64,000 nt of DNA from the NCBI GenBank assembly GCA_029264355.1, contig JARIBW010000010.1, positions 1-64,000 on the forward strand, read 5' to 3'. The translations under genes and the position numbers were made by a program. This document shows positions 1 to 64,000 of this stretch, one piece after another (the first letter of the stretch is position 1; the number at the start of each line of letters is the position of its first letter). The DNA is from Collinsella sp. Its GTDB lineage: Bacteria > Actinomycetota > Coriobacteriia > Coriobacteriales > Coriobacteriaceae. The notes under the pieces were generated by a model. That model saw only the letters and a list, made by a program, of their open reading frames with translations. It was not told the origin of the DNA and did not search any database.

Positions 1-696
1 CGCATGGAGCAGCTGGACGATTCCCAGATCGAGTCGCTACTCGCCGAGGCGCGCGCCTACAACGAGTCGGTGCGAACCCGCCCGGACCGCTTCCAGCCGG
101 AGGACGGTGAGCTGGAGGCATACATGCGCCTCTTGGGCTCCGACGGCGGGGCCGTGGGCTACATGGAGATCGAGTCCATCGGGGTCAGCCTGCCCATATA
201 CATGGGTGACGACGAGGCCGCCCTCCAGGTGGGGGTGGGCACCATGCCCGGTTCGTCCCTGCCCATCGGTGGGGCGGGGACGCATTCGGTGCTCATGGCG
301 CACCGCGGCCTTCCCACGTCGCGCCTGTTCACCGACCTGGATCAGGTCGAGCAGGGCGACACGTTCGTCCTGCACGTCCTGGGCCAGACGCTGACCTACG
401 AGGTCGATCAGATCCTGGTGGTCGAGCCCGATGAGATCTCCGAGCTGGACATACAGCCGGATCGTGACCTGTGCACCTTGGTGACCTGCACGCCTTACGG
501 CATCAACTCGCATCGGATGCTCGTGCGGGGGAGCAGGGTCGCCAACGCGCCCGAATCCACCGGCGACGGCCACGCCCCGTCGGCAGGCCCGTCTCGGTCC
601 GTATTCCCCATCGTGCTGCTGGTCGCCGTCCCGGCTGCGATTGCGGCGCTGGTGGTTATTAAGCGCAAGAGAGGGCAAGGGAGGTTTTCACATTGA
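1..696 (+). CDS. class C sortase, 5' end outside the window
   Basis: This is a membrane-anchored cysteine transpeptidase that joins LPXTG-type pilins or anchors them to the wall. The frame is open at the window edge. The first visible Met (base 4) starts where class C sortases already have their coiled region (LDDSQIESLLAEARAYNES), so an N-terminal membrane segment of roughly 40 residues is missing. Counting from that Met, the catalytic triad is visible: His100 in MAHRG, Cys162 in TLVTCTPYGINSHR and Arg171 just after. A C-terminal membrane segment (about residues 198-219) with a basic tail is typical of class C. The stop overlaps the start of the LPXTG gene downstream, which is a likely substrate. 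Class assignment is firm; the particular pilus served is unknown. Confidence 0.9.
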   Translation, partial: RMEQLDDSQIESLLAEARAYNESVRTRPDRFQPEDGELEAYMRLLGSDGGAVGYMEIESIGVSLPIYMGDDEAALQVGVGTMPGSSLPIGGAGTHSVLMAHRGLPTSRLFTDLDQVEQGDTFVLHVLGQTLTYEVDQILVVEPDEISELDIQPDRDLCTLVTCTPYGINSHRMLVRGSRVANAPESTGDGHAPSAGPSRSVFPIVLLVAVPAAIAALVVIKRKRGQGRFSH

Positions 697-1388
697 TGAG
701 AAGAGCAGGTGCCATGCTTTTGGCGGCGCTCCTTTTGACCGCGTCGCCCCAGGCGGCCTTGGCCAAGGGCACCCCCGACCTCTCCGCGGGGGGCAGCATA
801 ACCGTCCGCCTCGCATCCGGTGAGGCGAGCGTCGATTCGGGTTCCCTCGCCTTTTACCGCGTGGGGGAGCCGTACCACGAGGACGGCGACTACGCCTACC
901 GGCTGACGGCGGACTTCGCCGACAGCGGGGTGTCCCTGGAGGACATCCACTCCCCCCGGAGCGCCGAGGCCCTGGCCGCCTTTGCCGACGAGCGCGGGCT
1001 CGAGGGTTCCGCCGTGCAGGTCGAGAACGGCTCCCTCACCTTTCGGGTCCCCCGGGGCCAGCTGGGCCTCTATCTGGTCATGCAGGAACTTCCCGCGCAG
1101 GGTTGGGAGCCCATCAGGCCGTTCTTGGTCTCGGTCCCCGCGTTTGACGGGGGAGCCTACCGCTACGATGTGGACGCGACGCCCAAGGTAGGCGAGCCCG
1201 TCCCCATTCCCCCCGAGCCCGACGTCCCCGAGCCGCCCTCCGAGGTGAGGCCGCCTGTGTTCCCCTGGCTGCCGCGGACCGGGGACTTCCTCTGGATCAC
1301 CGCGGTGCCGGCTCTGGTGGGTCTGGTGCTGTTCATCGCCGGCCGCCGCGCACGTTCCCGCTCCGATGAAGACGGGCGGAAGGACTGA
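696..1388 (+). CDS. LPXTG-anchored pilin-like surface protein
   Basis: This is a secreted surface protein of 230 residues. It has a signal peptide (MRRAGAMLLAALLLTASPQAALA, cleaved near residue 22), an Ig-like beta-rich body of about 150 residues, a proline-rich spacer (PIPPEPDVPEPP), then a cell-wall sorting signal LPRTG followed by a hydrophobic helix and an RRARSR basic tail. It is expected to be cleaved at LPRT-G by a sortase. The ATG overlaps the sortase stop (TGATG), with GGGAGG about ten bases upstream; an in-frame TTG three bases earlier is less likely. Translational coupling with the sortase supports an enzyme-substrate pair, probably a minor or basal pilin. No adhesion domain was recognised. 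Confidence 0.85.
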   Translation: MRRAGAMLLAALLLTASPQAALAKGTPDLSAGGSITVRLASGEASVDSGSLAFYRVGEPYHEDGDYAYRLTADFADSGVSLEDIHSPRSAEALAAFADERGLEGSAVQVENGSLTFRVPRGQLGLYLVMQELPAQGWEPIRPFLVSVPAFDGGAYRYDVDATPKVGEPVPIPPEPDVPEPPSEVRPPVFPWLPRTGDFLWITAVPALVGLVLFIAGRRARSRSDEDGRKD

Positions 1389-1413
1389 GGTCGCCGCCGC
1401 TCGGATTGAACGA

Positions 1414-1458
1414 GGCCCCATCCCCTTTGCCCTGCGGGCGGGGGATGGGGCCTTTTTT
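1414..1458 (+). terminator. intrinsic terminator of the sortase/pilin operon
   Basis: GGCCCCATCCCC pairs with GGGGATGGGGCC across a short GC loop and is followed directly by six T residues. Confidence 0.9.
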
Positions 1459-1565
1459 CATGAAACGGCGTACTCATCCTTTTTATGCAGATGTCTCAAA
1501 CGGCGCTCCATCGGCGCCGCTTCGCTGTACAGTGTTTTGAAATCAACGACGTGCGTGAGGGGAAT

Positions 1566-2648
1566 ATGAGTTTTTACCAGTTGCTTCAGCTTGATCCGAC
1601 CGTTGTGAAGCCGATGATCCGCAAGGCGGAGAGCCCGGCGGAGCGCAGGAGGCTGTGGTTTGCCATGGCGTCGCGCTCGCTGCTCATCGTGCTGTTCGCC
1701 GTCTTGTTCATCGGGACGCTCGGGCGCGTGTTCGGCGACGACAACATGCCGCTGGCCGTTGTGATCTTCTGCATGTTCCTGGCGTTTCGCTTTGTGGGGT
1801 TCGGGTTCTCGATCGGCAGCTCGCTCGGCTCGCTCGCCCTCACGCTGGCGCTCCTCACACTGGCCCCCTCGGTCGCACAGGCCGTCCCGGTGCTGCCGGG
1901 CCTGGCCGTCCACGCCGTCGCGTTCTTCGCCATCCTGTTCCTCACCTGCCAGCATCCCGAGATGGGCAATGGCGGCGTGTACAACTTCGCATACGTCTAT
2001 CTGAGCGGCAACCCGGTGTACGGAGAGGCCCTCATGCGCCGCGGCGAGCTCGCCGTGACGGGCTTCGTGCTGTGCGCGGCCTTGCTGCTGCTCAAGCACC
2101 GCAAGGATAACGCGGGCGTCACGGTGCTCTCCACGGCGCGCGACTTTTCCTTCTCGAGCCCGACGGGCGTTTGGATGACGCGCCTCGCGGTGGGCACGGC
2201 CTGCGCGCTGGCCTTCGGCCGGGCCATCGGGCTTCCCCGCTCCGTGTGGCTCGGCTTTGCCGCCGCCTCCCTGTTCTCCACCTTCCCGTATGACGAGAAC
2301 GGCGTGGAGCGCTGCATCAAGCGTATCCAGGGCGCGCTCCTCGGGTCGGCCATCTTCTTCGCGGCCTACTCGATCACCCCCGAGCAGTTCCTGCCGTTCC
2401 TGGGGCCGCTGGGCGGTTTCACGCTGGGCTTCTGCACGGATTACCGCTACAAGACCATGGCCAACTGCTTTGGCGCGATCTCCATGGCCGCCACGATATA
2501 CGGCATCGGCGCCGCCTCCGTGCTCAGGGTGTTCGACGCATCGCTGGGCGCCATATTCGCCGTGGTGTTTATGGTCGGCTTCCGCGCGCTGTCGAACCTG
2601 CCCGCCCCGGCCCCCGCGGCCCAGCCCGCAGATCAGCCCGCGGAATAA
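1566..2648 (+). CDS. FUSC-like integral membrane protein
   Basis: This 360-residue polytopic membrane protein begins MSFYQLLQLDPT. The start was chosen because GAGGGG lies just upstream of this ATG; the open frame extends 27 codons further without a better start. There are two blocks of hydrophobic helices (about residues 28-170 and 210-345) separated by a short basic cytoplasmic stretch (LLKHRKDNAG). This two-block layout is that of FUSC/aromatic-acid-exporter-like proteins, some of which export small organic acids. The tail is Pro/Ala rich. It stands alone between two strong terminators, so context gives no substrate. The family call is by topology and general resemblance and is only moderately secure. 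Confidence 0.5.
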   Translation: MSFYQLLQLDPTVVKPMIRKAESPAERRRLWFAMASRSLLIVLFAVLFIGTLGRVFGDDNMPLAVVIFCMFLAFRFVGFGFSIGSSLGSLALTLALLTLAPSVAQAVPVLPGLAVHAVAFFAILFLTCQHPEMGNGGVYNFAYVYLSGNPVYGEALMRRGELAVTGFVLCAALLLLKHRKDNAGVTVLSTARDFSFSSPTGVWMTRLAVGTACALAFGRAIGLPRSVWLGFAAASLFSTFPYDENGVERCIKRIQGALLGSAIFFAAYSITPEQFLPFLGPLGGFTLGFCTDYRYKTMANCFGAISMAATIYGIGAASVLRVFDASLGAIFAVVFMVGFRALSNLPAPAPAAQPADQPAE

Positions 2649-2688
2649 GGGGATCCGTCGTTCCCTCGCATCCTTCCGGCCAACATTC

Positions 2689-2733
2689 GCATGCGGCCCC
2701 GATCGGCTTTCCGGTCGGGGCCGCATGCGTTTT
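2689..2733 (+). terminator. intrinsic terminator after the FUSC-like gene
   Basis: A long near-perfect hairpin (GCATGCGGCCCCGATCGG and its complement) closes with a TTTT run. Confidence 0.85.
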
Positions 2734-2810
2734 AGATGGCGTTCGGTTGGCGCGAGGGCGCCTCGGGTAGAACGAAAGAAGAGTCCTATCCGATTGCATG
2801 GGAGGTTGAT

Positions 2811-3656
2811 ATGAAGAGCAGAATTCCACGTCAGACGGTTCAGGGGGTCAAGGCCCAAGACGGCGCGGGCGTTCAGCTGGTGCGGGTTTTAGGGCACGAC
2901 ACAACTTCGGCGTTCGACCCGTTCCTCATGCTGGATTCCTTCGACAGCGTCGATCCGCGCGAGTACACCGCGGGCTTTCCGCTGCATCCGCACCGCGGGA
3001 TCGAGACGATAAGCTATCTGTGCCGTGGGGCGATGAGGCATCGCGATTCGCTCGGCAACGAGGCCACGATAACCGACGGCGGCGTCCAGTGGATGTGCGC
3101 CGGTTCGGGCATCGAGCACGAGGAGCAGATCCCCGCCGCCGAGCGCCTGCTGGGCGTGCAGCTATGGCTCAACATGCCGGCGGCCGAGAAGATGTCCGCC
3201 CCCGGCTACCACGGCATCGAGGCGTCCTCCATCCCCGAGGTGCCCTGCGGGGCGGCCACGGTGCGCGTCCTGGCCGGGTCGTTCTCGGGGCATCGGGGTC
3301 ATCGGGGGGATCACCTTCCCCTCGATTACTACGACGTCGTCCTGCCGCCTCGGGCCTCGGCCGAGATCCCCGTGGAACAGGGGGCGGACGCCATGGCGTT
3401 CACGTTGCTCGGGGACGTGTCGATCGCGGGGACCCCGATCGCTGAGAAGACGGCCGTCAAACTGGGCGACGGGGACGTCTTGTCCGTGCGCAACGAGGGC
3501 GAGGGGGAGGCCCATGTGCTCTACATGGCGTCACGCGCGCTCGGCGAGCCGATCGCATGGGGCGGGCCCATCGTGATGAACACGCGCTCCGAGTTGGAAC
3601 GGGCGTATCGGGACCTGCGCGAGGGCACCTTCATCAGGGACGAGATCACCTACTAG
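2811..3656 (+). CDS. pirin family protein (cupin-fold)
   Basis: This 281-residue protein has the bicupin pirin layout. The N-terminal cupin carries the metal-binding motif HPHRGIETISY and, further on, SGIEHEEQ, which supplies the third His and the Glu ligand of the pirin iron site. The C-terminal cupin is about residues 160-275. Known pirins include quercetin 2,3-dioxygenases and redox- or metal-sensing partners of enzymes and transcription factors, so the substrate here is unknown. The start is the ATG five bases after GGAGG. The gene is monocistronic. Confidence 0.88.
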   Translation: MKSRIPRQTVQGVKAQDGAGVQLVRVLGHDTTSAFDPFLMLDSFDSVDPREYTAGFPLHPHRGIETISYLCRGAMRHRDSLGNEATITDGGVQWMCAGSGIEHEEQIPAAERLLGVQLWLNMPAAEKMSAPGYHGIEASSIPEVPCGAATVRVLAGSFSGHRGHRGDHLPLDYYDVVLPPRASAEIPVEQGADAMAFTLLGDVSIAGTPIAEKTAVKLGDGDVLSVRNEGEGEAHVLYMASRALGEPIAWGGPIVMNTRSELERAYRDLREGTFIRDEITY

Positions 3657-3745
3657 CCAGCCACCGGCCCCGCGCCCTTGAGCCGCCGCGCCCGCCGGGG
3701 ATGGCGCCCGCGGTGCCCGCCGTCCGCCGATCGGCATCCGCGTGA

Positions 3746-6022
<2,277 letters not shown>

Positions 6023-6071
6023 CGAACGGAAGAGACCGACGGGGCCCCGCCCCCGCGAGAGGATGGCGCAT

Positions 6072-6929
6072 ATGATCAAGTTGTTCGCGAGCGACCTGGA
6101 CGGGACCCTGCTCAACGGCCTGCATGAGACGGACCGCACGATCCGCTCCTCGATCAAGGAGGCCCTGGCGCAAGGGGCCCACGTGGTGCCCGCCACCGGT
6201 CGCTCGGTGCTGCCCATCGGCGACCACGGCTTCACGGGCCTCAAGATCGACGCCGTCTGCGCGAACGGGTCCATCATCCGCGGCCGGAACGGCGAGCTGC
6301 TCAAGACCTTCGCGGTCGACCCCGCGTTCGTGGAGGAGCTGATCTGCGCCTTCCCGCAGATCTGCTTCGACTGCTGCACGCCCGACGGCATGTTCTCGAG
6401 CGGGAGCTACGAGATGCATCAGGAGGGATTCCGCCGCGACAACGTGTTCCGGCGGATCGTGATGCGCGGCATGCGCGCCCGCGGCGGGGCGCACGAGGAG
6501 CAGTTCTTCGACCAGCCGCTCGCCTCGATCCTCTCCCACGAGGTCTGCAAGATCAACTGCCGCGTGACGAGCGACGAGCTGGAGCGCGAGCTCAAGGCGT
6601 TTTTGGCCGCGCACGCCGACACGGTCGTCAACGCGCCCTTCGACCCCGTGATGTTCGAGATCACGGACCGGGAGTGCGACAAGGGCGCCTCGATCGCGTG
6701 GCTCGGTCGTTATTACGGCATCGAGGAGGACGAGATCGCCGTGTACGGCGACGGCGGCAACGACCTCGTCATGCTGCGCCGGTTCCGTCATTCGTATGCC
6801 ACGGCCAACGCCACCCCCGAGGCCAAGGCGGCCGCCAGCGCCGTCATCGGGCGCTGCGAGTTCCACGCCGTGCCCAGGCACATCCTCCGGACGCTGCGCT
6901 CCCAGCGCGGCCGCGTGACGATCGAGTAG
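6072..6929 (+). CDS. HAD superfamily hydrolase, Cof type
   Basis: This 285-residue protein begins MIKLFASDLDGTLL, giving the HAD nucleophile Asp8 and acid/base Asp10. Motif II is VVPATGRS, and the C-terminal motifs are DKGASIAWLGRYYGI and YGDGGNDLVML, which hold the conserved Lys and Mg-binding Asp residues. The cap between them is of the C2 (Cof) type, typical of sugar- and nucleotide-phosphate phosphatases. The ATG at 6072 sits nine bases after GAGAGG, whereas the in-frame ATG at 6063 abuts that site, so 6072 is preferred. The substrate cannot be read from the sequence. Confidence 0.88.
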   Translation: MIKLFASDLDGTLLNGLHETDRTIRSSIKEALAQGAHVVPATGRSVLPIGDHGFTGLKIDAVCANGSIIRGRNGELLKTFAVDPAFVEELICAFPQICFDCCTPDGMFSSGSYEMHQEGFRRDNVFRRIVMRGMRARGGAHEEQFFDQPLASILSHEVCKINCRVTSDELERELKAFLAAHADTVVNAPFDPVMFEITDRECDKGASIAWLGRYYGIEEDEIAVYGDGGNDLVMLRRFRHSYATANATPEAKAAASAVIGRCEFHAVPRHILRTLRSQRGRVTIE

Positions 6930-6965
6930 CGCCCCGGCGCGCCCGCCGACGCGTCCCGGCGCGTC

Positions 6966-8348
6966 CTAGCGCGCCTTTTGCACGTAGTCGTATACAAAGC
7001 TCGCGATGGCCGCGGAGTCGTTGATGTCGAGGAACGGCGGGAGCCGCACGTCGGATTCGGCGAAGGCGCGGCCGGCTTCCTCGGCCGCCTCCCGCGCGCG
7101 CTTGACGGCGCGGGCGCGGAAGTCGCGCGCCACCACGTCGTTGCAGGCGACGGCGATCGTGTCCTCGTTGATGAGCTCGAACGAGTCGCGCCCGCGCATG
7201 CGGTCGATGCCCGAGCGGGCGACCACGATGCTCGGCAGGCCCGCCGCCTTGTAACCCTCCACGATCACGGCGTCCACGTCGGTGTAGCGCGTGATCATGT
7301 CCAGCACGGGGACCTCCTCGGTCGTCCGCGCATATTCGGCGTACATGTCGGGCGAGATGAGGCCCACATGGCGGCTGCCGGCTTGGGCGTGGCGCCAGGA
7401 GTCCTTGCCGGGCTGGTCGATGTCGAACCCCTTGTGGCCGTGGTGCTTGATGGACCCCACGCGCACCCCGCGCTGCGTGAGGCGGGATATGACTTTCTCC
7501 ACCAGCGTGGTCTTGCCCGCATTCTGATACCCCACGAAGGCCACGGCGGTCGCGGGCGCACCCGTGTGCGGGCCGCCGGGAAGCGGGGAGGGCTGCTCGT
7601 CGGCGGGCCGGGGGCCATCGGTCCCGGCCGCGTCTCGAACCGGATGGGCGCCGCCGCGCTCCCACAGACCGGAGCGCCCGCCCTCCTTGCGGAGCAGGCG
7701 CACATCGACGATCTCCATGCCGCGGTCCGCGGCCTTGCACATGTCGTAGATGGTGAGGCATGCGGTCGAGGCGGCCGTGAGCGCCTCCATCTCGATGCCG
7801 GTGACGCCGGTCACACCGCAGGTGGCGAGCACGCGGAAGCCCACGCGACGGTCGGCGCGCGCGGGGGCCCAGCCGGGTGCCGCGACGGCGGAGGCCGAGA
7901 CGGGTTCGATCTCCACCTTCGCCTTGGTGAGGTTGAGGGGGTGGCACATGGGGATCAGCTCGCTCGCGCGCTTGGCGGCCATGATGCCGGCAACGCGGGC
8001 GCAGGCGAGGACGTCGCCCTTCTTGGCGCGGTCCTCGAGGACCATGGCCTGCGTCTCGGGGTGCATGAGGATGGTCCCCTCCGCGATCGCGAGGCGCTGC
8101 GTGACTTGCTTGCCGCCCACATCGACCATGCGGACGTCGCCGCGCTCGTCGACGTGGGTGAGCTCGTCGCGGTAGGCGTCGCGCGCGCCGGGGGCCGGCG
8201 ATGCGGCCGTGCCGTCCGACGCCGCGTCGCCCCCCTCGACGAGGGTGAGACCGGCTCCCTCGCCCACGACGGCGGCGGGGTACCTCTCATGGATCTCGCG
8301 GCCAAGGGTGCGCGGGCGCTCGGGTTTGTCCGGGGTGTGCGTGGTCAT
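6966..8348 (-). CDS. MoaC-MobB fusion: cyclic pyranopterin monophosphate synthase with a molybdopterin-guanine dinucleotide adapter
   Basis: This 460-residue fusion joins two molybdenum-cofactor proteins. The N-terminal part (about 64-215) is MoaC, with [37 protein letters not shown] and the conserved Lys; it makes cyclic pyranopterin monophosphate after MoaA. A linker rich in Gly, Pro and Ala follows. The C-terminal part (about 265-460) is MobB, with the P-loop [12 protein letters not shown] and SIKHHGH; it is a GTP-binding partner of MobA. The upstream moaA stop overlaps an ATG at 8357 (ATGA), but GGAGG touches that ATG, so the next ATG (8348), nine bases further, is the better start. No moaD, moaE, mobA or mog gene is in the window. 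Confidence 0.88.
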
Positions 8349-8353
8349 GGTGG

Positions 8354-9430
8354 TCATCCTCCAATTTGGGACATGAATCGCCGGGTGCCGTCGATGTCGT
8401 CGTGCCTGCGCGGCTTGCGCGCGACCGCCTCGCGGTAGATGGCGCGCACGGCCTCGTCGTCGCCGGAGCGAAGGGCCTCGCGGACGCGGTATTCGGCATC
8501 GGAGAACAGGCAGGGGCGGATCGTGCCGTCGGCGGTGAGGCGCAGCCTGTTGCACGACTCGCAGAAATGGTTCGACATGGCGGATATGAACCCGACGGTC
8601 CCCGCCGCGCCGGGGAAGGCCCAGTAGCGCGCCGGCCCCGCGCCGAGGGGCCCCGCGCCCCGCACGGGCTCCAGGGCCCCAAGGCCCGCGTCACGGGCCC
8701 TGCGGGAGATGGTCTGGCGCAGCTCGTCCGAGGGGACCACGTCGCCGGCGCCCCAGAGCTCGGGGTCGAGCGGCCCCGCCGCCGCGGGTGCGCCGCAGTG
8801 CGGGTCGGGCGCGGATCCGCCCGCCGCCCGGCGCGCCTCGCCGCGGCCGATGGGCATGTACTCGATGAAGCGCACGTGCACCGGGCGCTCGATCGAGAGG
8901 CGCGCGAGCTCGAGCACGTCCTGGCCCATGCGGCGCACGACGACCGTGTTCACCTTGACCGGGTCGAGACCGTGCGCGAGCGCCGCGTCGATGCCGGCGA
9001 GCGCCTGCTCGACGCGGCCGATCCGCGTGATCTGGGAGAAACGGACGGGGTCGAGCGTGTCCAGCGAGATGTTGACGCGGTCGAGGCCCGCCGCCCGCAG
9101 GTCGGCGGCCATGCGCGGGAGCAGGGCGCCGTTGGTGGTGAGGGAGATGTCCTCGATGCCCGGAATCGAGCGGATCTCCTCGATGAGCGGCACGATGCGG
9201 TGGGAGACGAGCGGCTCGCCCCCGGTCAGGCGCACGCGGGTGATGCCCTCCCGCGCCACGATGCGAACGAAGCGGGCTATCTCCTCGGCGGTGAGCAGCT
9301 CGTCGTGGCCGCGCGCGGGCACGCCCTCCTCGGGCATGCAGTACACGCAGCGGAAGTTGCATTTATCGGTCACGGAGATCCGCAGGTAGTTGATGCCGCG
9401 GCCAAAGCCGTCGTGGAGTTTGCGGTCCAT
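8354..9430 (-). CDS. moaA: GTP 3',8-cyclase MoaA
   Basis: This radical-SAM enzyme starts molybdenum-cofactor synthesis by cyclising GTP. The first Fe-S cluster is bound by Cys24, Cys28 and Cys31 (CNFRCVYC). The SAM-binding TGGEPL follows, and the C-terminal cluster motif is [20 protein letters not shown]. The protein ends in Gly-Gly, as MoaA should. It is 358 residues long, with an Ala/Gly/Pro-rich insertion after [11 protein letters not shown] that lengthens the middle of the domain. The ATG at 9430 is preceded by AAAGG. It is the first gene of a two-gene unit with moaC-mobB. Confidence 0.95.
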
Positions 9431-9623
9431 GCGCGCCTTTCGGGTGGTCGTAGGGGGTGTCAGCCGTCTCATGAACCTATGGTACCCGAACCGCGGTAGC
9501 GGAAAATCGAAGGTATGGAGAAGGGGTGCATGCCGCGCCGGCGCCCTTTTGCCGCGCTTGCCGCGTCAAAGATCCTCGGATAGGCTGAAAATACCGACAG
9601 ATCACTGGGGAGACGTGATACGT

Positions 9624-10382
9624 ATGCCGCGCGAGGACACGCAGCACCGCACAGACCTGGCAACGATGAACGATGAGGGCCGCCCGGACGGCCCCGGTTC
9701 GCGCCGTCGCGGACGCGACGGGGGCCTTCTCATCGCCGGATTGCGGCCGGGTGATTTTCTCAGGCGCATCGCGCTCATCCTCGCCGGATCGGCCATCTTC
9801 ACCTTCGGCGTGCACAACATCCACAACGTCACGGGCATCACCGAGGGCGGCATCATCGGCCTCGTGCTGTTCGGCAACCATTGGTTCGGGATCCCGTCCT
9901 CCATCGTGTCGCCGGTGCTCGACTGCCTGTCGTACGCCGTGGCGCTCAAGGTGCTGGGCGGCGGCTTTTTGGGATGGTCCGCCGTGGCCACCGTCGCGGT
10001 CGCGGGTTTTTACCGCCTGTGGGAGGGCCTGCCCCACATGCTGCCCGACCTCTCGGGCGATCCGCTGCTGGCCTCGGTGCTCGGCGCCCTTTTCGTCGGC
10101 ATCGGCGTGGGGCTGGTGATCCGCCAGGGCGCCTCCGCCGGCGGCGACGACGCGCTGGCGCTCTCGATCTCCAAGGTCACCGGATGGCGCGTGGGCCGCT
10201 GCTACCTGTTCACCGACCTCACGGTCCTCGCCCTCTCGCTCACCTACATCCCGGTGGCGAAGATCGCGTTCTCGCTCATCACGGTGACGATCTCCTCGGC
10301 GGTGATCGACTTGATCAAGGACGCCTCGTGGGATCATGTCGAGCAGTTCGCGGAATGGGCGCGGGAGAAGCGCCGGGCGTGA
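9624..10382 (+). CDS. YitT-type membrane protein
   Basis: This 252-residue protein has a charged, Gly/Arg-rich N-terminus of about 40 residues and then five or six membrane helices. Conserved YitT-type stretches are visible: NVTGITEGGIIGL, HWFGIP, GGGFLGWSA and QGASAGGDDALAL. Family members usually carry a C-terminal cytoplasmic DUF2179 domain; this protein ends about 25 residues after the last helix and has no room for it. The function of the family is not established. GGGGAG lies 11 bases before the ATG; an in-frame GTG at 9615 is an alternative start. Confidence 0.75.
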   Translation: MPREDTQHRTDLATMNDEGRPDGPGSRRRGRDGGLLIAGLRPGDFLRRIALILAGSAIFTFGVHNIHNVTGITEGGIIGLVLFGNHWFGIPSSIVSPVLDCLSYAVALKVLGGGFLGWSAVATVAVAGFYRLWEGLPHMLPDLSGDPLLASVLGALFVGIGVGLVIRQGASAGGDDALALSISKVTGWRVGRCYLFTDLTVLALSLTYIPVAKIAFSLITVTISSAVIDLIKDASWDHVEQFAEWAREKRRA

Positions 10383-10411
10383 TGCCCGGCCGCGCGCCCC
10401 GCGGGTCGGCC

Positions 10412-10497
10412 GTGGGCTTCGTGCTCGAGTACGCGACCTACAAGCCCGCCGTAAGGTAACCTGAACCCCCAGGGGCGCGCGGGTGTGTGCTCGCGCG
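10412..10497. repeat. 86-bp exact copy of the end of the EIIBC gene and its terminator stem
   Basis: These 86 bases are identical to 13082-13167, which encode the last 15 residues of the beta-glucoside EIIBC (VGFVLEYATYKPAVR), the stop codon and most of the terminator hairpin. Here they stand alone downstream of the YitT gene without the rest of a PTS gene, and the T run of the terminator is missing. This is a direct repeat 2670 bases from its twin, flanking the antiterminator and EIIBC genes. Confidence 0.95.
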
Positions 10498-10550
10498 ACC
10501 GTTCACCGTCGGAATATCGCCGTTCGCGGTCTGCGGGAAGCTCGCGGGGA

Positions 10551-10579
10551 CATCTCGCCTCAGTTGCCCCTAAGATAAT
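10551..10579 (+). promoter_or_regulatory. probable promoter of the beta-glucoside operon
   Basis: A GATAAT -10 hexamer at 10574-10579 would start transcription just before the RAT-like element. The -35 region is weak. Confidence 0.4.
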
Positions 10580-10589
10580 GGACAGTTGC

Positions 10590-10618
10590 AAGGTTGTTAC
10601 TCCTCGGGAGGCATCACT
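10590..10618 (+). promoter_or_regulatory. RAT-like antiterminator target in the operon leader
   Basis: AGGTTGTTACT, a small CC-TCG-GG stem-loop, then AGGCATCAC closely follows the layout of ribonucleic antiterminator sites (GG-TTGTTACT, loop, AGGCAAAACC) bound by BglG/LicT proteins. It lies in the leader of a BglG-type gene, where such sites belong. I could not find a clear overlapping terminator with a T run. Confidence 0.6.
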
Positions 10619-10686
10619 TGCGCATTGGTTTCGGGAGGTCCTTTTGGCCGCCGTTCGTGCGCGGAGATGGTTCGGGGAGTTTTTTC

Positions 10687-11520
10687 ATGCTTATCCTCAA
10701 AAAGATCAACAACAACGTCGCCCTCGCGTCCACCGACGCGGGCGAAGAGGTGGTTGTCTTTGGCAAGGGCGTGGGCTTTCACGAGACACCCTATCGGCTT
10801 GAGGACGAGTCCATTATCCAGCGTGTGTTCCTCGATGTGGACGAGCGCTTCGTCGACGGTTTCGAGGGAATCGGCGACGACGTCCTCCTCGCGGCCTCGG
10901 ATATCGTGGCCCTGGCGGACGAGGAGCTCGACTGCAAGCTCGCGGGCAACCTGGTCGTGAGCCTCGCGGACCACCTCCAGTATGCCGTCGAGCGCGCGGG
11001 TGAGGGGGTCTTCATCGAGAACCCCCTGTCCCATGAGGTCGCATTCGTCTATCCGCGCGAGACCGAGATCGGACGCCGCGGCCTCGAGGCGGTGCGCGAG
11101 CGCCTGGGGGTGGAACTGCCCGCCAGCGAGGTGACCTCCATCGCCCTGCACCTGGTCAACGCAGAGGTCGACGGCATGGGTAGCGTCCAGGACATGGATC
11201 TTGTCATGAAGAGCACCGTCATCTTGGAGCGCGCCATGCAGATCATCGAGGGCCAGCTCGGACAGGAGCTCGACCGCACATCCTATGCGTATGTGCGCTT
11301 CGTGGCGCACCTGCGCTTCCTCATCAGGCGCCTCATGCGCGGCGGTTGCAAGGAGACCGAGAATTCCGGTCTCTTCCGCCAGGCCGCACGTGACTTCCCC
11401 GACGCCTACCGGTGCGCGGCGGGAATCAACGAGTACCTCAAACGCGATTACAACTGGAGCTGCTCCGATGAGGAGATGCTCTATCTCATGATGCACGTCA
11501 ACCGTCTGCGGCAGGGCTAG
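10687..11520 (+). CDS. BglG/LicT-family transcription antiterminator
   Basis: This 277-residue protein has an N-terminal RNA-binding CAT domain (MLILKKINNNVALAS, then GKGVGF) and two PTS regulation domains. The phosphorylatable histidines are His96 and His155 in PRD1, and His208 and His270 in PRD2. In this family EII-dependent phosphorylation of one PRD silences the protein, while HPr phosphorylates the other to activate it. Unphosphorylated or correctly phosphorylated dimer binds RAT RNA and prevents termination. GGGGAG lies seven bases before the ATG. A RAT-like element lies 70-100 bases upstream and the cognate EIIBC gene follows, so autoregulation of the operon is likely. Confidence 0.92.
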   Translation: MLILKKINNNVALASTDAGEEVVVFGKGVGFHETPYRLEDESIIQRVFLDVDERFVDGFEGIGDDVLLAASDIVALADEELDCKLAGNLVVSLADHLQYAVERAGEGVFIENPLSHEVAFVYPRETEIGRRGLEAVRERLGVELPASEVTSIALHLVNAEVDGMGSVQDMDLVMKSTVILERAMQIIEGQLGQELDRTSYAYVRFVAHLRFLIRRLMRGGCKETENSGLFRQAARDFPDAYRCAAGINEYLKRDYNWSCSDEEMLYLMMHVNRLRQG

Positions 11521-11573
11521 GTCGCCCACGCCGCGATGGGGCCGCGCCTCGTTGGGGCCGCGGCGCCCCGCGT

Positions 11574-11595
11574 GCGGCGGGCATGCGCCCGCCGC
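11574..11595 (+). repeat. GC-rich hairpin between antiterminator and EIIBC genes
   Basis: GCGGCGGGC, loop ATGC, GCCCGCCGC. No T run follows, so it is a stem-loop of unknown role, perhaps an mRNA stabiliser or processing site. Confidence 0.6.
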
Positions 11596-13081
11596 CATCC
11601 ATTCACCGTCCCGTCGCATGCGCCAAGGGCCCGGCGCGGCGACGAGCATACGAACAGAGTCATCGGTCTTCTCGAAGGGAAAGGATTGGGATATGGCGGG
11701 AACATACGACGACCTCGCACGCGCGATTCTGGAGAACGTGGGCGGCGGGGACAACGTCATCAGCGTGGCGCACTGCATCACGCGCGTGCGCTTCAAGCTC
11801 AAGGATGAGGACAGGGCGGACACCGAGGCGATCGAGGCCCTCGACGGCGTGATCAAGGTCATGCGGGCCAACGGCCAATATCAGGTCGTCGTGGGCAACA
11901 AGGTCGAGGACGTCTACGATGCCGTCGTGGCGGTCGGCGGCCTTGCCGCCGCCGGCGAGGTCGATGTGGCGGACGACGCCCCCAAGGGCATCGCGGCGAA
12001 GGCCATCGACCTGATCTCGGGAATCTTCGCGCCCATGCTCGGCACCTTCGCCGCCGCCGGCATCATGAAGGGCATCCTCGCCGCGATCACGCAGTTCTGG
12101 CCCGCCTTCGCCAACGACGGTGCGTACACCGTCCTTTATACGGTCGCCGATGGGATGTTCTACTTCCTGCCGGTCGTCCTCGCGTACACCGCTTCCAAGA
12201 AATTCAAGATGAACGAGTTCACGGGCATGGCCATCGGCCTGGCGCTCGTGTATCCCACCATGGTCGCGCTCACCGGCGGTGAGGTCGTGGGCAGCGTCGA
12301 CCTCGGTTTCGCCGGAACGTTCTCCTGGTACGCAACGTTTTTGGGTCTCCCCATCATCATGCCCGTCTCCGGGTACACGAGCTCGGTCATCCCGGTCGTC
12401 CTCATGGTCTGGTTCGGCTCCGTCGTCGAGCATTGGTGCAAGAAGTGGATGCCGGCCTCCGTCAAGATGTTCTTCACCCCTCTGGTCGTGATGGTTCTTT
12501 CCGTCACCTTCGGGTATCTGGTGATCGGTCCCGTCGCCACGATGATCACCAACCTGCTGACCATGGTCTTCTCCGTGTTGTTCGGCCTGCCGGTCGTCGG
12601 TTCCGTGCTCGGCTGCACCATCGTCGCGGCCTTCTGGATGTGCCTCGTCATCTTCGGCTTCCATTGGAGCCTCATGCCCATCGCGCTCGTGAACCTCGCG
12701 ACTCTCGGTCACGACTACATCCTCGGGTCCATGATCGCCCATTCCTTCTCGCTGGGCGCCGTGCTCTTCGCCATGTACCTCAAGAACAAGGATGAGAATT
12801 TCCGCGGCATCTGCCTGCCCGCCATCATCTCCTCCTTCTTCTTCGGCGTGACCGAGCCCGCCATCTACGGTGTCGCCCTGCCCGACAAGAAGGCCTTCGT
12901 CAACGCGTGCATCGGGTCCGCCGTGGGCGGTCTCATCATCGGCCTCACCGGCGCCGTGGTGTACATGTCCGGTGGCCTCGGCGTCTTCAACTGGCTGTCC
13001 TTCCTGCCCGTCGATGCCGCGAGCGGCGTGGGCGTCATGCACATGGTCTGGGCCATCGTCGCCTCACTGGCCGGTGCCCTT

Positions 13082-14649
<1,568 letters not shown>

Positions 14650-14727
14650 CCTCGGGTTATCATGTGAATGAGGCAGATGCGCCCCATCTCGGGCGCTGCG
14701 ACCGGGCACGACGACAAGGAGAACCTC

Positions 14728-15258
14728 ATGGGCCTGTTCGATATGTTCAAGAAAAAGGAGGGGCCGGCGGTCCCGGCCTCTATCGGGGTCGAACCCGGCG
14801 CCGATGAGCTGTGCTCACCGGTCTCCGGCAGGGCGATCGCCATGTCCGAGGTCCCCGACCCGGTGTTCTCCGGCGAGGTGCTCGGCAAGGGCTGCGCCGT
14901 GTGGCCCGAGGACGACGTGGTGTACGCCCCGGTTTCCGGCACGGTCACCGTCACCATGGGGCACGCCGTGGGCATCAGGTCCGATTCGGGCATCGAGGTC
15001 CTCGTGCACGTGGGCGTCGACACCGTGAACCTCCAGGGCAAGGGCTTCACCGCCTATGTCGCCCAGGGGGATGCCGTCGCCGCCGGCCAGCCCGTGCTCA
15101 AGATGGACCGGTCCGCGATCGCCGCGGCCGGCTACAAGGACTGCGTCGTCCTCGCCGTCTCCAACACCGCCGATTTCGCGGCGGTCGACATGGCGGTCGA
15201 GCCCGGTGCCGTCGTCGCCGCCGGCGACGTCGTCGTCGGGGTCAGCCGGGGGAGGTGA
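14728..15258 (+). CDS. PTS EIIA component, glucose family
   Basis: This 176-residue protein passes phosphate from HPr to the EIIB cysteine. The family signature is intact: His79 in MGHAVGI and the phosphorylated His94 in VLVHVGVDTV. A short charged N-terminal extension (MGLFDMFKKKEG) precedes the beta-sandwich. AAGGAGA precedes the ATG, and the stop overlaps the GTG start of an HPr gene, so the two are co-translated. The operon position suggests it serves the EIIBC upstream, which lacks its own EIIA. Confidence 0.93.
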   Translation: MGLFDMFKKKEGPAVPASIGVEPGADELCSPVSGRAIAMSEVPDPVFSGEVLGKGCAVWPEDDVVYAPVSGTVTVTMGHAVGIRSDSGIEVLVHVGVDTVNLQGKGFTAYVAQGDAVAAGQPVLKMDRSAIAAAGYKDCVVLAVSNTADFAAVDMAVEPGAVVAAGDVVVGVSRGR

Positions 15259-15515
15259 GGGAGACGGTCGAGTTCTCGCATGTCATAGCCGATGCCCAGG
15301 GGCTGCATGCCCGGCCCGTCACCCGGATCTGCGCCGCCGCCGGGCAGTGGGAGAGCGAGGTCAGCGTGAGCTGCGGCGACGCGGTCGCGCCCGCCACGGA
15401 CCTCATGGGGCTCATGGGCCTGTGCGCCCGCCGGGGAGACGAGCTCACGGTGCGCGTGGAGGGTCCCGACGAGGACGCCTGCGCCGCCGCGCTGCGCGAG
15501 ACGTTCGCGTTCTAG
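15255..15515 (+). CDS. HPr-type phosphocarrier with Asp at the regulatory serine position
   Basis: This 86-residue HPr has the active site GLHARPV, with His18 equivalent to His15. The regulatory serine of Gram-positive HPr lies 31 residues after that histidine; here that residue is Asp49 (ATDLMGLM instead of a KSIMGVM-like sequence). The protein should therefore carry PEP-derived phosphate but cannot be regulated by HPr kinase at that serine, and might resemble the phosphorylated state. The GTG start overlaps the EIIA stop (GTGA); no ATG occurs early in the frame. It may be operon-dedicated rather than the general HPr. Confidence 0.85.
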   Translation: MRETVEFSHVIADAQGLHARPVTRICAAAGQWESEVSVSCGDAVAPATDLMGLMGLCARRGDELTVRVEGPDEDACAAALRETFAF

Positions 15516-15537
15516 GGCCGCGCCCGCCGCGGGCCCA

Positions 15538-15617
15538 GGCGCAATGCCGGATCGCCCGCCGAGGGCTCGGGCGCCGCGGGATCGGGCGCTGCCGACGGCG
15601 CAATGCCGGACCGCCCG
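15538..15617. repeat. pair of 21-bp direct repeats downstream of HPr
   Basis: 15538-15558 and 15597-15617 match at 20 of 21 positions (core GCAATGCCGGA). No gene is seen here. Confidence 0.7.
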
Positions 15618-15639
15618 TCTTTGCACCTATCGGATAAAC

Positions 15640-15667
15640 AAGGCACTCCATGCAAGTGGAGTGCCTT
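15640..15667 (+). terminator. perfect hairpin between the bgl operon and gatCAB
   Basis: AAGGCACTCCA, loop TGCAAG, TGGAGTGCCTT. No T run follows; it may end the bgl transcript or act at the adjacent promoter, whose -35 region it covers. Confidence 0.5.
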
Positions 15668-15680
15668 GTGCGTCTATAAT
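15652..15680 (+). promoter_or_regulatory. gatCAB promoter
   Basis: A consensus TATAAT at 15675-15680, 38 bases before the gatC ATG, with a poor -35 inside the hairpin arm. Confidence 0.55.
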
Positions 15681-15718
15681 GGGGCAATTGCACCTTCACC
15701 GTCGAAAAGGGGGACCCG

Positions 15719-16024
15719 ATGGCTCTCACCGAGGATGACGTGCGCGGTATCGCGGAGTACGCGACGATCGCGCTCGATACCGAGGAGCTCGCCGCGATGA
15801 CCGCGTATCTCAACGACGCGGTCGATATGCTCGAGCCGATCTTGCGCTATGCCGCCGAGGACGTGGAACCCACGTTCCATCCCATGGGCGGGTCGGCCAA
15901 CGTCATGCGCCCCGACGCGCCCGACGACGTGCGCGCCCTGCCGCAGGACGAGGCGCTCGCCAACGCCGGGTCCCGGCGCGACGGCCAGTTCCTCGTGCCC
16001 TCCATCCTGGGAGGTGAGCGCTGA
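15719..16024 (+). CDS. gatC: aspartyl/glutamyl-tRNA amidotransferase subunit C
   Basis: This 101-residue subunit stabilises the GatCAB complex that converts misacylated Glu-tRNA(Gln) and/or Asp-tRNA(Asn) to the amide forms. It begins MALTEDDVRGIAEYATIALDTEELAAM, the typical GatC helix, and contains MRPDAP. Its stop overlaps the gatA start (TGATG). AAAAGGGGG precedes the ATG. First gene of the gatCAB operon. Confidence 0.93.
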   Translation: MALTEDDVRGIAEYATIALDTEELAAMTAYLNDAVDMLEPILRYAAEDVEPTFHPMGGSANVMRPDAPDDVRALPQDEALANAGSRRDGQFLVPSILGGER

Positions 16025-17538
16025 TGTCGGAGAACCTCGATTCCCTCACCGCCGCCCAAATAGCCTCCGGGGTCGCCTCGGGCGACTTCTCCGCCGTGGA
16101 GGTCGCCCGCGCCGCATTGGACGCCATCGATTCGCGTGATGCGCAGGTGCGCGCCTTTTTGCAGGTGACGCCCGAGCTCGCCCTCGCCGCCGCCGAGGAG
16201 GTCGACGCCCGCCGCGCCGCCGGCGAGGAACTCCCCCCGCTCGCGGGTGTCCCGTTCGCCATCAAGGACAACATGAATCTCGTGGGCACGCGCACCACCT
16301 GCGCCTCCCGGATGCTCGAGACGTATGAGAGCCCCTACACCGCCACGTGCGTCAGGCGGATGCTCGACGCCGGCTGCGTGCCGGTGGGCAAGGCGAACAT
16401 GGACGAGTTCGCCTTCGGCTCCTCGACGGAGAGCTCGGCGTTCCATCCCACGGGCAACCCCTGGGATCCCGATCGCGTGCCCGGCGGCTCCTCGGGCGGC
16501 TCGGCGGCCGCGGTGGCCGCGGGCATGGCGGCCCTCTCCCTCGGGTCCGACACGGGGGGTTCGATCCGCCAACCCGCGGCCCTGTGCGGGGTGGTGGGCA
16601 TGAAGCCCTCCTACGGGGCGGTGTCGCGCTACGGCGTCGTGGCGTTCGGCAGCTCGCTCGACCAGGTGGGGCCGTTCGGGCGCACCGTCGAGGACGTGGC
16701 GCTCGCCATGGACGCGCTGGTCGCCGGCGGGAGCGACGCGTTCGACGGGACGAGCCGCGCCGTGGAGGCGTCGTTTCGCGCGCACGTGAACGACGACGTG
16801 GCGGGCGGGCGCGTGGGCGTCATACCCGAGCTCATGCGGGCCCCCGGCCTCGCCCCCGAGGTGGCCCGGGCGGTCGAGGAGGCGGCGGACGCGCTGGCGG
16901 CCCAGGGCGTCGAGCTCATCGAGGTCGACTTGCCGCATCTGGACGCCGCGATCGCCGCGTACTATGCGATCGGGCCGGCCGAGGCGTTCTCGAACCTGGC
17001 GCGCTTCGATGGCGTGCGCTACGGGTACCGTGAGCCGGGATGCCCGAACTTGGCGGAGCAGAGCGCCAAGAGCCGCGCCCGCGGGTTCGGGGCGGAGGCC
17101 AAGCGCCGCCAGATGCTCGGGGCGTACCTGCTCTCCTCGGGCGTTTACGACAAGTACTACTACGCCGCGCAAAAGGCACGCACGCTCATCGCGCGCGATT
17201 ACGAGAGCGCGTTCGGGCGCGTCGATGCGATCCTCATGCCGGTGAGCCCCACGGCCGCGTTCAAGTTCGGCGAGCTGTCGGACCCCACGCAGATGTACCT
17301 GTCCGACCTGTTCACCATCTCCATCAACATAGTCGGCAACGGCGGTGTCAGCGTGCCGGTCGGGCTGGGCGCCGATTCCGGGCTGCCCGTCGCCGCGCAA
17401 CTCGTCGGCCGCCCGTTCGACGACGCCCGGCTGCTGTCGTTCGCCCGCGCGGTGGAGCGCGGGCTCGCCTCGGCCGGGAGAGGCCTTGCGGGCGCGGTCG
17501 CGCCCCTGTTCGCCGGGAAGGGGGGCGATCTGGCATGA
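16024..17538 (+). CDS. gatA: aspartyl/glutamyl-tRNA amidotransferase subunit A
   Basis: This 504-residue amidase-signature subunit releases ammonia from glutamine for tRNA amidation. The Ser-cisSer-Lys triad is visible: Lys81 in FAIKDN, the serines of PGGSSGGSAAAV, and GSDTGGSIRQP. The length is normal for the family. It overlaps gatC at its start and gatB at its end (ATGA), so the three subunits are translationally coupled. Ammonia passes to GatB through a tunnel in the complex. Confidence 0.96.
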   Translation: MSENLDSLTAAQIASGVASGDFSAVEVARAALDAIDSRDAQVRAFLQVTPELALAAAEEVDARRAAGEELPPLAGVPFAIKDNMNLVGTRTTCASRMLETYESPYTATCVRRMLDAGCVPVGKANMDEFAFGSSTESSAFHPTGNPWDPDRVPGGSSGGSAAAVAAGMAALSLGSDTGGSIRQPAALCGVVGMKPSYGAVSRYGVVAFGSSLDQVGPFGRTVEDVALAMDALVAGGSDAFDGTSRAVEASFRAHVNDDVAGGRVGVIPELMRAPGLAPEVARAVEEAADALAAQGVELIEVDLPHLDAAIAAYYAIGPAEAFSNLARFDGVRYGYREPGCPNLAEQSAKSRARGFGAEAKRRQMLGAYLLSSGVYDKYYYAAQKARTLIARDYESAFGRVDAILMPVSPTAAFKFGELSDPTQMYLSDLFTISINIVGNGGVSVPVGLGADSGLPVAAQLVGRPFDDARLLSFARAVERGLASAGRGLAGAVAPLFAGKGGDLA

Positions 17539-19307
17539 GGGAGCTCAACGATGTCCTGAGGGATTGGGAGGCCGTCATCGGCCTGGAGATCCACACCGAG
17601 CTCACGACGCTTAAGACCAAGATGTTCTGCGGGTGCAGGCTCAGCCACGACGATGAGCCGAACACCCATGTGTGCCCGGTCTGCCTCGGCCTGCCCGGCG
17701 CGCTGCCGGTGCCGAACCGCGGGGCGATCGAGAGCATCGTGAAGGCCGGGCTCGCCACGAATTGCGAGATTCAACGGCGCTCGATGTTTTACCGCAAGCA
17801 TTATTTCTATCCCGATATGGCCAAGAACTTCCAGACCACGCAGGGGCCGGTGGCGTTTTGCATGCACGGCCGCCTCGGGATCGAGGTGGCCGGCCGCGGC
17901 GCGGCCGAGCGCCCGGAATGCGCGTTCGGCGCGTCCGAGGCGGAGAGCCTGGCGAGCGCGAGCGCCAATGCGGCGGGGTTGTCGCGCGCCATGGCCGAGC
18001 AACTTCCCGAGGGCGCCGACGCGCGCCCGTCGGCCGGCGGCGCGGCTTGCGGCTCCGCTGGCGGCGCGGTTTGCGGCTCGGTCGGCGGCTCCGCCGACGC
18101 CACGGCGCCCCGCGGCTCGGTCGGAGCGGAGGGCCGCGGTTCGGGCGCCCTCGCGGTGCCGGTTCGCCATGATGATGGATCCTACGAGGCGACCATCCGC
18201 ATCTTGCGCATCCACATGGAGGAGGACGCCGCCAAGATGGTGCACGTCGGCGGCGAGGAGGGGCGCATCGGCGGCGCATCGGAGAGCCTCGTGGATTACA
18301 ACCGCTGCGGAACCCCGCTCATCGAGCTCGTGACCGAGCCCGACCTCCGCACGCCCGAGGAAGCGCGCCTGTTCATGGAGAAGCTCCGCCGCATCTTCTT
18401 GACCATCGGCATCTCGGACTGCTCGATGGAGAAGGGTTCCATGCGCTGCGACGGCAACGTGAGCCTGCGCCGCCGCGGCGAGACGGGGCTGGGCGCCAAG
18501 ACCGAGCTCAAGAACCTCAACAGCTTCAAGGCCCTGCACGACGGGCTCGCCTACGAGATCTGCCGCCAGGCGGACGTGCTCGAGAGCGGCGGGGTCGTGC
18601 GCCAGGAGACGCGCCATTGGGAGCCCTCGCGCAAGCGCACCGTGGCGATGCGCGCGAAGGAGACCGCCGACGACTACCGTCTGTTCCCCGATCCCGACCT
18701 TGAGCCGTTCGACCTGTCCGACGAGTTCGTCGAGCACTGCCGAGCGGAGATCCCCGAGTTGCCCGATGCCAAGCGCGACCGCTTCGTACGGGACTATGGC
18801 ATCAAGCGCCCGGATGCCGAGCAGCTCGCGGGCGACCCGGCCACGGCGGCGTTTTTCGAGGAGTCGGCCGCGGGGCTTGTCGGCGATGCGGCCCAGACGG
18901 TGGCGAACCTCGTGGTGAACGACCTCGCCGCGCATCTCAAGGCGTCCGGCTCGACGCTGGGGGAGAGCGGTATCTCGCCGACGCAGGTGGCCTCGCTGGC
19001 CAGGTTGCTCGCAGCCGACGCCATCTCGAGCAACCAGGCGCGCGAGGTGCTCGAGGCCATGGCCGGTAGCGGCGAGGACCCCGAGAAGATCGTGGATGAG
19101 CGCGGGATGCGCCAGGTGAGCGATGCGGGCGCGTTGCAGCCCATCGTCGACCAGGTGCTCGAGGCCTGCGCCGACCAGGCGCGGCAGTATCGCGACGGCA
19201 ATCAGAAGGTCATCGGCTTTTTGGTGGGGCAATGCATGAAGGCGAGCCACGGCAAGGGGAATCCCAAGCTCTTCAACGAGCTGCTGCGCGCGACGCTGGA
19301 GGGGTGA
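17535..19307 (+). CDS. gatB: aspartyl/glutamyl-tRNA amidotransferase subunit B with a large insertion
   Basis: GatB activates the misacylated tRNA with ATP and receives ammonia from GatA. The N-terminal catalytic cradle is recognisable (AVIGLEIHTEL, zinc ligands in CGC and CPVC, YPDMAKNFQTTQ, RIHMEEDAAKMVH), and the C-terminal helical YqeY-like domain is intact to NPKLFNELLRATL. At 590 residues it is about 100 longer than usual because of an insertion at about 119-212. That insertion is rich in Ala, Gly and Ser and contains repeats such as GGAACGSAGGAVCGSVGG. It lies between two strands of the cradle. The reading frame is continuous and codon use is unchanged. Confidence 0.93.
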   Translation: MRELNDVLRDWEAVIGLEIHTELTTLKTKMFCGCRLSHDDEPNTHVCPVCLGLPGALPVPNRGAIESIVKAGLATNCEIQRRSMFYRKHYFYPDMAKNFQTTQGPVAFCMHGRLGIEVAGRGAAERPECAFGASEAESLASASANAAGLSRAMAEQLPEGADARPSAGGAACGSAGGAVCGSVGGSADATAPRGSVGAEGRGSGALAVPVRHDDGSYEATIRILRIHMEEDAAKMVHVGGEEGRIGGASESLVDYNRCGTPLIELVTEPDLRTPEEARLFMEKLRRIFLTIGISDCSMEKGSMRCDGNVSLRRRGETGLGAKTELKNLNSFKALHDGLAYEICRQADVLESGGVVRQETRHWEPSRKRTVAMRAKETADDYRLFPDPDLEPFDLSDEFVEHCRAEIPELPDAKRDRFVRDYGIKRPDAEQLAGDPATAAFFEESAAGLVGDAAQTVANLVVNDLAAHLKASGSTLGESGISPTQVASLARLLAADAISSNQAREVLEAMAGSGEDPEKIVDERGMRQVSDAGALQPIVDQVLEACADQARQYRDGNQKVIGFLVGQCMKASHGKGNPKLFNELLRATLEG

Positions 19308-19355
19308 CGCCATCGGGCCCGGGTGCGCGAGGGTCCCGCGGCGCGCATGAAAAAA

Positions 19356-19385
19356 ACCGCTGGCAGATATTCATCTGCCAGCGGT
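19356..19385. terminator. bidirectional terminator after gatB
   Basis: ACCGCTGGCAGA and TCTGCCAGCGGT form a perfect stem flanked by an A run on the left and GTTTCTTT on the right, serving gatB and the minus-strand recombinase remnant. Confidence 0.85.
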
Positions 19386-19391
19386 GTTTCT

Positions 19392-19861
19392 TTAGAAGAA
19401 CGTCGCCACCACGATGTCGTCATGGAGGTGCTCGCCCATGTACGCTTGGTTCTCGAGCATCTTGTTCATGGTCCTGACGCCGAACCGGGCGCCTCGGGTC
19501 GTGCGCAGCCCCTGGGCGTTGAGCTCGTCGTATACCTCCTGCATGGTCTTGCCATCGGCATCCTCGGCGAACATTCTCTGCGCGAACGGAGCCGTATTCT
19601 CGTCTACGACGTGCTTTTTCGTTCCCCTGCCCCTGCCCATGCCGCACCCGAACCCTTGTACCCGTTGAACATGGCGTTCTGGGTGTTGTAGTCCATCCCC
19701 CGCAGTATGTTCTGGGAGAGCTGGTGGCTGTAGCGCTCGGCTATGGCGTCCATCAGTCCCTCGATGAGGATGCCTTCGGGTCCCTCTATCGGGATGCTCT
19801 CCGCTAATAAGTGTATTCCGCACCCCGTGTTGCGGATTTCCTTCTTCGCCGGCGCTGGCAC
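19392..19861 (-). pseudogene. serine recombinase fragment, frameshifted and lacking its catalytic domain
   Basis: Two minus-strand frames together encode the middle of a large serine recombinase: ESIPIEGPEGILIEGLMDAIAERYSHQLSQNILRGM, then after a frameshift near 19640-19660, TMQEVYDELNAQGLRTTRG and MNKMLENQAYMGEHL. The same segments in the intact recombinase at 23794 read MAEYYSANLSQNIRRGM and SKMLRSDRYIGTYVWGE, so the two are related but different. The catalytic serine region is absent and the zinc-ribbon end is missing. This is the relic of an earlier or second integrated element. Confidence 0.8.
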
Positions 19862-19967
19862 GTACTTATGCTTCGTTCTTGTTTGCCAATCGTTGCGGCT
19901 CGGTCGTTATTCTCAACTGATGGATACGCTGCTTGTCGATACTGTCGACCGTATGGAGCGACGGATA

Positions 19968-20255
19968 TTAGCCGACGTTCTGCAACTTATCGGGCATCTT
20001 GACTTTTTCCTCGCCGTTGCACAAAACGCCGGAGGGAATGGGGATATCGACAAAGGTCACGCGTCCGCGCGTGATGGTGGGCACGGCTGTGGAGCCCTCC
20101 TCGAGACCGCGCGCGTCCAGCGCATCGACATCGCGCTTGAGCAGGGAGACGGTCACATCGGACCCCACATGGCCGACGTTTTCCGGAGCCGCCTGCAGCG
20201 ACTCCTCGAACGGAACGGAGATATCGGTGAGCTACGGTGTTTCAGGTTCGTGCAT
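19968..20255 (-). pseudogene. small unknown protein broken by an early amber codon
   Basis: A good ribosome site (AAAGGAAGG, five bases before ATG at 20255) starts MHEPETP. Codon 8 is TAG (20232-20234), and the frame then continues open for 87 codons with coherent sequence (TDISVPFEESL, SDVTVSLLKRDVDALDARG, VPTITRGRVTFVDIPIPSG) to a TAA at 19968. I do not recognise the family. A sequencing error or suppression could also explain the stop, but neighbouring decay makes a pseudogene likely. Confidence 0.55.
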
Positions 20256-20719
20256 AACGCCTTCCTTTCTGTGCCGGGCTTCCCTTGAGGGGAGTGGCTC
20301 CTGATGCCCCTGATTCTGAAGATGTCGATGAGGGAGCCGGGTTCCTCACCATCCAAGTGCTGCTGATAGCAGCTTTCATGCTGCTATGCCCGCGATCGAG
20401 ATGACGGGGCCGACCCAGACGGCCACCTCGGCAGCCCCTCGCCGCGTCTCATACGGGCAACCTCCCTGATCAAGACACCGAGCCTGAAGTCGGCGCGTCG
20501 TGGTCGACCCTGAGGCTCTTGTGTGCCTCGACGACGTCGCACACGGCAGGCTCGCTTATTCCCTTCCTCCCATTCGCAAGCTCCTCCTCAAATTTAGAAA
20601 ACTAAATTAATTTGAAAAAATGACATCGGAAAGAATCTTGCGGGAGTTTTCTCCATGCTTACGGCGAGGCAGTTCGGCTCTTTCAAGTGAAAATCGTCAG
20701 GCTTCTTCTTTCGAGATCT
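20256..20719. other. decayed accessory DNA without an intact gene
   Basis: The minus strand has short coherent pieces with no start, for example a reading ending LANGRKGISEPAVCDVVEAH around 20470-20590, interrupted by stops. The part after 20590 is AT-rich. No intact open frame was recognised. Confidence 0.5.
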
Positions 20720-20815
20720 TTATGCCTCTGAAGATAAACCGCAGATAGAAGCCAATTCTACCTGAGTCATTCCCATTCCGGCTCGCTCTGCGGCTAAAGG
20801 GTTGTTCTTAAGCAT
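20720..20815 (-). pseudogene. truncated Cro-like helix-turn-helix gene divergent from the repressor
   Basis: A 31-codon frame with its own GAGGG site begins MLKNNPLAAERAGMGMTQV and contains MTQVELASICGLSSEA, the first helices of an XRE-type helix-turn-helix, then stops. In phage-like switches a small Cro gene lies divergent from the CI repressor, exactly this arrangement. The recognition helix is incomplete, so it is a remnant or an early-stop allele. Confidence 0.5.
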
Positions 20816-20847
20816 TCATACATCCCTCTGTGATTCCAAGAATACAC

Positions 20848-20865
20848 GAGTATTTAGTAATACTC
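20848..20865. promoter_or_regulatory. candidate repressor operator
   Basis: GAGTATT-TAGT-AATACTC is a perfect seven-base inverted repeat between the divergent Cro-like remnant and the CI-like gene, in AT-rich DNA with a possible TATTAT -10 at 20901. Confidence 0.55.
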
Positions 20866-20932
20866 AATAACTAATTTAGCAAAATCGGTATCTAGTTGGG
20901 TATTATTAAATTACGAGCAGATAGGAGCACCT

Positions 20933-21592
20933 ATGGGACTTCCAGAAAATATCGACGCGCTGCTTGTTAAGCACGACATTACTCAAGAGGCCCTCGCGCG
21001 AATTGCAGGCGTAACTCCCGGTTCGGTAACTGGCTGGCGTAAGGGTGCGCGACCGCGTAAAGAAGCAATAGCTAGGCTGTGTGAGTATTTCAATATTACT
21101 GAAGATGATTTGATTTCTGATCATTATGGTCTCGCCGCCACGGAGCACGGTCGGGTCCCCTCCGGCGCAAAGCTCCCCTCCGAGCCCCGCCCCGCCTACG
21201 CCCCGCTGCTCGGCCGCGTTCATGCGGGCGAGGCCTGCGAGCCCGACATCATCGACGGCCGCATCCCCATACCCTACGAGGTTCGTTCGGCCCACCCCGA
21301 CGGCTACTTCCTCGAGGTCGAGGGCACGTGCATGAGCCGCGTCTACCCCGAGGGGTGCCACATCTACATCGACCCGCGCCAGCAGCCTCGCAACGGCTCG
21401 GTCGCGGTGGTCTCCATCGACGGCGCGGACTACGTGATGCGCCGCCTGTATAACACGGGGCGCACCGTCGTGCTGTCCCCGGACTCGTGGGACGACTGCT
21501 ACGAGGACATAGTCATAACGGGGGAGGACGAACGCACGGTGGAGTACGTCGGCACCGTGGTCTGGTTCCAGCCCGCGGAGGAGATGGAGTAG
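20933..21592 (+). CDS. CI/LexA-like repressor with an S24-type C-terminal domain lacking the usual catalytic residues
   Basis: This 219-residue protein has an XRE helix-turn-helix (ITQEALARIAGVTPGSVTGWRKG, residues 16-38) and an S24 peptidase-like C-terminus. A possible Ala98-Gly99 cleavage site occurs in VHAGEA. The normal nucleophile motif GDSM reads GTCM (Cys133), and the usual lysine position (V-K-R) reads VMRR (Met169), so self-cleavage is probably lost or altered. The first 200 bases are AT-rich and the rest is very GC-rich, which suggests a mosaic gene. AGGAG precedes the ATG. It probably controls the island, perhaps without SOS induction. Confidence 0.8.
   Translation: MGLPENIDALLVKHDITQEALARIAGVTPGSVTGWRKGARPRKEAIARLCEYFNITEDDLISDHYGLAATEHGRVPSGAKLPSEPRPAYAPLLGRVHAGEACEPDIIDGRIPIPYEVRSAHPDGYFLEVEGTCMSRVYPEGCHIYIDPRQQPRNGSVAVVSIDGADYVMRRLYNTGRTVVLSPDSWDDCYEDIVITGEDERTVEYVGTVVWFQPAEEME
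21551..21592. repeat. repressor 3' end, duplicated 654 bases downstream
   Basis: The last 42 bases encode GTVVWFQPAEEME and the stop. They match 22205-22246 at 38 of 42 positions, including a TAG-to-CAG change that removes the stop. Confidence 0.85.
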
Positions 21593-21618
21593 GAGGGGCG
21601 CCGAAGGGGTGATTGTCT

Positions 21619-22134
21619 ATGGACCTTCAGGGAGTGGTGCAGGCGGTCGTTATCGCCGGCGGGACGGTCATAGTCTCCTCCGTCGTATCGGTCATCTCGG
21701 GCGCGAGTTGGAGGCTGTCTGCCAGGCGCGACCTCGAGCTGCATGATGACCTTGCCGCCCATGCGCGTTGCGATGAGGAGCGCGAGGTGGCCGAGGCGAT
21801 GCGCAGAAGGGCCTTTGAGAGGGCGAGGCGCGGTGCGACGCGCAAGAACAGGGTGCTGAGCGCGCTCGGGTCGGCTTTCGGCTTCGCGCCAGCGACCATG
21901 ATCGGTCTGGCGATCTCGGGCTTCTATATCCTTATCGACCCCGATGGCTTCGGTTCCCCCAAGAGCATCCTCGCGATCATGGGGGTCGCCATCTCAATCG
22001 ACGCCGCCTGCCATGCCGCCCAGTGGGCGCTAGACAAAAAGGCTGAACGGGAAAACAGTCCAGCCGAGAAGGATGTGAGCCGCGAGCGACAGGAGGAAGT
22101 AAGCATACGGGTAGATGATCAGGAATCGAGTTAA
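21619..22134 (+). CDS. small membrane protein of unknown function
   Basis: This 171-residue protein has a hydrophobic N-terminal helix (about 7-28), a long charged segment rich in Arg and Glu (about 34-80), two more hydrophobic helices (about 88-108 and 113-130), and a charged, Glu-rich tail. The ATG at 21619 is nine bases after AAGGGG. I recognise no family. It lies between the two copies of the repressor 3' end, so it may be cargo inserted there. Confidence 0.55.
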   Translation: MDLQGVVQAVVIAGGTVIVSSVVSVISGASWRLSARRDLELHDDLAAHARCDEEREVAEAMRRRAFERARRGATRKNRVLSALGSAFGFAPATMIGLAISGFYILIDPDGFGSPKSILAIMGVAISIDAACHAAQWALDKKAERENSPAEKDVSRERQEEVSIRVDDQESS

Positions 22135-22204
22135 GAAGTCGGGCATGGCGGACCCTTTCGGAGTCTTTGGCTGCTGGGGCCACTGTATGAGATGTGTAGC
22201 CAAC

Positions 22205-22246
22205 GGTACCGTGGTTTGGTTCCAACCCGCGGAGGAGATGGAGCAG
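22205..22246. repeat. orphan copy of the repressor 3' end, in the leader of the DUF3800 gene
   Basis: A diverged copy of 21551-21592 that no longer belongs to a gene. It supplies the purine-rich GGAGGAGATGGAGCAGGG just ahead of the DUF3800 start codon. Confidence 0.85.
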
Positions 22247-22250
22247 GGAT

Positions 22251-23018
22251 ATGGGGCGGATAGATTGGCGGAGTTCCGAGCGGTCCCCGCTATTCAGCGG
22301 GTTAGAGTACAACGTTTATTGCGATGAGAGCTGCCACCTCGAGCATGATCGTTTCAAAGCGATGTCTCTCGGCGCTGTTTGGTGTCCCAAAGAGAAGACC
22401 AGGGAGATAAACAGGAGAATAGTCGAGATAAAGGCAGACCACGGGATAAAAAGGGATGCCGAGGTCAAGTGGACTAAGATCTCCCCGTGCAACAGGCAGC
22501 TTTATATGGACATCGTCGATTACTTTTTCGACAATGATGATTTGCATTTCAGGGGGCTCATCATTCCCGACAAGGGAATTCTGAGGCATGACGAGTTCTC
22601 CCAGACGCATGACCAGTGGTATTACAAGATGTACTTCACCATGTTGAAGACGATATTTGAGCGTTCAGCGAGGTACTACGTTTACATCGACATAAAGGAC
22701 TCCCATTCTGGGGAGAACGCCGAGAGGCTTGCCGACGTTTGCGCCAACGATAGATATGATTTCGACCATGAGATCGTTCGGAGAGTTCAGCCCATAAGGT
22801 CTGAGGAAGTACAACTTATGCAAATCGTCGACATCCTGACTGGTGCCCTCACATATAGACACAACCACCCAACCGGCGAAGGCGGTTTCAGTCAGGCCAA
22901 GGTTGACGTGATCAACAGAATCGTCAGGCGTTCGGGAGTGTCGCTGACCAAATCCACATTGCTCTCAGAGAAGAAGATGAACCTGCTTGTCTGGGAGCCG
23001 TACATGGCGGTGAGATGA
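22251..23018 (+). CDS. DUF3800 domain protein
   Basis: This 255-residue protein has the DUF3800 layout: an early strand with YCDES (Asp25, Glu26), AMSLGAVWCP, a conserved EVKW (Glu71, Lys73), a middle YYVYIDIKDS, and a late LMQIVDILTGAL helix with Asp. The spread of acidic residues is like that of RNase H-like nucleases, and the family is common in mobile islands, but its biochemical role is not established. It overlaps the next gene by ATGA, so the two are coupled. Codon use is less GC-biased than that of the core genes, a sign of transfer. The start lies inside DNA derived from a duplicated repressor 3' end. Confidence 0.75.
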   Translation: MGRIDWRSSERSPLFSGLEYNVYCDESCHLEHDRFKAMSLGAVWCPKEKTREINRRIVEIKADHGIKRDAEVKWTKISPCNRQLYMDIVDYFFDNDDLHFRGLIIPDKGILRHDEFSQTHDQWYYKMYFTMLKTIFERSARYYVYIDIKDSHSGENAERLADVCANDRYDFDHEIVRRVQPIRSEEVQLMQIVDILTGALTYRHNHPTGEGGFSQAKVDVINRIVRRSGVSLTKSTLLSEKKMNLLVWEPYMAVR

Positions 23019-23578
23019 TGGAGTGCTGGATTCCCAGGGAGGAAGAACTCCGGCCCGGTGAAGATTGGCAAGATTACGAGCTCCGTCTGTATGACCTGTT
23101 CAAGGCCGATTTCCTCGATAGCAGACCTACGTTCGATGGAATGCCGGTCAGGGTCAGGGTGAATCCCAAGTACGATGAGCGGGAGGAGGCGTTCTGGCAT
23201 CTGACATGCAGGGACTACTCCCACGGTGATGGTTTGCCCGAGTCCCGTGATCCGGATATGGAGAGATGCCGAAGGATAAGATGGCCGCGCGCGTTTATCG
23301 AGAATCACAGGATATGCGCTCTCCACTCCGAGATGGCCGGCGAGTGCCGCGGCGTCATGGTATGGACTGCGGGCCATACCGTTAAGCACGGCCGATCGGT
23401 GCCGAGGGTGAAGCTCTTCCAGGAAGAAGAGTCGTACCTAGTTGTTTTGGAGCCGCGGAGGAAGAAGGGCTATTGCCTGCTGGTTACCGCTTACCACGTC
23501 GAGGAGGAGTGGAGCCGTAGGAAGATCGCGCGGGAGGCGGAGAAGAACGGGGCCCTGTTCTTCGGCCCTTGCGGTTAA
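23015..23578 (+). CDS. small partner of the DUF3800 protein, possibly BECR-fold nuclease-like
   Basis: This 187-residue protein overlaps the DUF3800 gene by four bases. Visible features are AFWHLTCRDY (His62), RCRRIRWPRAFIENH (about 85-97), and a C-terminal strand pair YLVVLEPRRKKGYCLLVTAY (141-160) followed by a charged helix. The order of F-x-H-L-T, R-R-I-x-W and Y-v-v-L...L-x-T-A-Y resembles phage-encoded Barnase/EndoU/colicin/RelE-type RNases, but that is from memory of the pattern, not a search. If correct, the pair could be a toxin-antitoxin or defence module. A strong hairpin ends the unit. Confidence 0.5.
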   Translation: MMECWIPREEELRPGEDWQDYELRLYDLFKADFLDSRPTFDGMPVRVRVNPKYDEREEAFWHLTCRDYSHGDGLPESRDPDMERCRRIRWPRAFIENHRICALHSEMAGECRGVMVWTAGHTVKHGRSVPRVKLFQEEESYLVVLEPRRKKGYCLLVTAYHVEEEWSRRKIAREAEKNGALFFGPCG

Positions 23579-23583
23579 ACGCA

Positions 23584-23607
23584 GGAAGCGCCCGTTCGGG
23601 CGCTTCC
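23584..23607 (+). terminator. hairpin closing the DUF3800 unit
   Basis: GGAAGCGCCC, loop GTTC, GGGCGCTTCC: a perfect ten-pair stem; no strong T run follows. Confidence 0.65.
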
Positions 23608-23793
23608 AGAGGACTCCTTCACACACACGGTGGATGAGCAATATTAGTTTAAATCACGGGAGCCTGATAAAGATGTGGATACGGTGAGAGATTGGTAATT
23701 GTCGGTGAAAAGCAATAGGCCCCGCGCATATGGGCGGCAACCCTGCGCGAGGCCGTAAACAAAACCCACCCCCGAAGGGAAGGCAAGGACATT

Positions 23794-25236
23794 ATGGCAC
23801 AGGCTGCGGCGATATACGCGCGGTTCTCATCTCACAACCAGCGCGAGGAGTCCATAGACGACCAGGTGCGCGTGTGCCGCGCACAGGCGGCCTCGGACGG
23901 CTGCCCGGTGGTCGCGGTGTACGCCGACCACGCGATCAGCGGCACGACCGACAGGCGCCCCGAGTTCCTGCGCATGGTCGCGGACGCGGGCAAGGGCAGG
24001 TTCGACCGCCTCTACGTCTACAAGCTCGATCGCTTCGCCCGCAACCGGTTCGATTCCGCCACGTACCGCGCGAAGCTCCGCAAGGCGGGCGTCGATGTGG
24101 TGAGCGCCTCGGAGCGCGTCCCGGACGGCCCCGAGGGCATCATGCTCGAGTCCGTGCTCGAGGGCATGGCGGAGTACTACAGCGCGAACCTCTCCCAGAA
24201 CATACGGCGCGGCATGGAGGGCAACGCCATGCAGTGCCGGTCGAACGGCGCGCGCTTCTACGGGTACCGCTCCGAGGGCGGCCGATACGTGGTGGACGAG
24301 GACGAGGCGGTGGTGGTGCGTCGCGCGTTCCGCGAGGTCGCGGGCGGCTCGACGGTGTCCGAGGTGTGCCGCGGTCTCAACGCGGACGGGATCAGGACGA
24401 GGCGCGGCAAGGAGTGGCGCGTCGCGACGATGTCGAAGATGCTGCGCAGCGACCGCTACATAGGGACGTACGTGTGGGGCGAAACGGTCGTGCCGGGCGG
24501 CATGCCCGCCATCGTGGACGAGCAGACCGCGCTGAGGGCGAGGGACAACATGGCCAAGAGGGGCGGCTTCCACCGAATCGGCCGGCACTCGTACCCGCTG
24601 GCCGGGCTGCTGCGCTCCTCGAGCGGGCGGGCCATCATCGGCGCGGGCGGCACGTCGGCCACGGGCAGGACCTATTGGTGCTACAGGGACACGGAGACGG
24701 GCGAGCACTGGCCGCAAGACGAGCTCGAGGGGGCGGTCTACGAGGCCGTCGCGGGCGCGCTCTCCGAGCCCGGGGTCGCGGACATCGTCGCCGACCTCGT
24801 GCTCGGCGCCCAGGACGACGCGCTGGCGGAGGAGATGGACGAGGGGACGCTCATCCGCAAGAGGATCGCGTCCATAAAGGTCGAGGAGTCGAACGCGCTC
24901 GACATGGCCATAAAGCTCGGCGCGAGCGACGCACTCGCCGAGAAGGTGCGGGCGCTGGGGGAGGAGAGGGCGCAGCTCGAGAAGAGGCTCGACAGTCTCG
25001 AGCGCAGCGCACCGGTATTCACGCTCGAGCACGTGCTGTTCTGGATTGAGTCGGTGATAGCGTCCCGCGACGTGGCCAGCCTCGTGGCGGCCTTCGTCTC
25101 CAAGATCGTCCTCGACGGTGATTTTGTTCGTGTTGAGTTTCCAATGGTCGAACTACCGCAGGTAGACGGTAGTTCGACCATGTTTCCATTGGTGGAGGCA
25201 CGGAGAATCGAACTCCGGTCCACGAAAGCCCCCTGA
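23794..25236 (+). CDS. large serine recombinase (integrase)
   Basis: This 480-residue site-specific recombinase has an N-terminal resolvase domain (YARFSSHNQ with catalytic Ser12, YKLDRFARNRF, a conserved DGPEGIMLESVLEGMAEYYS helix), a recombinase domain (about 155-265, including GYRSEGGRYVVDEDEA and SKMLRSDRYIGTYVWG), a degenerate zinc-ribbon segment and a coiled coil (about 350-410). The last 15 codons, EARRIELRSTKAP, are translated from the antisense of the tmRNA 3' end, a sign that the gene lies next to its attachment site. The ATG follows AAGGCAAGGA. It is likely to be the integrase of this island. Confidence 0.9.
   Translation: MAQAAAIYARFSSHNQREESIDDQVRVCRAQAASDGCPVVAVYADHAISGTTDRRPEFLRMVADAGKGRFDRLYVYKLDRFARNRFDSATYRAKLRKAGVDVVSASERVPDGPEGIMLESVLEGMAEYYSANLSQNIRRGMEGNAMQCRSNGARFYGYRSEGGRYVVDEDEAVVVRRAFREVAGGSTVSEVCRGLNADGIRTRRGKEWRVATMSKMLRSDRYIGTYVWGETVVPGGMPAIVDEQTALRARDNMAKRGGFHRIGRHSYPLAGLLRSSSGRAIIGAGGTSATGRTYWCYRDTETGEHWPQDELEGAVYEAVAGALSEPGVADIVADLVLGAQDDALAEEMDEGTLIRKRIASIKVEESNALDMAIKLGASDALAEKVRALGEERAQLEKRLDSLERSAPVFTLEHVLFWIESVIASRDVASLVAAFVSKIVLDGDFVRVEFPMVELPQVDGSSTMFPLVEARRIELRSTKAP
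25144..25181. repeat. 15-bp perfect inverted repeat beside the ssrA 3' end
   Basis: ATGGTCGAACTACCG, an eight-base loop, CGGTAGTTCGACCAT, inside the recombinase 3' end and eight bases from the tmRNA CCA. It is flanked by the near-direct repeats GTTTCCAATGG and GTTTCCATTGG. It may be part of the recombination site or a tmRNA terminator stem. Confidence 0.8.
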
Positions 25237-25556
25237 TCGGCATCTCCAAGCTCAGTCGCTCATTTGGTCTCGGACGCCTTGCGCGGAGCGACACGCTCGC
25301 GGCGTCCCAACCGGTTCGATCTTAGCCTTGGCCATACCGATTACGTGCCAAGGAGCGTTCCCCTAAAATGACGTCGCGCCGGTGTCGGGGAAATCACCGG
25401 GTTGACGCGCCGCTATAAACTAAGCAGCGAGAGCCAGCTGGGGCTCAAAAGAAGAATTCTTGTCAATTCATTTTGACAGTACCCCTGTTTAACGTGGCGA
25501 GGAGACCACGGCTTGCTTCCTCTCTCAGGGCTATCGTGTCGAAACCAGTTGCCCCC
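25190..25556 (-). ncRNA. ssrA: transfer-messenger RNA
   Basis: On the minus strand the 5' end GGGGGCAACTGGTTTCGACACG pairs with the 3' TGCCTCC-A-CCA through a seven-pair acceptor stem with one G-U pair. The T arm reads GGAGTTCGATTCTCC. The tag frame ends KNSSFEPQLALAA followed by TAG. The exact resume codon is unclear: an in-frame TGA lies just before Ile-Asp-Lys. tmRNA with SmpB frees stalled ribosomes and marks the nascent chain for proteolysis. The length of 367 bases is normal. The last 47 bases overlap the serine recombinase gene on the other strand. Confidence 0.93.
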
Positions 25557-26007
25557 TTTTTTGGGCGGTCGTTGGGATTCGCCAAGTTCAGGCCGATCAG
25601 CGGCGTGTCTTGCGCCGCAGCCATCTGGGGCGAACCCTATTTCTGGTGCCGCGAGCGGCAACGACCTGTCAAAGTACGCGAATCGCACTCCGGGCGCGAT
25701 TCCTTAGTTGGGAAGTGTATCACGGAAGGGGTTCGAGCGGAAAACCATGGCTTTCGAGGGTCAAATTCGCACCGCATAACGATAAGTGTACGTTTTGGGG
25801 CAGGTTTTGAGGTCGCGAGCGCTTCCGGGGCAAATCGAGCGAATTGCGACCTGCGGTTTTGTTGGGCAGGCCCGCAGACCGTCACGGAAATGGAGCAAAA
25901 CCTGCCCCAAAACGTACACTTTGAACCCGCGCCCCATTTTTGAACGGACATTCGCTCATGTTCCCGCGCCCATGGGGTACAAGGGCTGCAGGATGAAAGG
26001 AGCCCCG
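25557..26007. other. intergenic region between ssrA and the patatin gene
   Basis: It must hold the ssrA promoter (minus strand), which I could not place with confidence; a TTGACA on the minus strand near 25670 is one candidate -35. The right half is occupied by the 138-bp inverted-repeat element. Open frames here look like chance. Confidence 0.5.
25784..25921. repeat. 138-bp element with 25-bp perfect terminal inverted repeats
   Basis: 25784-25808 and 25897-25921 are perfect inverted copies (core GTACGTTTTGGGGCAGG). Inside, AGGTCGC/GCGACCT and CTGCGG/CCGCAG form nested stems. No coding sequence fits; it resembles a small non-autonomous palindromic element. Confidence 0.85.
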
Positions 26008-26880
26008 ATGCAGGACAAGGCGAAAAACGCTGGTAAGGTCGCAATCGTTTTGGAGGGTGGCAGCTTCCGCGGCGAATTCACCGCGGGCGTGCTCGATGTT
26101 CTCATGGAGAACGGCATCGAGGTCGCGGCGTGTTACGGCACGTCTGCCGGAGCGCTCAACGGCCTGAACTATAAAAGCCGTCAGATCGGCCGAGGCAATC
26201 GCATCAACCTCGCGTTTTGCAACGATCCTCGCTACATGGGCGCCCATTCGCTCATGACCACGGGCTCGATGGTGGGGTATGACTTCATTCTGAACGACGT
26301 GCAAGACCGTCTCGACCCGTTTGACAACGAGGCGTTTTTGGCGAACCCCATGGAGATGTACGCATGTGCGACGGATGTCGTGTTCGGTACCGCGGCCTAC
26401 CTGCCCGTTCGGGATGCGACGCTGGATATCGATGCCGTGCGCGCCTCGACCTCGCTGCCCTTGGTGACCAAGCCCGTCGAGATCGATGGACATCTCTACC
26501 TCGACGGCGGCACCGCGGATTCCGTCCCGGTCGAGCATGCGCTCGAGGATGCGGGCTTCGACCGCGCGATCGTGGTCCTCACGCAGGACCGATCCTATAA
26601 GAAGGGGCCGTACGGGCTCATGGGCGCCGCCCATGCCGCGTACGCCGGGTACCCCTATTTGCTCGAGGCCATGGAGAACCGCCATGAGCGCTATAACGAG
26701 CAGCGCGAGCACATATGGGAATACGAGCGCACCGGTCGCGCCCTCGTCCTTGCCCCGCCGGTCCCGGTCGAGGTCGCACATGTCGAGCACGATACCGAGA
26801 AGCTTCTGAACCTCTATATCCAGGGCCGTCGGGAAGCCAAGTGCCGCCTGAGTGAGATACGGGGATTCGTCGATCGCTAG
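26008..26880 (+). CDS. patatin-like phospholipase
   Basis: This 290-residue acyl hydrolase has the patatin dyad. The oxyanion region is LEGGSFRGEFTAGVLD, the nucleophile is Ser46 in YGTSAG, and the catalytic Asp166 lies in LDGGTADSVPV. Bacterial members (YjjU/RssA-like) hydrolyse lipids, but no substrate is known here. The C-terminal third is helical and basic. AAGGAG sits five bases before the ATG. The gene is monocistronic, next to a structured intergenic element. Confidence 0.88.
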   Translation: MQDKAKNAGKVAIVLEGGSFRGEFTAGVLDVLMENGIEVAACYGTSAGALNGLNYKSRQIGRGNRINLAFCNDPRYMGAHSLMTTGSMVGYDFILNDVQDRLDPFDNEAFLANPMEMYACATDVVFGTAAYLPVRDATLDIDAVRASTSLPLVTKPVEIDGHLYLDGGTADSVPVEHALEDAGFDRAIVVLTQDRSYKKGPYGLMGAAHAAYAGYPYLLEAMENRHERYNEQREHIWEYERTGRALVLAPPVPVEVAHVEHDTEKLLNLYIQGRREAKCRLSEIRGFVDR

Positions 26881-26921
26881 GGGACGGGTCCCTCGGGCAT
26901 CCTTCTCGCAACGGGTCGAAC

Positions 26922-26956
26922 CCGCCGCCTGTGCAGAACTTCTGCACAGGCGGCGG
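26922..26956. terminator. 16-bp perfect hairpin after the patatin gene
   Basis: CCGCCGCCTGTGCAGA, loop ACT, TCTGCACAGGCGGCGG; followed by AAAA rather than T. It separates the gene from the rplM promoter. Confidence 0.65.
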
Positions 26957-26963
26957 AAAACGT

Positions 26964-26991
26964 TTGACTTGCCGCATATAGGGGTTATTAT
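26964..26991 (+). promoter_or_regulatory. rplM-rpsI promoter
   Basis: TTGACT, 16 bases, TATTAT, about 65 bases before the rplM start. Confidence 0.65.
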
Positions 26992-27055
26992 TGACAGGTT
27001 ACTTTCCAGAGCCCCGTGAAACTCTGTTAAGACACGTACTGTACATGGAGGAAAA

Positions 27056-27499
27056 GTGATTCTTAAGTCGACTCACTACGCCAAGCAGGGTGAGGTTGCC
27101 CGCAACTGGGTCCTCATCGATGCCGAGGGCGCCACGCTGGGCCGTCTCGCTGCCCAGGTTGCCAAGATCCTGCGCGGCAAGAACAAGCCCCAGTTCACGC
27201 CCAACTCCGACTGTGGTGACTTCGTGGTTGTCATCAACGCCGATAAGGTCCAGCTTACCGGTAACAAGGCCGACCACAAGACCTACTACCGTCACTCCGG
27301 CTACAATGGCGGCCTCAAGGCGGAGTCCTTCCGCCAGGCTATGGAGAAGCACCCGGAGAAGGTCATCGAGCGCGCCGTTCGCGGCATGCTCCCCAAGACG
27401 ACCCTCGGCCGCAAGCAGCTGACCAAGCTCAAGGTCTACGCTGGCACCGAGCATCCGCACGCTGCTCAGAACCCCGTCAAGATCGAGCTGGAGGGCTAA
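27056..27499 (+). CDS. rplM: 50S ribosomal protein L13
   Basis: This 147-residue protein of the large subunit binds 23S rRNA early in assembly. L13 features are clear: [16 protein letters not shown], the nucleic-acid-facing [28 protein letters not shown], and [29 protein letters not shown]. The start is a GTG five bases after GGAGG. Codon use is more biased than in neighbours, as expected of a highly expressed gene. It forms an operon with rpsI three bases downstream. Confidence 0.98.
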
Positions 27500-27502
27500 A
27501 AG

Positions 27503-27898
27503 ATGGCTGAGAACACCGTTGTTTACTACGGCACCGGCCGTCGCAAGAACGCCGTTGCTCGTGTCCGTATCGTCCCTGGCACCGGTAAGGTGACCATCAA
27601 CAAGCGCGATGCCGAGGATTACTTCGGCCGTCATCAGCTCGTTGAGGATGCCCTCGCCCCGTTCAAGGTGACCGACACCCTCGGTTCCTTCGACGTCATC
27701 GCCCTGTGCGATGGTGGCGGCATCACCGGTCAGTCCGGCGCCCTGCGCCTGGGCATCGCCCGCGCCCTCCTCGAGGCTGGCGATTACCGCGCCGACCTCA
27801 AGCGCGCCGGTTTCCTCACCCGCGACGCCCGCGTCGTCGAGCGCAAGAAGTGCGGCCTCAAGAAGGCCCGCCGCGCGCCTCAGTTCTCCAAGCGCTAA
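27503..27898 (+). CDS. rpsI: 30S ribosomal protein S9
   Basis: This 131-residue small-subunit protein ends in the conserved basic tail [12 protein letters not shown], whose last residues reach the P-site t[32 protein letters not shown] and [19 protein letters not shown] are diagnostic. It is co-transcribed with rplM and followed by a strong terminator. Confidence 0.98.
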
Positions 27899-27927
27899 TC
27901 CGTCGCAAGACGTTTCCGCTATGGATT

Positions 27928-27961
27928 CGGGCCTGTCGAGTTTCTCGGCAGGCCCGTTTTT
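27928..27961 (+). terminator. intrinsic terminator after rpsI
   Basis: CGGGCCTGTCGAG, TTT, CTCGGCAGGCCCG with a T run. Confidence 0.9.
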
Positions 27962-28033
27962 GTACCATGGGGTAGTTGCGTCATACACGTGAACCGTCCG
28001 TACGATGGGCGAGTGATATCGAAGGGATACGCT

Positions 28034-29371
28034 ATGAAATATTTCGGCACCGATGGCTTCCGCGGAGAGGCGGGCGTCGCGCTCACCGTCGAGCACGCAT
28101 ACAAGATCGGCCGCTTCGTCGGCTGGTATTACGGTGCGCACCAGGGCCGAAAGGCCCGCGTCGTCGTGGGCAAGGACACGCGTCGCTCGAGCTACATGTT
28201 CGAGTCCGGCCTGGTCTCCGGCCTGGTCGCCTCCGGCGCCGATGCGTACATGCTGCACGTCATCCCCACGCCCGGCGTCGCCTATGAGACGATCGACGGG
28301 TGCTTCGACTGCGGCATCATGATCTCGGCGAGCCACAACCCCTACACCGACAACGGAATCAAGCTGGTGAACGGCGACGGCTGCAAGATGGATGAGGAGG
28401 TGCTCGAGCTCATCGAGGAGTACATCGACGGCAAAGGGGAGGTCCCCTTCGCCACCGGCGATGAGATCGGCTGCACCGTCGATTACATGCAGGGCCGCAA
28501 CCGTTATATCGCGCATCTGATCGCAAGCGCGAACTTCTCGTTGCAGGGCATGAAGATCGGCCTGGACTGCGCCAACGGCTCGGCATCCTCGGTGGCCAAG
28601 CCGGTGTTCGACGCCCTCGGCGCCGATGTGCGCGTGATCAGCAACGCCCCCGATGGCTTCAACATCAACGTAGACTGCGGTTCGACCCACATCGAGCGCC
28701 TGCGTCGCCATGTCGTCGAGCAGGGATTGGATGTCGGCTTTGCCTATGACGGCGACGCCGACCGCTGCCTGGCCGTGGACGAGCGCGGCAACCTGGTCGA
28801 CGGCGATTTGATCCTGTACGTGTGCGGCACCTATCTGCACAAGCACGGCCGCCTCGCCGCGGGCACCGTCGTCCCCACGGTCATGAGCAACCTCGGGCTG
28901 TTCAAGGCCTTCGACCGCGCCAACCTGAGCTACGAGACCACCCCGGTGGGCGACAAGTACGTGACCGCCTGCATGCGCGAGCATGGCTACAGCCTGGGCG
29001 GCGAGCAGTCCGGCCACATCATCTTCGGTGATATCGAGACCACCGGGGACGGCATCATGACCTCCCTGCGCATCATGGAGGTCCTGCGCGCCGAGCGCGA
29101 GACGCTTTCGCAGCTGTGCGCCCCGGTGAAGATCTTCCCGCAGGTGCTCGTGAACGTGCGCAGCGAGCGCAAGGCGGAGCTCGACTCCTGCGAGCCGGTG
29201 TGGGAGGCCGTGCGCGCCGCCGAGGAGCGGCTCGGCGATCGCGGCCGCATCCTGGTCCGCACCTCCGGAACCGAGCCGCTCGTGCGCGTCATGGCCGAGG
29301 CCGAGACCCAGCAGGAGGCCCAGGAGGCCGTCGATTCCATCGTCGAAGTTGTGAAGCGCGAACTGCCCTAG
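28034..29371 (+). CDS. glmM: phosphoglucosamine mutase
   Basis: This 445-residue enzyme converts glucosamine-6-phosphate to glucosamine-1-phosphate for UDP-GlcNAc and cell-wall synthesis. The phosphoserine loop is ISASHNPYTDNGIK, the metal loop is YDGDADRCLA, and the phosphate-binding loop near the C-terminus is VRTSGTEPLVRVM. It opens with KYFGTDGFRG. GAAGGG precedes the chosen ATG; the longer upstream frame has no ribosome site. An EIIA gene and nagB follow, giving an amino-sugar theme. Confidence 0.95.
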   Translation: MKYFGTDGFRGEAGVALTVEHAYKIGRFVGWYYGAHQGRKARVVVGKDTRRSSYMFESGLVSGLVASGADAYMLHVIPTPGVAYETIDGCFDCGIMISASHNPYTDNGIKLVNGDGCKMDEEVLELIEEYIDGKGEVPFATGDEIGCTVDYMQGRNRYIAHLIASANFSLQGMKIGLDCANGSASSVAKPVFDALGADVRVISNAPDGFNINVDCGSTHIERLRRHVVEQGLDVGFAYDGDADRCLAVDERGNLVDGDLILYVCGTYLHKHGRLAAGTVVPTVMSNLGLFKAFDRANLSYETTPVGDKYVTACMREHGYSLGGEQSGHIIFGDIETTGDGIMTSLRIMEVLRAERETLSQLCAPVKIFPQVLVNVRSERKAELDSCEPVWEAVRAAEERLGDRGRILVRTSGTEPLVRVMAEAETQQEAQEAVDSIVEVVKRELP

Positions 29372-29439
29372 TCGGCCCGTTTGTTCCTTCGCGTCTCTTC
29401 GCGATAGAATGATGGGTGCTGATTATTGCAGGGGGTTTG

Positions 29440-29937
29440 ATGTTCACCAGCTTCTTCAAAACTTTGGGCGTCGGTGCGCGCACCACGACTCTCGCTGCCC
29501 CGCTGGCCGGCCATGTGGTCCCGCTCTCCGAGGTCGAGGATCAGGTATTTGCCAAGGGCCTGCTCGGCCAGGGCGTCGCCATGGTGCCGACGGGCGATCG
29601 CGTGGTCGCTCCATCCGACGGTAAGATCGAGGCGATATTTCCCACGGGCCACGCCGTCGCCGTGCATACGGCGGAAGGTCTCGACGTGCTCATCCACGTC
29701 GGCCTCGAGACGGTCAAGCTCGACGGCAGGCATTTCAAGGTGAATGCCGCGGTCGGCGATATCGTGAAGCGCGGTGACGTGCTGATCGAGTTCGATCGCG
29801 AGGCCATCTCCGCCGAGGGCTACGATCTGACCGTCCCGATCCTCATCTGCAATTCGGCCGAATTCGCCAGCATCAAGGGAAACGTGGGCGAGGACGTCGA
29901 TGAGCTCGGCCAGCTGCTGGTCGTGCGCTCCCGCTAG
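29440..29937 (+). CDS. orphan PTS EIIA component, glucose family
   Basis: This 165-residue EIIA has both signature histidines (His71 in PTGHAVAV and the phosphorylated His86 in VLIHVGLETV) and PLAGHVVPLSEVEDQVFAKGLLGQG. It is a second copy, different from the bgl operon EIIA, and no EIIB or EIIC gene is nearby. Its position between glmM and nagB suggests it may serve an N-acetylglucosamine or glucose EII encoded elsewhere, or regulate as free EIIA does in other bacteria. GCAGGGGG precedes the ATG; a hairpin terminator follows. Confidence 0.9.
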   Translation: MFTSFFKTLGVGARTTTLAAPLAGHVVPLSEVEDQVFAKGLLGQGVAMVPTGDRVVAPSDGKIEAIFPTGHAVAVHTAEGLDVLIHVGLETVKLDGRHFKVNAAVGDIVKRGDVLIEFDREAISAEGYDLTVPILICNSAEFASIKGNVGEDVDELGQLLVVRSR

Positions 29938-29958
29938 CCCGTATAGATGATCTAAGGC

Positions 29959-29984
29959 AAGGCCCCCGGCGTTCCGGGGGCCTT
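29959..29984 (+). terminator. hairpin terminator after the orphan EIIA
   Basis: AAGGCCCCCGG, loop CGTT, CCGGGGGCCTT, then a weak T-rich stretch. Confidence 0.75.
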
Positions 29985-30182
29985 GCATTTCTGAATGCGA
30001 GCGGCGAATATAGGTATGTTCGGGCATTTTTCTCTCGAATCGCTGTGGACGGGCAGGGGCCTCGACACTGCGCGGCTTCGAACTGTGCACGCCCTCGCCC
30101 TGGATGGCGCGTGCCTCACGTTGGTTGCGGCCGACGAGGCCCGCATGGACCGAGATGAAATCTCGGAGAAAAGGAGCGCTTC

Positions 30183-30911
30183 ATGCGTATCATTCACGCC
30201 ACCGACTATGAGGACATGAGCCGTAAGGCGGCGAACATCATCGCCGCGCAGGTCGTAATGGACCCCGCTTGCGTTCTCGGCCTGGCCACCGGTTCCACCC
30301 CCATCGGGACCTATCAGAACCTCATCAAGGCCCATGAGGCCGGCGACCTGGACTTCTCCCAGGTCAGCACCTATAACCTGGACGAGTACCGCGGCCTGTC
30401 GCATGACGACCCTCAGAGCTACCACTACTTCATGAAGGAGAACCTGTTCGATCACATCAACATCGACCAGGCCAACACCCACGTGCCGGATGGCTCCGAT
30501 CCCGACGCCGAGGCCGCATGCTCCGAGTACGACCGCATCGTCGAGGAGGCCGGCTACCCGGACCTGCAGCTCCTGGGCATCGGCAACAACGGCCACATCG
30601 GCTTCAACGAGCCCGATACCTGCTTCTCCAAGGGCACGCACTGCGTCGACCTCACCGAGAGCACGATCGAGGCGAACAGCCGCCTGTTCGACAACATCGA
30701 GGACGTGCCCCGTCAGGCCTATACCATGGGCATCCAGACGATCATGAACGCCTATATGGTGCTCGTCGTCGCCAACGGCGAGAAGAAGGCCCAGGCCGTG
30801 CATGATATGTGCTTCGGTCCCATCCAGCCCTCCTGCCCCGCTTCCATTCTGCAGCTGCACCCCAACTGCGTGGTCGTTGCCGACGAGGCCGCCCTTTCCC
30901 TGTGCAAGTAA
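30183..30911 (+). CDS. nagB: glucosamine-6-phosphate deaminase
   Basis: This 242-residue enzyme turns glucosamine-6-phosphate into fructose-6-phosphate and ammonia. Motifs are LATGSTPIGTY (phosphate loop), the catalytic Asp67 in YNLDEYRGL, GIGNNGHIGFNEP, and the lid region. It is close to the short form found in Gram-positive bacteria and lacks the allosteric extension of the enterobacterial enzyme. GAGAAAAGGAG precedes the ATG. A strong terminator follows. It opposes glmM-directed use of amino sugars. Confidence 0.95.
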   Translation: MRIIHATDYEDMSRKAANIIAAQVVMDPACVLGLATGSTPIGTYQNLIKAHEAGDLDFSQVSTYNLDEYRGLSHDDPQSYHYFMKENLFDHINIDQANTHVPDGSDPDAEAACSEYDRIVEEAGYPDLQLLGIGNNGHIGFNEPDTCFSKGTHCVDLTESTIEANSRLFDNIEDVPRQAYTMGIQTIMNAYMVLVVANGEKKAQAVHDMCFGPIQPSCPASILQLHPNCVVVADEAALSLCK

Positions 30912-31306
30912 GCGCCCACCGACATACCGATGCGATTGCGACCCCCGTCCTACGGGGGTCGTTTTTTATTGGCGTTCGAATGAGGGATGGGGGTCCGAAA
31001 AAACTTGAGGTAAACTGCCCTGATTTATCCGCTGGCAGAGTAATTATCAACACTGGCGGAACTTCCGTCTTCCCAAGAATCCCCGAGACTATGCTCACTA
31101 CAACATTCTACCTGGTCATATGCTGTTTATTGATGCCAGGTGACCGCGAGGGGGAAGGCGAGGGGGGATGCATGTTGTGACCCAAATCCCGATTCATCTA
31201 CCACATAACTGATAGGGGAGTAAAAAATCTGAGCACCTAAGGTCCCATGTCGAGTGACGGTCGATATCGTGGGGGCAATGCCCGCAATCAGGGGAAGGGA
31301 AGGAAG
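30912..31306. other. intergenic region before the large regulator gene
   Basis: It contains the nagB terminator and then relatively AT-rich DNA with a short ACCTGG/CCAGGT inverted repeat near 31110-31142. No gene or clear promoter was recognised; regulatory DNA for the large regulator is likely. Confidence 0.4.
30939..30967 (+). terminator. intrinsic terminator after nagB
   Basis: CGACCCCCGT, CCT, ACGGGGGTCG followed by TTTTTT. Confidence 0.92.
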
Positions 31307-34300
31307 ATGGCTGAGCGAGGGGAAAGGGATCGAGGGGAAAGGGATCGGGGAGAGCACGAGGGCGCTTCGGCGTCCGAGGGCGTCTCCGCCGTGCCCGTGG
31401 AGCGCCTGGTGCATCGGGAGCGCCTGCTTCGAGATCTGAGGACGCAGGGCGAGGACGCCGGCATCACGGTCATCGTCGCGCCAGATGGTTTTGGCAAGAC
31501 GACGCTGCTCGTCCAACGCGTCGCGGAAGTGCGCTCTCGCATTGATAGAGGGTCAGCCCGCATGCTGGACCTGGAAGGTCTCGATGAGGCGCAGGCGTAT
31601 GAGTCGATCAAGCGGCTTGCGGAGGATCTCGATCCCCGCATGAGGCCGCTCGTGGCGCTCGATAATCTCACGACCCTGCAAGAACACGGTATCGAGGCGA
31701 TGGTCGGCCTGCTGCGCTCCATGAGGGGCGAGGGCTTCGAAATAGTGGTGACCTGCCGACCGAGCAACAGGGCGTTTGTGGCGGCGATGGGGGATTCGTG
31801 CAAGATCACGGCCCAGTCGCTGTTGGTGAAGCCCCGAGAATATCCGGCATGGGCACGCAAGCTTTCGATTGCGAGCGGGTTGGATGTATACGGGCTGACC
31901 CAAGGGGTCCCTCGGCTTGTGGCGATGCTGGGAGATGCGACGTCGGTCGATGAGATGTCGGAGGCCTTCGAGTGCGCGACGGTCGAGTTGTACCGAAGTG
32001 TCGTATATGAATTGAGGAGGGGCAGGGATTCCCTGTATCGAACGGTGTGCCTGCTCATCATGAGCGGTTTTGGCGGCATCCGCGATTTTGACCGTGCGGG
32101 CATGCGCATACGCAAGGACAGCTGGCTCCGCCTGGCGCGGGAGTACCCGATTTTCGGGTTCGACGCGAAGGGGGACGCGTACCGATGCATGTCGAACCGC
32201 GGGGCCGCGTTCGCCGAGCTGAAGTGCGAGCTCGTCCGCTCCCGCCCGCTTTACGCGGTCCGTGCGGCGAAGATGATGCTGGAAGTGGGCAATATCGACG
32301 GGGCCGTCGGGCTGATGCGCATGTTCGAGCGGGAGGGGGATGCGACGGCGCTCATCGCCGAGTATCCCACGGCGTGCGCGTTGAGCGGCAATGGGGCGTT
32401 TCTGACGGCGCTGGTGGAGCGGATGGGCGGCTCGGCGGTGTGCTCGATTCAAGTCGGCGTCGTGCTGGCGCTGTACCTATGCGCCCTGGAGCGTGGGGAT
32501 TACCGGGCGGCGCGCATCATGGCGGCGGAGTTGCGCAGGCGCCCGTCGGAGATTCTGGACGAGGTGAGCCCGAGTGCCTGGCGTGAGGCGACGGCCATGG
32601 CGGCGGTATGGGGCGAATGCTCGGGCGTGGCGCTTCCCGATGTGAGCCATGGGAAGGGGCGCGATTGCGAGACGGCGGCCTCGAGGCAGCTGGAGCTCCA
32701 TGTGCGTGTGCAGAGGTGCATCATGGCCGGGGATGGGGTGGTGAGCATCGACGACGGTGTGGGTATCAATGAGGCCCTCCTCGGCGCGAAGGGCATATCG
32801 GTCCCGGGGCTCCTCCTCGCGTGCGACGGAATCCTGCTCGACGCCTTCAAGGGGGAGGTGGGGGATGCCCGCGCGCTCGACGCCCATCTTCAGGAAGTGG
32901 CCCGGCTGTTGATGGGCCGGCATCTCGATCCGATCGCGTCGTATGTGCGCGTGGTCGGTTCAACCTGCCGTTTGATGGCGGGGTTGCCCGTGGTGGACGA
33001 GCGCGCGTTCGTCGACGCGGGCACGGCTTGCGTCAGGTGCTCTGATTTTGCCATGCAGCTGTATTGTCTGGTCGGTGAAGGTTGGCAAGACTTGGCGGTT
33101 GGGCAGATCGTGAACGCGCAATTCCGCGCCCAGCAGGTGAAGAAGCTCGCGAGCCCCGACCAAGGCTTCGTCATCGCCTGGGCGAGTTTCTTGGAGTGCG
33201 CCGCGCATCTGCTCAATTCGTCTCATGTCGTTCTCAACGAGGAGGCCGACGAGTTCGATGCGGGCGAGGGCGCGTGCACGGTCGTGGATGCGTGGATCGT
33301 CGCGATGCAGCTCTCGGCGGCTTCCCGGCTCCCGGAGCTTTCGGCATGGTGCTCTTTGCGCCGCCCGCTTTTGCTCGACGAGGGTATCCGCGCCCGGGCA
33401 TGCCAGCTCATCAGGGCGGTTGGGGACCGTGCGGCCCCGCTGGTGCGCATGCTGCCCGACGGCTTCGGCGAGGCCGCTCCGGGCGGGAAGCGCGCCGATG
33501 CGGCCTCACCGGTCCTATTCGATGTCGCGTCGGTCGACTCCGGCCAGCGGTTGGGTCAGGTGACGATCAGCCTGTTCGGCGGATTTCAGGCGATGCGCAA
33601 CGGCCACACGCTCACGGATGCGCTTTGGCGGAGGAAGAAGGCGTGCGTCATCGCGGCACGCCTCGCGCTCGCCGGGGGCAACTTCGTGGGCCGTCAGGTG
33701 ATCATGGAGGAGATGTGGCCGGATAAGGACTACAAGCATGCGCGGGAGTCGATGTATTCCTCGCTGAGCTCGTTGCGCGCGGCGTTCGGGCAGCATGCGG
33801 ATGGGCCGCAATATGTCCTCACGCAAGGCGAGGGGGTGGCGCTGAACATGGAATACGTGATGGCGGATACCGCGTGCTTCGACGCCCTCGCCCGCGACGT
33901 GCTGCTGAGGAGGACGGGGACCTCCTCACGCGAGATCATCGAGACGTGCTTGAAGATCGAGGAGATATACAAAGGCCCCCTTTATGTCCCGGAGAGCGGG
34001 AACACGTCGTATTACCTGCGTGTCCGCCGCGTCTATCAGATGAAGTTCGCAGATTGCATGGTGCGTGGAATCGAGGCCGCCCTCGAGATGGACGATCTCC
34101 CATCGGCATCCTGGCTCATCGAGGCGGCGCTGCGGCAGGTGCCCTTGCGCGAGGATGTCGTCAGGTGCGCCATGAGGATCTACGACAAGACGGGAAGACG
34201 CCGGGAGATCGTGGAGCTCTACAACAACCACCTGCATATGCTCGAACGCGAGCTCGGGTCCATACCGGAAGAGGAGACGAGGATGACCTATGAGTCGATC

Positions 34301-34333
34301 ATCGGGCGATCGGGGATGCAGGCCATGCTCTGA
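31307..34333 (+). CDS. large ATPase/BTAD transcriptional regulator
   Basis: This 1008-residue regulator has an N-terminal charged repeat (RGERDRGERDRGE), a P-loop (VAPDGFGKTTLL, about 57-69) followed by a STAND-like ATPase core (LVALDN as a likely Walker B), a long helical middle resembling TPR-type sensor regions (about 330-720), and at 752-1000 a winged-helix plus bacterial transcriptional activation domain (ISLFGGFQAMRNGHTL, then WRRKKACVIAARLAL and a TPR-like tail). This is a MalT/SARP-like layout with the DNA-binding part at the C-terminus. The ATG at 31307 follows GGGGAAGGG; an ATG 60 bases upstream is possible. No operon partner; its inducer is unknown. Confidence 0.8.
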   Translation: MAERGERDRGERDRGEHEGASASEGVSAVPVERLVHRERLLRDLRTQGEDAGITVIVAPDGFGKTTLLVQRVAEVRSRIDRGSARMLDLEGLDEAQAYESIKRLAEDLDPRMRPLVALDNLTTLQEHGIEAMVGLLRSMRGEGFEIVVTCRPSNRAFVAAMGDSCKITAQSLLVKPREYPAWARKLSIASGLDVYGLTQGVPRLVAMLGDATSVDEMSEAFECATVELYRSVVYELRRGRDSLYRTVCLLIMSGFGGIRDFDRAGMRIRKDSWLRLAREYPIFGFDAKGDAYRCMSNRGAAFAELKCELVRSRPLYAVRAAKMMLEVGNIDGAVGLMRMFEREGDATALIAEYPTACALSGNGAFLTALVERMGGSAVCSIQVGVVLALYLCALERGDYRAARIMAAELRRRPSEILDEVSPSAWREATAMAAVWGECSGVALPDVSHGKGRDCETAASRQLELHVRVQRCIMAGDGVVSIDDGVGINEALLGAKGISVPGLLLACDGILLDAFKGEVGDARALDAHLQEVARLLMGRHLDPIASYVRVVGSTCRLMAGLPVVDERAFVDAGTACVRCSDFAMQLYCLVGEGWQDLAVGQIVNAQFRAQQVKKLASPDQGFVIAWASFLECAAHLLNSSHVVLNEEADEFDAGEGACTVVDAWIVAMQLSAASRLPELSAWCSLRRPLLLDEGIRARACQLIRAVGDRAAPLVRMLPDGFGEAAPGGKRADAASPVLFDVASVDSGQRLGQVTISLFGGFQAMRNGHTLTDALWRRKKACVIAARLALAGGNFVGRQVIMEEMWPDKDYKHARESMYSSLSSLRAAFGQHADGPQYVLTQGEGVALNMEYVMADTACFDALARDVLLRRTGTSSREIIETCLKIEEIYKGPLYVPESGNTSYYLRVRRVYQMKFADCMVRGIEAALEMDDLPSASWLIEAALRQVPLREDVVRCAMRIYDKTGRRREIVELYNNHLHMLERELGSIPEEETRMTYESIIGRSGMQAML

Positions 34334-34341
34334 TCGCGATG

Positions 34342-34368
34342 AAAAAAGGCGCACCCGCAGGCGCGCCT
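34342..34368 (-). terminator. intrinsic terminator of yhbY
   Basis: On the minus strand AGGCGC and GCGCCT pair and are followed by six Ts. Confidence 0.75.
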
Positions 34369-34428
34369 CACGATGGGCGAAGGACGGCGGGACGAGATGC
34401 CCTTGCGACCCGCCGATGGCGAGACGCC

Positions 34429-34728
34429 TTAGCCGAGCTCGATGTGCTCGATGTCCTTGCGGCTGCTCGCGCGATACAGGGAGAAACGGTGACCGATGAC
34501 CTGGACGACCTCGGCGCCCACGAGCTCGGCGAGCTGATCGGCGGCCTCGCGGCAGGAGAGCAGGCTGCCGTCCTGGACGGAGCACTTGACGAGCTCGTGG
34601 GCCTCGAGCGCCTCCTCGGCCTGCTTGGCGATGGCGTCGGTCACATCGGCCTTGCCGATATGGACGACGGGGTTGAGGTGGTGCGCGAGGGCGCGGAGCT
34701 GGCGGACCTGCTTGCCGGTGAGAGCCAT
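34429..34728 (-). CDS. yhbY: CRM-domain RNA-binding protein, YhbY family
   Basis: This 99-residue single-domain protein begins MALTGKQVRQLRALAHHLNPVVHIGKADVT and contains KCSVQDGSLLSCREAADQLAELVGAEVVQVIGHRFSLYR, the CRM/YhbY fold. Homologues associate with pre-50S ribosomal particles and assist assembly. The start was set by the conserved MALTGKQ beginning; the frame extends upstream without a good ribosome site. It is monocistronic with its own terminator. Confidence 0.93.
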   Translation of the reverse strand: MALTGKQVRQLRALAHHLNPVVHIGKADVTDAIAKQAEEALEAHELVKCSVQDGSLLSCREAADQLAELVGAEVVQVIGHRFSLYRASSRKDIEHIELG

Positions 34729-34986
34729 GTATTCGCTCGCTTTCTGCGGAGGTGATGATTTCAGCAGGTAAACGATAGCGCAGTGGGGGCACGTCGGCAA
34801 GCGCGCCGGGTATGGCGGGGCGCACCTCCACGAGGCTCCCACGACGGGGGCCGAAAGGGGAGGGAAAAGCGCCGGGAGCTCCATGTCACTTCTTATGTTT
34901 CGTGAGGTATGGGGGCGTCACGGCGGGTCCGGGAACGTTAGAATGATTGAACACGTGCAAGCATGATATTCGCCAAAGGAGCCGCC

Positions 34987-36351
34987 ATGTCCATCACGCC
35001 CCAGGAGATTGCCGAGACGCGCGGTATGGTCTCGGAGCACAATTTGGACATCCGCACGATCACCATGGGCATCTCGCTCATGGGCTGCGCGGATGAGAAC
35101 TTGGAGCGCATGTGCACGAAGGTGTACGACCATGTGACGCGCACCGCCGAGCGCCTGGTCGAGACTGCGGAGGGGCTGGAGCGCGAATACGGCATCCCGA
35201 TCGTCAACAAGCGCGTGGCGGTCACCCCGGTGGCCCAGATCGCGTCCGCTTGCCCCGACGAGGACCTCGTCCCGTTGGCCCATGCCCTCGACCGGGCCGC
35301 GGAAACGCTCGGCATCGACTATCTCGGCGGTTACTCGGCGCTGGTGCACAAGGGCATCGGCGATGCGGACCGCCGCCTCATGGCGTGCATCCCGCGCGCC
35401 CTCGCCGAGACGAGCCGCGTGTGCTCGAGCGTCAACGTGGCCACTCTGCGCGCCGGCATCAATATGGACGCGGTGCTCATGGCCGCGCAGACCATCATCG
35501 ACGCCGCCAAGCTCACCGCCGACCGCGAGTGCGTGGGCGCCTCCAAGTTCGTCTGCTTTGCGAACATGGTCGAGGACTCGCCGTTCATGGCGGGCGCCGT
35601 GCACGGATCCGGTGAGGCCGACGCCGTGATCAACGTCGGAGTATCGGGCCCGGGCGTCATGGCCGCCGCGCTCGATGAGCTGCCGGCCGATGCCGATATG
35701 ATGCAGGTCGCGGAGCGCATCAAGCAGACCGCCTTCAAGATCACCCGCGCCGGCGAGCTCATGAGCCGCGAGGCCTCGCGTCGCCTGGGCGTCGAGAAGG
35801 GCATCGTCGACCTGTCGCTCGCCCCCACGCCCGCTGTGGGCGATTCCGTGGCCCGCATCCTCGAGATCATCGGCGTGGGCCAGTGCGGCGGCCCCGGCAC
35901 GACCGCGGCGCTCGCCCTGCTCAACGACTGCGTGAAGAAGGGCGGCGTCATGGCGAGCTCCAGCGTGGGCGGCCTGTCCGGCGCCTTCATCCCGGTGTCC
36001 GAGGACGCGGGCATGATCGAGGCCGCCGAGGCCGGCGCCCTCTCCCTTGAAAAGCTCGAGGCCATGACCTGCGTCTGCTCGGTGGGCCTCGACATGATCG
36101 CGGTTCCCGGGGACACGGACGTGGAGACCATAGCCGGCATCATCGCCGACGAGATGGCCATCGGCGTCATCAACAACAAGACCACGGCCGTGCGCGTCAT
36201 CCCGGCGATCGGCAAGGGGGTCGGCGAGTCCGTCGACTACGGCGGGCTGTTCGGCCGGGCTCCGGTCATGCCGGTGAATCGCCATGCCGGCACGGTGTTC
36301 GCGCACCGCGGAGGCCGCTTCCCCGCCCCTATGAACTCGTTGAAAAACTAA
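34987..36351 (+). CDS. UPF0210 / DUF711 family protein
   Basis: This 454-residue protein matches the UPF0210 family of unknown function: [18 protein letters not shown] at the start, [18 protein letters not shown]-like [51 protein letters not shown], and a C-terminal [24 protein letters not shown]. These proteins share a pyruvate-formate-lyase-like barrel but lack a known reaction. Elsewhere they often follow a small ACT-domain gene; none is seen here. AAAGGAG precedes the ATG. Confidence 0.88.
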
Positions 36352-36453
36352 CGCCCGCACCGAGCGTGGGTCGCGCCCGGCAATGGAGGCGACCTGCGGG
36401 CGGGCTCTAGGTCCCGGCGCCTCGATCGCGCCCCCGTATGCGAAAGGATGCAC

Positions 36454-38544
36454 ATGGCCGACCTCACCGAACGCTTCGGCACGATGGTTTTCTCCGAAGA
36501 CGTCATGAAGAAGTGGCTTCCCAAGGACGTGTACAAAAAGCTCGCCGCCACCATCGAGGGCGGGGAGCCGCTTGACCTGGATGTGGCGAACGCCGTGGCC
36601 CATGCCATGAAGGAATGGGCCATCTCCAAGGGGGCCACGCATTACGCCCATTGGTTCCAGCCGCTTTCGGGTATCACGAGCGAGAAGCACGACAGCTTCC
36701 TCGAGCCCAACCACGACGGCACGGCCATTACCAAGTTCTCCGGCAAGGCCCTGATCAAGGGCGAGTCCGATGCGTCGAGTTTCCCCAACGGCGGCTTGCG
36801 CGCCACGTTCGAGGCCCGCGGCTACACCGCCTGGGACGCCACGAGCCCGGCGTTCATCAAGGACGACGTCCTATGCATCCCCACCGCGTTTTGCTCCTAC
36901 ACCGGCGAGGCGCTCGACAAGAAGACCCCGCTGCTGCGCTCGATGACGGTGCTGGACGAGCAGGCCAAGCGCGTGCTCGCCCTCTTTGGCAAGCACCCGA
37001 AGCGCGTGGTGCCCTATGTGGGCGATGAGCAGGAGTATTTCCTCATCAAGAAGGACGCATATCGCAAGCGCCGGGACCTGGTCATCTGCGGCAGGACTTT
37101 GTTCGGCGCCGCGCCCGCCAAGGGCCAGGAGCTCGAGGAGCACTATTTCGGTGCGATTCGCCCCACCGTCTCGGCTTACATGAAGGACCTCGACGACGAG
37201 CTCTGGGCACTGGGCATCCCGTCCAAGACCAAGCACAACGAGGTCGCGCCCTGCCAGCACGAGCTCGCGCCCGTGTACTCCGAGCTCAACGCCTCGGTGG
37301 ACAACAACCTGCTCATGATGGAGAAGATGAAGCTCATCGCCAGCCGTCACGATTTGGTGTGCCTGCTGCACGAGAAGCCGTTCGAGGGCATCAACGGCTC
37401 GGGCAAGCACAACAACTGGTCGCTCGGCACCGCCGATGAGAACCTGCTCGAGCCCGGCGATACGCCGCTGGAGAACCTGCAGTTCATCGTCTTTCTCACC
37501 GCCGTGATCGAAGCCGTGGACAAGTATCAGGACCTTCTGCGCGCCAGCGCCGCGAGCTGCGGAAACGATCATCGCCTGGGCGCCAACGAGGCCCCGCCGG
37601 CGATCGTGTCCATCTTCTTGGGCGATCAGCTCACCGAGGTCGTCGAGATGATCATGGACGGCGAGGCGAGCGTCCACGCCACCACCGACACGCTCACCTT
37701 CGGCACGGTCATCCTGCCCAACCTCGAGCAGGACAACACTGACCGCAACCGCACGAGCCCCTTCGCCTTCACGAACAACAAGTTCGAGTTCCGCGCCGTG
37801 GGCTCTGAGGCCAACGTCTCCGATGCGAACACGGTGCTCGACACGGCGGTCGCCGAATCCCTGCGCGATTTCGCCGACGCGCTCGAGGGCGTGCCCGCCG
37901 ACTCGTTCCAGGAGGCCGCGCTGGCCTACTGCGCCGAGCACCTGCGCGCGCATCGTCGCATCCTGTTCTCGGGCGACGGCTATTCCGACGCCTGGGAGCA
38001 GGAGGCCGAGCGCCGCGGCCTGTGCAACTATCGCACCACCGCCGACGCGCTGCCCGCGTTCGTCGCCGAGAAGAACATCAAGCTCTTCAGCGATATGGGC
38101 GTGCTCACCGAGGCCGAGGCCGTCTGCCGCTACGAGGTGAAGCTCGAGAAGTACAACAAGCTCATGAACATCGAGGCGACGACGATGGTGCGCGAGGCCC
38201 GTCGCACGTACCGCCCGGTCATCACCGCGTACGCCACCAAGGTCGCGAAGGGCCTCGATACCATCCGCGCCGCCGGCGCGGAGGCCGCCATGGCCTACGA
38301 GCAGGCGACGCTCAACGAGCTGTGCGAGGGCATCACCTCCATCAACGAGTCCATCGCCCGCCTCGATGAGGTCCACGCCAAAGCCAAGGGCATCCGCGAC
38401 GGCCAGCTGCAGGCCGATTGCTATGCGCATGAGGTCGCTCCCGTCATGTCCGACCTGCGTGCCGCGGTCGACGCCATGGAGGAGATCGTGGCGGCCGATT
38501 ATTGGCCGGTGCCGACCTACGATGACGTCTTGTTCTACGTCTAA
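36454..38544 (+). CDS. glutamine synthetase type III
   Basis: This 696-residue enzyme makes glutamine from glutamate and ammonia. It is of the long GlnN type: the N-terminal part has [16 protein letters not shown], then [21 protein letters not shown], catalytic segments [38 protein letters not shown] and [20 protein letters not shown], and a helical C-terminal extension. The ATG at 36454 sits six bases after AAAGGA; an ATG six bases earlier overlaps that site. It supplies the glutamine used by GatCAB and MurT-GatD. Confidence 0.94.
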
Positions 38545-38559
38545 GGTCTCTGCTATACT
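38530..38559 (+). promoter_or_regulatory. tRNA-Glu promoter
   Basis: TTGTTC, 18 bases, TATACT, placed over the 3' end of the glutamine synthetase gene and eleven bases before the tRNA. Confidence 0.6.
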
Positions 38560-38569
38560 CTAGCCCGCT

Positions 38570-38646
38570 GTCCCCATCGTCTAGCGGCCTAGGACGCCAC
38601 CCTTTCAAGGTGGATATCACGGGTTCGAATCCCGTTGGGGGCACCA
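38570..38646 (+). tRNA. tRNA-Glu (anticodon TTC)
   Basis: A complete cloverleaf: acceptor GTCCCCA/TGGGGGC (one G-T pair), anticodon stem CCACC/GGTGG with loop CTTTCAA, T arm CGGGTTCGAATCCCG, and encoded CCA. Confidence 0.95.
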
Positions 38647-38712
38647 TCGCTGTGTTCGGACCCGCTCGGCTTTTCGCCGGGCGGGTCCTTTGCATAAGGG
38701 AGGTCCGGGGTG

Positions 38713-39237
38713 ATGGAGGCCAAACGCGTTGCCCGCTCGGGTGTCATGGCGGCATTGTTGGCGGTGTCCGCCCAGGTGATGCTGCCTATCGGTCCGGTTC
38801 CCCTCACACTGCAGACCCTGGTGCTCGCCATGATCCCGGCCGTGCTCGATCCGGCGACCTCGATGCTCACGGTGCTGGCCTATGTGGCGCTCGGTGCGGC
38901 GGGGCTGCCGGTCTTTGCCGGCTTCAACGGCGGGATCGGCGCGCTCGCCGGGCCGACGGGCGGTTTTTTGTGGGGCTTCGCCCTCGGCTGCGCGCTGGCG
39001 GGTGCGCTGTCCAAAGTCCTCGGCGGCAGGGTTGGGGCGTATCCCCGCGCGCTTGCGTGCGCGGCCCTTCTTGTGCTCGTATCGTATGTGTGCGGAACCG
39101 TCCAGCTCATGGTGCTCATGAACCTCGATCTTGCGGGGGCCCTTGCCATCGCGGTGATCCCCTTCGTGGTCCCCGATGCCGTGAAGATCGCCGTGGGTGC
39201 GCGCCTGGGTTGCACGGTGGCGCGCGTGGTGGGATAA
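38713..39237 (+). CDS. bioY: biotin transporter BioY (ECF S component)
   Basis: This 174-residue membrane protein is the biotin-binding component of an energy-coupling-factor transporter. It has about six helices and BioY features: QVMLPIGPVPLTLQTL, GAAGLPVFAGFNGGIGALAGPTGGFLWGF, and the C-terminal PFVVPDAVKIAVGARL. The ATPase and T components are not in the window, so it probably uses a shared ECF module. AAGGGAGG is nine bases before the ATG; a GTG three bases earlier is possible. Confidence 0.92.
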   Translation: MEAKRVARSGVMAALLAVSAQVMLPIGPVPLTLQTLVLAMIPAVLDPATSMLTVLAYVALGAAGLPVFAGFNGGIGALAGPTGGFLWGFALGCALAGALSKVLGGRVGAYPRALACAALLVLVSYVCGTVQLMVLMNLDLAGALAIAVIPFVVPDAVKIAVGARLGCTVARVVG

Positions 39238-39267
39238 AAGCGGCGTTCGCGCGATCGACGCATATGA

Positions 39268-39296
39268 ATCGGCCCCCATGGTCCATGGGGGCCGAT
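39268..39296. terminator. hairpin between bioY and murT-gatD
   Basis: ATCGGCCCCCATGG, T, CCATGGGGGCCGAT: a 14-pair stem between convergent genes, without a T run. Confidence 0.65.
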
Positions 39297-39355
39297 CGCG
39301 TCCGAGCCGATGCGGGGGCGTTGTGATGCGAGGTGTGCCGTGATGCGGGCGTGCC

Positions 39356-41587
39356 TTAGGGCAGCAGGCCCATCGCGACGGCGCGGGCGGAGAGCTCGCG
39401 GTCGTCGTTGAGCGGGGACAGCGGCAATAGGGCCGCGGCCTGTGCATCGCCGGCGGAGCGGCGGCGCTCGAGCGCGCGCCCGATGAGCCAATCGGCGAGG
39501 TCGGGGTTCTTGGAAAGCGCGGGGCCGTGCAGGTAGGTGCCGATCAAGTTGCGATGCAGGCAGCCTTCGAACCCGTCTTGGCCGTTGTTGCCCGTGCCGG
39601 GAACGACCGAGACGCCCAGGGGATGCTCGACCTCGTCGAGGAACGTGCGGCCGCCGTGGTTCTCAAAGCCGACGAACGGGTCGTTCGAAAACTCGGTTTT
39701 GACCGCGACGTTTCCAGTCAGGCGTCCGTCGCCGCGAACGGTGTCGGCCGCGATGATGCCCAGGCCCTCGATCTTGTCATCGCCCATGTAGTAGGAGCGG
39801 CAGAGGAGCTGGTAGCTGCCGCAGATGGCGAGCATGACGCCGTCGTCTTCGACGTAGGCGCCGAGCGTGTCGCGCTGCGAGCGCAGTTCATGGGCGACGG
39901 CGAGCTGGTCACGGTCGGCCCCGCCGCCGATCAAGATGATATCGGCGGTCGCCAGGTCGAGCTCATCGCCCATGTGGACGTCGTCGATTTGGGCGGGAAT
40001 GCCGCGCCATGCGCAGCGGCGCTCGACGACCATGGCGTTGCCGCCGTCGCCGTACAGGTTCAAGGCATCCGGGTACAGGTGGACGATGCGAAGCGGCCGG
40101 TCGAGAACGGCGGATACGGCATGTCCCTCGTCCGCGAGGGCCGTTGTTTGCGTGTCCGCGGTAGCCGTTGCCCGTTCGCCGGGTGCGGTTGGTTCGATCG
40201 GGGTCGCCGTGGCGTTCACGCCCTCCGAGCTCAGGCGTTTGAGGTCGGCCACGACGGGTGGGAACGCCGTGTAGTTGGCGACGGCGAAGAAGTCGTCTTC
40301 GGAGGGCTCCGCGGCGACGGATGCGAGCGCCTGCTCGACATTTTCCACGATCTGGGCGTCGATCTCGGCGTATTTGAGGCGAACTTGCAGGTCGTTCGCG
40401 CGCGAGCCGCCCACGAAGGCGCGAATCCCCGGTGTCTCGGCGAGGCATTCGAAGTCGACGTCCCAGATCCAGGAGACGTCGCGCCCGTCGGCCTCTGCGT
40501 CATTCAGGAAAAAGGCCATGAGGCGGCCGTCGGAGGCCTTGATCTGCTGAATCTGACGGTCGAAGCCGACCGGGTTTTTGGCGAGGTCGCTCGCCACGGT
40601 GCGGCCCATGGCCCGCCAGCGCGTCATGCGCCCGCCCGTGGGGACGTAGGCGTCGAGCACGTTCTGGAAGCGCGAGGGGTCGGCTCCCAGGGCGCCGGCG
40701 GCGGTGCAGGCGGCCATGATGTTGTACACCATGTACAGGCCGTTGTAGGCGGTTGAAAGGGCGAGCTCACGGTCCTGCTCGGCCGTGCGGCCCGGTAGGT
40801 GCAGGGAGAACGAATAGCCACCCTCGGAGAGGGAGACGTCATGCGCCCATGCCGCGAGCTCGGGGCGCTCCCAGCCGCACGCGGGGCAGCGATAGGCGCC
40901 GAGTTGGCCGTACTGCAGGTACTCGTACTCGAGTGCCGCGTTGCATTTGGCGCAGAAGCGCGACTCGGCCATACGGGACGTCTCGGTCCCCGTCGCCCCC
41001 TGGATGCCGAACGCCACGCGCGGGTTGGGCACCCGGTCGGCGATGGCGGTGCAGAGGGGGTCGTCGGCGTTGAAGACGAGGACGGTCTCGGGCGAGGAGG
41101 CCAGGGCGGCGGCGATCGCGTCTTGCGTGCGGTCGATCTCGCCGTAGCGGTCGAGCTGGTCGCGGAACAGGTTGAGCAGCACGAAGTGCGTGGGTTTGAG
41201 GCGCGGGAGCACGCGGGTCGTGTAGAGCTCGTCGCATTCGAACACTCCCACGCGCACGGCGCCCGCGGTGCGTCGGCGCGCAGAGCCGGCCTCGAGCAGG
41301 GCGCCGGCGATGCCGGTCTCCATGTTGTTCCCGGCGCGGTTGCACACGCAGGTGAGGCCGCTCGCGCTCACGGCGTCGGCGATGAGGTTGGTCGTGGTGG
41401 TCTTGCCGTTGGTGCCGGTGACGACGACGCTGGCGTCGAGCAGGTCGGCGAGGTGGGCGATGAGCTCCGGGTCGATCGCCAGGCCGATTTTGCCGGGCAG
41501 GGCGCCGCCGCTGCGGTGCAGGACGGAGCGGAGGCCCCAGCGGGCGATGCCGGCGGCCGTGGTGGCGATGTTCGAGGTGATGCTCAT
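39356..41587 (-). CDS. MurT-GatD fusion: lipid II isoglutaminyl synthase
   Basis: This 743-residue protein joins the two subunits that amidate D-glutamate of lipid II. The N-terminal MurT part (about 1-470) has the Mur ligase P-loop GTNGKTTTTN (58-67), a zinc ribbon (CAKC...CPACG, about 215-245) and a DUF1727 C-terminal domain with GRMTRWRAMGRTVASDLAKNPVGFD. A Thr/Ala/Pro-rich linker follows. The C-terminal GatD part (about 515-743) is a class I glutamine amidotransferase with Cys589 in LAICGSYQLL and His687 in GTYLHGPAL. In better-known bacteria these are separate genes. AGGAG precedes the ATG. Confidence 0.92.
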   Translation of the reverse strand: MSITSNIATTAAGIARWGLRSVLHRSGGALPGKIGLAIDPELIAHLADLLDASVVVTGTNGKTTTTNLIADAVSASGLTCVCNRAGNNMETGIAGALLEAGSARRRTAGAVRVGVFECDELYTTRVLPRLKPTHFVLLNLFRDQLDRYGEIDRTQDAIAAALASSPETVLVFNADDPLCTAIADRVPNPRVAFGIQGATGTETSRMAESRFCAKCNAALEYEYLQYGQLGAYRCPACGWERPELAAWAHDVSLSEGGYSFSLHLPGRTAEQDRELALSTAYNGLYMVYNIMAACTAAGALGADPSRFQNVLDAYVPTGGRMTRWRAMGRTVASDLAKNPVGFDRQIQQIKASDGRLMAFFLNDAEADGRDVSWIWDVDFECLAETPGIRAFVGGSRANDLQVRLKYAEIDAQIVENVEQALASVAAEPSEDDFFAVANYTAFPPVVADLKRLSSEGVNATATPIEPTAPGERATATADTQTTALADEGHAVSAVLDRPLRIVHLYPDALNLYGDGGNAMVVERRCAWRGIPAQIDDVHMGDELDLATADIILIGGGADRDQLAVAHELRSQRDTLGAYVEDDGVMLAICGSYQLLCRSYYMGDDKIEGLGIIAADTVRGDGRLTGNVAVKTEFSNDPFVGFENHGGRTFLDEVEHPLGVSVVPGTGNNGQDGFEGCLHRNLIGTYLHGPALSKNPDLADWLIGRALERRRSAGDAQAAALLPLSPLNDDRELSARAVAMGLLP

Positions 41588-41610
41588 GGGAGCTCCTGTC
41601 GTGATGGTGC

Positions 41611-42408
41611 CTATCGTTGGTTGGCGGCGGCGTAGCGGGCGCGGCTGCGCTGCTCGGGCGTCATGCGGCTGCGCGGGGAGTAGATGACGTTGGTGCGGCA
41701 GTATTCGACGCACAGGTCGCAACCCGCGCAGATGTCGCGGTCGATGTGAAAGACCGGCGGGGTGAACGCGATGGCGGGGCAGCCGGTGATCTGCTGGCAG
41801 CGATGACAGCTCGAGCAGGCGTACTGGTCGATCTCGACGGGCTCGGCTTGGAACTCGCCACGTTGCAGCTGGGCGCAGGGCGAGGCGAACACGACGGCGT
41901 GGACGCCGGGCCGGGCAAGGGCCCCGTGCAGCACGTCCGAGCTTTTCTGGCTATCGAAGGGATCGACGATCGCCGCGTCGTCGCACCCGAGGTCGAGGGC
42001 GCGCGCGGCGAGCTCCTCGAGGGCGTCGACCGTGAGGAACTCGCGGCTCGAGGCGAGCACGGCGAGGACGGTGACGCGCCCCTCTCCGCGCAGCGGGCGC
42101 AGCGCCTCGGCTGCGTCCCCGGCCGCGAGGTCGGCATCGGGGATGAGGTGGATGACCGCCTCGCACGTCGGCTCTTCCGGCGTGCCGCCCGTCGGCACCG
42201 CGACCTTGTAGCGCTCGAGCAGCGCCTCCTCGCCGCCGGGGCAGGTGGTTGCGGCGGGATGCATGGGCCCGACGTTCACGCAACCGGCGTTTCCGCAGAT
42301 GACGCGCTCGCGCCCGCGGCCCAGGGCCTCCTTGCAGGCGATGTAGGCGGCGCGGTGTGGGCAGCCGGGGCAGGACACGCCGGGTTGGGCCTGGTTGCGC
42401 TCGCCCAT
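41611..42408 (-). CDS. iron-sulfur protein related to the indolepyruvate ferredoxin oxidoreductase alpha C-terminus
   Basis: This 265-residue protein opens with GVSCPGCPHRAAYIACKEALG and ICGNAGCVNVGPMHPA, which resemble the ThDP-binding half of IorA-type oxidoreductases. It then has two cysteine-rich clusters, CSSCHRCQQITGCPAI and CAGCDLCVEYCRTNVI, that fit 4Fe-4S ferredoxin domains. The N-terminal pyruvate-oxidoreductase half is missing, so it is not a complete IorA. The gene starts one base after the FKBP stop. A redox role is likely; partner and substrate are unknown. Confidence 0.7.
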   Translation of the reverse strand: MGERNQAQPGVSCPGCPHRAAYIACKEALGRGRERVICGNAGCVNVGPMHPAATTCPGGEEALLERYKVAVPTGGTPEEPTCEAVIHLIPDADLAAGDAAEALRPLRGEGRVTVLAVLASSREFLTVDALEELAARALDLGCDDAAIVDPFDSQKSSDVLHGALARPGVHAVVFASPCAQLQRGEFQAEPVEIDQYACSSCHRCQQITGCPAIAFTPPVFHIDRDICAGCDLCVEYCRTNVIYSPRSRMTPEQRSRARYAAANQR

Positions 42409-42409
42409 C

Positions 42410-42862
42410 CTACGCCTCCTCGCCGGTGTAGGGCTCGCGGCTCAGCAGCTCGATCTCGAAGGTGAGCGTGTGGCCGGCCATGGGGTGGTTGAAGTCGAAC
42501 AGCGTGTCGGCGTCGTCCGCCACGCGGACCACGCGGGCGAGCTGCTGATAGCCCTCGCCGTTCATGAGGTAGATGAGCTGGCCCGGGACGAGGTCCTCGT
42601 AGTTGGGGATCTCGATGGTGGGCATCGTGTAGAGCAGGCGCGGGTCGTGCTCGCCGTAGGCGTCCTTGGGCTCAAGGCGCACGGTCTTCCTCTCGCCCGG
42701 CTCCATGCCGAGCACGGCGACCTCGAATCCGGGCATGACCTCGTGGCCGCCCTCCACATAGGTGAGCGGGGCGCGGCCGATGGTGGTGTCGAAGACCTCG
42801 CCGTCCTCGAAGGAGCCGGTGTAGTGCACCGTCACGCGGTGTTTGAGGGAGAAGTCGGTCAC
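42410..42862 (-). CDS. FKBP-type peptidyl-prolyl isomerase, SlyD-like
   Basis: This 150-residue protein catalyses proline isomerisation and acts as a folding helper. FKBP motifs are HRVTVHYTGSFEDGEVFDTTIGRAPLTYVEGGHEVMPGFEVAVLGMEPGE, followed by an insert-in-flap region (about 65-120) as in SlyD, and FDFNHPMAGHTLTFEIELL. It lacks the His-rich metal-binding tail. The start is the GTG five bases after GAAAGGA; a GTG 27 bases upstream lies ahead of that site and is rejected. It is the first gene of a two-gene unit. Confidence 0.92.
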   Translation of the reverse strand: MTDFSLKHRVTVHYTGSFEDGEVFDTTIGRAPLTYVEGGHEVMPGFEVAVLGMEPGERKTVRLEPKDAYGEHDPRLLYTMPTIEIPNYEDLVPGQLIYLMNGEGYQQLARVVRVADDADTLFDFNHPMAGHTLTFEIELLSREPYTGEEA

Positions 42863-42916
42863 GGTGGTCCTTTCAGGGTCTATGGTCACGAAGCAAGCCT
42901 ATCATGCGCCCGAGAT

Positions 42917-43957
42917 CTAAAAGCCATAACGGCGGGCAAAGTCGTCGGCCGCGGCCCTGACCCCATCGACGCCCTCCGCCCAGAGCGTGAAGTCGGGCGT
43001 GTCGGCGATGATGCCGTCGGCCTCCCACACGGCCTGGTGGGCGAGGTCCCACGCCTCGAGCGCGGGCGGTCGCACGGGCAGGTACGGGTCGTGGTAGGTG
43101 GGGTTCAGCAGGAAGAACGCACCGCCCTCGCAGCGCGCGGCGAAATCCCTGAGGGCGCGGCGCGCGCTGCGCGTCTGACCGAGCTTGTAGAGCAGCAGCG
43201 TGCGGCCGAGTCCGAACCAGGGAAGCTCCTCCACGTCCGGGCCCGCCTCCCGCACGGCCCGGAAGAACGCGTCCTCGTCCTCCAGGCGCGCGAGGGCGAG
43301 CAGCAATGTGCCCACGGCGTAATTGGGAAAGCCCTGCGCGCGCATGACGGTCCGGGCGTAGTTGGCGGCCGAGCGGTAGCGGGCGGTGAAGATGGATCCC
43401 TGGGCGAGCGCCTCCAGGATGTGGAGCCAGCCGATCAGGTCGGGGTCGGAGGCGGTGAGCTCGGCGGCGCTGAGTTCGACGCCGGATGCGTCGCGCGGCA
43501 GCGTCCCGGGGCGCCAAAGGCCGTCGACGTCCGGATCGAAGCCCGGGCGCGTCGCGATGAGCGCCTCACGCGCCTCGCGCTCGAGTTTGAGCATGTCCGA
43601 GAGGCAGGCGTCGAGGGGGACCTCGGAAAGTTGGATGGAGACGAGCCGGGCGTCCAGGCAGGTCGCGTCTTCGGCGATGATACGTGCGAGTTGCCCGCGC
43701 GCCCGGGAGAACAGCTCGCCGCGGTCGCGCTCGAATTCGTCGTCGGGCAGGCCCTCCATGCGGAAGAGCGCGTCTGCGAGCTCTCCATGCACGCGGGAGT
43801 ATGCCAGCAGCGCCCGCGCATGCGCGTTTGCGGCGTAGCGCTCGGGTTCGGCGGCGATTTGCTCGCGCACGAGCGCGCGGGCGCCCGCCGTCAAACCGGG
43901 ATGCTCTTGGATATAGAGCCGTTCCAGGTACGCGGGAACATAGACACGCGGGTCCAT
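42917..43957 (-). CDS. TPR-like helical protein, second of a pair
   Basis: This 346-residue, Ala/Arg/Leu-rich protein is wholly helical in appearance, with repeats of about 34 residues such as ANYARTVMRAQGFPNYAVGTLLLALARLEDEDAFFRAV and GLGRTLLLYKLGQTRSARRALRDFAARC. There is no signal peptide. Its ATG overlaps the stop of the upstream gene (ATGA), with GGAGG ahead. Probably a protein-protein interaction scaffold; no specific function is supported. Confidence 0.6.
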   Translation of the reverse strand: MDPRVYVPAYLERLYIQEHPGLTAGARALVREQIAAEPERYAANAHARALLAYSRVHGELADALFRMEGLPDDEFERDRGELFSRARGQLARIIAEDATCLDARLVSIQLSEVPLDACLSDMLKLEREAREALIATRPGFDPDVDGLWRPGTLPRDASGVELSAAELTASDPDLIGWLHILEALAQGSIFTARYRSAANYARTVMRAQGFPNYAVGTLLLALARLEDEDAFFRAVREAGPDVEELPWFGLGRTLLLYKLGQTRSARRALRDFAARCEGGAFFLLNPTYHDPYLPVRPPALEAWDLAHQAVWEADGIIADTPDFTLWAEGVDGVRAAADDFARRYGF

Positions 43958-45039
43958 CAGCGTGCACCTCCACTCGGGTTGCCGCCCTCGGCTTGGGCGA
44001 TCATGGCGCGATCCTGGTCGGTGAGCGCGGCCTGCACCAGTTCGTGATCGGCGATCCAGACGGCGAAGCTGGCGGCGTCGGGCGTGCCCATGCCCTCCTG
44101 GAGCAGGGGCGTCGCTTCCGAGAGCGCGAGTATCAGCTCGTCATCACCGTCGGGTTGCACGTGCACGCGCGAGAACATGCCATCGGGAAACTCGGCCTGG
44201 AAGTAGAGCGCTTGGGCGGGGTGGGGGTAGGAGCGCATGAGGGCCCGCAGGACCGCGGTGGCGCGGTCGAAATCGAAGGCGCGGTAGGCGAGGCTCATCT
44301 CGGTGATGAGGGACCACGCATCGGGCCGATGGCCGCCGAGGCGTCCGGAACGGCAGGAGGCGCGGTCCTGGTAGGCGGCGGCGTGACGCGACCGGTAGAG
44401 CTCGAGCTCCCCGGGCTCGACCTCGAGCTTGCCCAGCGCGAGCATGCCGGTGTGGCGCGCCCCGGCCGGGTCGAGCGGGTTGGCCTCGAGGGCGCCCTCG
44501 GCGTAGGAGAGCGCCATGCGGTAGCGTCCGGCAATGAGCAGGCGCGAGGCGAGCGCGGCGAGCCAGCGCTGGTGCGCGCGCCTCCCAAGATCGCGGGCGA
44601 ACTCCCGTTCATAGGGGTCGGCGGCGTTCTCGATGAGCGCCTGCAGGTCCTTTTCGACCGCGGGGAGGTTCTCGATGAGATAGTCGATGAGCGAATCGTC
44701 GGAAGTGGAGCGGATGGTGGCGAGCATGCGCTGCGCGTCCCAGTTCCCGGGGTCGAGCTCGACGGCCTCGCGCAGGTAATCTTCGGCCTGGGCGAACAGT
44801 TGCTCGGCCTCCGCCTCGGAGGGGGCGAAGGGAGCGCGGTAATCCGCGAGTTCGGTTGCCATGGCGACGAGGTGGAACGATCGGTCCCGGTCGGTGTGGA
44901 TGAGGGCCGCCGGGTCGAGGCGGTAGGTCTCGCCGGCGCGCTCGATGAAGGCGGCGTCGCTCGAGGGGTCGGCGCCCTCGCGCTCCATGGCGGCGAGGAT
45001 GAGCCGCAGGCAGTCCTCTTGGACGGGATCGAATGCCAT
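43957..45039 (-). CDS. TPR-like helical protein, first of a pair
   Basis: This 360-residue helical protein has TPR-like stretches (EQLFAQAEDYLREAVELDPGNWDAQRMLATI; RMALSYAEGALEANPLDPAGARHTGMLALGKLE). It has the same overall style as the overlapping downstream gene and may be a paralogue. It is cytoplasmic, lacking any signal or membrane segment. The two genes form a coupled unit with no enzymatic neighbour, so the role is unknown. Confidence 0.6.
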   Translation of the reverse strand: MAFDPVQEDCLRLILAAMEREGADPSSDAAFIERAGETYRLDPAALIHTDRDRSFHLVAMATELADYRAPFAPSEAEAEQLFAQAEDYLREAVELDPGNWDAQRMLATIRSTSDDSLIDYLIENLPAVEKDLQALIENAADPYEREFARDLGRRAHQRWLAALASRLLIAGRYRMALSYAEGALEANPLDPAGARHTGMLALGKLEVEPGELELYRSRHAAAYQDRASCRSGRLGGHRPDAWSLITEMSLAYRAFDFDRATAVLRALMRSYPHPAQALYFQAEFPDGMFSRVHVQPDGDDELILALSEATPLLQEGMGTPDAASFAVWIADHELVQAALTDQDRAMIAQAEGGNPSGGAR

Positions 45040-45190
45040 GTCGCTCCTAGTCGATACGGTGCGGATGCGCGCTCAGGCGGCGCGTCGGTGCGGGTGGTTC
45101 GGCGGCGCATCGCCGCGCGATGGGATGGCCGCGATGGGAGCGCGGCTCGTCTCGATGACCTTTTAGTTTACCGATTGGCGGGCGGGGAGA

Positions 45191-45607
45191 CTACCGCAGC
45201 GCGGCGGCGTCCGATTCTTCCGCAACAACTTCAACGACCAGCCCGTGGGGAAGGCACACGATCTGCTCGCCGACCCGCGAGATGGGGGCATGCTCGACGC
45301 AGACCTGGTTGGCGCAGTCGGCGCTTTCCACCTCGACGCGGCCCCCCGAGATCGAGATGGTGTTCTCGCCGCCGCGGGCATCGGGGCCGCTGCCGGTGCC
45401 GGGCGTCTCGACGGTGAAGACGACGTCGTGCGAGAGGTCGTCGACGCGACGGAAACCGTCCTTGGACTGGGTGACGACGACCGGGCCGTTCGCCGACGCA
45501 TCCCTACCGTTCGCGTAGTTTGCGAGCCACCACGCACCGCCGCCCACGAGGGCGATCAAAAGTGCGGCTATCAGGCATAAATCGCCGATTTTCAGGCGGT
45601 GCTTCAC
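45191..45607 (-). CDS. membrane-anchored NusG domain II protein
   Basis: This 138-residue protein has an N-terminal membrane helix (about 8-30, LCLIAALLIALVGGGAWWLA) followed by a small extracytoplasmic beta domain with NTISISGGRVEVESADCANQVCVEHAPISRVGEQIVCLPHGLVVEV, the NusG_II signature with its conserved cysteines. Such proteins are found near FMN-transfer or quinone-related genes in other Firmicutes and Actinobacteria, but none is adjacent here. The start is GTG, five bases after AGAGG. Confidence 0.8.
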   Translation of the reverse strand: MKHRLKIGDLCLIAALLIALVGGGAWWLANYANGRDASANGPVVVTQSKDGFRRVDDLSHDVVFTVETPGTGSGPDARGGENTISISGGRVEVESADCANQVCVEHAPISRVGEQIVCLPHGLVVEVVAEESDAAALR

Positions 45608-45815
45608 GGGTGCCTCTTTCGGGTCATGTAGTCCAACCAACCATGTTACCAGGTCTTTTGACTGCCCGTCTCCGAGATGGCCCATGCGCTCGAGCATGGT
45701 GGCCCGGGGCTCGGAGCGATAAAATACGTGTGTCTGCGGGCGCGTCGCCATTCGATGATAAAACGATACAGCGTCGAAGGCCGAACGAGCCACCCGCACT
45801 CGGATACGGTCCTTA

Positions 45816-45842
45816 CGCGGAGCCGAAAAGAGGGGCTCCGCG
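45816..45842 (+). promoter_or_regulatory. hairpin in the leader of the alcohol dehydrogenase gene
   Basis: CGCGGAGCC and GGCTCCGCG flank a nine-base A-rich loop about 40 bases before the start. It could regulate or stabilise the mRNA. Confidence 0.4.
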
Positions 45843-45880
45843 CGTGAACGCGGGGTGGCCCGCGACTTGGGAGGTACGCA

Positions 45881-47095
45881 ATGGGACGCTTTACCAATCC
45901 TCGTGATCTGTACTTCGGCGAAGGTGCCCGCCATGAGGTCAAGAACCTGCGCGGCGAGCGAGCCATGATCGTGACCGGCGGCGGCTCGATGCGCCGCGGC
46001 GGTTTCCTGCAGGACGTCGAGGCCGACCTCAAGGAGGCCGGTTTCGAGGTCGAGATCTTCGAGGGGGTCGAGTCCGACCCGTCCGTCGAGACGGTCATGA
46101 AGGGCGCCAAGGCCATGGAGGCCTTCCAGCCCGATTGGGTCATCGGCATCGGCGGCGGATCGCCCATCGACGCGGCCAAGGCCATGTGGCTGTTCTACGA
46201 GTACCCCGAGGAGACCTTCGAGCAGGCGGTCGTGCCCTTCTCCTTCCCGGAGCTTCGCACCAAGGCGCGCTTCTGCGCCATCGCCTCCACCTCCGGAACC
46301 GCGACCGAGGTCACCGCTTTCTCCGTCATCACCGATTATGAGAACGGCATCAAGTACCCGCTGGCCGATTTCAACATCACCCCCGACGTCGCCATCGTCG
46401 ACCCCGAGCTCACCTACACCATGCCCGCCAAGCTCTGCGCCCACACCGGTATGGATGCGCTGACCCATGCCATCGAGGCCTATGTTTCCACCGCCGGCTC
46501 CATGTACACCGACGGCAACGCGCTGCACGCCATCCGCGAGATCGTCGAGTGGCTGCCCAAGTCCTATCAGGGCGACCATGAGGCCCGCGCCCATATGCAC
46601 GACGCCCAGTGCATCGCCGGCATCGCCTTCTCGAGCGGCCTGCTCGGCATCGTCCACTCCATGGCCCACAAGACCGGCGCCGCCTTCACCGGCGACCATA
46701 TCATCCACGGCTGCGCCAACGCCATGTACCTGGGCAAGGTCATCCAATTCAACGCGAAGGACGAGCGCGCCCGGGCTCGCTACGCCTTCATCGCCAAGGA
46801 CGTCTTGCACCTCGCCGGCGAGACCGAGGAGGAGCTCGTCGAGGCCCTGGTCCAGAAGATCCGCGACCTCAACGATGCGCTGGACATCCCGCAGGGCATC
46901 AAGAACTACGGTCAGTCCGGCGTGAAGGCCGACGAGTCGATCATCGACTACGGTGAGTTCGAGGCCAAGAAGGCCAACGTCGCCGCTCATGCCATCCTCG
47001 ACGCTTGCACCGGCTCCAACCCGCGCACCCCGACGCAGGAGGAGATGGAGCAGCTGCTCGAGTGCGTGTACAACGACACCCCGGTGACGTTCTAG
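45881..47095 (+). CDS. iron-containing alcohol dehydrogenase
   Basis: This 404-residue group III alcohol dehydrogenase probably reduces an aldehyde or ketone with NAD(P)H. The nucleotide site is VIGIGGGSPIDAAKA. The metal ligands are Asp in the VDPELT region and His residues in GMDALTHAIEAY, HSMAHKTGAAF and GDHIIHGCANAM. The length is standard. GGGAGG precedes the ATG. The gene is monocistronic with a leader hairpin and a terminator about 150 bases downstream. Substrate unknown; butanol and 1,3-propanediol dehydrogenases belong to the same family. Confidence 0.93.
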   Translation: MGRFTNPRDLYFGEGARHEVKNLRGERAMIVTGGGSMRRGGFLQDVEADLKEAGFEVEIFEGVESDPSVETVMKGAKAMEAFQPDWVIGIGGGSPIDAAKAMWLFYEYPEETFEQAVVPFSFPELRTKARFCAIASTSGTATEVTAFSVITDYENGIKYPLADFNITPDVAIVDPELTYTMPAKLCAHTGMDALTHAIEAYVSTAGSMYTDGNALHAIREIVEWLPKSYQGDHEARAHMHDAQCIAGIAFSSGLLGIVHSMAHKTGAAFTGDHIIHGCANAMYLGKVIQFNAKDERARARYAFIAKDVLHLAGETEEELVEALVQKIRDLNDALDIPQGIKNYGQSGVKADESIIDYGEFEAKKANVAAHAILDACTGSNPRTPTQEEMEQLLECVYNDTPVTF

Positions 47096-47103
47096 CATCG
47101 CAT

Positions 47104-47238
47104 CGGCTGCCCGGCTCGAGGGTCGTGGCGGCTGCTCGGCGGTCGCGCCGGTTGCCCGGCTCGAGGGTCGTGGCGGCTGCACGTCGGCCGCGTCGGTTGC
47201 CCGGCGGTCGCGCCGGCTGCTTGAAGCGATTTTTTGCT
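47104..47238. repeat. 45-bp tandem repeats after the alcohol dehydrogenase
   Basis: 47104-47148 and 47149-47193 are near-identical 45-bp units (core CCCGGCTCGAGGGTCGTGG), followed by a partial third. Not coding on any convincing frame. Confidence 0.8.
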
Positions 47239-47240
47239 CA

Positions 47241-47282
47241 GAAGCCCGATGGCGCTTTGACTGGCCATCGGGCTTCTTTTTG
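47241..47282 (+). terminator. intrinsic terminator downstream of the tandem repeats
   Basis: GAAGCCCGATGGC pairs with GCCATCGGGCTTC across a ten-base loop; five Ts follow. Confidence 0.88.
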
Positions 47283-47383
47283 CGTCGCGCCTGCGGCGGC
47301 CCGCGTTGATCTGCGGCGGGCCGTTTCGGGTCGCATTGCAACCGTGTTGACCCGTGTTGACCTGCCGCACTGATTTCATATCG

Positions 47384-48379
47384 CTAATTTGGGAGATCTT
47401 TGCGGCGAGGAACGCCGGCGGCGGTTAGCAATCGTTCGAAATACGCCGTGTCGAGCACATCTCGCATGCCGAATCTGACGACTTTGGAGCCACTTAGGCA
47501 AAGATGGGACTCCCTGCGCCGCTCCGCCGCAAGCACGCGTATGGTCGAGTCGAGTCCTTTGCACGCTCCGTCTCCGCCGCCCTTATGATACTTGCCGAGC
47601 CCGTCGAGCTCCCCGATGATCCAGCTTCCGTCCTCAAGCCGCCAGCCGAAGTCTCCGCGCTTGGGGTTGCCCGGTTCCATCGGATCGAAAATCTCGACCT
47701 GCAGCTGCGGCGCAGCGAATCCGAGTTCGATCATCGCGGCACGTGCAATCGATTCCCCGCCATTCTCGCTTCGCCCGTCTGCCCATGCGATGGTCCCGCG
47801 AGCCCGCCGAACGCCTCGCCGCCCCTTGCCGTCCTCTTCGATCCAGCGCGCGATCTCTCGCCTGCTCGCCAATTCCCAATGGATTGCGGAATCGGCGATT
47901 GCCAGCCCTATTTGAAAGCTGGAAGCGCAAAGGCAGTCGACAAGCGTTTTTCGCAGCGAGGTGACGCGCACTCCCATATTCAGCACGATGTCTTGCGGGG
48001 CGAGCTGGAGACGATGCCGAACGAGCGGGGATTCGGGTCGATTCGCTCCGTTGGCGCAGTAGTGCACAAAGTCGAGGGCGGTGTTCGGCACCTGAAGTCC
48101 AAGGATCACGGCCGCCGAGTATCCGCAGAACACCCAGTTTGGATGTAGAAGCCCGAGCGTGCGAATCGTGCGAACGGCGCGCTCGCGAACAGATGCGGCC
48201 TCGAAAGCGCTTCTCCGTCCGTACATTCCCCTGTAGGGGGATGCGAGCTCGCCCGCGGCGAGCCGACGGCGCAGCAAGACCTCCTCGGCATGACTCGCGG
48301 GGGTCAGCCACAGACCCTGCGCCTCCGCTCGATCGAGACGGGCGGACAGGTTGTCGGCGGTCTCGCTCAGAAGCATCAT
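47384..48379 (-). CDS. AbiEi-like winged-helix protein with a nuclease-fold C-terminus
   Basis: This 331-residue protein has an N-terminal AbiEi-type antitoxin-like region (LTPASHAEEVLLRRRLAAGELASPYRGMYGRRSAF, then CGYSAAVILGL) and a C-terminal domain with RGDFGWRLEDGSWIIGELDGLGKYHKGG. In that domain Asp, Glu-x-Asp and Lys are spaced as in PD-(D/E)XK or DUF559-type nucleases. No toxin (AbiEii) gene lies beside it, so it is not a standard AbiE pair. GGAGG abuts the first of two ATGs, so the second (48376) may be used. A role in DNA cleavage or regulation is possible but unproven. Confidence 0.6.
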   Translation of the reverse strand: MMLLSETADNLSARLDRAEAQGLWLTPASHAEEVLLRRRLAAGELASPYRGMYGRRSAFEAASVRERAVRTIRTLGLLHPNWVFCGYSAAVILGLQVPNTALDFVHYCANGANRPESPLVRHRLQLAPQDIVLNMGVRVTSLRKTLVDCLCASSFQIGLAIADSAIHWELASRREIARWIEEDGKGRRGVRRARGTIAWADGRSENGGESIARAAMIELGFAAPQLQVEIFDPMEPGNPKRGDFGWRLEDGSWIIGELDGLGKYHKGGGDGACKGLDSTIRVLAAERRRESHLCLSGSKVVRFGMRDVLDTAYFERLLTAAGVPRRKDLPN

Positions 48380-48737
48380 CCTCCAAGTCCCATCAATCGA
48401 TGTCCGCGCCCGCTCCTGGACGATGCTCGCCGGCGCATGCGTTCAACTGCCTCAACCGTAGCGCCGGAAGGGGGTGGACAATCCTGCCACTCTTCAATCC
48501 GAAAACTGACCGCGCAGGTGGTGCGCGGTGGAGGGGTGCGTGCAATTCGGCGGGCGGTTGGATATGACGGGCAGACGCGCGGCAGGCGCGGAGTTCTCCA
48601 CAGGCAGCTGCGGAGTTCTCCACAGCCGGATTGGCTGCTATCCACATGCGTCGATGCATTTGGCGCGCTTGGGGCTCTGGGGGCCATTTTTCGTCCGGAG
48701 AGGCGGCGTCATGTCGTTCCAGCGCGGCGTCTGTTCC

Positions 48738-48795
48738 CGAGATGCAACCAAAGTCACATATCCGGGGCATATTTTGTGACTTTTGTTGCATCTCG
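48738..48795. repeat. intergenic palindrome, copy 1 of the AAAGTCAC family
   Basis: CGAGATGCAACCAAAGTCAC plus A pairs over 21 bases with the downstream arm ending TTTTGTTGCATCTCG, with one mismatch and a 16-base loop. Confidence 0.85.
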
Positions 48796-48934
48796 GCGGC
48801 CGTGGGCTGGTGCCGGCGACCGTGGGCTGGTGCCGGCGGCCGTGGGCTGGTGCCGGCGGCTTTGGGCGAGCCCCGGCGGCTTTGGGCGAGCCCCGGCGGC
48901 GATGGGCTGGTGCCGGCGGTTTTGGGGCGAGCGC
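48795..48934. repeat. seven tandem 20-bp repeats
   Basis: Units resemble GGCGGCCGTGGGCTGGTGCC, with a variant GGCGGCTTTGGGCGAGCCCC in the middle. The period of 20 is not a multiple of three, so the array is not a protein repeat. It starts at the last base of the palindrome. Confidence 0.9.
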
Positions 48935-49007
48935 AGGGCTCGAGGTCTTCGGTCGCGCTCGGGCAATCTGAAAAAGGATGTCCAAACAGATTGCATCGAG
49001 GTGCATC

Positions 49008-49060
49008 CGAAGTCACGATTTGCGCATCGATTTGGTGATTTTGGTTATATCTCGCTGGGG
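49008..49060. repeat. degenerate copy of the AAAGTCAC palindrome family
   Basis: AAGTCAC on the left and GGTGATTTTGGTTATATCTC on the right recall copies at 48738 and 58583, but the stem is imperfect. Confidence 0.45.
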
Positions 49061-49087
49061 AGAGAAAGCCGGGCGGGGGGATTCCGT

Positions 49088-49093
49088 TATACT
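49088..49093 (+). promoter_or_regulatory. -10 hexamer of tRNA-Val
   Basis: TATACT eleven bases before the tRNA; the -35 is weak. Confidence 0.5.
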
Positions 49094-49103
49094 CTGCAAA
49101 CGC

Positions 49104-49179
49104 GGGCGATTGGCGCAACGGTTAGCGCAGGTGCTTTACACGCACAAGGCTGGGGGTTCGAATCCCTCATCGCCCACCA
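49104..49179 (+). tRNA. tRNA-Val (anticodon TAC)
   Basis: Acceptor GGGCGAT/ATCGCCC, D arm GGCGCAACGGTTAGCGC, anticodon loop TTTACAC, T arm TGGGGGTTCGAATCCCTCA, encoded CCA. Confidence 0.93.
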
Positions 49180-49616
49180 TGTGATGTTGACGCGGGGGCT
49201 GCACGGGCCCTCGCGTTTTTTGCACGCGGGCTTCGACCTGAGCGCGGGCTTCGGTTGACGCGCGGGCTTCGACCTGAGCGCGGGCTTCGACCCGTGCCGT
49301 TTATGGCATTCAACCCACATCGCGCGCATACCGGAGGGCGTCCCGCCGCGAGCTCGGCCCCGAGTTTCATGGGATGCCTGAGGGGGAGGGGTTCGCCGAC
49401 GCTGCCCGATCGGCGCTCGAGCCTCATGAACCTCGGGCTTTATCGCGGCCGACCGGAGGGACTCGGGCCGCTCGCCGAGCCTCGGGCTTTATCATGGCCG
49501 TTCGGAAGAGATCGGGCCGCTCCCTCGTCCCAATCGTTTTGGTTGGGTCGCTCGCCCCGTCCCAATCGTTTTGGCTATGATGGATGGGACGAATCTGCAT
49601 CGCGAGAAAGGCTGCC
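49180..49616. other. intergenic region with a terminator and direct repeats
   Basis: After the tRNA terminator come four near-copies of GCGGGCTTCGACCTGAGC (49226-49293), two of CCTCGGGCTTTATC and two of CGTCCCAATCGTTTTGG (49530-49575). No gene was recognised. Confidence 0.6.
49189..49221 (+). terminator. terminator of tRNA-Val
   Basis: ACGCG-GGGGC and GCCC-TCGCG pair with small bulges and are followed by six Ts. Confidence 0.75.
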
Positions 49617-50540
49617 ATGAGCGACTTCGATCTCTCGGACTATCCCGTTCTTCCCGCCGACCCCACGGGGGAGCTGCGTGAGAAGCTTGCAGGGGTGAAA
49701 TATGTCTTCACCGACCTGGACGCGACCATGCTGGCGCCCGGCTCGTGCGCCCTCTCGGATAACGACGGAAATCCGAGCACCGCGCTCGTCGAGGCCATCG
49801 TGGCCCTCAAGCGCGCCGGCGTCGAGATCATCCCGTGTTCCGGACGCGCCCGCGTGATGATGCACGAGGACTCGCGCATCCTCGGCTTCAACTCCTATAT
49901 CGGCGAGATGGGCGGCCTGCTCATGCTCGACCTCAAGGCGAACAAGTGGGAGTACTTCACCGGGGACATGCCCTACGACCCCGGCTGCGGCCTCACCCCG
50001 CATCAGGTGATCGAGCGGGCGGGCGTCTGCCAGGGCATCATCGACCGTTGGCCCGGCCGCATCGAGTATCACAACGACATGGCCAACGGCATCAAATATC
50101 GCGAGGTCACGGTCGGCATGCGCGGCGAGGTGCCGGACGAGCAGGCCCAGGCCATGATCGACGTCGCGGGCCTCGGCCTGGTGTGGGGCAACAACGGCTA
50201 CCTCACCCATGTATCCAAGCCCACCACGTTGGACCTGGGCGAGGACGGCCCCGGCCGCGCGTTCAACATCATGCCCGCCGGCCTCAACAAGGGCCGCGGC
50301 ATCGAGCGCTTCTGCGAGCTTCGCGGCATCGACCGCTCGGAGACCCTCGCCATCGGCGACTCCGAGTCCGATTTCCTGGCCGCCCCGTATGTGGGGACCT
50401 TCGTATGCGTGGAGAATGCCCTCAAGGACCCCGCCACGCCCGCGCTCATCGCCGAGAACGACAACGTCTACCTCGCGCGCGGCAAGGTCGTCGAGGGTTG
50501 GGTGTACATGGCAAAGGCCCTGCTGGCCGCCCGTGCGTAG
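49617..50540 (+). CDS. HAD superfamily phosphatase
   Basis: This 307-residue protein has the HAD nucleophile motif VFTDLDATML (Asp, Asp), motif II PCSGRARVM, a C2-type cap, and the late motifs NKGRGIERFCELRGI and AIGDSESDFLAAPYVG. It is similar in size to sugar or phosphoglycolate phosphatases, but the substrate is not determined. The ATG at 49617 follows AAAGG; the upstream extension is rejected. It begins a run of closely spaced genes with murI and rph. Confidence 0.87.
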   Translation: MSDFDLSDYPVLPADPTGELREKLAGVKYVFTDLDATMLAPGSCALSDNDGNPSTALVEAIVALKRAGVEIIPCSGRARVMMHEDSRILGFNSYIGEMGGLLMLDLKANKWEYFTGDMPYDPGCGLTPHQVIERAGVCQGIIDRWPGRIEYHNDMANGIKYREVTVGMRGEVPDEQAQAMIDVAGLGLVWGNNGYLTHVSKPTTLDLGEDGPGRAFNIMPAGLNKGRGIERFCELRGIDRSETLAIGDSESDFLAAPYVGTFVCVENALKDPATPALIAENDNVYLARGKVVEGWVYMAKALLAARA

Positions 50541-50588
50541 GAGCAGGCGGCCCGTGCGTGGGCGCGAAAGCGCATGACGGGAGGAACC

Positions 50589-51467
50589 ATGAGAGATTGC
50601 GAACGCCCCATCGGCGTGTTCGATTCCGGGCTGGGCGGCCTCACGGTGGCGCGCTGCATCGCCACCTCGCTGCCGCACGAGTCGATTTACTACGTGGGGG
50701 ATACCAAGCGGTGCCCCTACGGCGTGCGTCCCGAGGAGGAGGTGCGCTCCTTCGTGCTGCAGGCGGGCAGGTGGCTTGCCGAGCATGAGGTGAAGATCAT
50801 GGTGATCGCATGCAACACCGCCACCGCGGCGGGCCTGCGCATCGCCCAGCAGGTGCTGCCCGTGCCGGTGATCGGCGTGATCGCGCCGGGTGCGCGCGCC
50901 GCCATCAATTCCACGCGCACGCGCAAAGTCGGCGTGCTCGCCACGCCGCTCACCGTCCGCATCGGCGCCTACACGCGCGCCATCCGCGATCTGGATGCGG
51001 GCGTGGACGTATACGGCTGCCCCGCCCCGAGCTTTGTCGAGATCGTCGAGCACGAGCTCGCCACCGGCGCCCACCTGCAGGAACGCTGGCTGCAAAGCGG
51101 GGATATCTTCGACACGCCCGAGAACCGCGCGGAGGTTGAGCGCACGCTCGCCCCCATCATCAACGGCGGTGCGCAGGTGGATACCGTGGTGCTCGGCTGC
51201 ACGCATTTCCCCCTGCTCGCGGGACCGATTCGCCACGCGGTCGGCCCTGATGTGCGCGTGGTGTCCTCGGCAGAGGAAACGACGCGCGAGCTCGAGGACA
51301 TTTTGATCCGCCGAGACCTGGTCGCCCCCCAAACGGCCCGGCCGCAGCACCGTTTCGCCACGACCTCCGACAACATCGCCGAGTTCGCCGCGGCCGGCAG
51401 CTTCATTTTCGGTCAGCCGCTCAAGAGCATCGAGCACATCTCGCTCGACGAGCTCCGTGGCCTGTGA
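50589..51467 (+). CDS. murI: glutamate racemase
   Basis: This 292-residue cofactor-independent racemase supplies D-glutamate for peptidoglycan. The two catalytic cysteines are Cys75 in ACNTAT and Cys204 in [22 protein letters not shown] and [11 protein letters not shown] are also present. GGGAGGA precedes the ATG at 50589; the in-frame ATG at 50574 lies before that site. The D-Glu it makes is later amidated by the MurT-GatD fusion. Confidence 0.96.
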
Positions 51468-51519
51468 GGTCTCAACTGCGACGGACCCACTTGAGACTTT
51501 CTTGAAAGGAACATGCCCC

Positions 51520-52254
51520 ATGGAACATATGATGATCGACCGCGCCCATGGACGCGCGGCCAACCAGATGCGCGCGGTCAACCTCACCCGCGACGTGATG
51601 AAGCACGCGCTTGGTTCCTGCCTGGTCGAATTCGGCGATACCAAGGTGCTGTGCGCCGCCACCATCGAGGAGGGCGTGCCCGGTTGGCGCAAGGCGAGCC
51701 ACCAGGGCTGGGTCACGGCGGAGTATGCCATGTTGCCCGCTTCGACCAATCGGCGCACGCGACGCGAGACGGGCAACCGCAAGGGCCGTTCCATGGAGAT
51801 CGAGCGCCTGATCGGTCGCAGCCTGCGCACCGTGGTGAACATGAAGTCCCTGGGCGAGCACACGGTAACCGTGGATTGCGACGTCATCCAGGCCGACGGC
51901 GGGACCCGCACGGCGAGTGTCACCGGCGCATGGGTCGCCCTGCACGACGCGCTCATGGCCTGGGTCGAGGCGGGCAAGATCGCCCGCCTGCCGCTGACGG
52001 GCCAGGTCGCCGCCGTATCCATGGGCCTGGTGGACGGTTGCGAGCTGCTCGACCTCGACTACTCCGAGGACAGCCATGCCGAGGTCGACATGAACCTCGT
52101 GGCCACGGATGCCGGGGAGATCATCGAGATCCAGGGAACGGGGGAGCAGACGCCGTTCGACCGTGCGCGCCTGAACCGACTGCTCGACCTCGGCGAGCTC
52201 GGCATCAAGCAGCTCGTCGACCTGCAAAACGAGGTCACCGCTTTTCGCGACTAG
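51520..52254 (+). CDS. rph: ribonuclease PH
   Basis: This 244-residue 3' exoribonuclease trims tRNA and rRNA precursors with phosphate. Markers are [84 protein letters not shown] and [31 protein letters not shown] lies nine bases before the ATG. It is intact, with no sign of the frameshift known in some E. coli strains. rdgB follows after a palindromic element. Confidence 0.96.
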
Positions 52255-52288
52255 CGCATTTCCGCCGACGTGCGGGTGGGGACGTGTG

Positions 52289-52366
52289 CAACTGGGGGCG
52301 GGTGCGTTTTGCGCACGTTCCCGGGCGCACGAGGGCGCATGTGCAAAACGTACCCGTCCCCAGTCG
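52289..52366. repeat. palindromic element between rph and rdgB
   Basis: Two 27-base arms (52289-52315, 52340-52366) pair with a single true mismatch when G-U pairs are allowed. The core on the minus strand is GGGGACGGGTACGTTTTGCA, resembling REP-type sequences. Confidence 0.8.
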
Positions 52367-52408
52367 CGCGTGTTCGCAGCCAAACGATATATCGAGAGGA
52401 AGGCCCCC

Positions 52409-53071
52409 ATGGCACTTGAGAAGATCGACATCGAGTCCCTGGACCCCGAGCGCACCATCGTGGTCGCCACGGGCAACGCCCACAAGCTGACCGAGATCGA
52501 GACGATTCTGAGCAAGGTCCTGCCCGACATCCGGTTTGTGGCCCTTGGCCAGCTGGGAGATTTCGAGGACCCGGAGGAGAACGGCACCACGTTCGTCGAG
52601 AACGCGATCATCAAGGCCGAGGCCGCCGTCGCCGCGACCGGCCTGGCGGCCATCGCCGACGATTCCGGCCTGGTGGTGGATGCGCTCGATGGCGAGCCCG
52701 GGGTGTATTCCGCGCGCTATGCCGGCACCCATGGTGATGACGAGGCCAACAACGCCAAGCTCCTCGATAAGATGCGGGAGGTGGCCGACGCCGACCGAAC
52801 GGCTCGCTTCATGAGCGTCGTGGCCCTCATCGACGCCGCGGGATGCGTGCTCACGGGCACGGGGGCCTGCGAGGGCATGATCGCGCGCGAGGGCCGCGGC
52901 GAGTTCGGCTTCGGCTACGATCCGCTGTTCCTGCCCGCCGACACGCCCGGCAAGACCATGGCCGAGCTCACGCCCGGGGAGAAGAACGCCATCAGCCATC
53001 GCTTCCATGCACTCGAGGACCTGTCCGCCCAACTCACGGCCATCGACGGCTCCCAAGCGGCGGGGCGCTAG
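52409..53071 (+). CDS. rdgB: XTP/dITP diphosphatase, RdgB/HAM1 family
   Basis: This 220-residue house-cleaning pyrophosphatase removes non-canonical purine nucleotides. Signatures are VVATGNAHKLTEIETIL, FVENAIIKAEAA, IADDSGLVVDALDGEPGVYSARYAG, and GEFGFGYDPLFLPADTPGKTMAELTPGEKNAISHRFHAL. AGAGGAAGG precedes the ATG. dtd starts three bases after the stop. Confidence 0.95.
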   Translation: MALEKIDIESLDPERTIVVATGNAHKLTEIETILSKVLPDIRFVALGQLGDFEDPEENGTTFVENAIIKAEAAVAATGLAAIADDSGLVVDALDGEPGVYSARYAGTHGDDEANNAKLLDKMREVADADRTARFMSVVALIDAAGCVLTGTGACEGMIAREGRGEFGFGYDPLFLPADTPGKTMAELTPGEKNAISHRFHALEDLSAQLTAIDGSQAAGR

Positions 53072-53074
53072 CCC

Positions 53075-53521
53075 ATGCGCGCCGTCATCCAGCGCGTCGA
53101 GCGCGCGAGCGTGTCAATCGCCGGGGAGATCGTGGGCGCGATCGGCGCCGGGTACCTGATTTTGCTCGGCGTCGGCCATGCCGACACCCGAGCCGAGGCG
53201 GACAAGCTCTGGGGCAAGATCTTCGCCTTGCGCATCAACGACGACGAGGACGGCAAGACGAACCTATCGCTCGGCGATGTGGGCGGCGAGGTTCTGGTGG
53301 TCTCGCAGTTCACGCTGTTCGCCAATTGCAGGAAGGGGCGCCGCCCCTCCTTCGTCGAGGCGGCGCCCCCGGCGCAGGCCAACGAGCTCTACGAGTACTT
53401 CGTCGGCCTCGTCCGCGACGACGTGGGGCAAGTCCGGACAGGTCGCTTCGGCGCCGACATGCAAGTCGAGCTCGTCAACGACGGGCCTTTCACCATCGTC
53501 CTCGACACCGACGGGCTCTAG
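53075..53521 (+). CDS. dtd: D-aminoacyl-tRNA deacylase
   Basis: This 148-residue enzyme removes D-amino acids from tRNA. It starts [13 protein letters not shown] and contains [19 protein letters not shown] and the Gly-Pro stretch [11 protein letters not shown] that form the active site. The gene is placed three bases after rdgB, so they are co-transcribed. It has no strong ribosome site of its own apart from GGGGCG, consistent with coupling. Confidence 0.95.
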
Positions 53522-53539
53522 CCCGGATAACGGATCGGT

Positions 53540-53596
53540 GCCGGCCTCGGCATCGGCATCGGCATCGGTGCCGGTATCGGCATCGGCATCGGCGCC
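53540..53596. repeat. short GGCATC-type tandem repeats after dtd
   Basis: Nine or so six-base units of CGGCATC/CGGTGCC type in a row, outside any gene. Confidence 0.7.
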
Positions 53597-53604
53597 ACGA
53601 CGTG

Positions 53605-53662
53605 ATCGCCTATGGATTTCTTCCTTTTCGCAATGCTCAAATGGAAGAAATCCATAGGCGAT
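53605..53662. repeat. 20-bp perfect inverted repeat after dtd
   Basis: ATCGCCTATGGATTTCTTCC and its exact complement at 53643-53662, loop of 18 bases, followed by TTTTCC. It may be the dtd terminator or a small palindromic element. Confidence 0.85.
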
Positions 53663-53797
53663 TTTCCTTAGGGGGGCGAGGGCGCACCTCGTGACCGACG
53701 CGGCCTTGAGCGAAACCTCACCTCCCTGCTATACTCCAATGCGTTTGTCTATCTTGGGCGCATTCTGTCTATACGGCGCCCTGCTGGAGGCCATAGC

Positions 53798-54094
53798 ATG
53801 GAAGAGATGGAAGTCAATCACGTCGCGGAGATCCAGGAGAAGCTGACCGGGATGGTCGGCGACCGCGTGAAGGTCAAGGCCAACATGGGCCGCACCCGCG
53901 TCATCGAGCGCATGGGCGTCATCAAGAACGTGCATCCCGCCGTATTCATCATCGAGGTCGATGAGCGTCGCGGCCGCAAGTCCCGCCAGTCCTACCAGTA
54001 CGTCGACGTGTTGACCGGCACCGTCGAGCTGTTCGACCCCGAGACCGGCGAGCACATCTTCACCCCGCTCGGCACGCAGCTCGAGGAGCACTAA
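53798..54094 (+). CDS. veg: Veg family protein
   Basis: This 98-residue protein matches the Veg family: VAEIQEKLTGMVGDRVKVKANMGRTRVIERMGVIKNVHPAVFIIEVDE, then RQSYQYVDVLTGTVEL. It is an SH3-like small basic protein; in Bacillus subtilis Veg promotes biofilm gene expression, but the mechanism is unclear. CTGGAGG precedes the ATG. Like veg in Firmicutes it directly precedes ispE, with the GTG of ispE at the next base. Confidence 0.9.
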   Translation: MEEMEVNHVAEIQEKLTGMVGDRVKVKANMGRTRVIERMGVIKNVHPAVFIIEVDERRGRKSRQSYQYVDVLTGTVELFDPETGEHIFTPLGTQLEEH

Positions 54095-55048
54095 GTGCCC
54101 GCGCCGAACCCCGCGTTCGACCCGCTGCGCGCGGCGGGCGCCCGCGCCGAAGTTCCCCAGGGCCGTTTCATGCTCATCACCGCCCCGGCGAAGATCAACC
54201 TCTACCTGGGCGTCCACGAGCAGACGGATGAGGAGGGCTACCACGGCGTCGACACGGTCATGACGACGCTGGATATCGCCGACACCCTCGCCATCGCGCC
54301 GTCGGAGCGCCTCATGGTCAAGACGGTCCCGGAGGCCGATTTCCCGCAGGAGAGCAACACCGCCTACAAGGCCGCCGTCGCGATGGGGGAGGCCTTTGGC
54401 CGCGAGCCGAATTTCGCGATCCTCATCGACAAGCACATCCCCATCCGCGCCGGCCTGGGTGGGCCGTCCACCGACGCCGCCGCAACCATCATGGGCATCT
54501 GCCGCTACTGGGGCGTGGACCCGCGCGATGAGCGCATCGACGCGGTGGCGCGCTCGATCGGCGCCGATGTGCCGTTTTTCCTCTACGGGCCGCCCGCGCA
54601 TCTCGACGGCCGCGGCGATACGATGCGGGAGATGTTCCGACCGCTCACCGGCACCCCGGTCGTCCTGGTCAAGCCCATGTCGGGTGGCGTCTCCGCCGTC
54701 GAGGCGTATCGTCGCTTCGACGAGGGCCCGGTGCCCGCGGGTGAGCTCGAGCCCATGCTCGACGCCATGCGCGCCCACGACGAGGAGGCGGTGTTCGCGC
54801 ATATCTCGAATAACCTCGCCCCGGCCGCGTGCGATCTGTGCCCCGAGATAGGCGGGATCCTCGATTGGCTGCGCGCGCAGCCAGACGTCCGTGCCGTCGA
54901 TGTCTGCGGGTCCGGTTCCACCGTTTTCGCCGTCTGCGCGACGCAGATGGCGGCCGAAAAGATCGGCATTGCCGCCATGAACGAGCACGGATGGTGGGCT
55001 CAAGCTGCGAAGATGGAAAAAAGTGGGCCTTTTATCGCCGTGGGCTAG
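54095..55048 (+). CDS. ispE: 4-diphosphocytidyl-2-C-methyl-D-erythritol kinase
   Basis: This 317-residue GHMP kinase acts in the non-mevalonate isoprenoid pathway. It has ITAPAKINLYLGV, the ATP loop PIRAGLGGPSTDAAATI (usually GGGSSDAA, so slightly altered), and VCGSGSTVFAV near the end. The GTG start directly follows the veg stop, with GAGGAG ahead; it gives a 25-residue extension before the usual first strand. An internal ATG at residue 26 (MLITAPAKIN) is an alternative start. Confidence 0.92.
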   Translation: MPAPNPAFDPLRAAGARAEVPQGRFMLITAPAKINLYLGVHEQTDEEGYHGVDTVMTTLDIADTLAIAPSERLMVKTVPEADFPQESNTAYKAAVAMGEAFGREPNFAILIDKHIPIRAGLGGPSTDAAATIMGICRYWGVDPRDERIDAVARSIGADVPFFLYGPPAHLDGRGDTMREMFRPLTGTPVVLVKPMSGGVSAVEAYRRFDEGPVPAGELEPMLDAMRAHDEEAVFAHISNNLAPAACDLCPEIGGILDWLRAQPDVRAVDVCGSGSTVFAVCATQMAAEKIGIAAMNEHGWWAQAAKMEKSGPFIAVG

Positions 55049-55050
55049 CA

Positions 55051-55077
55051 TTGGGAGAAATCTTTTGATACTATAAC
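55051..55077 (+). promoter_or_regulatory. tRNA-Pro promoter
   Basis: TTGGGA, 15 bases, TATAAC, eight bases before the tRNA. The spacing is short. Confidence 0.4.
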
Positions 55078-55084
55078 CGAGCTA

Positions 55085-55161
55085 CGGGTTGTGGCTCAGC
55101 TTGGTAGAGCACCGCGTTCGGGACGCGGGGGTCGCTGGTTCAAATCCAGTCAACCCGACCA
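55085..55161 (+). tRNA. tRNA-Pro (anticodon CGG)
   Basis: Acceptor CGGGTTG/CAACCCG, anticodon stem CGCG with loop TTCGGGA, T arm CTGGTTCAAATCCAG, encoded CCA. Confidence 0.95.
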
Positions 55162-55170
55162 TTGCATTGC

Positions 55171-55198
55171 AAGGGGTCGCCTTCGGGCGGCCCTTTTT
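55171..55198 (+). terminator. terminator of tRNA-Pro
   Basis: AGGGGTCGCC, loop TTCG, GGCGGCCCTTTTT; one mismatch in the stem. Confidence 0.75.
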
Positions 55199-55478
55199 GC
55201 GTTTGCGGCATCGGCTTTCCCCGGTCGATCCGCCGGGCCCTCGCCCGTGGCGGCCTCACGCCCCGTGCGCCGCCATGCACGATGCGGGGGGGGGGCTTCA
55301 CCGACGTCCGAAAATACACCACACGTCGCTTACCGGCTCTTAACCGAACGGACTCATTGCCCGTGTAGAATTGTCAGATGTTGTGCAGAGTCGTGATGGC
55401 GGGTTATACTCTTTCGAGCTAGCGCGCGGCGCATATCGCGCATGTCACGCCAAACGGAAAGTTTCTGGAGGAAATGGT

Positions 55479-55736
<258 letters not shown>

Positions 55737-55836
55737 CCCGCGTACACAAGGGTTGATCGCGGCCGGTTGACCCGCCAGGGTTCGCCGGTCGCTTTGCTGT
55801 TATTTTTGCACGCACACGCTAAGAGGGGATCGTCGC

Positions 55837-56307
55837 ATGGACGTAAGCCAGATCGTACTGACCGCCGAGGGCCGCAAGAAGCTCGAGGAGGAGCTCGCCT
55901 ATCTCGAGGGCGAGAAGAGCCGTGAGATCGTCGAGCACATCAAAGAGGCCCGTGCATTCGGCGACCTTTCGGAGAACGCCGAGTACGACGCCGCCAAGGA
56001 GGATCAGGCCCGCAACGCCGCCCGCATCGCCGAGATCCGCGCCACCCTGGCCAACGCCCAGGACGCCGTCGCCGGTTCCAGCATGATCGTTTCCATCGGC
56101 AGCGTCGTGACGCTGATCGACGGCGAGGGCGAGGCCTCCGACTTCACCATCGTCGGTACCACCGAGACCAACGTCCTCGAGCACAAGATCTCCAACGAGT
56201 CCCCGGTCGGCCGTGCCATCATCGGTCACGGCGAGGGCGACAGCGTCGAGGTCGTGCTCGCAAACGGCAAGACGCGCGTCTACACCATCGCCAAGATCTC
56301 GCGCTAG
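55837..56307 (+). CDS. greA: transcription elongation factor GreA
   Basis: This 156-residue factor rescues backtracked RNA polymerase by stimulating RNA cleavage. The N-terminal coiled coil carries the acidic tip (FGDLSENAEYDAAKEDQ, with Asp and Glu), and the C-terminal FKBP-like domain ends VEVVLANGKTRVYTIAKI. AAGAGGGG precedes the ATG. lysS follows about 180 bases downstream, an order common in Actinobacteria and Firmicutes. Confidence 0.96.
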   Translation: MDVSQIVLTAEGRKKLEEELAYLEGEKSREIVEHIKEARAFGDLSENAEYDAAKEDQARNAARIAEIRATLANAQDAVAGSSMIVSIGSVVTLIDGEGEASDFTIVGTTETNVLEHKISNESPVGRAIIGHGEGDSVEVVLANGKTRVYTIAKISR

Positions 56308-56334
56308 GGTTCTTTTGGATCCTAGCGCGCAATT

Positions 56335-56372
56335 CCGCTCCTTGACGCCGCATGGCGCCAGGGGGCGGTTTT
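56335..56372 (+). terminator. possible terminator after greA
   Basis: CCGCTCC and GGGGGCGG enclose a structured loop and are followed by TTTT. The stem is imperfect. Confidence 0.45.
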
Positions 56373-56490
56373 CGTTTGAAGCCCCTTCGCGGTACGCCCG
56401 CCAGGCGGTCGCCGCATAGAAGAACAGTCGGGCCCCCGGGGGTCCAACAGCCGGGTCCTCGGGCCCGGCGCCACGAGAGGAGTCACAGAG

Positions 56491-58473
56491 ATGGCCGAGA
56501 ACCTTGAAGCCGCCGACGCCGCCAACATCCTGAACGACGAGCGCGCCCGTCGCCTCGCCGACCGCGCCGCGCTGTATGCCGCCGGCAAGAACCCCTACCC
56601 GGAGCGTTCTTCCGTGACCGATCACGCCGCCGATCTGCTCGAGCGCTACGAGCACCTCTCCAACGAGGAGATCGCCCCCGAGACCGTCACCATCGGCGGC
56701 CGCGTCGTGGCCAAACGCGGCCAGGGCAAGATCATGTTCATCGTCGTGCGCGACCCCTCCGCCGACATCCAGCTCTTCTGCCGCGTCAACGACGTCGAGG
56801 AGGAGTCTTGGGAGGTCCTGAAGGAGCTTGACCTCGGCGATATCGTGCAGGCGACCGGTCAGGTGACGCGCACCAAGCGCGGCGAGCTCTCCATCGCCCC
56901 GTGCACCGCGCGCCTGCTGTCCAAGGCGGTCCGCCCGCTGCCCGAGAAGTTCCATGGCCTCTCCGATAAGGAGACCCGCTATCGTCAGCGCTACGTCGAC
57001 CTCATCGTGAACGAGGACGTGCGCGAGACCTTCCGCAAGCGCTCCGCCATCGTGTCGGCGTTCCGCCGCTACATGGAGGACAACGGCTACATGGAAGTCG
57101 AGACCCCCATCTTGCAGTCCATTCAAGGCGGCGCCACGGCCAAGCCGTTCATCACGCACTTCAATGCGCTCAATCAGGAGAACTATCTGCGCATCGCCAC
57201 CGAGCTGCACCTCAAGCGCCTGCTCGTGGGCGGTTATGAGCGCGTGTTCGAGATCGGCCGCATCTTCCGCAACGAGGGTATGGACCTCACCCACAACCCC
57301 GAGTTCACCACCATGGAGGCCTACCGCGCCTACTCCGACCTCGAGGGCATGAAGGAGCTCGCCGAGGGCGTCATCAAGGCCGCCGCGCGCGCCATCGGCC
57401 TCGAGGGCATGATCGACTACCAGGGCCAGGCCATCGACCTGTTCTCACCGTGGCCGTCCCGCCCCATGACCGATGTCGTCTCCGAGGTCCTGGGCCGCAC
57501 CGTCACGATCGACACGCCCGTCGAGGAGCTTCGCGCCGCCTGCGACGAGCATGATATCGAGTACAAGCCCGAGTGGACCGCCGGCAAGCTCATCGCCGAG
57601 CTGTTCGACGAGCTGGGCGAGGCCATCCTCATCAACCCGACCTTCGTCGTGGATTACCCCGTCGAGGTCTCCCCGCTGGCCAAGCGCCACGAGGACGACC
57701 CGCGCCTCACGCACCGTTTCGAGCTCTTCATCGCCGCGCACGAGTACGCCAACGCGTTCTCCGAGCTCAACGACCCGGTCGATCAGGCCGAGCGCTTCGC
57801 CGCGCAGATGGAGGAGAAGGCCGGCGGCGACGATGAGGCCATGGAGTACGACGAGGATTACGTACGCGCCCTCGAGTACGGCATGCCCCCGGCGGGCGGC
57901 ATCGGCATCGGCATCGACCGCGTGGTCATGCTGCTCACCAACTCCACGTCCATCCGCGACGTCCTGCTGTTCCCCCATATGAAGCCCGAGAGGGGCTCCA
58001 AGTCCGGTGCCGCCGCCGCCAAGGCCGCCCAGATGGCCGAGTCCGCCGCAGCGGGTCCCTTCCTCGCGTCCAAGAAGCCCACGAACGATTACTCCAAGGT
58101 GGTCGTCGAGCCGCTGTTCGAGGACTTCGTCGACTTCGACACGTTCGCCAAGAGCGATTTCCGCGCCGTGAAGGTGAAGGACTGCACGGCCGTCCCCAAG
58201 TCCAAAAAACTGCTGAACTTCACGTTGGACGACGGCACCGGTTCCGACCGCACCATCCTCTCCGGCATCCACGACTACTACGAGCCGGAGGACCTGGTCG
58301 GCAAGACCCTCGTCGCCATCACCAATCTGCCCCCGCGCAAGATGATGGGCATCCCCAGCTGCGGCATGATCATCTCCGCCGTACACGCTGAGGCCGAGGG
58401 CGAGGAGACCCCCGAGCGTCTCAACGTGTTGATCGTGGACGATTCCATCCCGGCGGGCGCCAAGCTCTACTAG
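56491..58473 (+). CDS. lysS: lysyl-tRNA synthetase class II with a C-terminal tRNA-binding domain
   Basis: This 660-residue enzyme charges tRNA-Lys. Residues 1-500 are a normal class II LysRS: an OB-fold anticodon domain, motif 1 (YMEVETPILQSIQGGATAKPF), motif 2 (FEIGRIFRNEGMDLTHNPEFTTMEAY) and motif 3 (GGIGIGIDRVVMLL). An Ala-rich linker follows, then from about 545 a domain like Trbp111/MetG-beta/CsaA (FDTFAKSDFRAVKVKDCTAVPKSKKLLNFTLDDG, then PPRKMMGIPSCGMIISA). Usual bacterial LysRS is about 500 residues, so the added domain is a fusion. GAGAGGAG precedes the ATG. Confidence 0.95.
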   Translation: MAENLEAADAANILNDERARRLADRAALYAAGKNPYPERSSVTDHAADLLERYEHLSNEEIAPETVTIGGRVVAKRGQGKIMFIVVRDPSADIQLFCRVNDVEEESWEVLKELDLGDIVQATGQVTRTKRGELSIAPCTARLLSKAVRPLPEKFHGLSDKETRYRQRYVDLIVNEDVRETFRKRSAIVSAFRRYMEDNGYMEVETPILQSIQGGATAKPFITHFNALNQENYLRIATELHLKRLLVGGYERVFEIGRIFRNEGMDLTHNPEFTTMEAYRAYSDLEGMKELAEGVIKAAARAIGLEGMIDYQGQAIDLFSPWPSRPMTDVVSEVLGRTVTIDTPVEELRAACDEHDIEYKPEWTAGKLIAELFDELGEAILINPTFVVDYPVEVSPLAKRHEDDPRLTHRFELFIAAHEYANAFSELNDPVDQAERFAAQMEEKAGGDDEAMEYDEDYVRALEYGMPPAGGIGIGIDRVVMLLTNSTSIRDVLLFPHMKPERGSKSGAAAAKAAQMAESAAAGPFLASKKPTNDYSKVVVEPLFEDFVDFDTFAKSDFRAVKVKDCTAVPKSKKLLNFTLDDGTGSDRTILSGIHDYYEPEDLVGKTLVAITNLPPRKMMGIPSCGMIISAVHAEAEGEETPERLNVLIVDDSIPAGAKLY

Positions 58474-58489
58474 GTCACCTCGGCCACCT

Positions 58490-58517
58490 CAGATTGGGGG
58501 TCGTCCCCGATCTGAGG
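58490..58517 (+). repeat. hairpin after lysS
   Basis: CCTCAGATTGGGG and CCCCGATCTGAGG, one mismatch, three to four base loop; no T run. May end the lysS transcript. Confidence 0.6.
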
Positions 58518-58582
58518 CCGGTGCCGGATACCTGAGGTTGGCGTTGAAGGGCGAATGCCCCCCGATCGCCGGCCGAAATCAA

Positions 58583-58622
58583 ACCAAAGTCACGTTTCCA
58601 GCCCTGGGAACGTGACTTTTGT
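58583..58622. repeat. intergenic palindrome, copy 2 of the AAAGTCAC family
   Basis: ACCAAAGTCACGTTTCC pairs with GGGAACGTGACTTTTGT. Flanks (TTATACATCGGCGG on the right) recall those of the copy at 48738 (TGCATCTCGGCGG). Confidence 0.8.
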
Positions 58623-58768
58623 TATACATCGGCGGAATGGCGGTGATCTTGGCCGTCGGGCGCGGGGGAGGGGACTCTTGTCGAGTGCGGGGTGGTTTCC
58701 TCGGCTCAACTCTGGGAATATATAGCCGTATGCCTAACGTCCGTACCAGATGCGCCAAGGAGGCACCC

Positions 58769-60226
58769 ATGGACTATAAGATCACCGGCTACGAGCCCGC
58801 CAAGCTGTTCCATTATTTCGAGGAGATCAGCGCCATCCCGCGCGAGTCCGGCAACGAGAAGCAGATCAGCGACTACCTGGTGGCGTTCGCCAAGGACCAC
58901 GGCCTGTGGGTCTATCAGGACGACGTCCACAACGTGATCATCAAGAAGGCCGCCTCCGCCGGCGCCGAGGACAAGCCCGCCGTCATGCTGCAGGGCCATA
59001 TCGACATGGTGTGCGACAAGCTCGGCTCCGTCGAGCACGATTTCACCAAGGACGGTATCGACCTCGTGGTGAAGGACGGCGTGCTCACCGCCAACGGCAC
59101 CACCCTGGGCGCCGACAACGGCATCGCCGTCGCGCTCATGCTCACCGTGCTCGATGACGACTCCCTGGCCCATCCGGCCCTCGAGTGCGTCTTCACCACC
59201 GACGAGGAGTCCGGCCTCGTGGGCGCGGAGACCCTCGACAAGTCCCAGATCGAGGCCCGCACCATGATCAACCTCGACTCCGAGGAGGAGGGCGTGGCCA
59301 CGGTCAGCTGCGCCGGCGGCGTCGTTGTCACCTACACCCGCCCCATCGTCCGCGAGCGCAAGTCCGGCAGCGTCCTCACGCTTGCGATCTCCGGGCTGCT
59401 CGGCGGCCACTCCGGAGCCGACATCCACCTCGAGCGCGGCAACGGCAACCTCATCATGGCCCGCATCGTCGAGCGCCTCATGATCGCCGGCGCCCCCGCC
59501 CTCGTGAGTTTCAACGGCGGCACCAAGGACAACGCTATCAACCGCGAGTGCAAGGCCGAGCTGGTTTATGTCGACCATGCTTCCGCCGAGGCCGGTGCGG
59601 AGTTGGCGCGCGAGATCGCCGCGAAGGTCGCCGTCGAGCTCGAGGCCTACGACCCCGGGTTCGCCCTCGATGTCGCGATCGTCGACGACGCCGAGGTCGA
59701 GGCCATCGATGAGGACACCGCCCTCGCGTTCGTGCGCGCCATCCGCCTCGCCCCCAACGGCGTGATGCGCCGCAACCTCGCGGCCGACGGCGCCGTCGAC
59801 GTCTCCTCCAACATCGGCGTCGTCGCCACGTCCGACGATGAGGCCAAGATCTTGCTGTCGCCGCGTTCCTCCATCACCTCCCTGCAGGAGGAGTTCAAGG
59901 ACCGTCTGCAGACCCTCGCCGACGTCCTGGGCTTCGACGCGAAGTTCGAGTTCGAGTACCCGGGCTGGAGCTACGCCGAGCACTCCCCGGTTCGCGACGT
60001 CTTCCTCGAGAGCTATCGCGACCTGTTCGGCGCCGAGCTTCGCATCGAGTCCATTCACGCTGGTCTCGAGTGCGGTCTATTCGCCGAGGCCCTCGACGGC
60101 CTGGACGCCATCGCCGTCGGCCCGACCCTGAAGGACGTCCACACGCCCGACGAGTCCATGGAGCTCGCCTCCTCCGAGCGCTTCTACACCCTGCTCGTCG
60201 ACGTGCTCAAGCGCCTCGCCGCCTAA
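58769..60226 (+). CDS. pepD: aminoacyl-histidine dipeptidase, M20C
   Basis: This 485-residue zinc dipeptidase of the PepD/carnosinase-like family cleaves Xaa-His and other dipeptides. The metal site is shown by MLQGHIDMVCDK, TTLGADNGIAVA and FTTDEESGLVGAE (general base Glu). A lid domain (about 210-400) and a C-terminal HAGLECGLF follow. AAGGAGG is five bases before the ATG. It is transcribed away from lysS after a palindromic element and is monocistronic. Confidence 0.94.
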   Translation: MDYKITGYEPAKLFHYFEEISAIPRESGNEKQISDYLVAFAKDHGLWVYQDDVHNVIIKKAASAGAEDKPAVMLQGHIDMVCDKLGSVEHDFTKDGIDLVVKDGVLTANGTTLGADNGIAVALMLTVLDDDSLAHPALECVFTTDEESGLVGAETLDKSQIEARTMINLDSEEEGVATVSCAGGVVVTYTRPIVRERKSGSVLTLAISGLLGGHSGADIHLERGNGNLIMARIVERLMIAGAPALVSFNGGTKDNAINRECKAELVYVDHASAEAGAELAREIAAKVAVELEAYDPGFALDVAIVDDAEVEAIDEDTALAFVRAIRLAPNGVMRRNLAADGAVDVSSNIGVVATSDDEAKILLSPRSSITSLQEEFKDRLQTLADVLGFDAKFEFEYPGWSYAEHSPVRDVFLESYRDLFGAELRIESIHAGLECGLFAEALDGLDAIAVGPTLKDVHTPDESMELASSERFYTLLVDVLKRLAA

Positions 60227-60228
60227 CA

Positions 60229-60257
60229 GCTCAATTGGGGACAGGTACAAATTGAGC
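60229..60257. repeat. small palindrome with a GGGGACAGGTAC core
   Basis: GCTCAATT and AATTGAGC flank GGGGACAGGTACA. The core recalls the element at 52289-52366. Confidence 0.7.
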
Positions 60258-60277
60258 AGCCGCCCCTAGGGATGCGA

Positions 60278-60311
60278 AAGGCCCGCAGCGACGAAGATCG
60301 CTGCGGGCCTT
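60278..60311. terminator. bidirectional terminator between pepD and the GntR gene
   Basis: AAGGCCCGCAGCGA and TCGCTGCGGGCCTT: a perfect 14-pair stem between convergent genes. Confidence 0.8.
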
Positions 60312-60392
60312 GACGTTCGCGTCGCCGCTGTGGAAGTGGAGCCGAACGGAATCGCTGCCCTCAGGGGGTCGCCATGGCGACGCGTGCCGGCC

Positions 60393-61043
60393 CTACCATA
60401 CGGTGAACGGTGCGTTCTCGATGTTCCAATGGGTGTCGCGCACGTAGTCGCGCACGCCCCCCGCATCCTTGGCCTCGAACAGCTCGAGGATGCGCCGGTG
60501 CTCGGCATTCGCCTTGCGCAGCAGCTCTTGCGCGGTGGCTTGCTCCACGGCGCCGTAATCGCGTTTGATGAAGTGGCGCCCCATCTGATCGACCAGCGTG
60601 ATGAGGCGCTCATTGCCGCATCGCTGCGTGTAGGCGCGGTGAAACTCGCGTTGGATGTCGTCGTACTTGGTGATGAGGCCGCTTTCGATGGCGAGGTCCA
60701 TGGAGCCCACGTGGAAGCGCAGCTGTGCCAGGTCCTCTTCGGTGAGGAGAGGGCAGGCCAGATACGCGGCCTGCCCATCCAGGGGGCCCATGACCTGGAA
60801 CACCTCGATGGCGTTTTGCCGATCGAATCCCCGCACGCGAAAGCCCCGACGTGGCTGGTTGTCCAGGTAGCCGTCGCTCGCGAGTTGGATGAGCGCCTCG
60901 CGCACCGGTGTGCGCGAAACGCCCATGGCATCGCAGATCGTCTGCTCGCTCACGCGGTCGCCGGCGGAAAGATCGCCGGACTCGATGCGCGCGGCGATGT
61001 ATTCATACACGTGCTCCTTGAGCGGGCGCTGTAGGGCAACCAT
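60393..61043 (-). CDS. GntR-family regulator, FCD subfamily
   Basis: This 216-residue repressor has the N-terminal winged helix (LKEHVYEYIAARIESGDLSAGDRVSEQTICDAMGVSRTPVREALIQLASDGYL) and a C-terminal FCD ligand domain with the metal-binding pattern (Asp in YDDIQREFHRAY, His in EHRRILELF and RDTHWN). FCD domains often bind organic acids or amino-acid derivatives. GGAGG is six bases before the ATG at 61043. It is divergent from the DDAH-like gene, with GTATAC palindromes between them, so it probably controls that unit and itself. Confidence 0.9.
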   Translation of the reverse strand: MVALQRPLKEHVYEYIAARIESGDLSAGDRVSEQTICDAMGVSRTPVREALIQLASDGYLDNQPRRGFRVRGFDRQNAIEVFQVMGPLDGQAAYLACPLLTEEDLAQLRFHVGSMDLAIESGLITKYDDIQREFHRAYTQRCGNERLITLVDQMGRHFIKRDYGAVEQATAQELLRKANAEHRRILELFEAKDAGGVRDYVRDTHWNIENAPFTVW

Positions 61044-61057
61044 CGATTTCCTCCGTA

Positions 61058-61068
61058 CCGTATACAGG
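61058..61068. promoter_or_regulatory. candidate GntR half-operator near the regulator start
   Basis: CCGTATACAGG contains the GTATAC core also present in the site at 61183. Confidence 0.4.
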
Positions 61069-61182
61069 CTGATCACGTATGCAAATGAACTGACAATCAA
61101 ATATATCCGCAAAGATACCAGCTACTAAGCGGCATGTGCAAACAGATGGAGACAAACGCTCACCGGAGAAAAGTGACCGTTC

Positions 61183-61198
61183 ATATTGTATACAATAT
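61183..61198. promoter_or_regulatory. 16-bp palindromic operator upstream of the DDAH-like gene
   Basis: ATATTGTATACAATAT is a perfect palindrome with the T-GTATAC-A core common for FCD-type GntR proteins, about 80 bases before the DDAH-like start and in the divergent control region. Confidence 0.75.
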
Positions 61199-61273
61199 AC
61201 AAACAAGAAATGCCGACGTACCATGAAGGTGATGAAAGGGGAGAAGCCCCTGATACACAAAAGGAGGGTCATC

Positions 61274-62050
61274 ATGACCAAGTTCAGCCACGTCATCATC
61301 CGTCGTCCCGGCAAGTCCCTCTGCAACGGCATCACCAGTGCCCCCGAGCTCGGCCAGCCCATCTACGAGCGCGCCATCGAGGAGCATTACGACTATGAGC
61401 ATGCGCTCGAGCAGTGCGGCGTGGACGTCACCGTCCTGCCCGCGCTCGAGGAGTACCCGGACAGCGTCTTCGTCGAGGACCCCGCGGTCATCACCCGCTG
61501 CGGCGCGATCATCACCAACCCCGGCGCCGAGTCCCGCAACGGCGAGAAGGGCGAGATCGAGCCCGCTGTCCGCCGCTTCTTCGACGATGAGCATGTCAAG
61601 CACATCGTCGCCCCCGGCACGCTCGACGGCGGCGACGTCATGATGGTCGGCGACCACTTCTATGTCGGCCGCTCCGCCCGCACCAATGAGGAGGGCATCC
61701 GCCAGTTCTGCGAGATTCTCGAGGGTTGGGGCCTGTCCGGCTCCGAGGTCCCGCTGGAGGAGGTCCTGCACCTCAAGACCGGCGTGAACTACATCGAGGA
61801 CAACAACATGCTCGTGTCCGGCGAGTTCATCGACAAACCCGACTTCGCCGATTACAACAAGATCGTCGTCCCCGAGGAGGAGGCCTACGGCGCCAACTGC
61901 ATCTGGGTCAACGGCACCGTGATCGTGGCCGAGGGCTATCCGACCGTCCTCAAGGCCGTCCAGGACCTCGGCTACAAGACCCTCGTCGTGGACACCTCCG
62001 AGTACCGCAAGGTCGACGGCGGCCTCTCCTGCATGTCCCTGCGCTTCTAA
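61274..62050 (+). CDS. dimethylarginine dimethylaminohydrolase-like amidinohydrolase
   Basis: This 258-residue protein has the guanidino-group-modifying fold: an early loop IIRRPGKSL, PDSVFVEDPAVITRCGAIITNPG, GTLDGGDVMMVGDHFYVGRSARTNEEGIRQF, the catalytic His166 in LHLKTGVNY, and the nucleophile Cys253 in DGGLSCMSLRF. Known relatives hydrolyse methylarginines (to citrulline and amines) or arginine. A strong AAGGAGGG precedes the ATG. The GntR gene is divergent and a permease follows, suggesting uptake and hydrolysis of a guanidino compound. The exact substrate is not decided by the sequence. Confidence 0.85.
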   Translation: MTKFSHVIIRRPGKSLCNGITSAPELGQPIYERAIEEHYDYEHALEQCGVDVTVLPALEEYPDSVFVEDPAVITRCGAIITNPGAESRNGEKGEIEPAVRRFFDDEHVKHIVAPGTLDGGDVMMVGDHFYVGRSARTNEEGIRQFCEILEGWGLSGSEVPLEEVLHLKTGVNYIEDNNMLVSGEFIDKPDFADYNKIVVPEEEAYGANCIWVNGTVIVAEGYPTVLKAVQDLGYKTLVVDTSEYRKVDGGLSCMSLRF

Positions 62051-62146
62051 GCGGATATTCCCCCTTTTGGCCCGGCCGTCCCGCCCGCGTCCCCCGTTCA
62101 GGCGCGGTCGGGGCCCCGGGCCGCGTTCTCTCGAAAGGAGGCGTCA

Positions 62147-63628
62147 ATGAGCAAGGACCCTGCAAAGGCCGCGCGCCCCGTCAATGAGGAGATCATCGAC
62201 CCCAACGGCCTCGATCTGTTCCGCCTGACCATGATGGTCATCACGGCGAGCATCTGCGGCGGCATCTTCTCCCTGGCCGGCGATATGGCCGCCGGCGGCG
62301 CCAATACCGGCGCGGTCATCATCTCGTGGCTCATTTGCTTCGCCGGCGTGTTCGCGCTCATGATGGTGTTCAACGGCCTGTCCCAGGCGCGCCCGGATCT
62401 CACAGGCGGGATCTACGCCTACGCCGCCGCCGGCTTCGGCGAGTACGTGGGCTTCAACTCCGCCTGGGGCTACTGGATCAGCGCCTGCCTGTCCAACGTC
62501 AGTTTCGCCTTGCTGCTGTTCAGCGCGCTCGGTTACTTTTTCCCGGCGTTCGGCGCGGGCAACAACGTGCTGTCCATCGTGTGCGCGAGCATCTTCCTGT
62601 GGGTGCTCACGGCGCTCGTCTTGCGCGGTGTGAAAGAGGCCGCGGGCATCAACACCATCGTGACGCTCGCCAAGCTCGTCCCGCTCGGCCTGTTCGTCCT
62701 GTCCATCATCTTGCTCGGCAAGTTCGACATGGCCATCTTCATGGACAACTTCTGGGGTGAGCCCGCCGGACCGGACTTCGGCACGCAGGTGGTGTCGACG
62801 ATGATCGCGCTCGTGTGGGTGTTCACCGGCATCGAGGGGGCCGTGGTCATCTCCGGTCGCGCCAAGTACGTGCGCGATGTCGGCCGCTCCACCGCCCTCG
62901 GCTTCTCGGCCGTGTTCGTGCTCTATTTCATCATCTCGATGCTGTCTTTGGGCGTCATGCCCCGGGCCGAGATGGCCCAGCTCGCCACGCCCTCCATGGC
63001 GGGGATCCTCGAGCACGCCATCGGGCCGGTGGGCGCCGCGATCGTCAATCTCGGCGTCATCTTGTCGCTCGTGGGCGCCATGCTCGGCTACGTGATCATC
63101 GCCTCCGAGACGCCTTTCGAGGCCGCGCGCCAAGGGTCGTTCCCGCTGGCGTTCGCCAAGACGAACAAGGCCGGCGCCCCCATCGTGACCGTCCTCGTGA
63201 GCTCGAGCATCACGCAGCTCTTCCTCATCCTGTCCGCGGTCGCATCGAGCACCTATCAGTTCTTCTACACCTGCGCGGTCAACACGATTTTGATCCCGTA
63301 TGTTTGCTCCGCGGCATATTACATGGTGATCGGCTGGAAGAAGGAGCACCTGGACAGCCCGCATGCCCCCAGCGTGAGGACGGCGCGCATCTTCGGCACG
63401 CTCGGATTCATCTACACGCTGTTCCTGGTGTGGTCCACCGGCCTGCAGGGCGTCATGATCACGACGATCCTGTTCGCCCCCGCCATCGCGGTGTACGCGA
63501 TCGGCGAGCGCGACCGCGGCAAGCCGGTCCTTCCGCGGACGAGCGACAAGGTCATCGCCATCATCGTGGTCATCCTGGCAATCGCATCGCTTTACCTGCA
63601 CTTCTCGGGGATTTCGCCCATCGTGTAG
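62147..63628 (+). CDS. APC-family basic amino acid antiporter or permease
   Basis: This 493-residue transporter has about twelve membrane helices and the APA-type layout (ITASICGGIFSLAGDMA in helix 1, GGIYAYAAAGFGEYVGFNSAWGYWIS, VWVFTGIEGAVVISGRAKYVRDVGRST). It resembles arginine/ornithine (ArcD-like) and lysine/agmatine exchangers. AAAGGAGG precedes the ATG. Placed 96 bases after the DDAH-like gene, it may import the guanidino substrate and export citrulline, ornithine or an amine. Confidence 0.88.
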   Translation: MSKDPAKAARPVNEEIIDPNGLDLFRLTMMVITASICGGIFSLAGDMAAGGANTGAVIISWLICFAGVFALMMVFNGLSQARPDLTGGIYAYAAAGFGEYVGFNSAWGYWISACLSNVSFALLLFSALGYFFPAFGAGNNVLSIVCASIFLWVLTALVLRGVKEAAGINTIVTLAKLVPLGLFVLSIILLGKFDMAIFMDNFWGEPAGPDFGTQVVSTMIALVWVFTGIEGAVVISGRAKYVRDVGRSTALGFSAVFVLYFIISMLSLGVMPRAEMAQLATPSMAGILEHAIGPVGAAIVNLGVILSLVGAMLGYVIIASETPFEAARQGSFPLAFAKTNKAGAPIVTVLVSSSITQLFLILSAVASSTYQFFYTCAVNTILIPYVCSAAYYMVIGWKKEHLDSPHAPSVRTARIFGTLGFIYTLFLVWSTGLQGVMITTILFAPAIAVYAIGERDRGKPVLPRTSDKVIAIIVVILAIASLYLHFSGISPIV

Positions 63629-63651
63629 CACCTCGAGGCGCATGTGCCCCC

Positions 63652-63686
63652 GGCCCCAATGGCCCCATCGGCCATTGGGGCCTTTT
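63652..63686 (+). terminator. terminator after the permease
   Basis: GGCCCCAATGGCC, CCATC, GGCCATTGGGGCC then TTTT. Confidence 0.9.
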
Positions 63687-63876
63687 GCGCTCGCGGGGGC
63701 CCACGGCGGCATACGGGCGCGCGACGGTATGGGCCCACGGCGGTATGGGGTGCGCGACGACACAGGGGCGCCCGCCGCCCGCCTCATGTCGCGTTTCGAT
63801 CTCAATCGGTTATCATGGTGCGCCATTGGGTACACGTTTTTCGATAACACGTCACGAGCATAAACGAGGTAGACGC

Positions 63877-64000
63877 ATGTTGGACCGATTCACCGATCGA
63901 GCGCGCAAGGTCATGTCGCTTGCGAAAGAGGAGGCTCGCACGCTCAAGACCTCCAAGGTCGGCACCGAGCATCTGCTGCTCGCCCTGGCCAAGGAGCAAG
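63877..64000 (+). CDS. clpC: ClpC-type AAA+ ATPase, 5' end only
   Basis: The visible 41 residues, MLDRFTDRARKVMSLAKEEARTLKTSKVGTEHLLLALAKEQ, are the start of the N-terminal repeat domain of ClpC, the unfoldase that works with ClpP in protein quality control. The gene runs off the right edge of the window. ACGAGGTAG precedes the ATG. The start matches ClpC rather than ClpA/ClpB by its FTDRARKVM opening. Confidence 0.85.
   Translation, partial: MLDRFTDRARKVMSLAKEEARTLKTSKVGTEHLLLALAKEQ

Follow-up and report, generated by a model that had tools for sequence, protein, structure and literature searches.

A coupled DUF3800 and predicted BECR-type ribonuclease gene pair on a Collinsella island is placed by its sequence in the RlfAB / PDC-M04 module

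Judged by its sequence, a two-gene unit in a Collinsella genome belongs to the RlfAB / PDC-M04 module, which is known but unexplained. The unit occupies positions 22251-23578 of the stretch of DNA that we analyzed (hereafter, the window), which comprises positions 1-64,000 of the forward strand of contig JARIBW010000010.1 from the Collinsella sp. assembly GCA_029264355.1. Its upstream gene, A (22251-23018, + strand; 255 aa), encodes a DUF3800 protein of the RlfA / PDC-M04A family with a predicted RNase HII-like fold. Its downstream gene, B (23015-23578, + strand; 187 aa), encodes a protein of the RlfB / PDC-M04B family, which we predict to be a BECR-fold RNase with His62 and Thr158 as candidate active-site residues.

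The new elements of this work are a probable fold and a candidate active site for RlfB, a pairing of the two genes that proved near-obligate when checked from both the A and the B side, and the recurrent type I restriction-modification (R-M) setting of the module. They connect a hitherto unexplained gene pair of the classical phage P1 with a widespread module and give each gene a testable enzymatic reading. We give a probability of roughly 0.5 to the reading as a whole, namely that RlfAB combines an RNase HII-type protein (A) with a BECR RNase (B) in a coupled conflict effector.

RESULTS

The window pair corresponds to P1 rlfA-rlfB and to PDC-M04

Homologous pairs with the same gene order are found in phage P1 (rlfA-rlfB), phage P7 (rapA-rapB), and Bifidobacterium phage Bbif-1, and the pair is carried by phages, plasmids, islands, and chromosomes. 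As in P1, gene A of the window is followed by an adjacent gene B on the same strand; gene A is 48.5% identical to P1 RlfA, and gene B is about 39% identical to P1 RlfB. In PADLOC-DB, gene A matches PDC-M04A (E 4.2e-87) and gene B matches PDC-M04B (E 1.6e-46), each over nearly its full length. A reading made from the window's letters (the sequence-only reading) had proposed an undescribed system, a claim that falls since the pair is P1 rlfA-rlfB / P7 rapA-rapB, catalogued as PDC-M04.

The literature that we searched contained no functional study of rlfA or rlfB and no mention of PDC-M04 or of an anti-phage test of it; another PDC system, PDC-M63AB, was tested experimentally and showed no defence. 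P1-like rlfAB is present in 121 of 5,426 complete E. coli genomes, almost always on a plasmid. The B gene of Bbif-1 (L003:3947-4471) is unannotated in the public record, and rlfB is likewise unannotated in many P1-like plasmids and is sometimes named “oxidoreductase”.

Genes A and B are inherited as a unit

The two genes are inherited as a unit, their pairing is near-obligate, and the unit is rare. In the window, the stop of A and the start of B share an ATGA overlap (23015-23018, + strand), which likely reflects translational coupling; both this overlap and the two open reading frames, as given in the sequence-only reading, were confirmed. We gathered A relatives from the genomes of bacteria and from viral contigs; the 80 genome loci are the best 80 of 496 relatives and thus stand for the RlfA-like section of DUF3800 and not for the Pfam family as a whole. 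B is the next downstream gene on the same strand in 155 of the 157 A loci with room downstream, and the proposal of a recurring two-gene unit thus survives a neighborhood survey. The sole two loci with room but without a detectable B (L010 and L155) are possibly lone or decayed copies.

After the removal of near-duplicates, the 104 non-redundant A-B pairs showed spacings of mostly -4, -1, +1, or +2 nt, with a spacing of -4 in 37 of them and all values between -16 and +18. No A-B fusion protein was found among the collected loci. The same gene order and tight spacing recur across many phyla, and therefore the architecture is not due to chance.

To avoid the bias of starting from A, 396 genomes of the phylum were searched in two independent runs, one using only B as the query and the other only A. 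Both searches matched the identical four genomes (about 1%), and each B with upstream room has an A in front of it. Within the genus, the pair is present in 3 of 45 genomes. The distance matrices of A and B gave r = 0.78, compared with a permutation-null maximum of 0.24. In one genome of the phylum, G445, the pair occurs twice (L165, L168, L191, and L193), with one copy apparently split by a contig end.

Gene A is predicted to have an RNase HII-like fold

Gene A matches PF12686 in Pfam (E 3e-11; 44.5 bits against a curated cut-off of 21), and Pfam recognized no DNA-binding domain in it. Its structure is predicted with a pLDDT of 92, and a Foldseek search with this model retrieved the RNase HII chain 3p83_D (E 2e-6). 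Structural alignment with another RNase HII, 1eke_A, gave a Z of 13.2 over 169 residues with an rmsd of 3.1 Å. An RNase H fold for DUF3800 has also been reported independently (PMC10910872, PMC12669027).

Four acidic residues do not vary among the 99 members: D25, E26, D147, and D194. Of these, D25 and E26 lie within the search patterns and are thus partly selected by them, while D147 and D194 lie outside the patterns. We infer the equivalence of these residues to the D-E-D-D of RNase HII from their order and from the range of the alignment. Altogether, these results agree with the acidic, RNase H-like character first noticed in the letters of A and suggest that gene A encodes a DUF3800-family nuclease of the RNase HII type, predicted to depend on metal.

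Gene B is predicted to be a BECR-type endoribonuclease

In homology searches with gene B, none of 100 family members has a Pfam match, no sequence relatives were found in the PDB, and gene B alone as a query against the genome contigs returned no related loci. The structural model of gene B, computed from a 100-sequence alignment, has a pLDDT of 90. Its N-terminal part contains a helix (18-35), one strand, a second helix (58-64), and more helices, and its C-terminal part consists of four strands (115-124, 127-136, 141-148, and 153-161) followed by a final helix. Foldseek found nothing significant for this model in the PDB (best E 0.21). In a second look with VIA-align, RelE, HigB, ParE-like, and colicin D/E5 structures made up most of the best 22 chains, with Z values from 5.6 to 3.2, which are too low for a fold match to be relied on by itself.

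Residue conservation points in the same direction. His62, which lies within helix 58-64, is present in 100 of 100 relatives; position 158, in the fourth strand of the sheet, is T in 92 and S in 8 of them; and R84 and R87 are almost invariant in the same alignment. Most of the B sequences were found by way of A, and therefore the search itself did not, for the most part, select for this conservation. A common configuration of BECR enzymes has a His in a helix and a Ser or Thr in strand 4 (PMC5512222), and gene B has this arrangement in His62 and T/S158. With RelE, HigB, and colicins as structural neighbors and this conserved His/Thr-Ser configuration, we consider the BECR assignment, which the sequence-only reading had raised as a possibility, to be quite probable. 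Gene B would then probably be a metal-independent BECR-type endoribonuclease that uses His62 and Thr158. With respect to named families, hhalign of the B profile against PBECR3 (PF18812), whose alignment is thin at two sequences, gave no match, and PBECR4 is absent from 198 genomes of the phylum.

The window copy lies on an island at the tmRNA gene

The end of gatB and the tmRNA gene are about 300 bp apart in a same-genus genome (L170), compared with 5.9 kb in the window, and homology to this island-free genome stops where gatB ends and picks up again at about 25171. Because the gatB-tmRNA homology is interrupted in this way, we place the pair on an island of roughly 5.8 kb at the tmRNA gene (25190-25556, - strand). 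Downstream of B, the island carries a large serine recombinase gene with Resolvase and Recombinase Pfam domains (23794-25236, + strand), whose 3′ end overlaps that of the tmRNA gene. Since the recombinase gene ends inside the tmRNA gene, the tmRNA 3′ end is probably the island site. A remnant of a second serine recombinase, with a Recombinase domain in Pfam (19392-19823, - strand), marks the other end of the island. Third-position GC is 0.67 for A and 0.73 for B, compared with about 0.90-0.93 for the nearby gatA, glmM, and glycosidase genes. Thus, the mobile island beside an integrase and the less GC-biased codon use relative to the core, both noted earlier, are borne out.

The strong hairpin that had been noted after B is also real: it lies at 23584-23607 (+ strand), has a 10-bp stem and a UUCG loop, and scores a z of -6.05 against shuffles. 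The hairpin is a possible transcript end, and its role as a terminator is uncertain because it has no T-run and is not listed by an intrinsic-terminator scan. A canonical terminator after B was considered and rejected on account of the missing T-run.

Upstream of the pair lies a gene for an HTH and Peptidase S24 (LexA/CI-like) repressor (20933-21592, + strand; Pfam). In the nearest relative, from Adlercreutzia hattorii (L008), an S24 repressor, A, B, and a tyrosine integrase stand in a row, with the repressor 12 nt from A. Because the repressor is directly upstream of A in this closest relative, it probably regulates the A-B unit, and a repressor-controlled cassette on a small element therefore looks typical of this branch.

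The window also contains a 173-aa open reading frame (21613-22134) that has likely membrane segments and only weak matches (e.g., PD-Lambda-6, E 0.018). The terminal 3′ sequence of the S24 repressor gene is present twice (21550-21593 and 22204-22247; 44 nt, 91% identical), the second time immediately ahead of gene A, and the two copies bracket this frame, which seems to be a later insertion. A DUF3800-type structured RNA was considered and rejected, with no Rfam match beside the window pair or in 12 related loci.

Type I R-M genes recur around the module

A type I R-M gene lies within 6 kb of the pair in 28 of 65 non-redundant genome loci (about 43%), which is a lower bound because many contigs are short. 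Among these 65 loci, hsdS is directly upstream of A in 13, hsdR directly follows B in 8, and all three hsd genes are present at 14, as confirmed with Pfam; some of the loci without type I genes have type III methylases. Of 198 genomes of the phylum, 74 have HsdR_N, and therefore, as a rough estimate, one would be expected in well under 1% of random 13-kb stretches, a base rate that comes from one phylum and is not a matched control for the 28/65 rate. Unlike part of its relatives, the window copy is not within a type I R-M operon. HsdR_N had no match in the genome of the window copy, and therefore type I R-M is not a requirement of the module.

DISCUSSION

Our preferred reading is that A and B, being translationally coupled, would probably act as one complex. 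Because both are predicted nucleases with invariant candidate sites and are coupled and co-inherited, we favor a complex that relies on the activities of both. In conflict systems, BECR enzymes cleave tRNA, rRNA, or mRNA bound to the ribosome (PMC5512222), and from these targets we infer that B would attack translation. Once triggered, B would cut RNA needed for translation and so act as a growth-blocking RNase, and A would gate, guide, or process for B. The job of the unit would be that of a conflict effector, either in defence or in contests between elements. On phages and small islands, it is found next to a phage-type repressor, and in many chromosomes it has been recruited into type I (in some cases type III) R-M operons, in a PrrC-like position.

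Alternatively, the pair could be a toxin-antitoxin system of the classical type, with B as a RelE/colicin-like RNase toxin that A merely binds and blocks, serving to maintain mobile elements or to abort infection. Such a system would account for the overlapping order of the genes, since antitoxins usually precede toxins, for the resemblance of B to RelE, HigB, and colicin folds, and for the presence of the pair on phages, plasmids, and islands. However, A keeps all of its candidate catalytic residues in 99 of 99 members (D25 and E26 being partly search-selected), which is beyond the need of a pure inhibitor, and it has no DNA-binding domain recognized by Pfam, while B exceeds typical RelE toxins in size. 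We therefore regard this alternative as unlikely.

The setting in P1 raises two further alternatives and also bears on our own reading. P1 rlfA-rlfB is annotated as “possibly associated with lytic replication” and lies next to repL/oriL with a C1-controlled operator. This annotation, the P1 gene names, and the RNase HII-like character of A are consistent with a role in phage nucleic-acid metabolism, in which A would remove RNA from RNA-DNA hybrids and B would process transcripts to favor lytic replication. The lytic C1 operator is unsuited to a resident defence and thus counts against the defence side of our reading, as does the finding by CRISPRi that P1 rlfA and rlfB are both non-essential for plaques (PMC10695390). 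The same dispensability argues against phage metabolism, as do the absence of rlfA-rlfB from some P1-like plasmids (PMC6906374) and the many chromosomal copies beside or inside R-M operons, which together make this role very unlikely. Repressor control in P1, and the repressor gene that adjoins the pair in the window and in A. hattorii, would also fit a unit that serves mobile elements in counter-defence or exclusion and is switched on by induction to disarm the RNA-based immunity of hosts or rivals. The recruitment of the pair into R-M operons of chromosomes looks instead like host-side defence, and we find a counter-defence unit more improbable still.

Returning to the coupled conflict effector, an RNase activity of B under the gating control of A would explain the recruitment of the pair into type I R-M operons, where it would amount to a back-up strategy like that of PrrC but with different components. 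A more specific version is a two-RNase checkpoint, in which the RNase HII-type protein would silence or deliver the BECR RNase. Repeatedly adopted by phages, islands, and R-M operons, such a checkpoint would, in the R-M operons, fire when restriction is inhibited, as a suicide switch that resembles PrrC but consists of unrelated proteins. We offer this version as speculation that is unlikely to hold in full.

Comparison with known systems

The closest counterparts are P1 rlfA-rlfB and P7 rapA-rapB, in which both genes are homologous to those of the window, stand in the same order, and overlap or abut. The P1 copy lies in a lytic replicon under C1 control, whereas the window copy is flanked by an S24 repressor and a serine recombinase, and the window B protein has a longer segment than P1 RlfB around residues 100-130. 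From PDC-M04, a candidate two-gene defence system in PADLOC, the window pair does not differ in sequence, with both proteins fitting the models; the catalogue entry carries no mechanism.

At the level of domains, the DUF3800 proteins of V-A2 and VI-F CRISPR loci share the Pfam domain and the RNase H fold with gene A (PMC10910872, PMC12669027). Unlike those loci, the window pair has no CRISPR array or Cas effector seen beside it, and its partner protein is BECR-like. Gene B resembles BECR RNases such as colicin D, colicin E5, RelE, and PBECR in its predicted helix and four-stranded sheet and in its His/Ser-Thr placement, but it has no detectable sequence similarity to them, carries an extra N-terminal helix and a helical insert, and is paired with an RNase HII-like protein.

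Finally, PrrC is an anticodon nuclease that is kept silent in a type I R-M complex (PMC3874165), and part of the RlfAB family similarly presents a predicted RNase encoded inside type I R-M operons, as in EcoprrI. However, PrrC is an unrelated protein, and the genome of the window copy is without a type I HsdR. The parallel is one of position and logic, not of kinship.
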